This document shows, in pieces, positions 1-44,801 of a stretch of 44,801 bases of DNA. The notes below the pieces were generated by a model that saw only the letters and a program-made list of their open reading frames with translations, had not been told where the DNA came from and did not search any database. Source of the DNA: an uncultured Prochlorococcus sp. (GTDB taxonomy: Bacteria; Cyanobacteriota; Cyanobacteriia; PCC-6307; Cyanobiaceae); NCBI GenBank assembly GCA_902624085.1, contig CACNWD010000008.1:1-44801 (forward strand), written 5' to 3'. A program made the position numbers and the translations under genes. The number at the start of each line of letters is the position of its first letter. Position 1 is the first letter of the stretch.

Positions 1-396
1 ATCGTCCGCTCTACCTCTATTGATTAATCTTTTGACTAAAATATCTTCGTTTAAATTTAAATAAAAGACCTTTTCTAATGGTTGATTAAGTTCATCTAGG
101 ACTTTCGATAAAGAATCTGCCTGAGATATATTTCGAGGATATCCATCTAAAATCCATCCTTCTTTACTCAAGGCTAAATTTTGTTTTACTATTTCCAAAA
201 CAAGCTTATCATTAACTAATTTACCGCTATTAATAATTTCTTTGATTTGGATTCCTAAAGTTGTCTTCTTCTCCACCTCTTGTCTTAATAGTTCTCCTGT
301 AGATAAATGTAAATAATCATTCGACTCACTTATAAAAGATGCTTGTGTACCTTTTCCTGCTCCAGGAGGTCCTAAAAATAATAAATGTTTTTTCAT
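1..396 (-). CDS. adk: Adenylate kinase (3' end beyond window)
   Basis: Adenylate kinase converts ATP + AMP to 2 ADP in the cytosol. The first 132 codons are visible, against about 180 for the cyanobacterial short form. They carry the P-loop GPPGAGKGT at about residues 9-17, the AMP-binding segment (HLSTGELLR), the DGYPRN motif and the start of the lid ([10 protein letters not shown]). The ATG at 396 shares one base with the secY stop (TGATG), so translational coupling to secY is likely. The secY-adk order at the end of the ribosomal protein cluster is classical. The gene is cut by the window edge, not by a mutation. Confidence 0.95.
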
Positions 397-1715
397 CAGT
401 TATTTACCAAGCCCTCATATCTTTGAGAAATTACATAGGTCTGGACTTGCTTTGCTGTATCAATTGCTACTCCTACTAAAATCAATAATGAAGTAGCTCC
501 TAATCCTTGAAATGTTTGGACATTTGTTGCTCTTTCAACAGCTGCGGGGATAATCGCAACTGAGCCTAAAAACAATCCACCAAGTAAAGTTAATCTATTT
601 TGAATGCCTGTTAAATAGTTTGTTGTTTTAGATCCAGGCCTTACACCAGGAATTGCTACACCACCCTTTTTAAGGTTCGATGCTACATCAATAGGATTAA
701 TAGTGAGAGATGCGTAAAAATATGAGAAGCCAAGAATTAAACCGAAAAATGTCAAAGCATAAGGCCAAGGGTTTGAAGATCCTGGATTAAGCGCACTAGC
801 AAATTTTATTAAAATAGGATTACCAGTAACATTTGCTATCGTTATAGGTAAAAATATCAAAGCTGAAGCAAAAATAATTGGCATAACTCCTCCTGCGTTT
901 AGTTTTAAGGGGAGATAGCTTTGCCTAGTAGGAAGCAATGATGTACTACCTATTTGTCTTTTAGCGCTTACTATTGGAATTCTTCTTGCTCCTTCCTGGA
1001 CAAAAATTATTCCTACAATTGTTAATAAGAACACTCCTAATAAAACCAAGATGCCTAGAACATCACCTCTATCTCCAGTCTGCGCTTTTTCAATGGTTGA
1101 ACTAAGAGCTTTAGGTAAGGTTGCAACAATATTTAGGAATATCACTAATGAAGCCCCTTGACCTATTCCTTTCTCTGTAATTATTTCGCTGAACCACATA
1201 ACTACCATAGACCCAGTAACGAGAGCTATAGATGTTTGCAAAACAAAAGTAGTTTCACTTATACCCTCAATTGCATATTGTCTCAGTATGAGAGAAAAAA
1301 TGATGCTCTGAAGAAAACCCCAGCCTAAGGAAACATATCTGGTAATTTGAGCAATTTTTCTCCTTCCAGCTTCTCCTTCATTTTTCTGCAGATCTTCGAG
1401 GGCTGGCAACGCAGCTGTTAAGAGTTGAATAATAATAGATGCGTTAATAAATGGCAAAATACCCAATGCAAAAATTCCCAAGGTTGAAATTCCACCACCT
1501 GTAAAAATATCTAAAAATCCAATTAATTGTCCACCTTGATCTATGAAAGTTTTAAAAGCAACTCTATCTATCCCTGGCATTGGGATATAAATTCCCAATC
1601 TCACTAATAACAGCAAACCTAATGTTGTTAAGACTCTATTTCTAAGCTCCTCATTAGAGAAAAGTTGAGTAAGAATCTCTGAGGCACTAGGATTTCGACT
1701 TTTCTTAACTAACAT
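396..1715 (-). CDS. secY: Protein translocase subunit SecY
   Basis: SecY is the channel-forming subunit of the SecYEG translocon, in plasma and thylakoid membranes. The 439 residues match the family length and show about ten hydrophobic spans. Recognisable landmarks are the periplasmic plug region near MPGID (about 46-50), the cytosolic loop [16 protein letters not shown] (about 111-126), [21 protein letters not shown] (about 251-271, the cytosolic loop that contacts SecA or ribosome) and [20 protein letters not shown] near residue 350. It lies 39 nt downstream of rplO and overlaps adk by one base, so it is co-transcribed with the ribosomal proteins. Confidence 0.98.
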
Positions 1716-1754
1716 GTTGAATTCTCTTCATTAATTTAAGAATTAATATCAATC

Positions 1755-2204
1755 TTAGTTGATAATCTCGCAGGAACCACCTAAAGATTCAATTTTTTCT
1801 TTAGCAGCTTTCGTAAAAGCATGAGCCTCAACTTTTAACTTGACTTTAATTTCTCCATTTCCCAAAACTTTCAATGGATGTTTTGGTTTATAAAGTAATC
1901 CGTTTTTAACTAATGAATCAATATTCACAATATCATTCTCTTTAAAGTCGTTTAATTTCGAAAGATTTATTATCGAAAAAGACTTCTGATTAATAATTTG
2001 GAAATGTTTTAATTTTGGAACTCTCCTATAAAGAGGCATTTGACCACCTTCAAATCCTGGCCTTGTTGGTCTACCTGAACGTGATTTTTGGCCTCGCATT
2101 CCGAAGCCACAAGAAGCACCTTGGCCAGCGGCTATCCCTCGTCCTTTTCTTAGCTTTTTCTTACGAGAGCCTTTATTTGATTTAAGAGAATGTAAAGTAG
2201 TCAT
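1755..2204 (-). CDS. rplO: 50S ribosomal protein L15
   Basis: L15 is a large-subunit protein that binds 23S rRNA and joins late in assembly. The protein is 149 residues. It has the basic glycine-rich N-terminus ([19 protein letters not shown]) followed by the [30 protein letters not shown] block, and a C-terminal globular domain ending in [17 protein letters not shown]. It starts 5 nt after rpsE. In many bacteria rpmD (L30) sits between rpsE and rplO. Here there is no room for it, which matches the cyanobacterial arrangement. Confidence 0.98.
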
Positions 2205-2209
2205 AATTT

Positions 2210-2818
2210 TTAAGAATATAGCTGTTCTAAAGAAATTCCTCTTTCTCTAGAAACAGATTTGTGGGTTCTTAATTGAGATAAAGCAACCATAGCAGCCCTA
2301 GCGTTGTTAAGAGGAGTTTTACTACCTAATCTTTTTGCTAAAACATTTTTTATCCCAGCCAACTCTAGTACAGTTCTTATAGAACCACCTGCAATAACAC
2401 CAGTTCCAGGTGCTGCCGGCCTTATAAGTACATTAGCAGCTCCATCTCTTCCTAATGAAAGAGTGGGTATAGAATTATTTCGAGTTAAAGGTACTCTTAC
2501 AAGATTTTTCTTACCATCAGCTACTCCCTTTCTCACAGCACCTATCACATCTCCTGCTTTACCCACACCAACACCTACTTGACCTTTTTCGTTCCCAACG
2601 ACAATAATTGCTCGGAAACTCATTTTTTTTCCTCCTTTTACTGTTTTAGAAACTCTCCTAATTTGGACAACTCTTTCTTGCCAATCTGAGTCTCTTTCAA
2701 GATTTTTAGAATCTCTTCTGTTTCGTTTCCTATTATTCTTTTTAGGTTCATCTTGATTAGCAGTTGAAGCCTTTGCAGAAAATGATTGATTTTCTTTTTT
2801 TGTTGGTGTGTCAGTCAT
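2210..2818 (-). CDS. rpsE: 30S ribosomal protein S5
   Basis: S5 sits at the mRNA entry site and contributes to decoding accuracy. The protein is 202 residues, with an N-terminal low-complexity charged extension of about 45 residues as in other cyanobacterial S5 proteins. The double-stranded-RNA-binding-like S5 domain follows ([18 protein letters not shown], then [15 protein letters not shown]). The C-terminal domain contains the glycine-rich [12 protein letters not shown] and the [13 protein letters not shown] stretch. It lies 9 nt downstream of rplR and 5 nt upstream of rplO in the same operon. Confidence 0.98.
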
Positions 2819-2827
2819 GATAAATAT

Positions 2828-3196
2828 TTAGAATTTTAAACCAGCTTTTCTAGCTGCATCAGCCAGAGCTTTAACTCGCCCATGATATATCTTACCTCCT
2901 CGATCAAATACAACCTCCTTTACGCCTTTTTTGATAGCTCTTTTTGCAAGTAATAATCCAACCTCTGACGAAGAATTACAATTTGAGGTTGACTCATTAT
3001 CTTTAATTTTAAATTCTTTATCAACTGTTGATGCTGAACATATAGTTGATTGAGCTTGGTCATCAATAACTTGAGCATAAATATGGTTATTGGACCGAAA
3101 GACCGAAAGCCTTGGTTTAGCCTTAGTGCCAACTAAAAATCGTCTTAACCTTCTATGACGCTTTTGAGTTTGTTGTTTTCTTGAAATTGTGTTCAT
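2828..3196 (-). CDS. rplR: 50S ribosomal protein L18
   Basis: L18 binds 5S rRNA together with L5 and helps place it in the central protuberance. The 122 residues show the basic N-terminus ([21 protein letters not shown]), the [14 protein letters not shown] strand, and the conserved C-terminus [20 protein letters not shown] followed by ARKAGLKF. It is flanked by rplF (16 nt upstream) and rpsE (9 nt downstream). The ATG at 3196 gives the usual length. Confidence 0.98.
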
Positions 3197-3212
3197 GATT
3201 TTTTATGTTAAT

Positions 3213-3752
3213 TTATTTTTTGCCAGATTTTCCAGCTTTTCTGATAATTCTCTCATCATGATACTTTATACCTTTACCTTTATATGGCTCTGGAGGTCTA
3301 ATTGATCTTATCTTTGCAGCTTCATTACCAACAATTTCTTTATCAATTCCAGAAACAAATACATTTGTGTTACTTTCAACTTTAAATGTTATACCTTCTG
3401 GCGGAATAATTTCCACAGGATGACTATAACCAGCACTAACAACCAAATTTTTTCCTTTGACTTGGGCTCTTGAACCAACTCCAACAATCTCTAATTGCTT
3501 AACAAATCCTTCACTTACTCCTTTAACCATATTTGCAATTAATGTTCTACACAATCCATGCCTTTCTCTTGAAAAGCGCTTAGATGTTGAGGCCGTAACA
3601 AAGATCTCATTCTCTTTTTTATTGAAGTCAACCCCTTCAGGCATTAAACGTTTTAATTCACCCTTAGGTCCTTTTACAGTGACGGTTAATCCGTCAATAT
3701 CCACAGATACCTTATCTGGAATCAATACTGGACTTTTTCCAATTCTAGACAT
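3213..3752 (-). CDS. rplF: 50S ribosomal protein L6
   Basis: L6 is a two-domain large-subunit protein near the factor-binding site. The 179 residues begin [15 protein letters not shown] as expected. Two alpha/beta repeats are visible, the first with [10 protein letters not shown] and the second carrying the signature [12 protein letters not shown] near residues 153-164. Spacing is 12 nt to rpsH upstream and 16 nt to rplR downstream. Nothing is unusual about length or motifs. Confidence 0.98.
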
Positions 3753-3764
3753 AATAAATTCTCC

Positions 3765-4166
3765 TTAATAAACATAGCAGAGAACTTCTCCGCCAATTCC
3801 TTGTTTCCTAGCATCGCGATCGCTCATGATACCTTTAGAAGTTGATATTATAGCAACGCCAAGACCACCTAAAACCTTAGGTAATCCTCTAGTATTTTTA
3901 TAAATTCTCAATCCTGGTTTACTTACTCTTTGCATTGATCTAATAGTAGGAAATTTATTTTTGCCGCTATATTTTAAACCAATAATTAATTGAGATTTAA
4001 ATCCTTCACCTTCCTCATTTATTTCATTAATAAAGCCTTCTTTTTGAAGTACTTTTGCAATACTTCTAGACATTTTAGAAGCTGGAATTGCTGTAGTTGA
4101 ATGCCTTTTCTGACTCGCATTTCTAATACGAGTTAGCATATCTGAAATTGGATCGTGGTTTGACAT
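3765..4166 (-). CDS. rpsH: 30S ribosomal protein S8
   Basis: S8 is a primary 16S rRNA-binding protein of the central domain. In E. coli it is also the translational repressor of the spc operon. The 133 residues start [17 protein letters not shown]. The C-terminal signature is [26 protein letters not shown]. It follows rplE by 11 nt. There is no rpsN (S14) gene between rplE and rpsH, unlike many bacteria but as in other cyanobacteria, where S14 is encoded elsewhere. Confidence 0.98.
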
Positions 4167-4177
4167 AATTTTAAAAA

Positions 4178-4717
4178 TTAATTGCTGCTAAATGGCATAC
4201 CTAATTCCTTAAGAAGAGCTTTACCCTCTTCATCTGTGGATGCACTTGTAACGATAGTTATGTCCATCCCTCTGATAGAATCAATCTTGTCAAAAGAGAT
4301 TTCAGGGAATATCAATTGTTCTTTTACACCAATGGTATAGTTTCCTCTCCCATCAAAACTTTTAGGATTTACTCCTCTAAAATCCCTGATTCTTGGCAAT
4401 GCAAGGTTTATAAATCTTTCTAAAAATGAATACATGCGATCACCTCGCAAAGTAACAGTACAACCAATAGGCATGCCTTGTCTGATTTTAAAACCAGCGA
4501 TAGCCTTTTTAGCCCTTGTAACTAATGCTTTTTGCCCTGTGATAGTAGCCATTTCATTTAAAGAAGCTTCTAGAGCTTTAGAATTTTGAGCCGCTTCTCC
4601 TAGCCCTCGGTTTATATTTACTTTAATAACCTTTGGGACTTGGTGAATATTTTTAAGGCCAAGATCTTTAAGAAGCTTTGGCCTAATTGCGTCTTTGTAA
4701 CGATGCTTGAGAGTCAT
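4178..4717 (-). CDS. rplE: 50S ribosomal protein L5
   Basis: L5 binds 5S rRNA and contacts the P-site tRNA and bridge B1b. The 179 residues include [19 protein letters not shown] (about 26-44), [22 protein letters not shown] (about 90-111) and the [18 protein letters not shown] segment near the C-terminus. The gene is preceded by an unusually long 79-nt gap after rplX, and a perfect 7-bp hairpin ends 13 nt before its ATG. It is otherwise standard in the operon. Confidence 0.98.
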
Positions 4718-4796
4718 AATTTGTGTAAATAATTCTGGTCTTTGTCAGAATTGAAAAATGAAATAAAAGAGATCTCATTTAGAGATGAATAATTAA
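4718..4796 (-). promoter_or_regulatory. Intercistronic spacer with two hairpins between rplX and rplE
   Basis: This 79-nt gap contrasts with spacers of 1-39 nt in the rest of the operon. It holds two perfect inverted repeats: AATTCTG/CAGAATT (4731-4737 with 4746-4752, 8-nt loop) and ATCTC/GAGAT (4772-4776 with 4782-4786, 5-nt loop). Neither is followed by a T-run on the minus strand, so they do not look like intrinsic terminators. An RNA-processing, translation-control or internal-promoter role is possible but is inference. Confidence 0.4.
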
Positions 4797-5153
4797 TTAA
4801 TCAATTAATTCACCTGTTTTTTTTAATCTTCTTTTTTTTACTCCTTCTTTATCAATAAAATATTCAATTTTACTTGTGATATTTTTTTCTTTAGAAAAAA
4901 ACATCACATTAGATGCATGAATAGATGCTTCCTCTGTTACAATTCTGCCATTTTCACCTTCTTGGGTAGGTTTTACATGCTTTGTTCTAAAGTTAATTCC
5001 CTTAACAACTAATCTATTAAGAAGAGGTAACGTCTTTAAGACTTCACCTGTTTTACCTTTTTCCTTCCCATTAATCACTTTTACTAAGTCGCCTGTTTTA
5101 ATTCTCATCTTGACCTTTTTAAGAATTTTATTCTTTTTAACAGCGTCTAACAT
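4797..5153 (-). CDS. rplX: 50S ribosomal protein L24
   Basis: L24 is an assembly-initiating large-subunit protein with a KOW domain. The 118 residues carry [20 protein letters not shown] (KOW, about residues 19-38) and the downstream [20 protein letters not shown] block. The ATG at 5153 immediately follows the rplN stop codon. An internal ATG (codon 16, MRIKTGD) would also give a normal L24, so the first 15 lysine-rich residues are less certain. I kept the upstream start because picocyanobacterial L24 commonly has such an extension. Confidence 0.95.
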
Positions 5154-5519
5154 TTAAATAACCTCCGGTGCTAATGAAACGATTTTTGTAAAATTGCGAT
5201 CTCGCAATTCTCGTGCAACAGGTCCAAAAACTCTTGTACCTTTTGGATTCTTATCTTCATTTATGAGTACTGCAGCATTATCATCAAATCTAATTGAATT
5301 ACCCGTATTTCGTCTTAATGTAGCCTTTGTTCTTACTATGACAGCTTTTACTACATCGGATTTTTTTACACCCATATTAGGTAAAGCATCTTTGACCGAA
5401 GCGACAATTACATCACCAACATGTGCATACCTTCTATTAGAACCAAGAACTCTAATACATTGCAATCTCTTCGCACCACTGTTATCTGCAACAGTTAAAT
5501 AAGTTTCTTGTTGAATCAT
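5154..5519 (-). CDS. rplN: 50S ribosomal protein L14
   Basis: L14 lies at the subunit interface and takes part in bridges B5 and B8. The 121 residues start [19 protein letters not shown] and include the family signature region [19 protein letters not shown] (about 53-71) and [22 protein letters not shown] near the C-terminus. Its first four bases overlap the end of rpsQ, an ATGA-type junction, so its translation is probably coupled to rpsQ. Confidence 0.98.
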
Positions 5520-5782
5520 TGCATATCCTCCTTTACTTTCGCTTGCTTATTAAGGATTTCATCTATAGCCCATCTTTTTTGTGCACTTAAGGGTCTAGTC
5601 TCCTTAATACGGACTCTATCGCCTGTATTACATTCATTTTCAGGATCATGTGCCTTATATCGGGTTGTACGACTAACAATCTTTTTATAAGTAGGGTGTG
5701 GATATCTATTGATAACAGCCACAACAACTGTCTTATCCATCTTGTCACTTACAACAGTACCAACTCGTTCTTTTAATGCCAT
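5516..5782 (-). CDS. rpsQ: 30S ribosomal protein S17
   Basis: S17 is a primary 16S rRNA-binding protein with an OB fold. The 88 residues contain the typical [20 protein letters not shown] start and the [21 protein letters not shown] segment. It starts 8 nt downstream of rpmC and its last codon region overlaps the rplN start by 4 nt. Length and motifs are ordinary. Confidence 0.98.
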
Positions 5783-5790
5783 AGTTTTAA

Positions 5791-6006
5791 TTAATCATTT
5801 ACGGGTGGATTGGATTGACTATTAGAAAGAGTCAATAATTGAGCTATCTGCTTTTTAATAGTACTAAATCGATGGGTCTCATTTAGCTGCCTAGTAGCTT
5901 GTTTAAACCTTAGATCAAAAAGTTCTTTTCTGAGTTCTTGAACTTTCTCAAGAATCTGATTTTTATTCAAACTTTTAAAATCTTTAAGGCTTTCTTTACT
6001 TGTCAT
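5791..6006 (-). CDS. rpmC: 50S ribosomal protein L29
   Basis: L29 sits at the polypeptide exit tunnel next to L23 and forms part of the docking site for SRP and trigger factor. The 71-residue, largely helical protein has [23 protein letters not shown] and the [18 protein letters not shown] block. It overlaps the rplP stop by 4 nt (ATGA junction). The extreme C-terminus ([11 protein letters not shown]) is a short non-conserved tail. Confidence 0.97.
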
Positions 6007-6479
6007 GGTTTAACCTCCTTGGGATTTTTCAAATTGTTTTGATTATCAGATTCATCTTTTATGTGATCATTAGAAGTAATAAATTTTGTCTTAACTGGTA
6101 ATTTATATTGTGCTAACCTCATTGCCTCTTTCGCGATCTCCTCAGTAATTTCGTCCCCACCCATTTCAAATAATATTCTTCCAGGTTTAACTACAGCCAC
6201 CCAAAATTCAGGATTACCTTTACCTGAGCCCATCCTAGTCTCTGCAGGTCTCATTGTTACTGGTTTATCAGGAAAAATACGTATCCATATGTTCCCACCA
6301 CGTTTTACATATCTAGTCATAGCTCTTCTACTAGCTTCTATCTGTCGAGAAGTGACCCAACCACAATCTTGAGCTTGCAGTGCAAATTGACCAAAGGCTA
6401 TTTTATTACCTCTTGAGGCAACTCCCTTCATTCTACCTCGATGCTGTTTGCGGAATTTTGTGCGTTTTGGACTAAGCAT
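6003..6479 (-). CDS. rplP: 50S ribosomal protein L16
   Basis: L16 is needed for the A-site region of the peptidyl transferase centre. The 158 residues start [17 protein letters not shown] and include [20 protein letters not shown], the [20 protein letters not shown] signature and [20 protein letters not shown]. The C-terminus carries about 20 extra polar residues ([20 protein letters not shown]) beyond the usual end at about residue 138, a lineage-specific tail. It lies 11 nt after rpsC. Confidence 0.98.
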
Positions 6480-6490
6480 TTTTTAACCTC

Positions 6491-7222
6491 CTATGAACTC
6501 TCATTAGAACGATCCTCAAATTGCTGAGGCACTCTACTACCTTTTCTTTTATTGGTAGTCCCAACAGGAATAGATTGCTCCTCTTTAGATAGAACCTCCC
6601 CTTTAAATACCCAGACTTTTATGCCTAAGACACCATAAGTTGTGTTAGCTTCTTTGGTCGCATAATCAATTTCAGCTCTTAAAGTATGCAAAGGCACTCT
6701 GCCCTCTCTTGTCCATTCAGTTCTAGCAATCTCTGCACCATTTAATCTACCTCCAACTTGAATTTTAAGACCTAAGACACCTGCTCTTTGTGCTCTTTGC
6801 AAAGCCATTCTGATAGTTCTTCTAAAAGCGACCCTCTTTTCAAGTTGTTGTGCAATATATTCAGCAAGTAAAAAAGCATCTGCATCAACTCTCTCGACTT
6901 CAACAACATTAATTCTGACTTGTCTTGTTCTATCTCCAATAGTTTTTTGAATCCCTGATCTTAGTTCTTCAATTCCACTACCTTGTCTTCCAACAATTAC
7001 TCCTGGTCTAGCTGTTTTCAATTCTAATTCTAATTGATCTGCTTTTCTAGCAATCAATACATCACTAATACCAGCTGCTCCATATTTTTTTTGAACAAAA
7101 GTACGTATTTTATGATCTTCTTGTAAAAGAGTTGGATAAGTTTTAGATGAAGCATACCACTTAGAACGATGTTCTTGCGTGATGCCTAATCTTAAACCTG
7201 TTGGACTAATTTTATGACCCAT
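6491..7222 (-). CDS. rpsC: 30S ribosomal protein S3
   Basis: S3 lines the mRNA entry tunnel and has helicase-assisting activity. The 243 residues show [14 protein letters not shown] at the N-terminus and a KH domain with [11 protein letters not shown] (about 78-88). The C-terminal domain has [24 protein letters not shown] and [13 protein letters not shown]. The ATG shares a base with the rplV stop (TAATG), implying coupled translation. The C-terminal 25 residues are polar and variable. Confidence 0.98.
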
Positions 7223-7608
7223 TATTTTTGAACCTCCTCTTTAATTTGTGATGTTTGAGATTTTACAGTGATTGTTATGTGACATGATTGTTTTTTGATA
7301 GAGAATGCTCTACCTTGAGCTCTTGGACGATACCTTTTCATGACAGGTCCATTATTAGCAGCAGCAGAGTTAATAATTAAAGTAGATGGATCCATCCCTA
7401 AATTATGTTCTGCATTAGCCACTGCAGATCTTAAAACTTTTGTAATTGGTTCAGTTGATCTATATGGCATAAATTCCAGCATAATCAATGCATCTCTATA
7501 AGATTTACCACGAATTTGATCAAGGACTCTTCTTACCTTTGAGGCTGAACCTCTAATGTAATTTCCGTGAGCGACTGCTGTTTTCATAGAATCTTGTGTT
7601 GGAATCAT
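7222..7608 (-). CDS. rplV: 50S ribosomal protein L22
   Basis: L22 lines the nascent-peptide exit tunnel at its narrowest point. In the 128 residues, [30 protein letters not shown] is the N-terminal domain. The region from [10 protein letters not shown] through [24 protein letters not shown] contains the beta-hairpin that enters the tunnel. Both ends overlap neighbours by one base (TAATG with rpsS and with rpsC). Confidence 0.98.
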
Positions 7609-7883
7609 TATCTTGCTCCTTTTTTATCTCTAATATGACCACGATAGGTTCGTGTTGGAGCAAATTCTCCTAGCTTATGGCCAACCATTTGTTCTGTTAT
7701 AAAAACCGGAATATGTGCCTTACCATTATGCACTGCGATGGTATGACCAATCATCACTGGAAGTATCGTTGAAGATCTTGACCAGGTTTTGATAACCGAC
7801 TTGTCATTGTCATTATTTTGTTTTTCAACCTTTTTTAGTAGGCTATCTGCTATGAAAGGTCCTTTTTTAAGTGAGCGTCCCAT
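7608..7883 (-). CDS. rpsS: 30S ribosomal protein S19
   Basis: S19 binds the 16S rRNA head and contacts L5 across bridge B1. The 91 residues start [20 protein letters not shown]. They contain [27 protein letters not shown] and the signature [16 protein letters not shown] near the C-terminus. The gene follows rplB by 31 nt. Everything is standard for the family. Confidence 0.98.
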
Positions 7884-7914
7884 AATTAAAAAATGAATTT
7901 TGAAATAAATGAAA

Positions 7915-8778
7915 TCATGAATCTCTTCCTCCTCTACTTCTCTTGGAAATACGACGACGTTTGCGAAGGATAAGCTTATTACTTGGTTTGTTTTTCTTAC
8001 GTGTCTTTAACCCTAATGCAGGTTTACCCCAAGGAGTAACCGGTCCTGCTCTTCCTACAGGAGCTTTACCTTCTCCTCCTCCATGTGGGTGATCACATGG
8101 GTTCATAACGCTACCTCTTACTTGAGGTCTTCTTCCTAACCATCTTGTTCTACCTGCTTTGCCTAATTTTGTATTTCTTATTTCTGCATTACCAACTTCT
8201 CCAAGAGTGGCATAACATTCCTTCCTAACAAGTCTTACTTCTGTGGAAGGAAGTTTTAATGCGACATATTCCCCTTCTTTAGCCATTACTTGAGCACTTG
8301 CTCCCGCAGATCTAACCATTTGAGCACCTCTGCCAGCATAAAGCTCAACACAATGAACACTTGAGCCAAGTGGCATTACAGCTAATGGCATTGCATTCCC
8401 ATTCTCAAAAGGAACAGATTCCCCTGCAATTAATTTTTGGCCAACTTTAATCCCAGAAGGAGCAATTATGTACCTTTTCTCACCATCTTCATAAAATAAA
8501 AGAGCAAGTCTAGCATTTCTATGAGGGTCATAATGAATAGCAGCTACTTTGGCATTTATATTTCTTTTGTCTCTTCTGAAGTCAACAATTCTATACTGTC
8601 TTTTATGTCCACCTCCCCTGTGTCTACATGTAATAACACCTCTATTATTTCTTCCTTTTGATCTATGCTTGCTTACTAAAAGTGACTTTTCAGGTTTTCT
8701 TTCTGTGATTTCACTGAAGTCTGTCACTACTCTTTGACGAGTGCCAGGTGTATAAGGTCTGAATTTACGAATAGCCAT
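7915..8778 (-). CDS. rplB: 50S ribosomal protein L2
   Basis: L2 is required for subunit association and peptidyl-transferase activity. The 287 residues begin [21 protein letters not shown]. They contain the RNA-binding fold [22 protein letters not shown] and the C-terminal [19 protein letters not shown] signature with the functionally important histidine. The C-terminus is the expected basic [16 protein letters not shown]. It sits 12 nt downstream of rplW. Confidence 0.98.
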
Positions 8779-8790
8779 AATAAAAATTCC

Positions 8791-9093
8791 TTAAGATTCT
8801 GGGAATAACTGAATTGTGTCTCCTTCAGCTAGACGGACAATAGCCTTCTTAACTTGAGATCTTTTACCAGCAAACTTACCAACCCTCCTTGATCTTCGAG
8901 GTGGGTTCATTGTGTTAATACCAATAACTTTAACACTAAACATTGACTCAATGGCTGATTTTATATCTGGCTTTGCAGCTCTATGATCGACTTCAAAAGT
9001 ATATCGATTAAGATCAAGTGCATTAGTAGCTTTTTCAGTAATAATTGGCTTACGAATTACATCTGCTAATCGATTTTTAAAAGATTTAGACAT
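8791..9093 (-). CDS. rplW: 50S ribosomal protein L23
   Basis: L23 is the tunnel-exit protein that docks trigger factor and SRP. The 100 residues have the family pattern [39 protein letters not shown] and the [21 protein letters not shown] stretch. Its ATG overlaps the rplD stop by one base (TAATG). Length and order are standard for an S10 operon. Confidence 0.98.
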
Positions 9094-9722
9094 TAGCTAT
9101 AGACCTCCTGTATTTTAGTAATAGCCGAGGTACCTATTACTATTTCATTAGCATTTAAAATATCAAATACATTTAATTGATCTGCAGGCATTAACCTAAC
9201 ATTTGCGATATTTTGAATTGATTTTTTAATATTTAAGGCAGGATTATCAAGAATAACGAGCACTTTTTTACTTTGATCAACTCCTAAACGAGAAAGTCCT
9301 TCAGTAATTTCTTTGGTTTTAGGAGTATCGATTGAAGAACCGAAATCTTCAACAGTTTTGATAGTTGAAGCCTTTGAGATTAAAGCTGTTCTTAAAGCTA
9401 GTCTCCTTTCTTTCCTATTCATATCTAAGTTGTAGGATCGTGGTTTAGGTCCAAAGATAATTCCTCCTCCTGGTCTTAACGGTGTACGAATTGAACCTTG
9501 TCTTGCTCTACCAGTACCTTTTTGTTTATAAGGCTTTCTCCCTCCACCTCTTACTTCAGACCTTGTAAGAGTTGAAGCAGTACCTTGTCTTTTATTAGCT
9601 AATTGTCTAAGTACAGCGCGATGAACTAAATCAGCAGCAGATGAATCTTTTGCAACTTTTAAATCCAAAGAAACTTTGCCGCCTTTTTTACCATCCCATT
9701 TTAATGATTCGAAAGTTGTCAT
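9093..9722 (-). CDS. rplD: 50S ribosomal protein L4
   Basis: L4 lines the exit tunnel. In E. coli it also represses its own operon through the mRNA leader. The 209 residues include [39 protein letters not shown] with the extended tunnel loop (about residues 40-80), [21 protein letters not shown], and a C-terminal Rossmann-like domain ending in a [15 protein letters not shown] helix. Its start overlaps the rplC stop by one base. Whether the leader control exists here is not shown by sequence. Confidence 0.98.
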
Positions 9723-10372
9723 TATTTATTACCCCCATGATTTCCAACTATATTATTTGGTTTGATATTCAGTAATGAACCAGGCTTCCCAGGGACAGAA
9801 CCTTTTACAACAATAAGATTTTTCTTATCGTCGACTTTGACGACTAATAAACCCTTTGTAGTAATATTTTTACCGCCATATCTTCCAGCCATCCTTTTAC
9901 CAGGATAAATTCTTCCAGGAGTTGTACCAGCACCAGTTGAACCAGGTTGTCTATGATTTTTAGAGCCATGACTCATTGGACCTCTACTGAATCCATGCCT
10001 TTTTTGATAACCAGAAAATCCTCTTCCCATTGATTTGCCACTTATATCAACTTTCTGACCTACCTCAAAATTATTTACGGTAATAGAGCTGCCTAACTCG
10101 TACATTGAAGTTTCATCAACTCTATATTCTTTGAGATACTTAAGCAGATTGTCTCCAGATTTAGCTAAATGTCCTCTATGAGGTTTATTTAGGAGCTTTT
10201 CCCTAGTTAACCCATATCCAATTTGCACAGCTGAATATCCATCCATTGATGGAGTTTTCAACTGTGTAATTTTACAGGGTCCAGCCTGAATGAGGGTAAC
10301 GGGCACAGCATTCCCATTCTCATCAAATAATTGGGACATCCCCAATTTTTTTCCTAAAATTCCGATTGACAT
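9722..10372 (-). CDS. rplC: 50S ribosomal protein L3 (first gene of the cluster)
   Basis: L3 is an early assembly protein near the peptidyl transferase centre. The 216 residues begin [20 protein letters not shown]. They contain the signature [23 protein letters not shown] (about 109-131) and the loop [31 protein letters not shown]. It heads the operon: rpsJ (S10) is not upstream, and the next gene, ndhN, is divergent. In cyanobacteria rpsJ normally sits with tuf in the str cluster. Confidence 0.98.
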
Positions 10373-10649
10373 GAGATTTTGAAACTAGCTTTATTGTTAA
10401 TTTTTAATTTGATTATCTAGGTACCTTAAAGTTTAAAGGGACTAGCTTAAAGTAAAAACTAATTTAGTGACGGAGACTTATCAAAAAGTTGATAGTTTCT
10501 CACAGGTCCAGATTTTTAACGCAAACGTCAAAAATGGTTATTTTATTAGAGGCTCGGCTAGCGTTCGAGCTTAAAAAACTACCAATTTAAAATTGTACAT
10601 CATCAAGTCCCAAAAAATGAAATATTATATGTTTAATTAGAAAAATTTT
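10373..10649. promoter_or_regulatory. Divergent promoter/leader region between rplC and ndhN
   Basis: This is 277 nt without a credible ORF. It should hold the promoter of the whole ribosomal operon (minus) and of ndhN (plus). Visible structure includes a perfect 6-bp inverted repeat, TATCAA-AAAG-TTGATA (10479-10494), which would lie in the rplC leader. A second one, GCTCG/CGAGC (10552-10556 with 10566-10570), has a GCTAGC core in its loop. No promoter hexamers stand out enough to place with confidence. Confidence 0.5.
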
Positions 10650-11120
10650 ATGCCATTACTTCTTTCAGGTGAGAAATTTCATGATGATTTGTATAAGCAT
10701 GGCTGCTTAGCAGTATTTGCTCCTCTAGAAGGAGGAAGTGAAACACGTTTATTAAGAAGGATGCGTGCCAAGGGTTTCAAAACATTCATAACCTCTGCCA
10801 GAGGATTAGGCGACCCAGAAGTTTTTCTATTAAAGTTACACGGTATTAGACCCCCTCATCTTGGACATCAAAATGTTGGTAGAAATGGAGCTTTAGGCGA
10901 AGTTCAACAAGTCATTCCTGTTGCAGCAGAACTATTTAATGACAAAGATAAGAAAAAGTTACTCTGGTTAATTGAAGGTCAGGTCTTATCACAATCAGAA
11001 TTAGCAAGTTTAATAAAAATTTCACAAGATGATAATACGCTTAAAATAGTTGTTGAAATGGGTGGTTCTAGAAATCTCCAGTGGCAATCTCTAGGAAAAT
11101 ATATTACAAATGAATTTTAA
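10650..11120 (+). CDS. ndhN: NAD(P)H-quinone oxidoreductase subunit N
   Basis: NdhN is an oxygenic-phototroph-specific subunit of the thylakoid NDH-1 complex, which carries cyclic and respiratory electron flow from ferredoxin to plastoquinone. It lies in the peripheral arm. The 156 residues match the family from [20 protein letters not shown] through [23 protein letters not shown] and [18 protein letters not shown] to the C-terminus. It is a soluble protein with no membrane span. It is 18 nt upstream of ldpA on the same strand, so the two are probably co-transcribed. Confidence 0.95.
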
Positions 11121-11138
11121 AGTTTAAAAATTTTAAAA

Positions 11139-12134
11139 TTGAATTCTATACAACAAAATAAAATCATTTCAAATAAATGGGTTAAGTTAATCTGTGGTGC
11201 AAGCAATGAAGATACAGGTTCGATTGAAGATATTTGTGCTATTTATTCAGCAGCAGGAGTTGATTATATAGATATTGCTGCGGATCCATCAGTAGCTGAA
11301 GCGGCAAGGAAAGGGATTAATTGGTCAAAAAAAACATACGGTAAAAATCCTGGACTAATGATAAGTATTAGTGATGGTAAAGATATACATTTTCGCAAAG
11401 CAAAATTTGACCCAAAAATATGTCCTCCAAATTGCAAAAGACCCTGTGAAAATATTTGTCCTACTTTCGCAATCAGTGAATACGGAGTGAGTAAAAATAA
11501 GTGTTACGGATGTGGAAGATGTATTTCAAGTTGTCCATTAAATTTAATAACTGAATATGAATATCAGTTATCCCAAGAATCACTAAAAGACATTCTTCAA
11601 AAAATAAAACCAGATGCTGTTGAAATCCATACAGAAATTAATCGAAAAGATGCATTTCAAAAAATTTCAAAAATTATTAAAGATTCAGGTATTAAATTAA
11701 AAAAAATATCCGTAAGCTGCGGATTAGCTCAGTCTAATGCTCAACCCAAAGACCTTGCAAAAGCTTTCTGGGAAAGATATGAAATACTATCTGAACACAA
11801 TGTACCGTTAATTTGGCAATTAGATGGAAGACCAATGTCAGGTGATATCGCTGCTACAACCGCAAAAGCTGCTGTTAAGCTATGGGAACGAATGCAACCA
11901 ATATTACCACCAGGATTAATACAATTAGCAGGGGGAACAAATGGAAATACTTATAAATTTCTCAAAAAGGATAAAATTCCCGATGGTATAGCTTTTGGGA
12001 GTGTTGCAAGAAAATTAGTGCAACCATTAATTGAAGAAACATTTAAGACAAATCAAAAAATATATGAAAACCCTGAAAAAATGGCGCAAGCCATTCAAAA
12101 AGCAAAAAATTTACTTGACCCATGGAAATCATAA
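11139..12134 (+). CDS. ldpA: LdpA-type iron-sulfur protein (light-dependent period / clock input)
   Basis: LdpA is an iron-sulfur protein that feeds redox/light information to the Kai clock in Synechococcus elongatus. The 331 residues contain two ferredoxin-like cysteine clusters: C95, C99, C103, C107 (CPPNCKRPCENICP) and C122, C125, C128, C132 (CYGCGRCISSCP). Both fit 4Fe-4S binding. The C-terminal part (PLIWQLDGRPMSGDIAATTA, then QLAGGTNGNTY) is the family-specific domain. The start is TTG, 18 nt after ndhN, and no better ATG precedes the conserved KLICGASNED. Its target in a Prochlorococcus-like clock without kaiA is not known from sequence. Confidence 0.88.
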   Translation: MNSIQQNKIISNKWVKLICGASNEDTGSIEDICAIYSAAGVDYIDIAADPSVAEAARKGINWSKKTYGKNPGLMISISDGKDIHFRKAKFDPKICPPNCKRPCENICPTFAISEYGVSKNKCYGCGRCISSCPLNLITEYEYQLSQESLKDILQKIKPDAVEIHTEINRKDAFQKISKIIKDSGIKLKKISVSCGLAQSNAQPKDLAKAFWERYEILSEHNVPLIWQLDGRPMSGDIAATTAKAAVKLWERMQPILPPGLIQLAGGTNGNTYKFLKKDKIPDGIAFGSVARKLVQPLIEETFKTNQKIYENPEKMAQAIQKAKNLLDPWKS

Positions 12135-12195
12135 AAAAGATTTATTATTTTATTTATAGAAAAAGATCTGTAAATGTACTAATATAGGAATCCAT

Positions 12196-12267
12196 TGGGC
12201 CGTCGCCAAGTGGTAAGGCAGCGGGTTTTGGTCTCGCCATTCCTAGGTTCGAATCCTAGCGGCCCAG
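12196..12267 (+). tRNA. tRNA-Gln (anticodon TTG)
   Basis: This is a 72-nt cloverleaf. The acceptor TGGGCCG pairs with CGGCCCA, the D arm is GCC/GGC, the anticodon stem GCGGG/CTCGC holds loop TTTTGGT, and the T arm is CTAGG-TTCGAAT-CCTAG. Anticodon TTG reads CAA/CAG (Gln). CCA is not encoded. Confidence 0.97.
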
Positions 12268-12285
12268 TTCTAACTTTCTAACAAA

Positions 12286-13062
12286 GTGCATCATCAAAAG
12301 TTAATCTTATTTGATTTTGATGGTGTAATAGTTAATGGAATTGAAGAGTATTGGTTTAGTTCTAAATTTGCATGCGAGAAATATCTATTAAATAATTCTA
12401 AGAATCTAAATATAGATAAATATATTGAGGTTCCAAAAATATTTGTTGAAATTAGACCTTGGGTGAAATATGGCTGGGAAATGGTTCTCATAACACATGA
12501 GATATTGAAAACATATAAACCTCTAAATAATCTCACAAAAAATTCCTTTCTAGAAAATTACGAAGAAAATTGCTCAAAATTACTCTTAGAATATTCATGG
12601 AATTCAAGTGAATTACAGAAATGCCTCGATGATGCGAGAGTATTTCAGATCAGAAATGATTTAAAGAAGTGGATCTCATTACATCGACCATTTAATGAAG
12701 TAGTTAGTTTTATAAAATCTGTTAAAGAAAAAGGCTACAAAGTAGGTATAATCTCAACAAAAGGTAAGACTTTTACATCAAAAATACTTTCAAATTTAGA
12801 TATATTTCCTGAATTAATCTTCGGTTATGAATCTGGATCTAAAATTGATATCATTTCAAATCTTGCTCAAAATTATGTCATTACAGGGTTTGTTGAAGAC
12901 AGGAGAAAAACATTATCAAATGTATTAGAAAATAATCAAACAAAATTTATTAATTGCTACTTAGCGGAATGGGGTTATTTAAAAAGTAAAGATAAAATTG
13001 ATTTACCTCAGGGAATAAAACTATTAAAAATAAAAAATTTAGAAGATATAGTTGCTAATTAG
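12286..13062 (+). CDS. HAD-superfamily hydrolase of unknown substrate
   Basis: This is a 258-residue HAD-fold protein. Motif I is LFDFDGVIV (D10 and D12, nucleophile and acid/base), motif II is GIISTKG (about 155), and the motif IV acidic pair is VEDRRKT (about 207), at the usual spacing. A helical cap lies between motifs I and II. It is a phosphatase by family, but the substrate cannot be read from sequence. The start is GTG, 18 nt after tRNA-Gln, so it may be co-transcribed with the tRNA. recA follows on the same strand but has its own LexA-controlled promoter. Confidence 0.75.
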   Translation: MHHQKLILFDFDGVIVNGIEEYWFSSKFACEKYLLNNSKNLNIDKYIEVPKIFVEIRPWVKYGWEMVLITHEILKTYKPLNNLTKNSFLENYEENCSKLLLEYSWNSSELQKCLDDARVFQIRNDLKKWISLHRPFNEVVSFIKSVKEKGYKVGIISTKGKTFTSKILSNLDIFPELIFGYESGSKIDIISNLAQNYVITGFVEDRRKTLSNVLENNQTKFINCYLAEWGYLKSKDKIDLPQGIKLLKIKNLEDIVAN

Positions 13063-13076
13063 GAATGTTCAGCTAG

Positions 13077-13090
13077 AGTACGTCTGTACT
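13077..13090 (+). promoter_or_regulatory. LexA (SOS) box upstream of recA
   Basis: AGTACGTCTGTACT is an inverted repeat AGTAC/GTACT with a 4-nt spacer. It matches the cyanobacterial LexA consensus RGTACNNNDGTWCB at every position. It lies 60 nt upstream of the recA ATG, which fits a LexA-repressed, damage-inducible promoter. Confidence 0.85.
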
Positions 13091-13096
13091 ATTTAG

Positions 13097-13123
13097 TTTA
13101 AATAAGAAAAGCACTTATTTAAA
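13097..13123 (+). promoter_or_regulatory. 10-bp inverted repeat in the recA 5' region
   Basis: TTTAAATAAG (13097-13106) and CTTATTTAAA (13114-13123) form a perfect 10-bp stem with a 7-nt loop AAAAGCA. It lies between the LexA box and the recA start codon (27 nt downstream). No T-run follows, so it is not a typical terminator. It could be an mRNA leader hairpin or a second operator. Confidence 0.5.
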
Positions 13124-13150
13124 ATAGATAAATTCTAAATAAATTAAAAG

Positions 13151-14263
13151 ATGAGTATTGAAGAGAAAAGAACAGGCATGTCTAAAGATTCATTATCTAA
13201 AGAAAAAGATAAAGCTTTGAATTTAGTACTTGGACAAATAGAAAGGAACTTTGGGAAAGGTTCAATAATGAGGTTAGGAGATGCTTCCAGAATGAGAGTA
13301 GAAACAATATCGACAGGAGCTCTTACCTTGGATCTAGCGCTAGGAGGAGGTTATCCAAAAGGAAGAGTAGTTGAAGTGTATGGCCCTGAGAGTTCTGGCA
13401 AAACGACATTAACACTACATGCCATTGCCGAGGTTCAAAGAAATGGAGGAGTAGCAGCATTTGTCGATGCTGAACATGCATTAGATCCAGTATATGCAGC
13501 ATCCCTTGGGGTAGATGTTGAGAACCTACTTGTTTCACAGCCAGATACTGGTGAAATGGCCTTAGAGATAGTAGACCAGCTAATAAGGTCAGCTGCTGTA
13601 GATTTAGTTGTTGTTGACTCAGTAGCAGCATTAACTCCAAGATCTGAAATTGAGGGTGAAATGGGTGATCACGTTGTTGGTAGCCAAGCACGCTTAATGA
13701 GTCAGGCAATGAGAAAAATTACCGGTAATATTGGAAAATCAGGATGTACAGTTATTTTTCTAAATCAATTAAGATTAAAGATAGGAATTACATATGGTAA
13801 TCCTGAAACGACTACCGGAGGAAATGCGCTAAAATTTTATTCATCGGTCAGATTAGATATCAGAAGAATTCAAACCCTTAAAAGAGGAACAGAAGAATAT
13901 GGAATTAGAGCAAAAGTAAAAGTAGCTAAAAATAAAGTTGCACCACCTTTTAGAATCGCTGAATTTGATATTTTATTTGGTAAAGGAATTAGTACTACGG
14001 GCTGCCTCTTAGATTTAGCAGAAGAGACAAACATAGTTATTAGGAGAGGTGCTTGGTACAGCTATGAAGGAGAAAATATAGGTCAGGGAAGAGATAATAC
14101 AATTATTTGGCTTGATCAAAATCCTCAGATTAAAGAGACAATAGAAAATCTTGTAAGACAAAAACTCACTGAAGGAACAGAAGTTAGCTCTAATTCCATG
14201 AAGCAATTAAAAGTGAATAAAGATAATCCTGCGATTGCCAATGATATTAAAAATGTGGCTTAA
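13151..14263 (+). CDS. recA: Recombinase RecA
   Basis: RecA is the DNA strand-exchange ATPase and LexA co-protease. The 370 residues have Walker [10 protein letters not shown] at 78-86, the Walker B region [12 protein letters not shown], the L1/L2 DNA-binding loops ([20 protein letters not shown] and the [20 protein letters not shown] segment) and the usual C-terminal domain. The ATG start gives a roughly 20-residue extension compared with E. coli, as in other cyanobacteria. An SOS box lies 60 nt upstream. Its 3' end stops 2 nt from the convergent DUF2839 gene, leaving no space for a terminator between them. Confidence 0.98.
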
Positions 14264-14265
14264 AT

Positions 14266-14511
14266 CTAGATACTATCTGCTGGAGTCCACCAACCTGCTG
14301 CAGGACCAATAAATCGAACAACGATCCATAAAAATATTAACAGAGCAATTCCGAACCAACCAGCTCTAATACTTAACTTGATAAAGTTGTCTTTTTGATT
14401 TTCAGTAAAAGGTAACCAACTAATGATTCTAGGAGAATCATCAATTTCTTTTTTTTTGGAAACATCCCTAGGTGATAGTCCTAAAGATTTTCTTCTCTTA
14501 GCTTCTCCCAT
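14266..14511 (-). CDS. Small single-span membrane protein, DUF2839 family
   Basis: This 81-residue protein has a basic N-terminus (MGEAKRRKSLGLSPRD), a charged linker and one hydrophobic span (WFGIALLIFLWIVVRFIG, about residues 51-68) followed by GPAAGWWTPADS. The pattern matches DUF2839, a family conserved in cyanobacteria with no known function. It is probably co-transcribed with the larger minus-strand gene upstream (26-nt spacing) and meets recA tail to tail. Confidence 0.8.
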   Translation of the reverse strand: MGEAKRRKSLGLSPRDVSKKKEIDDSPRIISWLPFTENQKDNFIKLSIRAGWFGIALLIFLWIVVRFIGPAAGWWTPADSI

Positions 14512-14537
14512 CTTTAAAAATTTTTCATGTTCATGAC

Positions 14538-15986
14538 TTAATCGAAAGGATACATATAATTAATTATTTTTTGTGGTTGAATCATTTCTAGCATATCCTT
14601 ACCCCATTTTCTATTTGATATCCTACCGTCTAAGATAATTAATTTACCTGAATTCTTTCGCAACGGCGAGACAGCCTTATCTATTAACCTGAAAGCTTCA
14701 GGAAACATAAATTCTCTAAACCAATTTTTTGATCGATTTCTTAAGGATAAGATTGTTTCTTGGTTTATAGGTTCGACCATATTTGGGAATGGTAAAAGAG
14801 GAATAATAATTTGTTCTGGAGGAAAAATTAAATGTAATTTCTTAATCCACCATTCATAACTAGAACAAACTATTTGATTATCAAGATTTGGATAATTTTC
14901 AAGTAGAACCCTTTGACCATAAATAGAAGCTAATTCAGTAGCAAGTCTAATCTTGAAATTATCTTCGTTAAATAGAAAAATTGATACACCCTTACTTAAA
15001 AACAAAAATTTCTTGCAATTTTCAATTGTTGATTTTATAAAAGAGGGATTATTCGGAAGTAATAATTTCGAAGGAATATATGTAATAATATCTTTTTCAA
15101 TAAAATTGCTTTCAAGACTTATTGAGGAAGTGAGCTTAATATCATTCATAGTTAAATATCTTTTAAAAAAAGTGTCCCTTCTGAAAGATGATAAAAAAAT
15201 CATATTATTTTTTCTTAGCAACTCATTAATTTCAAGAAACTGATCAATTGGCTCAACTTCTAAAGACCATTCAAAGTTATCATGATCAAGATTAACCCAA
15301 AAGGCCCAACCTGATATAAATGCCTTATTTAATTTGAAAAATTTATCAGAGCAATCTAAATTCTCTTTTATTATATTTTTTATCAGCTTAGTCTCATCAA
15401 TGTTCAAAGGCATTAATGTTTGAGTTGGGAAAGCTCTTAAAAAAAATTTTTCTTTGAGCAAATCATAAGTTTTAGATAATTCATTCTTTTTTATTAAAGA
15501 TGAATCAACGTAATTAAACCAATCTTTTTTATGTAAAGTTATTCTTAAAATATTTTTTAAATCTTTTTTTAAACTGCCTACATCAGCGTAAATAATAATC
15601 TGTTTTTCATAACTAGATTGACGATAATCAGCTAATAAACTTGCAAGAGTCTGAATAGAGACTTTATGTTGTGAAAAAATAATTTGATTATTTTGGACTA
15701 AAAATTCAAATCCAAATTCCTTATATAAGGGTAAATGCTCATTTAATAAAGATTTAAGTTGATAGGCTGGAATAACAAATTTAGAATTTTCTTGATTAAG
15801 AAATAATGTCATCAATATACCCGGGAACCATTCTTCATTTAAAAAAATTTCAGAATTTATTAACAGATTCTCTTTCTTTCTTACAAACCTTGAAATTATC
15901 CTTCCAAAAGAGTATAAATGTTTCCAATTTGAAGAATTTTTTTTTAAAAACTCCCTTAAATTTTTATGAGTTCTTGCTTCGAGCAT
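14538..15986 (-). CDS. Cyanobacterial helicase-C-terminal-like protein (Rad3/DinG relative lacking ATPase motifs)
   Basis: This is a 482-residue soluble protein. Its last third resembles the C-terminal helicase half of the DinG/XPD family: LATELASIYGQRVLLENYP, then NWFREFMFPEAFRLIDKAV, then SGKLIILDGRISNRKWGKDM. In DinG-type helicases this ends ...GRLIR...GVVVILDRR...YG. I see no Walker A (GxGKT) and no DEAH box. The motif VI arginine stretch is reduced to DKAVSPLRKN, so helicase activity is doubtful. The N-terminal 300 residues are unrecognised. It lies upstream of the DUF2839 gene on the same strand and diverges from tyrA (91-nt gap). The function is unknown and the homology call is from motif memory. 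Confidence 0.6.
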   Translation of the reverse strand: MLEARTHKNLREFLKKNSSNWKHLYSFGRIISRFVRKKENLLINSEIFLNEEWFPGILMTLFLNQENSKFVIPAYQLKSLLNEHLPLYKEFGFEFLVQNNQIIFSQHKVSIQTLASLLADYRQSSYEKQIIIYADVGSLKKDLKNILRITLHKKDWFNYVDSSLIKKNELSKTYDLLKEKFFLRAFPTQTLMPLNIDETKLIKNIIKENLDCSDKFFKLNKAFISGWAFWVNLDHDNFEWSLEVEPIDQFLEINELLRKNNMIFLSSFRRDTFFKRYLTMNDIKLTSSISLESNFIEKDIITYIPSKLLLPNNPSFIKSTIENCKKFLFLSKGVSIFLFNEDNFKIRLATELASIYGQRVLLENYPNLDNQIVCSSYEWWIKKLHLIFPPEQIIIPLLPFPNMVEPINQETILSLRNRSKNWFREFMFPEAFRLIDKAVSPLRKNSGKLIILDGRISNRKWGKDMLEMIQPQKIINYMYPFD

Positions 15987-16077
15987 TTATTATTAAAAAA
16001 TAATGGTTTTCAAAAATATGCTTTAAATATACATAAACTTGTTATCAATATAATTAAGTAGAGTTTATAAAAATTTA

Positions 16078-16914
16078 ATGAATATTGGAATTGTAGGATT
16101 AGGTCTGATAGGGGGCTCAATTGGTCTGAAACTACAAAGCTTAAATCATACTGTATATGGTATTACAAACAATGATTTAAATGAAATAAAAGCAAAAGAA
16201 AGAAAACTAGCGAATATCATTAGCCAGGACTATAAAATTTTAGAGCATTGCTCGATCATAATATTAGCCTTACCAATAAAAAATCTTTTAAATCCCTCAA
16301 AAAGCTTAATTGAGGCAATTCCAGCTAAAGCAATCCTGACTGATGTAGGTTCTGTCAAAGTACCAATAATTAAAACTTGGGAAAAAATTCATGATTTATT
16401 TATAGGTTCGCATCCAATGGCTGGAACAGAAAAAAAAGGTGTAAACGCGGGCAAATTAGAACTATTTGATAACTCAAAATGGGTTATTACACCAACGAAT
16501 CAAACAGATCAAAAATCATTACAAACTCTATCTAAATTATTTAAAAATATGGGTTGTGATATTTATTTCGAGAATCCTGATATACATGATCAAGCTGTTG
16601 CGAATATTTCTCATTTGCCAATTTATTTAGCATCTTGCTTAATTGAAACTGCTTATTCTCAAAACAATGAAGATTTATTAAATCTATCTAAAAAGCTTGC
16701 TGCAACGGGTTTTGCAGATACTTCTAGAGTTGGAGCTGGCAATCCCTCTCTAGGTGTAGACCTAGCAGAAAACAATACAATTAATATACTCAATTCAATA
16801 AAAACTTTTAAAAAAAATATTTGTGAAATTGAAAAAATTTTTGAAGAAAAGAATTGGGATGTACTAGAAGCAAAACTTAAAAATGTTCAAGAATGGAGAA
16901 ATCATTTCTGCTAA
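16078..16914 (+). CDS. tyrA: Arogenate/prephenate dehydrogenase
   Basis: TyrA carries out the oxidative decarboxylation step of tyrosine synthesis. Cyanobacterial enzymes mostly use arogenate with NADP. The 278 residues have a Rossmann motif GLGLIGGSIG at about 7-16, then the TDVGSVK stretch (about 98-104), the catalytic-histidine region GSHPMAGTEKKGV (about 113-125) and HLPIYLASCLIE in the helical dimerisation domain. There is no ACT or chorismate mutase domain, so it is the minimal form. The gene meets crtD tail to tail with a 5-nt gap. Confidence 0.93.
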   Translation: MNIGIVGLGLIGGSIGLKLQSLNHTVYGITNNDLNEIKAKERKLANIISQDYKILEHCSIIILALPIKNLLNPSKSLIEAIPAKAILTDVGSVKVPIIKTWEKIHDLFIGSHPMAGTEKKGVNAGKLELFDNSKWVITPTNQTDQKSLQTLSKLFKNMGCDIYFENPDIHDQAVANISHLPIYLASCLIETAYSQNNEDLLNLSKKLAATGFADTSRVGAGNPSLGVDLAENNTINILNSIKTFKKNICEIEKIFEEKNWDVLEAKLKNVQEWRNHFC

Positions 16915-16919
16915 AAATT

Positions 16920-18428
16920 CTAGAGATTGAAATTCTTCATGCCTCTAGTAGCAAGTATCTGCTTAGAGACCATTAATGCTGATTGACTAACTCCTGCTGT
17001 GCCCTCACCTGGATATATTGAATCACCACATAACCACAAACCTTCAAAAGGGGTTCTACTTGATAATCCAAACAATCCAAATATATCTGGATTTTGTCCT
17101 AAACCTCCAACAATTCCTTTTGGCCTATTTGTCCATCTTTCAAAAGACCTTGGGGTTGATAATTCTCTATGTAACCAATCTTCAGAAGCAATATTAAACT
17201 TCTCTTCTAAAGCTGTAGAGATTTTATTTAAATATTGATTTTTCTTTAAAGTATATTTGTCCTTCTCTAAATCAAACCAATCCTGAGTTCTTGTGAAAAT
17301 ACTAGCAATTAATGTTATTTCTCCTAAAGGTGCTCTTCCATCACCTTCTTCACTTAAAGATATAAAAAGGGAGCCAAATTCTTCACTGATAAATTGATAA
17401 TGATTAGAGCATATATTAATCATATTATCTTTTTTTAAAGCAGAGTAGAAGACTAAAGCTCCAGATGGTTCTGGTAAATTATTTAATCTATTTTGATATT
17501 TATAGTATTTATCTTTTTTGTCGACCAAAAGATTTAAAAGTCCTTGTGGAGGTGGGGAATAAATTACATCATGAGCATAATATTTATTTACTTTATTTCC
17601 CAATGAAGTATCTATTACCCATAGTTTTTTTTGTGAATCATATTCCAACGAATTTACTTTTTGATTAAATAAGATTTTTGCATTGGTTCGCCTCAGGGAC
17701 TCTTCTAAAGCGGAGCTCAATGCTTGCATAGAATCCTTCAAGTGCCATAATCCATGAGGCCTTTGAGACATTTGTAAAACAGTACATCCATATAAAGCAG
17801 CAGTTTTATAAACATTTTCTTGAGAATATAGTTTTAGCTGTAAATTTAAAAACTTTATCAATCTCTGATCCTTATCTGACCCACATATTTTTAAAAGGTC
17901 AAACATACTAGATTTCAGTAAAAATCCTGTCAAAAGATTTTGCGGATTAAGTGCATTAATAAACTTTGAAAAATCCCAAAAATTGCGTATTGGCATAACG
18001 GGATCGTTATTTGCGAACTTCCAATTACTTTGATGTATTAAATTGCAAAGCTCCCAGAATCTTTCACTACCAGGGAATTGCCTCTTCCTTTCAGAAATCC
18101 ATTTAGTGTTCTCATACCAAATATTTACAGGTTCACTACCATCATTCAAATCTACAATGCATGATGGATCAAGTAATGAAGCGTCAGGAAGTTCAATTTG
18201 AAGAAATTTAAAAATCTTTGAATGTATCCCATCACTTTCTAGGCCTGCTACTTGAGTTGCTCCTACATCAAAAATATATCCATTCCTTTTAAAAGTTCCT
18301 GCACATCCTCCTGATTGCTTATGAGATTCAATCAAAGTTACAGACAAGCCAAGTTTTGATAAAATTGCAGCTGATGTTAATCCAGCTATACCTGCTCCTA
18401 TTACAAAAACTTTTTTATTCTCGATCAA
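16920..18428 (-). CDS. crtD: Carotenoid C-3',4' desaturase-like FAD protein (CrtD)
   Basis: This is a 502-residue FAD-dependent amine-oxidase-fold protein. The dinucleotide-binding motif VIGAGIAGLTSA starts near residue 9, followed by ESHKQSGGCAGTFKRNGY, FDVGATQVAGLESDGIH, RQFPGSERFWEL and the C-terminal FAD motif GLWLCGDSIYPGEGTAGVSQ. The GATQVAGLE and LQLKLYSQ stretches fit the cyanobacterial CrtD branch better than CrtH isomerase. The start is TTG, because the Rossmann motif begins nine codons later and no ATG is available. Only one base separates it from the divergent kinase gene. High-light Prochlorococcus is not known for myxoxanthophyll, so the substrate is uncertain. Confidence 0.8.
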   Translation of the reverse strand: MIENKKVFVIGAGIAGLTSAAILSKLGLSVTLIESHKQSGGCAGTFKRNGYIFDVGATQVAGLESDGIHSKIFKFLQIELPDASLLDPSCIVDLNDGSEPVNIWYENTKWISERKRQFPGSERFWELCNLIHQSNWKFANNDPVMPIRNFWDFSKFINALNPQNLLTGFLLKSSMFDLLKICGSDKDQRLIKFLNLQLKLYSQENVYKTAALYGCTVLQMSQRPHGLWHLKDSMQALSSALEESLRRTNAKILFNQKVNSLEYDSQKKLWVIDTSLGNKVNKYYAHDVIYSPPPQGLLNLLVDKKDKYYKYQNRLNNLPEPSGALVFYSALKKDNMINICSNHYQFISEEFGSLFISLSEEGDGRAPLGEITLIASIFTRTQDWFDLEKDKYTLKKNQYLNKISTALEEKFNIASEDWLHRELSTPRSFERWTNRPKGIVGGLGQNPDIFGLFGLSSRTPFEGLWLCGDSIYPGEGTAGVSQSALMVSKQILATRGMKNFNL

Positions 18429-18429
18429 A

Positions 18430-19308
18430 ATGACAATATTAACTAATAACGAACTTAGCGAAATTTGTAATCATTTAGGTAAATCCAAAATAATCAATAT
18501 CCAAAAAATATTTGGTGGATGTATTAATCATTCTTGGAGAATTGAATTTCAGGACTCAAAATTTTTTCTCAAGAAAAATGAACGAGATCACAAACTTCTT
18601 AAATTTGAGAAATATTGTCTAAATGATCTTAGGAAATATAGTAATTCTCAAAACATTATTATTCCAAAAGTAATTAAATATTTTGAATACGAGAATAATG
18701 AATTTTTATTATTAGATTGGATGAATTTTAATAATTTTAATCAAAAAAAACTTGGAGCAGGAATTGCAGAAATACACCTTAACTCTAATAAGAAGAGACC
18801 AAATAAATTTGGTTATCCGGTACCAGGTTATATAGGCACAACTAAACAACTTGATGGTTGGGAAAGTAATTGGGTTGATTGCTTCATAAAGCTAAGAATT
18901 GAACCTCAACTATCACTACTAAGAAATGGTTCGTTAAGTATAAATTTGATAAATCGTATTTTGTCAAACATTAAAGTTCATTTATCTGATCATGATCCTA
19001 TGAATTGTTTAATTCATGGAGATCTTTGGTCAGGTAACGTTAGTACTGGCAACCATGAAAAAGGGATTTTATTTGATCCTTCATGCTGGTGGGCAGATTC
19101 AGAAATTGATATTGCAATGACAAGATTATTTGGAGGATTTACAGATGATTTTTATAATGAATACTTTAAAATAATCAAAGAAAAAAAAGGTTCAAATAAA
19201 AGAACTACAATTTACAATTTTTATCACATACTTAATCATGCAAATATGTTCGGGGGAAACTACATCAATCAGGTAAATAATTACATTAATCTGATCCTAA
19301 GTATGTAA
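18430..19308 (+). CDS. Fructosamine/ketosamine-3-kinase family protein
   Basis: This 292-residue protein has an aminoglycoside-phosphotransferase-like kinase fold. Members phosphorylate ketosamines so that glycated proteins can be repaired. Visible are the Gly-rich start FGGCINHSWRIE with the ATP-binding lysine in FFLKKN, then LGAGIAEIHLNS, the catalytic loop LIHGDLWSGNV (H and D) and the metal-binding FDPSCWWADSEIDIAM, followed by RLFGGF. This set is diagnostic for the family. The ATG is one base from the crtD start on the opposite strand. The gene ends 6 nt from the convergent CAAD gene. The in vivo substrate is unknown. Confidence 0.88.
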   Translation: MTILTNNELSEICNHLGKSKIINIQKIFGGCINHSWRIEFQDSKFFLKKNERDHKLLKFEKYCLNDLRKYSNSQNIIIPKVIKYFEYENNEFLLLDWMNFNNFNQKKLGAGIAEIHLNSNKKRPNKFGYPVPGYIGTTKQLDGWESNWVDCFIKLRIEPQLSLLRNGSLSINLINRILSNIKVHLSDHDPMNCLIHGDLWSGNVSTGNHEKGILFDPSCWWADSEIDIAMTRLFGGFTDDFYNEYFKIIKEKKGSNKRTTIYNFYHILNHANMFGGNYINQVNNYINLILSM

Positions 19309-19314
19309 AGAGGT

Positions 19315-19680
19315 TCATCCTAAGTAAGTTTTTTTGATACTTTGCAGTTTATCCAAAACAGCTTCTCTATTTTCACTAGTACGAAGATTTTGCCAACTCC
19401 ATTGGCCCACAACAATTACTCCTAAAAGTTCCAGCAGACCAGGAAGTATTGGGAAAAAGTTAATAGTATCAATAATAACCTTGATTATTATCTGTGCTAT
19501 TACAACAACAGCTATGATTCCTGCTGCTTTACCATACTTACCCATTTGGGTCCAATCAACGTTTCCAATGGTTTCGTTGATTTTTCCCATAACATCGGAA
19601 TATTTATCTGAAATACTTTTTGTTTCAGAATTAGTATTGGTGGCAGAGTCTTGATTTGACTCAGGAGTGTTATCACTCAT
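19315..19680 (-). CDS. CAAD-domain (CURT1-like) thylakoid membrane protein
   Basis: CAAD/CURT1 proteins insert into thylakoids and induce curvature. In some cyanobacteria the same domain is an appendage of aminoacyl-tRNA synthetases. The protein is 121 residues from the ATG at 19680, and an upstream GTG at 19695 would add five residues. It has a polar, disordered N-terminus rich in N, S, T and D, then an amphipathic helix (SDVMGKINETIGNVDW). Two hydrophobic spans follow (AAGIIAVVVIAQIIIKVI and INFFPILPGLLELLGVIVVG), then a short amphipathic tail. This is the free-standing form. Confidence 0.85.
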   Translation of the reverse strand: MSDNTPESNQDSATNTNSETKSISDKYSDVMGKINETIGNVDWTQMGKYGKAAGIIAVVVIAQIIIKVIIDTINFFPILPGLLELLGVIVVGQWSWQNLRTSENREAVLDKLQSIKKTYLG

Positions 19681-19695
19681 GAATTCAGTAATCAC

Positions 19696-20023
19696 GTTAT
19701 ATGAACCAGACAGTATCGGAAAATTTGACAGTTGACTACCTATTTGTTGTAGATAATTCCGAACCGAAACATTTCATTTAAGCTAAATGTCAATTGCACA
19801 TTGTCTTTTCAGGATTTTCTTTAATAAAAAGGATTTACAAAAACTTCACATTTAGATCACCTTTTCATAATAAAAGTGAAATTACTCTTCAAAATTTATT
19901 TCTATTAATTAATCAATTTACTTAAAATTTTTATAAACACTAATTTCAATTCAGTCCTAAATAATATTTCATTAGCTTGTGATTAAAATTGCAATAGAAT
20001 AATTTTATATTTAGATATTCATA
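19696..20023. promoter_or_regulatory. Divergent intergenic region, CAAD gene / ThiF-MoeB gene
   Basis: These 328 nt contain no ORF I can support and no tRNA-like or strong hairpin structure. They must carry the promoters of both flanking genes. The sequence is extremely AT-rich near the plus-strand start, which makes -10-like hexamers too frequent to choose one. Confidence 0.4.
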
Positions 20024-21169
20024 ATGCAATTGTCGAAAAATAATAATGATAATGTTTTAAATACTGATGAAAGAGCAAGATATAAAAGACACCTTACATT
20101 AGATGGCTTTGGAGAAGAAGGACAAATTAGATTAAAAAATAGTTCTGTGATTTTTATTGGCGCCGGAGGTCTTGGATCATCAGCGATAATGTATATTGCT
20201 GCTGCTGGGATTGGAAAAATTGGAATTGTCGATAATGATAAAGTTGAGGTCTCAAACTTACAAAGACAAGTTATTCATAATAATTCTGAGATAGGAAACT
20301 ATAAAACAGATTCTGCTGAAAGAAGAATTAAAGAGCTTAATCCTCATTGCAAAGTAAAGACTTTTACTACAAGAATAAACAATAACAATGCCATTGATAT
20401 ACTTAGTCAATTTGATATTATTTGCGATTGTTCTGATAATTTTGGTACAAGATATCTTATTAATGACGCATGTGTAATTTTGAAAAAACCACTAATTTAT
20501 GGCTCAGTGCAAGGCTTTGAGGGGCAAATTAGCGTTTTTAATCTTAAAAAAAATAGTCCTAATTTTAGAGATTTGTTGCCAAATCCACCTGAGCAAGGTC
20601 TAATCCCAAGTTGCACTGATTATGGTGTCATCGGGATATCTCCTGGCATAATTGGAATTTTACAAGCTAATGAAATAATTAAAATAATAATCAAAAAAGG
20701 AAAAGTTTTAGACGGCAAAATTTTAATACTTAATCTTCTAGAGAATAGTTCGAAACAATTAAATTTGAAAGTATCTAAAAACACCAAAAAAATTAATGAT
20801 CTAATAACAAATACAAAAGATTATGAATCTGGAATAAATTGTGAAAACATAAAAAGAATAAGCCACATCGAATTTAAGAAAATATATCAAACAAATTCAA
20901 ATGAAATAATTATTGTTGATGTGAGGGAAAAAGACGAATTTCAAAAGTTCTCAATTAAAGGCTCCATATCTCTTCCTCTAAGTTTAATAAAAGAGCAAAA
21001 CTCACTCGAATTTATTAAAAATCAATCAGTTGGTAAAAAAATCTATACCTTATGTCAAAAAGGGATCAGATCAGAGACAGCATCAAAAATATTGTTCCAA
21101 CAAAGAATTGATACAATTTCCATTGAGGGAGGAATTGAGAGAATAGGAAATATAAACAAACTTAATTAG
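20024..21169 (+). CDS. ThiF/MoeB/HesA-family adenylyltransferase with C-terminal rhodanese domain
   Basis: The family adenylates the C-terminal Gly-Gly of ubiquitin-like sulfur carriers (ThiS or MoaD). The rhodanese domain passes sulfur. In the 381 residues, the nucleotide-binding GAGGLGSSA is at 46-54, followed by VDNDKVEVSNLQRQV and the arginine-containing TDSAERR helix. A SCTDYGVIG stretch precedes the linker. The rhodanese domain (about 280-375) has DVREKDEF and an active loop LCQKGIRS with C344. The paired CxxC zinc ligands typical of MoeB are not present. It could serve thiamine (ThiF role) rather than molybdopterin; this is inference. It overlaps the convergent CobO gene by 4 nt. Confidence 0.82.
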   Translation: MQLSKNNNDNVLNTDERARYKRHLTLDGFGEEGQIRLKNSSVIFIGAGGLGSSAIMYIAAAGIGKIGIVDNDKVEVSNLQRQVIHNNSEIGNYKTDSAERRIKELNPHCKVKTFTTRINNNNAIDILSQFDIICDCSDNFGTRYLINDACVILKKPLIYGSVQGFEGQISVFNLKKNSPNFRDLLPNPPEQGLIPSCTDYGVIGISPGIIGILQANEIIKIIIKKGKVLDGKILILNLLENSSKQLNLKVSKNTKKINDLITNTKDYESGINCENIKRISHIEFKKIYQTNSNEIIIVDVREKDEFQKFSIKGSISLPLSLIKEQNSLEFIKNQSVGKKIYTLCQKGIRSETASKILFQQRIDTISIEGGIERIGNINKLN

Positions 21170-22281
21170 TAGTCAACACCTCTTTTTAGATCTACTCCAA
21201 CATTTGCATAATGCTTGTGACAAACCATCTCAGAATAAACATTAGCCAGTTGAAAATAGGATGGTTCATTTTTGCATCTTCCAGTTAATATCACTTCTGT
21301 TTCTGAAGGTTTTTTTAAAAGAGTTTGATGAATTGATTCCACCGGTAATAATTCTAAATCAACAGTTGGATTTATTTCATCTAAAATTATCGTCTTATAA
21401 ATTCCACTTAATATTGCTGCTTTAGCTATCTCCCACGCCCTCTCAGCCTCTACATAGTCAATAGGCTGCTGTTGGCCTCTCCAGACTATTGCATCTCTCC
21501 CAGACCTTAGATGATCAACTAAATGAGGGTAACTCTCTCTTAATGCAGCTATAGCAGCATCTTCGGTATATCCAGACCCACCTTTCAACCATTGTAAAAT
21601 CAAAACTCTATGGCTTTTATCTTGAGAGATACCTTTACCGATAGCTTGCAAAGCCTTACCTAAAGCACTAGTAGACTTTCCTTTACCTTCACCTGTGTAA
21701 ACTTCTATTCCTCCGATATTAAATTTATCTTCCAAATCAATTTTCTCAGCTTTAGCACGTGGCCTCATCTCTGAGTGAAGTTGAGAAATGCTTATTAAAG
21801 AAGAAGGTGCAGCTCTTCCCGTCACGATAATCTCTAATCCATTAGGACGAGATTCAATAGTTTTAACAACATCATCTAAAACTAATACTGAATAAAGAGA
21901 GCTCGCAATAGCACCCTTAGCAATATTCCATCCCCTCTCAGCTTCATCTTTATCAAATCTTGTCACCTCATGTTCACTAAAAAATTCTGATCTACCAGTT
22001 CTTACATGATCTATCAGATGAGGAAATCCTCTCTGCAAAGCATCAATTGCTGCATCTTCAGCATAATCTCTGCCTGGCCCCTTAAGAAACCTAAGAAGCA
22101 GAACTCTTGTTTGTTTCTTCTCACATATCCCAAGACCAATTGTTCGGAGAACTACACCAAGGGCAGCCTGACTCTTACCTTTGCCTTCACCATCATAAAT
22201 GTGTAATTGTCCCTGAGACCTTTCTTGGCGACCTGTTGCAGTAACGATACCAATTCCTGAATTTTGACTTGTGTTTGACAA
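21166..22281 (-). CDS. Tandem CobO/BtuR-type corrinoid adenosyltransferase-like P-loop protein
   Basis: These 371 residues are two copies of the CobO domain. The P-loops are GEGKGKS at 31-37 and again at 197-203. Each is followed by ALG, an RVLLLRFLKG/RVLILQWLKG strand, YAEDAAIDAL/YTEDAAIAAL, a PHLIDHVRTGR/PHLVDHLRSGR block, VLDDV/ILDEI and TGR near the domain end. CobO moves adenosyl from ATP to cob(I)alamin, and this lineage makes (pseudo)cobalamin. The duplicated domain is typical of marine picocyanobacteria. The start is TTG, with no ATG nearby. The role of the duplication is unknown. Confidence 0.82.
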   Translation of the reverse strand: MSNTSQNSGIGIVTATGRQERSQGQLHIYDGEGKGKSQAALGVVLRTIGLGICEKKQTRVLLLRFLKGPGRDYAEDAAIDALQRGFPHLIDHVRTGRSEFFSEHEVTRFDKDEAERGWNIAKGAIASSLYSVLVLDDVVKTIESRPNGLEIIVTGRAAPSSLISISQLHSEMRPRAKAEKIDLEDKFNIGGIEVYTGEGKGKSTSALGKALQAIGKGISQDKSHRVLILQWLKGGSGYTEDAAIAALRESYPHLVDHLRSGRDAIVWRGQQQPIDYVEAERAWEIAKAAILSGIYKTIILDEINPTVDLELLPVESIHQTLLKKPSETEVILTGRCKNEPSYFQLANVYSEMVCHKHYANVGVDLKRGVDY

Positions 22282-22299
22282 TAAAAATAAAAATATATT

Positions 22300-22325
22300 G
22301 GTTAATCTAGGTTATAGTTAGGTTA
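22300..22325. repeat. Helically phased GGTTA direct repeats in divergent promoter
   Basis: Three GGTTA pentamers lie at 22300, 22310 and 22321, about one DNA turn apart. They fall 19-44 nt upstream of the CobO-like start and within the 100-nt spacer shared with larE. The arrangement resembles a multi-subunit activator or repressor site, but the unit is short and chance cannot be excluded. Confidence 0.35.
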
Positions 22326-22381
22326 GTTATTAAAAATTTAATAATAAATTTAAAACTAATAATTCGAGATTTTTCCTGAGC

Positions 22382-23206
22382 ATGTTTAATCAGCTGGATT
22401 TTATTTCTGAGAAACAAATTCTTAAGCTTAATCATCTACGAGAGTTTATCAGTAATCTTAAAAGTGCATGTATCGCCTATTCAGGGGGAGTTGACAGTGC
22501 TCTTGTAGCTACAATTGCTTATGAGCAACTGGGTAAGAATGCGATAGCAATAACTGGTGTATCACCTGCCTTAGCAAGTAAACTTCTTAATGAGGCAAGA
22601 GCTCAGGCAAAATGGATTGGAATTAAACATTTAGAAATAAATACATTTGAATTAGAAGAAAGATCCTACCGCACGAATCCTAAAGATCGATGTTTTGCAT
22701 GTAAAAAAGAATTACATAAACATACAACTTTCTTATCAAAAAAATTAAATTATAAAAATGTAATTGATGGCGTAAATTTTGATGACTTAGGAGATTTTAG
22801 GCCAGGTATCAAAGCAGCTCGAGAAGCGGGAGTGATATCCCCTTTAGCCATATTTGAATTCTCCAAAAAAGATATTAGAGATATCTCAAAATCTCTTGGT
22901 TTACCCTGGTGGGACAAACCTGCTCAACCTTGTTTATCTTCAAGATTCCCATATGGTGTTGAAATTACAGACTCTCGATTAAAAATGATCGAAAAGGCTG
23001 AAGAATTTATTAGAAGAATTGGGATACAAGATGTGCGAGTTAGATGCCAAGGAACATCTGCAAGAATAGAAATTCCTTGTGATCAAATTCAAAAGTTCAT
23101 AAAAACTTATAGAAGAGAGGCATTACTTAACTTTTTTTTTGAAATAGGATTTAAAAGTGTAAGTCTTGACTTAGAGGGTTTAATAAGTGGAAAACTTAAT
23201 AGATAA
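22382..23206 (+). CDS. larE: LarE-type ATP-dependent sacrificial sulfur transferase
   Basis: LarE adenylates and thiolates the pyridinium precursor made by LarB, on the way to the nickel-pincer nucleotide of lactate racemase-type enzymes. The 274-residue protein has the PP-loop AYSGGVDSA (32-40). Three conserved cysteines are visible: C104 and C107 (DRCFACKKE) and C184 (AQPCLSSRFPYG). This three-cysteine pattern fits the subtype proposed to carry a 4Fe-4S cluster rather than sacrificing its own cysteine. No larA, larB or larC is in the window. It ends 5 nt from the convergent speD. Confidence 0.82.
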   Translation: MFNQLDFISEKQILKLNHLREFISNLKSACIAYSGGVDSALVATIAYEQLGKNAIAITGVSPALASKLLNEARAQAKWIGIKHLEINTFELEERSYRTNPKDRCFACKKELHKHTTFLSKKLNYKNVIDGVNFDDLGDFRPGIKAAREAGVISPLAIFEFSKKDIRDISKSLGLPWWDKPAQPCLSSRFPYGVEITDSRLKMIEKAEEFIRRIGIQDVRVRCQGTSARIEIPCDQIQKFIKTYRREALLNFFFEIGFKSVSLDLEGLISGKLNR

Positions 23207-23211
23207 AAATA

Positions 23212-23655
23212 CTAGTTAGGCTCTCTTATTTGATCTTTTATATAGGATGGATAATCTCGAGCAATAGTTTTCAAAAGATAATTTGAGGCTTCTAGACTTT
23301 CAATTAAAAATTGACTCGCTAATTTTGGCTTCATACTTCTTCCACATGTAAAAATATCAATCGCAGAATAATAGGATTCAGGCCAAGTATGAATCGATAA
23401 ATGAGATTCAGCAAGAAGAGCTATAGCTGTCACCCCAAATGGTTCAAATTTATTACTCACAATATTAAGAACTGAAGCTTTCGCTAATTTCGCAGCACTA
23501 TTTAACTGACAACGAAGATACAATTCATCATTCAATTTTTCTTTATTACATCCATATAGATCCAATAGAAGATGGTTACCCTGGAAATCATATAAATTAT
23601 CGCTTTGATGTTGAGACTGAATATTAATTTCTTTTTCCTGTTTCGAAACATCCAT
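23212..23655 (-). CDS. speD: S-adenosylmethionine decarboxylase proenzyme
   Basis: SpeD makes decarboxylated SAM for spermidine-type polyamines. The 147 residues contain the self-cleavage site LAESHLSIHTWPE, where S84 becomes the pyruvoyl group, and the CGRSMKP stretch with the catalytic cysteine. The first about 22 residues are polar and non-conserved. The core begins at NLYDFQGNHLLLDLYGC. This is the short bacterial class 1B type. It converges with larE and lies 55 nt downstream of recF. Confidence 0.93.
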   Translation of the reverse strand: MDVSKQEKEINIQSQHQSDNLYDFQGNHLLLDLYGCNKEKLNDELYLRCQLNSAAKLAKASVLNIVSNKFEPFGVTAIALLAESHLSIHTWPESYYSAIDIFTCGRSMKPKLASQFLIESLEASNYLLKTIARDYPSYIKDQIREPN

Positions 23656-23710
23656 AATTCAAATATTTTAGAGAATAATAGGTTAGCTAAATATTGGTAC
23701 TTTTAAAAAT

Positions 23711-24799
23711 TTATAAATAAATAATTTGAGAATCTCCAACAAAACTTTTATGAAATTTATCTAAATGGGTTGCACTAATTAAACATTGACTATCAGCACC
23801 TACAGCATTTAATAATAAATTCTGTCTTACTATATCCAATTCAGCAAGCACATCATCCAAAATCAATATAGGATTAATTTCTGCAGTTTTTCTAAGCAAA
23901 TCAAGTTCAGCCATTTTTAATGCCAAGGTTAATGTTCTTTGCTGACCAGAGGATCCAAATTTTCTAACAGCGGAATTATTAATATAAAATTCAATATCAT
24001 CACGATGGGGACCGACAGAGCATTTACCAGTCAATTCTTCTAACTTACGCTGAGCTATTAATTTCTCAGTAAATAAAAGCATTATTTTGCTTTCATCATC
24101 ATTTTCATCTAAAGACTTTAATGTAGAAATAAATTTTATACCAATCTTTTCTTTGGATTTACTTAGATGGCTATGCCAAAATTCTATAAAAGGTTGAAGT
24201 TTGCTTAAAGCTCTTTTTCTTCTTCTATAAATTCTCGTCCCAATAAGTGCAATCTGTGAATCATAACTATCAATTAATGTTGAAGATGAATACTCTTTTG
24301 AGAAATTTGACCGCCAATAATGACTTCTTTGTTTCAACAATTTATTATAACGCCCTAATAACTCAACATAAACAGGTTCAAGTTGAGCAACAACCTTATC
24401 AAGCCATATTCTTCTATAATTTGGTTCACTCTTGACAATATTAATATCATTAGAACTGAAGCAAACACTTCTTATATGATTTTTTATTAGACTCTGTTTC
24501 CTTAAAAGACAATCATTCAAATAAACTTTTTTTGATCCTTGCCTAAATATTTCGATTTTTATATTGTGATTGAAATCAACTTCTGCTGATATTATTGATT
24601 CCTTTTCATCATAATTTATTAAATCTTTATCATTTACAGCCCTAAAAGATTTTAATTGACTCAAAAATTCTACTGCTTCAAGAAGATTTGATTTACCTAC
24701 TCCATTTGAACCCAAAAGTATTGATCTGCTTCCCTCAAAATCTAGAACAAAACTTTTATGATTCCGGAAATTTTTAATTTTTAAGTGATTTAAAAGAAT
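23711..24799 (-). CDS. recF: DNA replication and repair protein RecF (probable ATT start)
   Basis: RecF is an SMC-like ATPase that loads RecA at gaps together with RecOR. The frame carries the Walker A GSNGVGKSN (about 30-38), the ABC-type signature FGSSGQQRTLTLALKMAEL and the Walker B ILDDVLAELD. It extends 28 codons upstream of the first TTG (24715) through ILLNHLKIKNFRNHKSF, which is exactly the RecF N-terminal strand pair. That extension contains no ATG, GTG or TTG before an in-frame TAA. I therefore place the start at ATT (24799), giving 362 residues, the usual RecF length. Starting at the TTG would delete the first beta strands just before the P-loop. Confidence 0.88.
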   Translation of the reverse strand: MLLNHLKIKNFRNHKSFVLDFEGSRSILLGSNGVGKSNLLEAVEFLSQLKSFRAVNDKDLINYDEKESIISAEVDFNHNIKIEIFRQGSKKVYLNDCLLRKQSLIKNHIRSVCFSSNDINIVKSEPNYRRIWLDKVVAQLEPVYVELLGRYNKLLKQRSHYWRSNFSKEYSSSTLIDSYDSQIALIGTRIYRRRKRALSKLQPFIEFWHSHLSKSKEKIGIKFISTLKSLDENDDESKIMLLFTEKLIAQRKLEELTGKCSVGPHRDDIEFYINNSAVRKFGSSGQQRTLTLALKMAELDLLRKTAEINPILILDDVLAELDIVRQNLLLNAVGADSQCLISATHLDKFHKSFVGDSQIIYL

Positions 24800-24876
24800 T
24801 TTTTTATTAGCTATACATTGTTTAAATTAGCTATTTTATTTAAATTTAGATTATCCTTATATAAATTGAAAAATTT

Positions 24877-24950
24877 GGGCATGTAGCTCAGTTGGATAGA
24901 GCATCAGATTCCGGTTCTGAGAGTCGGGGGTTCAAATCCCTCCATGCTCG
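24877..24950 (+). tRNA. tRNA-Arg (anticodon CCG)
   Basis: This is a 74-nt cloverleaf. The acceptor GGGCATG pairs with CATGCTC (one G-T pair), the D arm is GCTC/GAGC, and the anticodon stem TCAGA/TCTGA holds loop TTCCGGT. The T arm is GGGGG-TTCAAAT-CCCTC. Anticodon CCG reads CGG. CCA is not encoded. It is a plus-strand gene between two minus-strand genes. Confidence 0.96.
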
Positions 24951-24956
24951 TTATGA

Positions 24957-25403
24957 TTATAGTCTAAGGCCCATAACTCTTATACCATTAGGATCTAAAA
25001 CAAATCCAACCTCTTCTAAACTATCAAAAGAAGACTGTGGAGCTTGAACAGAAATGCTGCACCCAGGCATTTCTCTATTAATTTTTTCTAGAGTTAATCT
25101 TAATAAAATCGAATAAAAAACTTTTTGATTCTTTCCAGGTTGTGCACACAAATTCCATAAATTTGCATTTAATCCCTTATCTGAAGTGACCCTTACAAAT
25201 CCAAATACCTGCCTTTTTGATTCATTACAAATAGCAAAAAAGAAATTACTATTTTGTATCGCCTGATATAGTTTATCATTTGCAAAAAAATCACTACCAG
25301 AACTAACAAGCAAATTATTAATTAATCTTGCAGAAGGAATTTCATTGGAATTTATAAAATATCCATCAGGCAAAATTAACTTTTTCTTTGAAAAATATTG
25401 CAA
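24957..25403 (-). CDS. Probable GNAT-type N-acetyltransferase
   Basis: This is a 148-residue protein. It shows IPSARLINNLLVSSGS, a central strand FFFAICNESKRQVFGFVRVTSDKG, then LWNLCAQPGKNQKVFYSILLRLTLEKIN and a final segment with FDSLEEVGFVLDPNGIRVMGL. The strand order and the FGFVRVTSD strand fit the GNAT fold with a degenerate acetyl-CoA loop. Substrate unknown. It lies 3 nt downstream of ppc and so is probably co-transcribed with it. Confidence 0.6.
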   Translation of the reverse strand: MQYFSKKKLILPDGYFINSNEIPSARLINNLLVSSGSDFFANDKLYQAIQNSNFFFAICNESKRQVFGFVRVTSDKGLNANLWNLCAQPGKNQKVFYSILLRLTLEKINREMPGCSISVQAPQSSFDSLEEVGFVLDPNGIRVMGLRL

Positions 25404-25406
25404 TGA

Positions 25407-28376
25407 TTATCCTGTATTTCTCATCCCTGCTGCAATTCCATTGATTGTTAATAATGCACCCCGTAGAAGCTCACTTCTACTATAAGTTCTTGTCGCACCA
25501 GTTTTCTCATGCAAAAATTCACTAACTGGAGGTTGTCTTTTTTGATCCCTTAATCTTTTTAACAATGAAACCTGTAAAAATCCTAAAGGAATAATAGTTT
25601 TATTTCTGAGTTCAACAGAAGCTCGAAGATCTTTATCAGTTTCCAAAAGAAAATTTTTACCTGTTATTTTAAGAATTAAATTTTTCGTAAGAGCATACTC
25701 CTTTGAGATAATTTCAAATATTAAATTAAAAGATTTACGATTTTCTTCACTACCGAGGGTATCTACATAATATTTGGCAACTTCTAAGTCAACTTTTGAT
25801 AAAGTCATTTCTACTTTTGATATGAGCATCCTAAAAAAAGGCCATCTTTGATGTAACATTCTCAATAATTCTATTTGCTTTGGATCCACACTTAACTCCT
25901 TAGATAAGGCTGTACCAACACCAAACCAACTTGGCAATAAAAATCTACTTTGAGTCCATCCAAATACCCATGGAATTGCTCTTAAACTTGATAAGTCTTT
26001 TTTACCTTTTTTTCTTCTCGCAGGCCTACTAGAGATTTGTAATTTACTAATTTCTTCTATAGGGGTAACTTCTTGAAAGAAAGTCAATAATGCTGGATTC
26101 TCATGAACTAATGCACGATAGTGGGTTCTTGAAGAATCAGCTAATCTACTCATTAGTTGATTCCATTCTGGAGTAGCATCTAGAGTATTATTGACTAAAC
26201 TATTTTGTATAACTGCTGTTGTAACAGTTTCTAAATTGTAAAGTGCAAGTTCTGGCAAACTATATTTTGAGGCAAGCACCTCTCCCTGTTCTGTGATTTT
26301 AATTCTTCCCAAAAGTGTTCCACTAGGCTGTGCCAAGATAGCTTGATAAGCCGGGCCGCCACCTCTACCAACCGACCCACCTCTTCCGTGAAACAGTCTT
26401 AACAGTATTCCGTTATTACTTGATAAATTTTGCAGCGCAATTTGCGCTCTATGAATTTCCCAGTTACTGGATAAGAATCCTGAATCTTTATTACTATCAG
26501 AGTATCCAAGCATTAATTCTTGGAGTGGCTTACTATTATCTCCTACTTTTGGAAGATATGATCTATAAAATTCTAAATTAAATAATTGATCCATTACCAT
26601 TGGTGCTCTTTTGAGATCCTCTACTGTTTCAAAAAGAGGGACCACAAGAAGATTAGACTTATTTGATCCTTGATCTATTAAGCCCATCTCTTTTGCTAAA
26701 AGCAAAACTTCCAATAAGTCCGAAACACTATGGCTCATCGAGATAACATATGAGTGGCAAATTCTACTGCCGAATTCTTCTTGAAGCCTTTTAACCATTT
26801 TGAATACTGCAAATGTCTCTTCTGTGCTTTGTGACCAACTTTCATTATTTGGGATAAGTGGTCTTTTGGTTTTTAATTCATTAATTAGCCAAGAAGTTTT
26901 TTCTTCCTCAGACATATTTTCATATGACGTAGGTAATGCTAAATAGTTAGTTAATTCCTCTAATGCATCACTATGCCTAGTACTTTCCTGACGGATATCT
27001 AAACTTGCCAAAGAAAAACCAAAAATATGAACTTGAGTGAGCAGAATATTTAATGGTTCACAACTTAAATCAGTTGTAATCAAACTATTCTTAATCAATT
27101 CAAGATCATTAGTGAATTCATCCACGGATCGATAAAAGGGCTCATCATTAAAGTCATCATCTTTTGATCCAGATTCACTCTCTAAAGAAATTTTCCAGCC
27201 TGTTTGAGCGAGTAGATTATTTCTCTCTTGTGTTAATCGTAATTTTTCTAACATATAACTTAATTTTAATCTGTAAGGTTCAGATCTATATCTCGTAGCC
27301 CTCGCTTCATATATCTCAGGGAACTTCACACGATCAGTTTCTAAAGATTCTAAAAGAGAGGGACTCACTTGACTCCATTGCATTGAGACACTTAACTGGT
27401 CTCTTAGATTTGAAATTGCCGTAATATATCTTTCTAACATTAATTGCCTCTGATAACATGCTGTTCTCCAAGTTATTTCTGGTGTAACTGAAGGATTACC
27501 ATCTCTATCAGAACCGACCCAAGAGCCAAATGTACAAAAAGATTGCGATGGAAACTGTACATCAGGATAGTTTTCAATTAATGCTGATGAAATTCTTCTT
27601 CTTAGTTGCGGCATTGCATTAAAAAGTATTTGCTGAAAATAATGCAAAGCATAATCAACTTCATCTAAAACAGATGGTTTGAATTGATGTAATTCATCAG
27701 TTCTCCACCAAAGACGGATTTCCTCTTTTAGTTGAAGTTTTAGCGAATTAATTTCTTCTTTTGTTAAATATTTATCTGATTGAATCTGTTGAAGTAAATT
27801 TGCAACCCTTCGTTGTTTATGTCTAATAGTATGCCTAACAATTTCTGTAGGATGAGCAGTAAATACTAATCGAATATCCATTTCTTGTAATAAATCCTCT
27901 AATCTTCCTGGTGGAACATTTAACCTTCTCAATCTATTAAATAACTCTTTAAAAGTTACTGGAGCATTTTGTCGAGCTAATGGAGGAGCGAAAGGATCAA
28001 GATTATCTTCTGAGTACTCAGTATTTTGATTTGTAAAACTCTGAATATAACGATCTTCCTCTACTCTTTGCTCTAATATATTTACCAATTGAAAATATAA
28101 TGAAAAAGCTCTTGCTGCTGAAATAGATTCGGCTAGATCCATTGAATTGACAATTGAGGCAATTTCATTTTTTAAAGTTTTATGATTACTGATATTTGAG
28201 TTATCTATATAACTTAAATGTTTCAACTTAATTAAACGATTCGCATGCTCAACTGGGCATTCCGCTCTGAGAACAGATTCCCACAATTCCTCTATCAATA
28301 AGCTATTCGCATTAGATGGATCAACATCTTTTACTATATCTATGCTTTTGTTTGTTTGTTTTTTTAAAGACTCCAT
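25407..28376 (-). CDS. ppc: Phosphoenolpyruvate carboxylase
   Basis: PEPC fixes bicarbonate onto PEP to give oxaloacetate, the main anaplerotic entry in cyanobacteria with an incomplete TCA cycle. The 989 residues contain [13 protein letters not shown] with catalytic H175, [42 protein letters not shown] and the C-terminal AGMRNTG, all family hallmarks. The cytosolic homotetramer is usually regulated allosterically by aspartate. It lies 49 nt downstream of gshA. Length and active-site motifs are intact. Confidence 0.98.
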
Positions 28377-28425
28377 ATATTTAATATCTTACACTTAAAC
28401 CATTATCTAATAATATTTTTTTGAT

Positions 28426-29556
28426 TTATTTAAACCATAAATTATTCTCTTCTTCATTTTTAATCATATTATATATAGCTGATCGCATGATATCCTCAAC
28501 TGATGATCCTTTCTTATACTTATAAATCCACTTCATTGACTCATTTCCTTCTTTTAAAACTTTATGAATAGGTTCTAGAAAATGATTCATTGCTAAAGTC
28601 CTCGAAGGAATTGATAATTCCTTTAATAAGTTTTGAATCCAATCTTTACAAATTATTGTCTCGCCATTCTTCCAATGAATTAATTCTGCATTGAGACTAT
28701 CTTTAGATACTTTTAATTCATTTTGATCACAAATATCTTTCAATTCATCTAATGAAAATTTACTAGATGAAAGAGGATCTAAACTTTCTAAGTGATCAAA
28801 TAATGAAATAACCCTTAATTCTAAAAAAGCAGTTATTGCCAAAAGTAAATCAATATTAGAAATAAAATCACATATTCTTAACTCTAATCGATCCAGACTA
28901 TATGGTCTTTGGGGCCCATTAGGTCTAACAGATGACCAAAGATGTCTCACATTTTGCATAGTCCCATCATTAATATTTTGTTCAATCCAATTTATATAGT
29001 GCTTATGATTTAAAAAGAAAGGAATCTCAAAAGGTGTTTTTGGAAACTGAAGCCATCTTTGTGAATGATTTCCTGTGAATTTTCCATTTAAGAAAGGCGA
29101 ACTAGCACTTAAAGCAAGAAAGAGAGGGGCCTCGCATCTAACAAGACGAATCGCAGCAAATAATTTATCTAATTCCTCAATACCTAAATTTATATGCACA
29201 CTGGAAGTGGCTATTGATAAACCATAATTTGATTCAATAAACTTATGATAACTATTTGATTTATCTGATCTTTGGAATTTATTTTGATGAGGGAAGCAAA
29301 GAGTAGATGATGGAATAATAGTTAAATCCATTGCTTTTAACCATTTGCGCAACTCCTTTCTAGGTTGCAGTAATGAATGATATAAAATTTTATAATCTTT
29401 ACTCGGATCTGTAATATATTCAACATTTCTATTATCAGGCTCATTAACAAAATTTGCAAATAATTTTTCTATTTGACTTGAGACACCAACATGAGAGTCG
29501 CAAGTGCCGGTAAAAAGCTCAATCTCAAAACCTTTATTTAAATTATCTTTATGCAT
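28426..29556 (-). CDS. gshA: Glutamate-cysteine ligase, cyanobacterial type
   Basis: GshA makes gamma-glutamylcysteine, the first step to glutathione. The 376 residues match the cyanobacterial/GCS2-like class, with GFEIELFTGTCDSHVGVS at the start. ATSSVHINLGIEELDKLFAAIRLVRCEAPLFLALSASSPFLNG lies in the middle, followed by RHLWSSVRPNGPQRPYSLDRLELRI. It is 3 nt downstream of trpE, so co-translation is plausible. The glutathione synthetase gene (gshB) is not in the window. Confidence 0.9.
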   Translation of the reverse strand: MHKDNLNKGFEIELFTGTCDSHVGVSSQIEKLFANFVNEPDNRNVEYITDPSKDYKILYHSLLQPRKELRKWLKAMDLTIIPSSTLCFPHQNKFQRSDKSNSYHKFIESNYGLSIATSSVHINLGIEELDKLFAAIRLVRCEAPLFLALSASSPFLNGKFTGNHSQRWLQFPKTPFEIPFFLNHKHYINWIEQNINDGTMQNVRHLWSSVRPNGPQRPYSLDRLELRICDFISNIDLLLAITAFLELRVISLFDHLESLDPLSSSKFSLDELKDICDQNELKVSKDSLNAELIHWKNGETIICKDWIQNLLKELSIPSRTLAMNHFLEPIHKVLKEGNESMKWIYKYKKGSSVEDIMRSAIYNMIKNEEENNLWFK

Positions 29557-29559
29557 TAA

Positions 29560-31077
29560 TCAATCTAAGGATGATATTGCTATTAAAATACCTTTCGCTT
29601 TATTTACAGTTTCATGATATTCATTAACAGGTGAAGAATCAGCTACGACACCCGCGCCAGCCTGCACAATGACATCAAGATATCCATTCTTTTTTGGGGT
29701 TGCGACCATGGATCTAATAGTAATTGCTGTATTCAAAGCTCCATTTATATCAACAGATCCATAAATACCTGCATAAGGTCCCCTAGCTTCTCTCTCAAAG
29801 GATTTAATTAATTGCATCGCTCTTATTTTTGGCGCACCAGTTACTGTACCTGCGGGAAAGGATGCTTTAAGTAAATCCCAAACATCTTTATCATTTTCTA
29901 ATATACCTTGGACCTCACTTACTATATGCATAACATGCGAATATTTTTCTATAGTCATTAAATCTGTTAATTTAACACTACCAATCTTACAAACACGACC
30001 AAGATCATTTCTACCCAAATCTACAAGCATTACATGTTCAGATATTTCTTTAGGATCATTTAATAAGTCATTTTCCAATAAAGAATCCTCTTGTGGATCA
30101 CTACCCCTAGGTCTTGTTCCCGCAATAGGTCTAAGACTAGCAACTATTTGTTTATTTTTTTTTCTTTCAGCTTTAACCATCACTTCAGGACTAGAACCAA
30201 TCAAAAACCATGATCCAAAATCAAAATAGGCCATATATGGAGAGGGATTTATCATTCTTAGACTCCTATAAAGGTCAAAAGGCTTACTTTTTACTTCTGT
30301 TTTAAATTTTTGACTAATGACTATTTGAAAGATATCTCCTTTCTTTATGGATTCCTTCGCTTGCGAGACAGCTTTCTCGAACTCATCCTGAGTCCAATTA
30401 GTCGAAATTTCCAAATCTAAATCTTTTTTTTGTTGCCACTTCAATATATCTACATTATTTAAAGGTGTTTTCATCAGATCTTTTATAGATTTGATCTGTT
30501 GAATTGATTTTTCATAGATATCTTCAATAGCAATACCTTGAAATTGTTTTAAATCAGCGTAAATCAAAGCTGTTAGGCATCTTTTCATTTGATCAAATAC
30601 TATTATTTGATCAAAAAACATCCATGATCCATGGGGTATCTCATTCTTTTTTATCTTATGAATTGGAACCGTTGGCTCAATGAAATTAATTAATTCATAA
30701 CTCCATGATCCATATAATTGGCCGATAAATGGAAATTCTTCTAAACCATGAGACTTATATTCTTTAGTCCAATATCTTAGCGAGTCAAAAACATCTCCTT
30801 TCCTTATATCTTTTCTACCATTCCTAAAAGTCCGTATAGTCTCATCTCCAAAACATACTGCTTCCCATAATGGATTGTTTGCTACTATACTCCACCTGCC
30901 AATATTTTCTCCCCCTTCAACAGATTCAAGAAATACTCCATGAGAATTATCCTTTGACAATTTAAGCCAAGTTGTTAAAGGTGTTTCTAAATCTGCAGGC
31001 CAAGATTCATAAATAGGTATAAAATTTTTACCATCTTTGTAAGCCTGAATAAAACTTTGTTTTTTTGAACTGATCAT
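29560..31077 (-). CDS. trpE: Anthranilate synthase component I
   Basis: TrpE converts chorismate to anthranilate with ammonia supplied by TrpG. The 505 residues have the tryptophan-feedback segment FLESVEGGE near residue 50. The chorismate-binding domain shows GSSPEVMVKAE, PIAGTRPRG, DLGRNDLGRV, the PAGTVTGAPKIRAMQLI signature and a C-terminal QAGAGVVADSSPVNEY. It is the single-domain TrpE type without fused TrpG. It lies between psaD (59-nt spacer) and gshA (3 nt). Confidence 0.96.
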   Translation of the reverse strand: MISSKKQSFIQAYKDGKNFIPIYESWPADLETPLTTWLKLSKDNSHGVFLESVEGGENIGRWSIVANNPLWEAVCFGDETIRTFRNGRKDIRKGDVFDSLRYWTKEYKSHGLEEFPFIGQLYGSWSYELINFIEPTVPIHKIKKNEIPHGSWMFFDQIIVFDQMKRCLTALIYADLKQFQGIAIEDIYEKSIQQIKSIKDLMKTPLNNVDILKWQQKKDLDLEISTNWTQDEFEKAVSQAKESIKKGDIFQIVISQKFKTEVKSKPFDLYRSLRMINPSPYMAYFDFGSWFLIGSSPEVMVKAERKKNKQIVASLRPIAGTRPRGSDPQEDSLLENDLLNDPKEISEHVMLVDLGRNDLGRVCKIGSVKLTDLMTIEKYSHVMHIVSEVQGILENDKDVWDLLKASFPAGTVTGAPKIRAMQLIKSFEREARGPYAGIYGSVDINGALNTAITIRSMVATPKKNGYLDVIVQAGAGVVADSSPVNEYHETVNKAKGILIAISSLD

Positions 31078-31136
31078 ACTAATAATGTCAGTCCAAATTA
31101 TAAATATAAATTTCTCTTATATCAACTTTATCCTTT

Positions 31137-31559
31137 TTAATCAAATGTCTTCTTTGTTGTGAACTTTAATCCTGCAGGGTTTGGATTCTCACCAATTCTC
31201 CTAGGATTATGGCCAACTTGCTCTCTACCTTCGTTTACTTTTTCAGGGAAAACTCCATCCTTTGGATGTAGAAATTCTATATCTCCTCCGGGAAAAATTC
31301 TATAAATTTTAAAATTCTCAATTCTTGGTTTAAATGCTCTTAATTGAGTACCTAATGCTAAACATTGTTCTTTTCTTGCAAAGTACATCATATTATCACC
31401 CTCATGCATTATTGCAGCGCCACCAGTAGGCAACTCAAAAGGTTGTTCTTTTGAGCTATTCCAACAAATAGCATACTTTTCCTCTTTTTCGGCAGAGTTT
31501 AATAATCCTCCAGTACTACCAATATGCTTTGGGAATTGACCTATTAAAGTTTCACTCAT
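31137..31559 (-). CDS. psaD: Photosystem I reaction center subunit II (PsaD)
   Basis: PsaD is a stromal/cytosolic extrinsic subunit of PSI that docks ferredoxin and stabilises PsaC. It is 140 residues from the ATG at 31559. An upstream TTG would add MPKL and is less likely. Visible landmarks are [46 protein letters not shown], the ferredoxin-docking basic region [17 protein letters not shown] and the C-terminal [19 protein letters not shown] clamp. It lies 108 nt downstream of the kinase gene and probably has its own promoter. Confidence 0.97.
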
Positions 31560-31667
31560 TAATTTTGGCAAATTATCTATACATTAAGAAATTAACACCT
31601 AGCTTTGAAATTTATTGGGTTGAATAATAAAGTTTCTACATTATTTAATAAAAATATTTATTTAAAT

Positions 31668-33035
31668 TTAATTTAAATCTGCAATTGGGAAGAAAACAGT
31701 AAGGCCAGAATCTTTCCTTTGTGTTACCCTTCCTCCCAAACTAGCTAATAATTTCTGAGTAGCAGATTGACTTAATTGTAGACTTCCTGTCTGTGGATTC
31801 CAATTAAGGACTGGTCCAATATCAGAGCCATCTAATTTATTATTTTTTTTACTATCGGCATTTTCTGTCTGAACTATTAATTGTAATCTTAGTTTCTGGC
31901 CGGCTGGTCTTAACTCTAAAGTTAAAATGCTTCCCTCTTTTAATCCCCTAGTATTTTTATCAATTAGTCCTCTAAGCATTATTTCTAACTTTTCTGAATT
32001 ACTTAAAACATCAGGTAATTCATCTGGGATATCAAGTTTTAATATTATTCCTCTTCTTCTTAACTGATTAATCCAATTAGGAGATAATTTATTCAAGATT
32101 CCACCTAAATCGATACCTGTTAATTGTTGAGAGGGAGAAGATTCACTATTTACTAATTCAGCAGCATTAAAAATTAAACCAAATCTATCGATCTGTTCAG
32201 TACATTCATTATCTATTGCTATTAAACGACTCCTAAGAGTTTGATCCATTTTATATTTCCTTAAGGTAGAACTTATCAAAGTTTTTATTGTAGCCAATGG
32301 AGTTCTTACTTCATGGGAGATGGCTTCCAATAATTTAGCTTCTGAATTTAGTATTGTTTTAAAACTTCTTTCTTTCAGTGAAGTTTGAAAAGTTATATTA
32401 GGAATTAATTGTGCTAATTTAATCGATAAACCTGGCCAGAAAGTACTTGTAAATTGATTATTGATAGTTAATTTTCCAAAACTTTTCAGTTGATCTTGAA
32501 ATTTCTTAGATTCCTCTAGATCATCTTGCTTTAATTTTATATCAACTAACTCAATAACTTTCTTAAGACTACTTTCATCATTTCGCATTATTAAAAATTT
32601 TTTATCCTTTTCGCCTGAGATAGTTATTATGCACTGAAATGTAGGGGTGACTATCATTAAAAAAGGATCAAAATTATCATATTTATTCAAACTAAGAATT
32701 TTATAATTGCTTTTATATTTAAATTTCTCGCCATTAAGGTTAGATTCGTAAGAAGGCAAAAACTTAGCCTGTTCCTTTTTAAAAAAGGGGAATCCTTCTG
32801 GAGCCCAAAGCCAACCGTTTAATTTATTTAAATATTTCTTTTCATTTAAAGCTGGTAACGGTGCCGCAACCCATAATCCACCATTTTGCAGATGATTAGG
32901 AAGAAATTCTTTTTGAATTACTTCTATAGCCCCCCACCACATTCTCCTTGAAGTTTCATCATCAACAATATCAAGAGATACATAATCATCCAAAAGAGCC
33001 TTTTGTATTATTTGTAAGGTTATTAAAGATTTCAT
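31668..33035 (-). CDS. Soluble sensor histidine kinase with degenerate catalytic domain
   Basis: This is a 455-residue protein with no membrane span. The N-terminal about 220 residues form an unrecognised sensor region (GGLWVAAPLPALNEKKYL, FDPFLMIVTPTFQCIIT). A HisKA domain follows with H241 in AISHEVRTPLATIKTL. The C-terminal HATPase-like half has a weak N-box (EIMLRGLIDKNTRGL). I see no clear DxGxG (G1) motif, only GSDIGPVL, and no classical G2 lid. It ends ASLGGRVTQRKDSGLTVFFPI. No response regulator is adjacent. Its 5' end overlaps rodA by 4 nt. Signal and partner are unknown. Confidence 0.8.
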   Translation of the reverse strand: MKSLITLQIIQKALLDDYVSLDIVDDETSRRMWWGAIEVIQKEFLPNHLQNGGLWVAAPLPALNEKKYLNKLNGWLWAPEGFPFFKKEQAKFLPSYESNLNGEKFKYKSNYKILSLNKYDNFDPFLMIVTPTFQCIITISGEKDKKFLIMRNDESSLKKVIELVDIKLKQDDLEESKKFQDQLKSFGKLTINNQFTSTFWPGLSIKLAQLIPNITFQTSLKERSFKTILNSEAKLLEAISHEVRTPLATIKTLISSTLRKYKMDQTLRSRLIAIDNECTEQIDRFGLIFNAAELVNSESSPSQQLTGIDLGGILNKLSPNWINQLRRRGIILKLDIPDELPDVLSNSEKLEIMLRGLIDKNTRGLKEGSILTLELRPAGQKLRLQLIVQTENADSKKNNKLDGSDIGPVLNWNPQTGSLQLSQSATQKLLASLGGRVTQRKDSGLTVFFPIADLN

Positions 33036-34303
33036 TTTTTTCTTAAAGATATTGATCTTTTTAATGTTGAGAGTGCAATTCCTATAAATATAAAATTAAC
33101 TAATAATGATGTCCTGCCATAACTCATAAATGGCAAGGGAATTCCAGTCACAGGACCTAAACCTATTGTCATATATATATTAATAATTATTTGAAAAAGA
33201 AAAATAGAGGTAATTCCAATTACTAATAATGACTCAAAATCCGTTCTCGCATTTTTAGCAATTCTCAATAAAAAAATTATGAGAATTAAGAATAATGAGA
33301 CTATAAACATAGAACCAACAAAACCCATCTCTTCTCCTGCTGCACTAAAAATAAAATCTGTATGCTGTTCAGGGATGAATTGCAGATTTGTTAACTTACC
33401 TTTTAAAAGACCAGTACCAAATAATCCACCTGAGCCTATCCCAATTTTACTTTGCAACAAGTGATAGCCTCCACCTAAAGGATCTCGACTAGGATCAAGA
33501 AAAAGAATTAATCTATCTTTTTGATATCCTTTCAAAACAAATTCCCATAGAAATGGGGTAATTAGAGCGACAAATCCATGAAATACAACTACCAAAAAAG
33601 TAGCTATTTTTTTTGCTTTAAAGGATTTAAAAGCTAAAAACCCCATAAGTGGAATCCAAAAAATTAAGATTTTGGAATAAGTAAAAGAAAATAATGCTGT
33701 TAATAAACAACAAGTAAAAATTAATATCCATTCAATTGGCATTTGCGCCCAATAGAGCATAACCAAAAGACAAAATACCAAAACTAATGAGGTACCCAAA
33801 TCAGGTTGTAAAAATATTAATGTCCAAGGTAATAAAACTATTATAAGAGGTTTAACTAGATCTCTAAAAGAACAAATTGTTTTTTTTTCCAGTACTACCG
33901 CTAATGAAAATACCGTAGTTAATTTTGCAATTTCTGAAGGTTGAAAAGTAAAAAAACCTAGACTAAGCCATCTTTGCGCACCATAGTTTGAAATACCAAT
34001 AAAGTAAATTAAGACTAAAGATAAAAGTGATAAAAAATAAAATGGAATGATAAATTTTTTAACTTTCTCAAGAGGGATATATGAGATCATAATTGCGATA
34101 AAATAACCAATAAATCCTGAAACGATATGTTTGAATGAGTCATTATATGTAGTTTGTTTCTGAATACTAAAAATTAAAATACTTGAAATTAAAACCAAAA
34201 TTAAAGGTATTATTGTTATTGGCGAGGTAAAAATTTGAATATCATTAATTCTTTTGAAGTTAATAAATTTTCTTTTTTTTATGATTGAGTTACTCTCAAA
34301 CAT
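33032..34303 (-). CDS. rodA: Rod shape-determining protein RodA (SEDS glycosyltransferase)
   Basis: RodA is a SEDS peptidoglycan polymerase that works with a class B PBP in lateral wall growth. The 423-residue protein has about ten hydrophobic spans. Signature stretches are NYGAQRWLSLGFFTFQPSEIAKL (about 105-127), LQPDLGTSLVL and the catalytic aspartate region, LQSKIGIGSGGLFGTGLLKG, FIPEQHTDFIFSAAGEEMGFVGS and GLGPVTGIPLPFMSYGRTSLL. These fit RodA/FtsW, and the genomic setting and SIGSGG variant favour RodA. It overlaps mrp by 1 nt and the kinase gene by 4 nt. Confidence 0.9.
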   Translation of the reverse strand: MFESNSIIKKRKFINFKRINDIQIFTSPITIIPLILVLISSILIFSIQKQTTYNDSFKHIVSGFIGYFIAIMISYIPLEKVKKFIIPFYFLSLLSLVLIYFIGISNYGAQRWLSLGFFTFQPSEIAKLTTVFSLAVVLEKKTICSFRDLVKPLIIVLLPWTLIFLQPDLGTSLVLVFCLLVMLYWAQMPIEWILIFTCCLLTALFSFTYSKILIFWIPLMGFLAFKSFKAKKIATFLVVVFHGFVALITPFLWEFVLKGYQKDRLILFLDPSRDPLGGGYHLLQSKIGIGSGGLFGTGLLKGKLTNLQFIPEQHTDFIFSAAGEEMGFVGSMFIVSLFLILIIFLLRIAKNARTDFESLLVIGITSIFLFQIIINIYMTIGLGPVTGIPLPFMSYGRTSLLVNFIFIGIALSTLKRSISLRKK

Positions 34304-35364
34304 TAACTTTTAAATTTATTTTGAATTAATGATGCTAATTCTTTAAATTTAATTGAGCTATATGTATTTGGATCACTTATAGCTATAGGAATTCCTAAAT
34401 TGCTCTCTCTGACCACAGGCATTTCAATTGGAATTTTGGCAAGAAGGGGTAATTGGTTCTCTTCTGCTAAAAGTTGCCCCCCTCCATTACCAAATATTTC
34501 ATATGTTTTATCTGGCTGATCTGGTGGAATAAAAACAGACATATTTTCTACAATCCCTAGTAAAGGTACACCTAATTGCTTAAACATTGCCAAACCTCTA
34601 CGAGAATCTTGAAGGGAAACCTTTTGAGGAGTAGTTACAATTATGGCACCTCCTATTGGAACAGATTGTGCAAGTGAGATTTGAGCATCGCCTGTGCCAG
34701 GAGGTAAATCAATGATTAAAAAATCCAAATCATTCCATTCAACTTGATACAAAAATTGTCTAATAATACTATTTAGCATAGGTCCTCTCCAAATGACAGG
34801 TTGTCCTTCCTCAATCAAAAAACCCATTGAAACAATCGAAATTCCAAATTTGACAATAGGTATTAATCTTTGATCATTTCCACTCCCATTAACTTTAGGA
34901 TTCTCATCAGACACACCAAGCATTGAAGGAGTATTAGGGCCATATATGTCTGCATCTAAAAGACCCGTCTTTAAACCTAATTTTGCTAAGGAACAAGCTA
35001 AATTAACTGCAATTGTACTTTTACCTACACCTCCTTTACCACTGCTCACTGCAATTACTTGCTTTATACCTTTAATACTCTGCAATTGAGGGGGACTATT
35101 TTCATCATTATTTGATTGAGCAGCAGTATTATCTAATTCAATCTGAACATCTTCAATATCAGGAAAGTTGAGTAATATTTTTCTTGCTTCTTGAACTATT
35201 CTATCTCTCTGGGAATTTGCATAAGATGGTAATGCTAAAGTAATAATCGATCTTGGCACTGCAACCCTAACATTTTTTATCCAACCCAACTCAATAACAT
35301 TCTTTTGGGAACCAGTATCAAGTATCTTCGACAAGGCATGATTCGCTTCTTCAACAGTTGTCAT
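34303..35364 (-). CDS. mrp: Mrp/ApbC-family P-loop ATPase (no CxxC)
   Basis: Mrp/ApbC/NBP35 proteins bind and carry 4Fe-4S clusters. The 353 residues (ATG at 35364; a TTG one codon upstream is also possible) have an N-terminal DUF59/MIP18-like domain (about 1-90). The deviant Walker A is VSSGKGGVGKST, followed by LDADIYGPNTPSMLG, DFLIIDLPPGTGDAQ and VENMSVFIPPDQPDK. In the canonical family this last segment carries CxxC; here it reads IPPDQPD, and the whole protein has only one cysteine (next to the P-loop). Cluster binding as in E. coli is therefore doubtful. It heads the mrp-rodA-kinase run. Confidence 0.9.
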   Translation of the reverse strand: MTTVEEANHALSKILDTGSQKNVIELGWIKNVRVAVPRSIITLALPSYANSQRDRIVQEARKILLNFPDIEDVQIELDNTAAQSNNDENSPPQLQSIKGIKQVIAVSSGKGGVGKSTIAVNLACSLAKLGLKTGLLDADIYGPNTPSMLGVSDENPKVNGSGNDQRLIPIVKFGISIVSMGFLIEEGQPVIWRGPMLNSIIRQFLYQVEWNDLDFLIIDLPPGTGDAQISLAQSVPIGGAIIVTTPQKVSLQDSRRGLAMFKQLGVPLLGIVENMSVFIPPDQPDKTYEIFGNGGGQLLAEENQLPLLAKIPIEMPVVRESNLGIPIAISDPNTYSSIKFKELASLIQNKFKS

Positions 35365-35514
35365 CAAAATTCTGAATACTTTTTATAAGTTAGCCGACAC
35401 TACAATAGAATTAGAACTAAGCCGAACCGACAAATAATGAATAAATCCCCCTGATAGAATTATAAGGGTAAACTCTAAATTGATCAAAAATCGCGAAATT
35501 AACTAAGAAAATTG

Positions 35515-36543
35515 ATGACAAATAAACCTCCTCACAAATCAAGAGAAAAAGTTAAAGAACTTTTACTGAATTTACAAGGAAATATTTGTAATGGTTTAGA
35601 AAAGCTAGATGGCAAGGAAAAATTTAATCGAGAATCTTGGATTAGACCAGAAGGAGGCGGAGGGATTTCGAAAGTTTTAAAGAATGGTGTAGTATTTGAA
35701 CAAGCTGGAGTAAATTTTTCAGAGGTCTACGGCAAACAATTACCAGAATCAATAATATCCCAAAGACCGGAAGCGAAAGGACATGAATGGTTTGCAACGG
35801 GTACATCTATGGTCTTACACCCACGAAATCCCTTTATACCTACCGTTCATTTAAATTACAGATATTTTGAAGCTGGACCTGTCTGGTGGTTTGGAGGGGG
35901 AGCTGATCTCACCCCCTTTTACCCATACCTTTCAGATGTGAAAAATTTTCATGAGAAACACCTCGATGCTTGTAATAAAATCAATATTAATCTTCATAAA
36001 GTTTTTAAACCATGGTGTGATGAATATTTTTACTTAAAACATAGAAAAGAATCTAGAGGTATCGGAGGGATTTTTTATGATTACCAAGACGGGTCAGGAG
36101 AAATTTATAAGGGTAACAATCAGAATGGCGATGCTAATAAAATGTCTAAACAAATTGGTACGATAAATTTGAGTTGGGAAGATTTATTTCTTCTAGCAGA
36201 AAATTGTGGAAATGCTTTCCTACCTGCATATGAACCAATTGTTCTTAAAAGAATGAATCACCCTTACTCCGAAGATGAGAGGGCATTTCAATTATATAGA
36301 AGAGGAAGATATGTAGAATTTAATTTGGTTTGGGACAGAGGTACCATCTTTGGCCTGCAAACAAATGGTCGAACAGAATCAATACTAATGTCGCTACCAC
36401 CCCTAGTGCGATGGGAATATGGACATAATTCCGTAGAGAATTCAAGAGAAGATTTATTGACAAAAATCTTTACTAAACCTCAGGATTGGTTGCACGATAT
36501 TGATTTAGAAAAATATTGTAAAGAAAAAAATATCTATGATTAA
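35515..36543 (+). CDS. hemF: Oxygen-dependent coproporphyrinogen III oxidase
   Basis: HemF carries out oxidative decarboxylation of coproporphyrinogen III to protoporphyrinogen IX, serving heme, chlorophyll and bilins. The 342 residues from the ATG at 35515 include [61 protein letters not shown] and the C-terminal [36 protein letters not shown] one codon upstream is possible. It ends 3 nt from the convergent CCB gene. It is functionally linked to pebB at the right end of the window through tetrapyrrole supply. Confidence 0.97.
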
Positions 36544-36546
36544 AAA

Positions 36547-37104
36547 TTATATAGGCGTCTTAAATAATGAGCCATCACTCTTCAATTCTAATTTATCTTT
36601 AAGGTCGTTTTCAAAAGCTATTAATTCATCTCTGTGAGCGCTAAGTCTTAATTGTGTAGATTTTCTTTGATTTTCGTTAATTAATTTAAATTCAAATATT
36701 TCTTCTCTTTGCGAATTTTTAAAGTATGCAAAACCAGATATTGGACCTCCAACTAAACCGAGAAGGATAGGCCACCATTTTAATACTGGATAAATTTGTA
36801 CAATAACTAAGCCCAATGAGCATGAACCTAAACAGCCTAATATTGATAAAAAAATTGCTAAAGACCTACTAGAAACAACCTGACCTTTAAAAGTTAGAAT
36901 TTTTTTTTCAGAATTAACTTTTATTTGCTGCCAACCTCTTGATTTAAGCCAATTAGAAACTTCATTTAATACCTCAATAGGTTTTTTAGAAGAAGAAATA
37001 TCTATCATTGTAGTCCTATCTTTGCTTGATGCTTTCAGAAAAAAAAATAAACCAATAGCTAAAAGTACCGTTAATAGTAAAGTAGATCCATAATAATAAT
37101 TCAT
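36547..37104 (-). CDS. CCB2/CCB4-like cofactor assembly protein of complex C subunit B (DUF2930)
   Basis: CCB factors attach the single-thioether heme c(i) to cytochrome b6 on the stromal side of thylakoids. The 185 residues have an N-terminal span (YYGSTLLLTVLLAIGLFFFL), a short soluble segment with NEVSNWLKSRGWQQI, then two adjacent spans (SLAIFLSILGCLGSCSLGLVIV and WWPILLGLVGGPISGFAYF). A soluble C-terminal domain follows (RLSAHRDELIAFENDLKDKL). This pattern fits the cyanobacterial DUF2930 family. The identification is by pattern memory, so the exact CCB subtype is uncertain. Confidence 0.75.
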   Translation of the reverse strand: MNYYYGSTLLLTVLLAIGLFFFLKASSKDRTTMIDISSSKKPIEVLNEVSNWLKSRGWQQIKVNSEKKILTFKGQVVSSRSLAIFLSILGCLGSCSLGLVIVQIYPVLKWWPILLGLVGGPISGFAYFKNSQREEIFEFKLINENQRKSTQLRLSAHRDELIAFENDLKDKLELKSDGSLFKTPI

Positions 37105-37250
37105 TTATAAATATTTCTACAAATTTAAAAATTTAAATAAATATAGCATGAACTTTTATCAATAGTTATGCATTATCAAATCAATATTCAACGAAAATCT
37201 AAACACTTATATTTTATTATCAATGTATACTAAAAACATTGTTTTTAAAG

Positions 37251-37895
37251 ATGCTCAAAAACGACATTTACTCAGAAAAAATAAGTTTTTGTGAGAATGA
37301 TCTTACAGAAGAATTATTTAATGAATATAAAAGCTCAAAATATTTAGCAGTCGATACTGAAGCGATGGGTCTCTACCATGGGAGAGATAGATTATGTCTT
37401 GTACAAATTTGTAATGAGTCAAATTTGACATCATGTATAAAAATTGAGATTGGGAGTCGAAAAGCGAAAAGAATTCAAAATTTACTTGAAGATAAAAGAA
37501 TAATGAAAATTTTTCATTATGCAAGATTTGATGTTGCTGCTTTGAAATGCAATCTTACAATTGAAACTCAAAATATATTCTGTACTAAAATTGCTAGTAA
37601 ACTAGCTCGTACCTATACCAATAAACATGGTCTAAAAGATTTAATCAATGAACTCTTAGGCATTGAACTAGACAAATCATCTCAAAGCAGTGATTGGGGC
37701 AATGAAGAAAATTTATCTCAAGATCAGATAAATTATGCCGCTAATGATGTCAAGTATTTAATAAAGGCCATGGAAAAATTAACCTTAATTTTAAAGAGAG
37801 AGAAGAGATATGAGATCGCTCAGAAATGTTTCGCTGCAATACCTATTCACTCTGAATTGGATATTCAACATTTTATCAATATTTTTGATCATTAA
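37251..37895 (+). CDS. rnd: Ribonuclease D (short, single-domain form)
   Basis: This is a 3'-5' exoribonuclease of the DEDDy class. From the ATG at 37251 the protein has 214 residues. Catalytic motifs are Exo I VDTEAMGL (D35, E37), Exo II FHYARFDVAAL (D94) and Exo III YAANDVKYL (Y162, D166). The HRDC domains that follow in E. coli RNase D are absent, as in other cyanobacterial forms. An in-frame TTG at 37239 sits inside a hairpin and is less likely the start. It ends 4 nt from a convergent small gene. Confidence 0.88.
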   Translation: MLKNDIYSEKISFCENDLTEELFNEYKSSKYLAVDTEAMGLYHGRDRLCLVQICNESNLTSCIKIEIGSRKAKRIQNLLEDKRIMKIFHYARFDVAALKCNLTIETQNIFCTKIASKLARTYTNKHGLKDLINELLGIELDKSSQSSDWGNEENLSQDQINYAANDVKYLIKAMEKLTLILKREKRYEIAQKCFAAIPIHSELDIQHFINIFDH

Positions 37896-37899
37896 TTAT

Positions 37900-38166
37900 T
37901 TAATCTTCAACTAAAAAATTATCGTCATTATTTAATGATTCCATAAGTTCATCAAATAGTTGAACTGATCCCCCTCCCTGAGAATTCTCTTTCTTACATA
38001 ATTCAAGAACATCAGAAGCAATCTTTCGTTTTTCTTCAATGGTTTTTAAATTTTGTTGAGAAATCTGAATCTCTACTTTTTTCTTCGCAGAAGATAAACT
38101 TATACTCATTTCACATGCTATCTTTGCACATATTTTTAGATATTCACGATCATTAATAGGATACAT
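37900..38166 (-). CDS. Small helical protein of unknown function
   Basis: This 88-residue acidic protein is predicted mostly helical: DREYLKICAKIACEMSISLSSAKKKVEIQISQQN and TIEEKRKIASDVLELCKKENS, followed by a GGG hinge and SVQLFDELMESLNNDDNFLVED. No family is recognised. The coding look (amphipathic periodicity, ATG start, position 18 nt downstream of the LpxB-like gene and 4 nt from rnd) supports a real gene. Function unknown. Confidence 0.7.
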   Translation of the reverse strand: MYPINDREYLKICAKIACEMSISLSSAKKKVEIQISQQNLKTIEEKRKIASDVLELCKKENSQGGGSVQLFDELMESLNNDDNFLVED

Positions 38167-38184
38167 AGAAAAGCACGTATTTCT

Positions 38185-39435
38185 TCAATAATACTGCAAT
38201 TTTGAAGTAATAAAATCTGCGATAATTTTACTAGCACCTGGAGCACCCATTCTCTCTTTACCAATCCGTCCTTGACGAACTCTAAATTTTTTATTTTCTA
38301 GAAGATAAAGTAGTTTTTCATGAAAACTATCCTTACTCTCACATAGGGAAACACTTCCTCCTAACAATCTTTGTTGCCGCTTCGCAAAAGATTTTGTAAA
38401 TTGTGGACCTTCCCCTGGCAACGATAAAGATGGAATACCTAAACCGCAAATTTGCTCTGTAGCAGTTCCCGCATTGGCTAGTCCAACTTGTGCTAAATAT
38501 GCCCAATTATTAAATTTGTTTTTTCCTAAAAGAAGTGTCATTTTATTCTTTAACCATACAGATTCTTCCCCAAGAGAAAAAGAAGAAGATTGGTTTCTAA
38601 AAAATTGATAATTAACTATATGTTTCTCAATCTCAAATATATTTGCATTTGAACTTAAAGGAATAAAAATTAAACATTTTCTTGGAAAGTCAAAATCATT
38701 TAAATAATTCAAGAAAATATCTAAGTTATTAAATGCTTCAGGGAAGCGACTACCTATTAATAAAATAACCTTTGTATAGTTTTCAATAATATCCTTATCT
38801 ATCAACTCATCTTGAAGACAGTCCATCATTGGATTACCAAAAAATTGAGCATCAATCCCTTTACTCTTTAAATTTTTTGATGTTATTTCATCTCTTACAA
38901 TTACAAATTTACATAAATCAGATCTCATTATATACATTTCCCATGGATCCCACTCAGAGCCTTTTAATTTATGATAGAAATCAAAAATTGATTTTCCTGG
39001 TCCACTCATCCAGGTATAGTCGCTTTTCGGAGTACCTATAAATCCAAAATTACATTTAGAACTCCAAGCAAAAAACAAAGGCAGTAAATCTCCAATAGCT
39101 AAAACTTGATAGTCTCTCGGCTTTTTCATTAACTCTAACCAATTCTTAAAAAGGTAAATAAGCATCCCTTCTTTTAAGTCACTCCAAAATCCTTTGAAAC
39201 TTTGATTACTAAAACCTCCACTAGGCAATACCTTCTGATAACCAATTTTAGTGATCTTTTGAGATTTTAAATTATCAAAAATCCTTCCATCTCCAACCAA
39301 TGGCATTACTTCAATATTATTAAATTTTCTCAATGATAATAATTCTTTAATAATTACAGACGCTATTACATCTTCTCCATGTCCATTAGAAATAATTAGT
39401 AAAGAATTAGTCTTTCTACTGTTAGGATATTTAAT
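38185..39435 (-). CDS. Lipid-A-disaccharide synthase-related protein (LpxB-like; start uncertain, probably ATT)
   Basis: This gene belongs to a cyanobacterial family related to LpxB glycosyltransferases, of unproven reaction. About 416 residues from the ATT at 39435 include LLIISNGHGEDVIAS at the N-terminus, MPLVGDGRIF, SDYTWMSGPG, DEITSKNLKSKGIDAQFFGNPMMD, VGLANAGTATEQICGLGIPSLSLPGEGPQFTKSFAKRQ and RMGAPGASKIIADF. The reading frame stays open to a TTG at 39603, but that extension would translate the antisense strand of tRNA-Cys (39457-39527), so I reject it. No ATG, GTG or TTG lies between the tRNA and the conserved start. Confidence 0.78.
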   Translation of the reverse strand: MKYPNSRKTNSLLIISNGHGEDVIASVIIKELLSLRKFNNIEVMPLVGDGRIFDNLKSQKITKIGYQKVLPSGGFSNQSFKGFWSDLKEGMLIYLFKNWLELMKKPRDYQVLAIGDLLPLFFAWSSKCNFGFIGTPKSDYTWMSGPGKSIFDFYHKLKGSEWDPWEMYIMRSDLCKFVIVRDEITSKNLKSKGIDAQFFGNPMMDCLQDELIDKDIIENYTKVILLIGSRFPEAFNNLDIFLNYLNDFDFPRKCLIFIPLSSNANIFEIEKHIVNYQFFRNQSSSFSLGEESVWLKNKMTLLLGKNKFNNWAYLAQVGLANAGTATEQICGLGIPSLSLPGEGPQFTKSFAKRQQRLLGGSVSLCESKDSFHEKLLYLLENKKFRVRQGRIGKERMGAPGASKIIADFITSKLQYY

Positions 39436-39456
39436 GAGAGTTGATAAATCTTTTTC

Positions 39457-39527
39457 GGCGGCATGGCCAAGTGGTAAGGCAGAGGATTGCAAATCCTTTA
39501 TCCCCAGTTCGAATCTGGGTGCCGCCT
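39457..39527 (+). tRNA. tRNA-Cys (anticodon GCA)
   Basis: This is a 71-nt cloverleaf. The acceptor GGCGGCA pairs with TGCCGCC, the D arm is GCC/GGC, and the anticodon stem AGGAT/ATCCT holds loop TGCAA with GCA. The T arm is CCCAG-TTCGAAT-CTGGG, with discriminator T. CCA is not encoded. An imperfect copy of its 3' end lies at 39895-39920. Confidence 0.97.
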
Positions 39528-39616
39528 TCTTTATTTTTAGGACTATTACCCCTATAAATCGTTCTAAAAACTTAAGTTTGGCGTACCGGTTTTTGTATCT
39601 CAAATGCCTTTTATTG

Positions 39617-39679
39617 GTAGGAAACGATAGGAAATAGAGGAACTTATCGCCATTTCCATTACTACTATTATTTTCCTAC
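39617..39679. repeat. Nested inverted repeats downstream of tRNA-Cys
   Basis: GTAGGAAA (39617-39624) is mirrored by TTTCCTAC (39672-39679). Inside lie CGATA/TATCG (39625-39629 with 39645-39649) and GGAAAT/ATTTCC. The direct repeat TAGGAAA also occurs twice in tandem at the left. It may be a structured RNA, recombination-site arms or chance in AT-rich DNA. Confidence 0.35.
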
Positions 39680-39703
39680 ATTTTGATTTAAAGATCAAAA
39701 AAG

Positions 39704-39865
39704 TTATACATCTATTGAATAATCAAAATAAACATAATTCATAAATGGATCTTCTTTTATCCAAGCATAATAGATAGTAACTTCCTTTTCGATATTTCCT
39801 CTTGCAATACTTATTTGCACAAATTTAGAATATTTTTCTAAATTTAAGTTGGGGTTATAGGCAAA
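39704..39865 (-). pseudogene. Possible ORF remnant without a start codon
   Basis: An open frame of 53 codons ends at a TAA (39704-39706). It reads like protein: FVQISIARGNIEKEV, then TIYYAWIKEDPFMNY and VYFDYSIDV. It is closed upstream by TAA and TGA, and has only an internal GTG as start. It lies inside the patch bounded by tRNA-Cys and its imperfect 3' copy. It may be a decayed gene of a lost element. I recognise no family. Confidence 0.3.
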
Positions 39866-39894
39866 TTATCTTCTGATTTTTACGATTCAAAACT

Positions 39895-39920
39895 TAGTTC
39901 CAAGCTGAGTGCCAACTTCT
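39895..39920 (+). repeat. Imperfect duplicate of the tRNA-Cys 3' end (att-like)
   Basis: The 26 bases from TAGTTCCAAG to CCAACTTCT match 39505-39530 (T-loop through acceptor 3' strand plus 3 nt) at 20 of 26 positions, in the same orientation and 390 bp away. A partial tRNA 3' copy near an intact tRNA is the classic scar of a tRNA-targeting integrative element. The copy is degenerate, so any element is old. Confidence 0.4.
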
Positions 39921-39939
39921 TAAATTTTTTAAATATTTA

Positions 39940-40140
39940 CTAATAAACATTCCTAAAAACAAGATTTTGATTAGTGATCTTAAATTTCAAATCGTTTAAA
40001 TAAAGAACATTTTCAGCAAGTTTAGAAATATTTATTGAGGAATAGTTGTCCAATGAATATAAAGTCAAATAACAGACTGAGAATAAATTTGACGAAATAA
40101 TTATCGATAACTTTAGTAAGTACTTTAACTTCTTATTCAA
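39940..40140 (-). CDS. Possible short secreted/membrane peptide, unknown
   Basis: This open frame of 66 codons starts at TTG, overlapping the stop of the preceding small Cys-rich gene (TATTGA). The N-terminus is lysine-rich and hydrophobic (KKLKYLLKLSIIISSNLFSVCYL), like a signal sequence or membrane anchor. The remainder (NISKLAENVLYLNDLKFK) is polar. There is no family match that I know of. Translation is uncertain because the start is weak and the region looks accessory. Confidence 0.3.
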   Translation of the reverse strand: MNKKLKYLLKLSIIISSNLFSVCYLTLYSLDNYSSINISKLAENVLYLNDLKFKITNQNLVFRNVY

Positions 40141-40304
40141 TAATCATTATCAGAAACGCAAATACCCATACATCTAATACCATTAGATAAAGTTCTCATG
40201 CAATGATTACATAATATTTTTTCGTTATTTTTATTTGTTATTTGGATTTTTTCAGTAACTTTATTAGACAAAAAATGATTTATTGATTCACCACTAATTT
40301 TCAT
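40137..40304 (-). CDS. 55-residue four-cysteine (zinc-ribbon-like) protein, unknown
   Basis: The ATG at 40304 gives 55 residues. The C-terminal half has CNHC (about 37-40) and CMGIC (about 50-54 window; cysteines in CMGIC at its ends) separated by MRTLSNGIR, a plausible zinc- or metal-binding knuckle, and the protein ends SDNDY. The start lies inside the last codons of the upstream gene (11-nt overlap), so the two are probably coupled. The compact NGIRCMG...C pattern looks like a conserved picocyanobacterial small protein, but I cannot name a family. Confidence 0.6.
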   Translation of the reverse strand: MKISGESINHFLSNKVTEKIQITNKNNEKILCNHCMRTLSNGIRCMGICVSDNDY

Positions 40305-40935
40305 TACTGTTTACGTTTTCTGAATTGATACTAACAATTAGAGATGTATTAGTGTTAGAAGATGGAATATCCATTATTTTCACTGTTTCTTTCGATCTTT
40401 CTCTCACAGACACCTCTTCAACTTGATCCTCAACAGAACAAGCTTCAAGAGCCTCTCTTAAAAGTGAGTCAAAAGTTGCTCCAGGAAGTCTATGTCTAGC
40501 GACTTCAAGGAAAGTTCTTGGCAAAGATTCAGAGGCGGCATCTCTTAGGGCAGGATTATTTTTCCTATGTTCTTGTTCTTCTTCTATTGATTTGATAAAT
40601 CTTAATGTAACATCTCTTTTAGTTGAAGCTTTTATCAAAGTATCATTTTCTGGACTACTTACATTTGATTCATTTTCTAAGTCATCTAATCTTTTTTCTA
40701 AACTATTTAGAACCTCATTAGCTTCTTTACTTATATGAGCTAATTGACCATCAGATAAATTAGGCAAATCAGCCACAAAAACTTTTCCATGGTCTCTCAA
40801 TGTCAAGAAAGTTGGCCTTGGCCCTTGATTTTGACGACTGTTAAATTCCGATGAATTTCCAGCAGGTCTCCTTGGAGGAGTAGGTCCAGCAGAGCTTCTT
40901 CTACGAGTAATTCTCTTATTATTTTCAAAAGGCAT
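40294..40935 (-). CDS. Conserved picocyanobacterial protein of unknown function
   Basis: This is a 213-residue soluble protein. The N-terminal about 40 residues are basic, proline- and serine-rich and probably disordered (RRRSSAGPTPPRRPAG). The core has FLTLRDHGKVFVADLPNLSDGQLAHISKEANEV, then a coiled-coil-like acidic helix (LNSLEKRLDDLENES), a second helical block around VTLRFIKSIEEEQEHR and PRTFLEVARHRLPGATFDSLLREALEA. The C-terminus is acidic and low in complexity. I do not recognise a family. The next gene overlaps its end by 11 nt. Confidence 0.65.
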   Translation of the reverse strand: MPFENNKRITRRRSSAGPTPPRRPAGNSSEFNSRQNQGPRPTFLTLRDHGKVFVADLPNLSDGQLAHISKEANEVLNSLEKRLDDLENESNVSSPENDTLIKASTKRDVTLRFIKSIEEEQEHRKNNPALRDAASESLPRTFLEVARHRLPGATFDSLLREALEACSVEDQVEEVSVRERSKETVKIMDIPSSNTNTSLIVSINSENVNSNEN

Positions 40936-41062
40936 AAGGTTAATAAATCTAACTAATTAAACGTACTTTTTTTTAGTTCATTGTTTACTATATTACATCT
41001 TACTTTTTTATTTGTGTATAAAAAATATTGATTGTTCCTTAATTAAAAAAAATTAATAAATC

Positions 41063-42106
41063 CTAAAAAGAAATTCCATTTATCAATTGATTTACATTTG
41101 ATTCCTTTTTATTAAATATTTTTCCAATCTCCCAACTTGAAAAACCCTGCGATTCGCAAATATTAAAAACTTCTTGCCTATATTGCTTGTCTATAACGAG
41201 ACAATATCCGACTCCTAAATTAAATGTATTCCAAAGGTCATTTTCAGGGATTTGTCCGAATTCCCTTAGGAATTTGAAAATATATGGAATATCCCATGAA
41301 TCTCGAAAAATATGAGGTATGAAATCTGAAGGCATGCATCTTGGTAAATTTTCAGGAATACCGCCTCCAGTAATATGAGCCATACCTTTAATTTCAATAT
41401 TTTCTAATAAAATTTGTTTCATCAAATTTGAATATATCTTTGTGGGTTTTAAAAGCTCATCATAAAAATTTAAATTAGTTATCTTTTCGAATTTATCTTC
41501 TATATTTTCAACATTTTGGATTACATTCCTTACCAAACTGAATCCATTGCTATGAATTCCACTACTTTCAATCGCAATTATCAAGTCATTTTCTTTGATA
41601 TTTTTACCATCTATTAATTTTTCTTCTTCTACGACTCCAACGCAAAATCCCGCCAAATCATATTTATTTTGGGAATAAAAACCAGGCATCTCAGCTGTTT
41701 CACCACCTAATAATGAACAATTATTTTCTTTACAACTATTTGCAATTCCTAGAATTACGTTTTTCAGTTGATTCTTATCTAGTTTTCCAGTCGCAATATA
41801 ATCAAGAAAAAATAATGGAGATGCGCCAGTCGTAATAATATCGTTAATACACATTGCCACTAAATCAATGCCCACCTCAAAGTGAAAATTTTTTATTTGC
41901 GCCAACTCTAATTTTGTTCCAACTCCATCTGTTCCTGAAACCAAGACAGGATTTTTATATTTATTTAATGGTAATTTGAATAGGCCACCAAAGCCTCCAA
42001 TACTTTTAATTACATTAGGTGAGTGCGTTTTTTCAACAGCTTCTTTGATTTCAGATACAAATTCTCTTCCTGCTTCAATATCAACTCCAGATGTTTTGTA
42101 ATCCAT
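41063..42106 (-). CDS. purM: Phosphoribosylformylglycinamidine cyclo-ligase
   Basis: PurM (AIR synthetase) closes the imidazole ring in purine synthesis using ATP. The 347 residues include GFGGLFKLP, the SGTDGVGTKLELA signature (about 58-70), MCINDIITTGASPLFFLDYIATG, LLGGETAEMPGFY, SSGIHSNGFSLVR and AHITGGGIPENLPR. The ATG at 42106 diverges from panC-cmk across 99 nt. It is separated from the 40294-40935 gene by a 127-nt AT-rich gap without visible features. It is a normal full-length gene. Confidence 0.97.
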   Translation of the reverse strand: MDYKTSGVDIEAGREFVSEIKEAVEKTHSPNVIKSIGGFGGLFKLPLNKYKNPVLVSGTDGVGTKLELAQIKNFHFEVGIDLVAMCINDIITTGASPLFFLDYIATGKLDKNQLKNVILGIANSCKENNCSLLGGETAEMPGFYSQNKYDLAGFCVGVVEEEKLIDGKNIKENDLIIAIESSGIHSNGFSLVRNVIQNVENIEDKFEKITNLNFYDELLKPTKIYSNLMKQILLENIEIKGMAHITGGGIPENLPRCMPSDFIPHIFRDSWDIPYIFKFLREFGQIPENDLWNTFNLGVGYCLVIDKQYRQEVFNICESQGFSSWEIGKIFNKKESNVNQLINGISF

Positions 42107-42205
42107 AAGTAATTGAATGATAAACTTCTCCTATATAGATATTCCTATTAAGATTAGTTTTGTCCAGTAATTATTCGTTAAAAGATTTATTTTGTAAACC
42201 AAAAA

Positions 42206-43735
42206 GTGACTCGAATCATTCTAAAAACAATTAAAGAACTCAATGAATTGAGACTGAGTAATCAAAAAGGTATAAGTTTTGTCCCTACTATGGGGAATTT
42301 ACACCGGGGACATAAAGAGTTAATTCGAGAGGCTAAAAAATTAAAAGAGAATTTAGTATTATTAAGTATTTTCATTAATCCTCTTCAATTTAATGATAAA
42401 AAAGATTTAAGCAGTTATCCAAGAACTATTAATAAAGATATTGATTTAGCTTTTGCTGCTGGAGCTGATGCGATCTTCATACCTAGTGTGGATGAAATAT
42501 ATCCTAAAAATCAAAAAAAAATTAACTATTTAAAAGCATCAGAAAACTTATCAAAAACTTTATGTGGGATATCAAGGGAGGGACATTTTGATGGAGTTTG
42601 CACTGTCGTTAATAGGTTAATAAATATTGTAAAACCAGAAGTAATTTTTCTAGGGGAAAAAGATTGGCAACAATTATTGATTATCAAAGAAATGATAGCG
42701 AAAAATAATATTAAGGTAGCAATTAAATCTATTGATACTCAAAGGGATATTGATGGGATACCATATAGTTCTCGCAATAATCTTTTATTAAAAAATGATA
42801 GGGAAAAATTAAAGTTATTTTCCGCAGAGTTATTTCGTACTAAGCAAATATTTAATCAAACAAAAACGATTGAGTTAAAAAAAATCATGAAAAAACTAAA
42901 AGATAAAGATATAAAAGTAGAATATCTCGAACATGTGAATGCTTTTAATTTAAAAAGATCAACATCTGAAATCAATATAACCATGCTCACAGGTGCGATA
43001 ATATGCGGAAGTACCAGATTAATTGATCATGTTTTTCTCATGAAGAGAGATCCTATTATCGCAATAGATGGACCAGCAGGTTCAGGTAAAAGTACTGTAA
43101 CTAAATTAGTCGCTAAAAAATTAAAATTTATTTTTCTTGATACTGGAGCTATGTATAGAGCGTTAAGTTGGTATTTAATAAAAGAAAAAATCAATTATGG
43201 TAATAGTGAAGATTTAAATTCTTTTTTAAGTGATATTTCCATACAATTTAAATCAGTCTCAGGGTCTAAGCAGAATGTAATTATCAATAATCATAATGTT
43301 ACCGACAAGATTCGTACTCAAGAAATAAGCTCTATCGTTTCATCAATCTCCTCAATAAAGGAAGTTAGAGAATTTCTAGTTAAAGAGCAAAGAAAAATCG
43401 GAGAGGCAGGAGGAATAGTAGCTGAAGGGAGAGATATTGGTTCTAAAGTATTTCCACATGCAGAATTGAAAATTTTTCTCACAGCTACTATTGAGGAAAG
43501 AGCAAGAAGAAGAAAAAATGAGTTAGAAGCAATGGGTCAAGGCAATATTGATTTTGAACAGTTGAAAAATGAAATAGAGAAGAGGGATTTTGATGATTCA
43601 AATCGTAAAATTTCACCTTTAACTAAAGCTGAAGATGCTATAGAAATAATTAGTGATGACTATACAATAAATCAAGTTGTTGGGAAGATTTTAGAAATTT
43701 ATTTAGAAAAGATTCCAAAGGAATTACATCTTTGA
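42206..43735 (+). CDS. panC/cmk: Bifunctional pantoate--beta-alanine ligase / cytidylate kinase
   Basis: This 509-residue fusion is typical of cyanobacteria. Domain 1 (about 1-280) is PanC, which joins pantoate and beta-alanine with ATP. It has PTMGNLHRGH (HxGH at 33-36), FINPLQF and FLGEKDWQQ. Domain 2 (about 281-505) is CMP kinase, with P-loop IAIDGPAGSGKST, DTGAMYRAL, AEGRDIGSKVFP and the RRKNEL helix. The start is GTG, with no ATG near the conserved N-terminus. The two enzymes serve different pathways (CoA and pyrimidine nucleotides). It meets the phosphatase gene tail to tail with a 1-nt gap. Confidence 0.96.
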   Translation: MTRIILKTIKELNELRLSNQKGISFVPTMGNLHRGHKELIREAKKLKENLVLLSIFINPLQFNDKKDLSSYPRTINKDIDLAFAAGADAIFIPSVDEIYPKNQKKINYLKASENLSKTLCGISREGHFDGVCTVVNRLINIVKPEVIFLGEKDWQQLLIIKEMIAKNNIKVAIKSIDTQRDIDGIPYSSRNNLLLKNDREKLKLFSAELFRTKQIFNQTKTIELKKIMKKLKDKDIKVEYLEHVNAFNLKRSTSEINITMLTGAIICGSTRLIDHVFLMKRDPIIAIDGPAGSGKSTVTKLVAKKLKFIFLDTGAMYRALSWYLIKEKINYGNSEDLNSFLSDISIQFKSVSGSKQNVIINNHNVTDKIRTQEISSIVSSISSIKEVREFLVKEQRKIGEAGGIVAEGRDIGSKVFPHAELKIFLTATIEERARRRKNELEAMGQGNIDFEQLKNEIEKRDFDDSNRKISPLTKAEDAIEIISDDYTINQVVGKILEIYLEKIPKELHL

Positions 43736-43736
43736 A

Positions 43737-44210
43737 TTAAGTAATATTCTCTAAAAAACAGCTTACAGAATCCTCCAAGATATCAAGAACATGATCAAAA
43801 CCAGCATCTCCTCCAAAATATGGATCAGGAACTTCTTTCTCAGTAAAAATTGAAGAAAAGTCTTGTATCTTTAAAATTTTTGCAAAATCTGAACCTTTTA
43901 CTCGATTCTTGAAATCAACAACATTATTAAAGTTAGAATTATCCATAACTAATATATAATTAAAATTAAGAAAATCATCTTCTATAATTTGTCTTGCATT
44001 ACTTGTGATATTAATATTTCTCTGTTTAGCTGCAAATCTCATCCTTGAATCAGCTTTTTTACCTACATGCCAACTACCGGTCCCTGCTGAATCCACAATA
44101 AATTGATTACCAATTCCTTTATCATTAATTAAACTTTGAAAAATTGCCTCTGCGGCAGGAGACCTACAAATATTACCTAAGCAGACAAATAAGACTGATA
44201 TTTTATCCAT
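43737..44210 (-). CDS. Low molecular weight protein-tyrosine-phosphatase
   Basis: This 157-residue enzyme has the class II LMW-PTP fold. The P-loop is CLGNICRS (nucleophile C10, R16) right at the N-terminus, followed by DSAGTGSWHVGKKADSRM, and the general-acid region VPDPYFGG with the catalytic aspartate (about 126-133). In bacteria such enzymes often oppose a BY-kinase in exopolysaccharide control, but no kinase or polysaccharide gene is near. It lies 18 nt downstream of pebB, so it is likely part of that transcript. Confidence 0.92.
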   Translation of the reverse strand: MDKISVLFVCLGNICRSPAAEAIFQSLINDKGIGNQFIVDSAGTGSWHVGKKADSRMRFAAKQRNINITSNARQIIEDDFLNFNYILVMDNSNFNNVVDFKNRVKGSDFAKILKIQDFSSIFTEKEVPDPYFGGDAGFDHVLDILEDSVSCFLENIT

Positions 44211-44228
44211 ACATTTCTTTACGTGTAT

Positions 44229-44801
44229 TTATATGATTCTAAATAATAAATTATTTATTAATGACTCTGTAAAGGTTTCTCCAAATAAAACTTTAAGCAT
44301 TGGTCTTGCAGGGTCTTTGGATTTTCTATATTCAAGATATTGAATTTGTCCATTAATTAATTCTTTTTGAACTTTTAAGTCAACCTCTTCAGCTCTAAAA
44401 AGAATATTTAAATATAAATCCAAATATTTTTGAAAAGTTGGAAATAAATTATCATTAATCAAATTTTCACTTCTTTCCTCTTTTGGCAATTTAGACCAAA
44501 TAACTGCTGGAGAAAAAAATTGGGCTATTTGATCTGACATTTTTGCAGCCATTGGCACTTCTTGATGAAACTTATCCTTTATTGTCAAAAGTGTTTGTAA
44601 TAAGTCTTTATCAAATTGCTTACTGATAATCAATGAAGGTTGAAAATCTAAAACTATTAAATGATAATTAGGTAGAGATACAAAATCAATACCTAAAAAG
44701 GGGATATTATATTGACTTTTAGGTATGATTAAAAAATTTAAAACACAATAAGAAGGGCTATTAATACAGACAGATCTACAAAAGTTTATTCTGTGATTTT
44801 T
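44229..44801 (-). CDS. pebB: Phycoerythrobilin:ferredoxin oxidoreductase PebB (5' end beyond window)
   Basis: PebB is a ferredoxin-dependent bilin reductase that converts 15,16-dihydrobiliverdin to phycoerythrobilin. The C-terminal 190 residues are visible. The frame stays open to the window edge, so the family's roughly 65 N-terminal residues lie outside. Landmarks match PebB of marine Synechococcus: [73 protein letters not shown] and a NNLLF end. PebA rather than PebB is excluded by the [13 protein letters not shown] segments. Upstream neighbours pebA and ho are expected to the right. Confidence 0.88.

Follow-up and report, generated by a model that had tools for sequence, protein, structure and literature searches.

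The window, the whole stretch of 44,801 nucleotides of an uncultured Prochlorococcus sp. analysed here, carries an intact tRNA-Cys gene whose 3' end is found a second time downstream, in degenerate form and in the same direction.

39457-39527, plus strand: intact tRNA-Cys (GCA), the target gene (ARAGORN; Rfam tRNA, 67.1 bits)
39505-39530, plus strand: proximal core copy (attL side); the same core precedes the flank in relatives
39506-39526: strict core AGTTCGAATCTGGGTGCCGCC within the proximal copy
39895-39920, plus strand: degenerate distal core copy (attR side), 20/26 against the tRNA end
39896-39916: AGTTCCAAGCTGAGTGCCAAC within the distal copy

An earlier note on this DNA had reported the recurrence of these 26 nucleotides, with nested inverted repeats and a remnant of an open reading frame between the two copies. 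Our recount of 39505-39530 against 39895-39920 bears out the repeat (20 of 26 identities, direct orientation). The inverted repeats are present, with 39534-39547 pairing with 39557-39570 and GTAGGAAA at 39617 pairing with TTTTCCTAC at 39671, and the reading frame remnant is real, being the tail of a 505-residue protein of the relative G257 (39698-39883, minus strand). The likeness continues beyond the 26 nucleotides, as 39554-39580 resembles 39943-39969 at equal spacing.

A shuffle test, which the earlier note had asked for, indicates that 20 of 26 is not expected by chance: among 2000 first-order shuffles of the next kilobase the maximum was 17. The next-best match to the tRNA-Cys end within the window reaches 15 on the plus strand and 16 on the minus strand, and the window's two other tRNA genes, compared with their own 3 kb downstream, give 15 and 14 only. 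Random 26-mers of the AT-rich window, compared with their own next kilobase, reached 20 in 3 of 3000 trials, and the GC-richness of the tRNA-Cys query therefore matters.

The remnant and the same site in relatives

What remains of the element in the window is 367 bp long. Its parts, and the flank to its right, are the following.

39528-39605, plus strand: left-end block of the element, akin to that of the G257 element and of others
39615-39635, plus strand: left arm repeat pair TGGTAGGAAAC-GATAGGAAAT, with the repeat starting at +89, the distance seen in relatives
39671-39679, minus strand: inverted arm-like word, reading TTTTCCTAC on the plus strand
39698-39883, minus strand: pseudogene covering the last 62 residues of a 505-aa cargo protein (tblastn E 5.6e-25)
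39866-39882, no strand: deletion junction, the overlap of the left-part and right-end alignments to G257; common to G024
39866-39894, plus strand: right end of the element, without right arm repeats, aligned with the right ends of G257, G024 and G105
39917-39994, plus strand: the simple site's flank, equal to the sequence that follows the tRNA core in G258; it also resembles an older left end of an element, and 39554-39580
40137-40304, minus strand: 55-aa ORF in the host flank, a right-hand landmark found beyond the site in relatives

The left-end block matches the left end of G257 at 85% over 228 bp and that of the integrase-bearing G087 element at 75% over 98 bp. No second arm pair like that at 39615-39635 exists in the window, and right arm repeats are missing from -90 to -55 before the distal core. 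At a place similar to that of the inverted arm-like word, the left end of locus L098 has TTTTCCTACC. The pseudogene corresponds to residues 444-505 of the G257 protein at 64.5% identity, with two in-frame stops; for the full 505-residue protein no family was found in Pfam or PHROGs. The 367 bp contain no integrase gene, and no phage gene was seen in them.

An alignment across Prochlorococcus genomes, as proposed in the earlier note, shows both a simple site and larger cargo, and the 390-bp arrangement is not kept unchanged in all strains; it varies. Matches to the interval or its flanks are found in 238 of 266 genomes of the genus. In G258 the flank found behind the window's distal copy comes immediately after an intact tRNA core. 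G257 has a 2,960-bp element between two good cores with the same flank behind the second core, and G024 has three cores with two tandem elements; in all three relatives the distal flank is the same as that of the window or a relative of it. At least 26 of the 205 genomes with a core match carry two or more cores with differing cargo, a lower bound as copies as degenerate as that of the window escape the core search. Perfect second cores and variable cargo are among the variants at this site. The elements range from about 170 bp to 9.5 kb in length (2.96 kb in G257, about 0.2-9.5 kb in others); most are 0.2-3 kb long and the integrase-bearing ones 7.1-9.5 kb. A truly empty ancestral site was not seen among the relatives compared, since the G258 flank itself looks like an older left end. 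The resemblance of this flank and of the window's distal flank to such an end points to a layered history of the site.

Several other observations were made at this site. In G024 (L033), positions 7093-8320 hold a 1.2-kb copy (91%) of window 39978-41204, with what may be a degenerate core and left end at its left edge. As this copy lies between runs of N, it is most likely a scaffolding artefact, and possibly a real duplication. In several cargo-only elements (L043, L053, L054, L057, L059, L066) the one large gene encodes a polysaccharide-export (Poly_export/SLBB) protein. Two very small units between cores, L047 4913-5082 (169 bp) and L069 1088-1264 (176 bp), consist of a left end fused to a right end, with the left and right arm stretches being one shared stretch. 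Their structure suggests that they arose via recombination between arm repeats.

Against the G257 element, positions 39508-39882 of the window cover the left part (83%), and positions 39866-39962 correspond to the right end and the flank behind it. Both alignments include the short imperfect repeat 39866-39882 where they join, which implies a loss of about 2.6 kb of interior, and since the junction is common to G024, the deletion probably predates the split of the two lineages. With its right arms deleted the remnant should be immobile, and the scar in the window is an ordinary, dead one.

We are confident that the interval is the dead, internally deleted remnant of a tyrosine-recombinase element inserted at the 3' end of tRNA-Cys. 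The simple site, the larger cargo in relatives and the exclusion of chance support the earlier suggestion that an integrated element left its scar here. As read in the sequence, the duplicated core, the simple site, the full relative, the deletion junction and the arm repeats are all present; the past mobility of the window copy, which has no integrase and one arm pair only, is deduced from its relatives. A tyrosine recombinase would have inserted the element into the 3' end of tRNA-Cys by recombining the tRNA core with the core carried by the element, so that the tRNA stayed whole and a second core marked the distal end. The element inserted was probably like the 2.96-kb cargo-only G257 element. 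Afterwards, short imperfect repeats would have been the endpoints of a deletion of about 2.6 kb that removed the interior and the right arms, and the product would be the 367 bp with pseudogene tail and left arm repeats, both ends being kept.

Arm repeats and integrase

In most elements at the tRNA-Cys site an 11-bp sequence, TGGnnGGnAAG, occurs twice in tandem; these pairs, which we call arms, stand at about +89/+100 after the tRNA and about -79/-68 before the distal core. A lag-11 repeat at +84 to +103 is found in 33 of 57 distinct tRNA-Cys loci, against 1.8% of control stretches. The letters of the arms vary between elements (GGTAGGAAAG, GGGCGGTAAG, GGATGGTAAG, GGACGGTAAG, GGTCGGCAAG, GGACAGCAAG), and the left and right arms of one element match each other far better than those of different elements do: the score is 283, whereas permutations average 230.5 and peak at 257 (0 of 20000 permutations; again 0 of 20000 when a single element represents each letter group). 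The window carries the GGTAGGAAA class once, at 39615-39635. When this pair was searched for genus-wide in 265 genomes, allowing up to one mismatch, all 16 matches fell at the expected positions, namely +88, +89 or +100 downstream of the tRNA-Cys gene, or -78 or -80 relative to a distal core; the reversed control pattern gave at least 3 matches among the matches listed. The arm letters of the integrase-bearing elements in G087, G159 and G239 are seen again in cargo-only elements: GGGCGG in L047 and L060, GGATGG in L047 and L055, and GGACGG in L061.

Arm classes can also be followed elsewhere. Most of the Poly_export/SLBB elements share GGACAGCAAG-type arms. L036 1-751, upstream of the G257 element, contains the end of a further element, whose arms are of another class (GGTAGGTGAGTGGCAGGTGAAT). 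An integrase-bearing contig (L085 and L102; W8, G034) has tRNA-Phe-type cores and TGGTAGGTGAG arms near +89 and -81, and the second target may therefore have this layout as well.

A tyrosine recombinase is encoded within the site elements of G087, G159 and G239, where it adjoins the distal core at the same tRNA. L098 (Prochlorococcus AG-363-B04) combines the integrase, tRNA-Cys and, on both sides, GGTAGGAAA arms, the letters of the window. G087 has a small serine recombinase and G159 and G239 have similar ones; with L098, these are the relatives at the same site that have the integrase and serine recombinase feature. The 19 integrase relatives in named genomes all belong to Prochlorococcus or Synechococcus, and the tRNA at their loci, where found, is tRNA-Cys in 8 and tRNA-Phe in 4.

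Searches of the integrase against Pfam, NCBIfam and, by profile, PDB sequences gave no relevant match, and PHROGs matched one C-terminal fragment only. Because the profile libraries failed to recognise it, we turned to structure prediction (pLDDT 85.6, pTM 0.55). The top matches of the model are XerH, Tn1549 Int and full-length lambda Int including its N-terminal part (residues 1-444 against 1z1b, Z 15.4). Residues R285, R393, H394 and Y431, invariant in 14 homologs, are consistent with the catalytic R, R, H and Y. By its predicted fold and its catalytic residues, the integrase of the relatives is a tyrosine recombinase. In the window's own genome (68% complete) no integrase of the site family was found; the only PF00589 match sits in what appears by eye to be a conserved core-gene neighbourhood and was rejected as the mover.

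Known systems and other explanations

A 2023 preprint (PMC10187409) describes a new subgroup of tyrosine integrases of marine picocyanobacteria, which it separates from the tycheposon integrases and whose mechanism of mobilisation or integration it gives as "not yet known". Their genes are located beside tRNA-Phe or tRNA-Cys and often accompanied by that of a small serine recombinase. The integrases at the window's site probably belong to this family, an identity that rests on features matching its description: host group, the two tRNA genes, an integrase that profiles do not recognise, a serine recombinase nearby and variable cargo. The window copy, inserted at tRNA-Cys, one of the two family targets, differs from the elements described there in being a 367-bp remnant without integrase. 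As these 367 bp hold no integrase gene, it is a related non-autonomous remnant and not a member of the family.

The earlier note had named tycheposons and phage as Prochlorococcus elements that use tRNA genes. Its integrative element at the tRNA stands; the element is probably of neither kind and fits the tRNA-Cys/tRNA-Phe integrase family of PMC10187409. Tycheposons, cargo elements of 4-200 kb that Prochlorococcus carries in association with tRNA genes, encode a tyrosine recombinase (PMC10872708), and the elements at this site share with them the tRNA target, a tyrosine recombinase and the cargo. However, the integrase at the site fits the family that PMC10187409 reports as separate from tycheposon integrases, and at 367 bp in the window and 0.2-3 kb in most relatives the elements are below the tycheposon size range. 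A phage origin was rejected: the remnant shows no phage gene, the phage collection gave tRNA matches only, and neither the 21-bp core nor the integrase had a relative in IMG/VR. None of these searches gave a free or phage-packaged form. We consider a tycheposon or phage scar improbable.

Slippage or illegitimate recombination that duplicated the tRNA end locally, with no recombinase involved, would account for a degenerate copy restricted to the 3' part of the tRNA. Such an origin is very unlikely given the second cores with differing cargo in at least 26 of the 205 core-bearing genomes, the arm repeats at fixed distances from both cores and the integrase genes beside the distal core. That the repeat arose by chance in ordinary AT-rich host spacer, for which the three successful random 26-mers and the many short repeats of the region could be cited, is ruled out to near certainty by the shuffles with this GC-rich query and by the cores (perfect second ones included), variable cargo, flanks and arms of the relatives.

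As a remnant of an integrated element, the window copy can be compared with two further systems. CIMEs of Streptococcus are cargo-only units bounded by att sites, without recombination genes and found in tandem at one target, and microCIMEs are 130-220 bp long (PMC7563491). The window similarly has two cores, the distal one degenerate, and no genes besides the pseudogene tail, and the 169-bp and 176-bp units are within the microCIME size range. CIMEs have descent from conjugative or mobilizable elements as a feature of their own, whereas the likeness here lies in att bounds, gene content, tandem order and size. With lambda attachment sites the elements share repeats flanking the core on both sides and a predicted integrase with N-terminal, core-binding and catalytic parts. 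They differ in that the putative binding arms consist of 11-bp repeats in tandem, which point the same way on either side of the element and vary in their letters from one element to the next.

The arms as a possible identity code

The paired arm repeats, matched between left and right, are new here. The core, these arms and the cargo-only derivatives go unmentioned in the consulted passages of PMC10187409, and parts of the attachment-site layout may already be published. The arm repeats might be bound by the integrase, and cargo-only elements might depend for their movement on an integrase supplied in trans by another element whose arms have the same letters. It is in our judgement an evenly balanced question whether the arms are an identity code, in which each integrase would recognise its own 11-bp letters and would excise and integrate in trans the small cargo-only elements that have these letters at both ends. 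tRNA-Cys and tRNA-Phe would then be shared docking points, with few autonomous elements mobilising many tiny passengers.

The arm code is the interesting part of these results, and the value of the scar is that it points to the attachment-site layout. Core, end blocks and matched arms give a concrete and testable layout for a family whose mechanism PMC10187409 reports as unknown. The layout suggests how streamlined Prochlorococcus genomes might swap very small cassettes, such as polysaccharide-export and TPR genes, on elements without an integrase.
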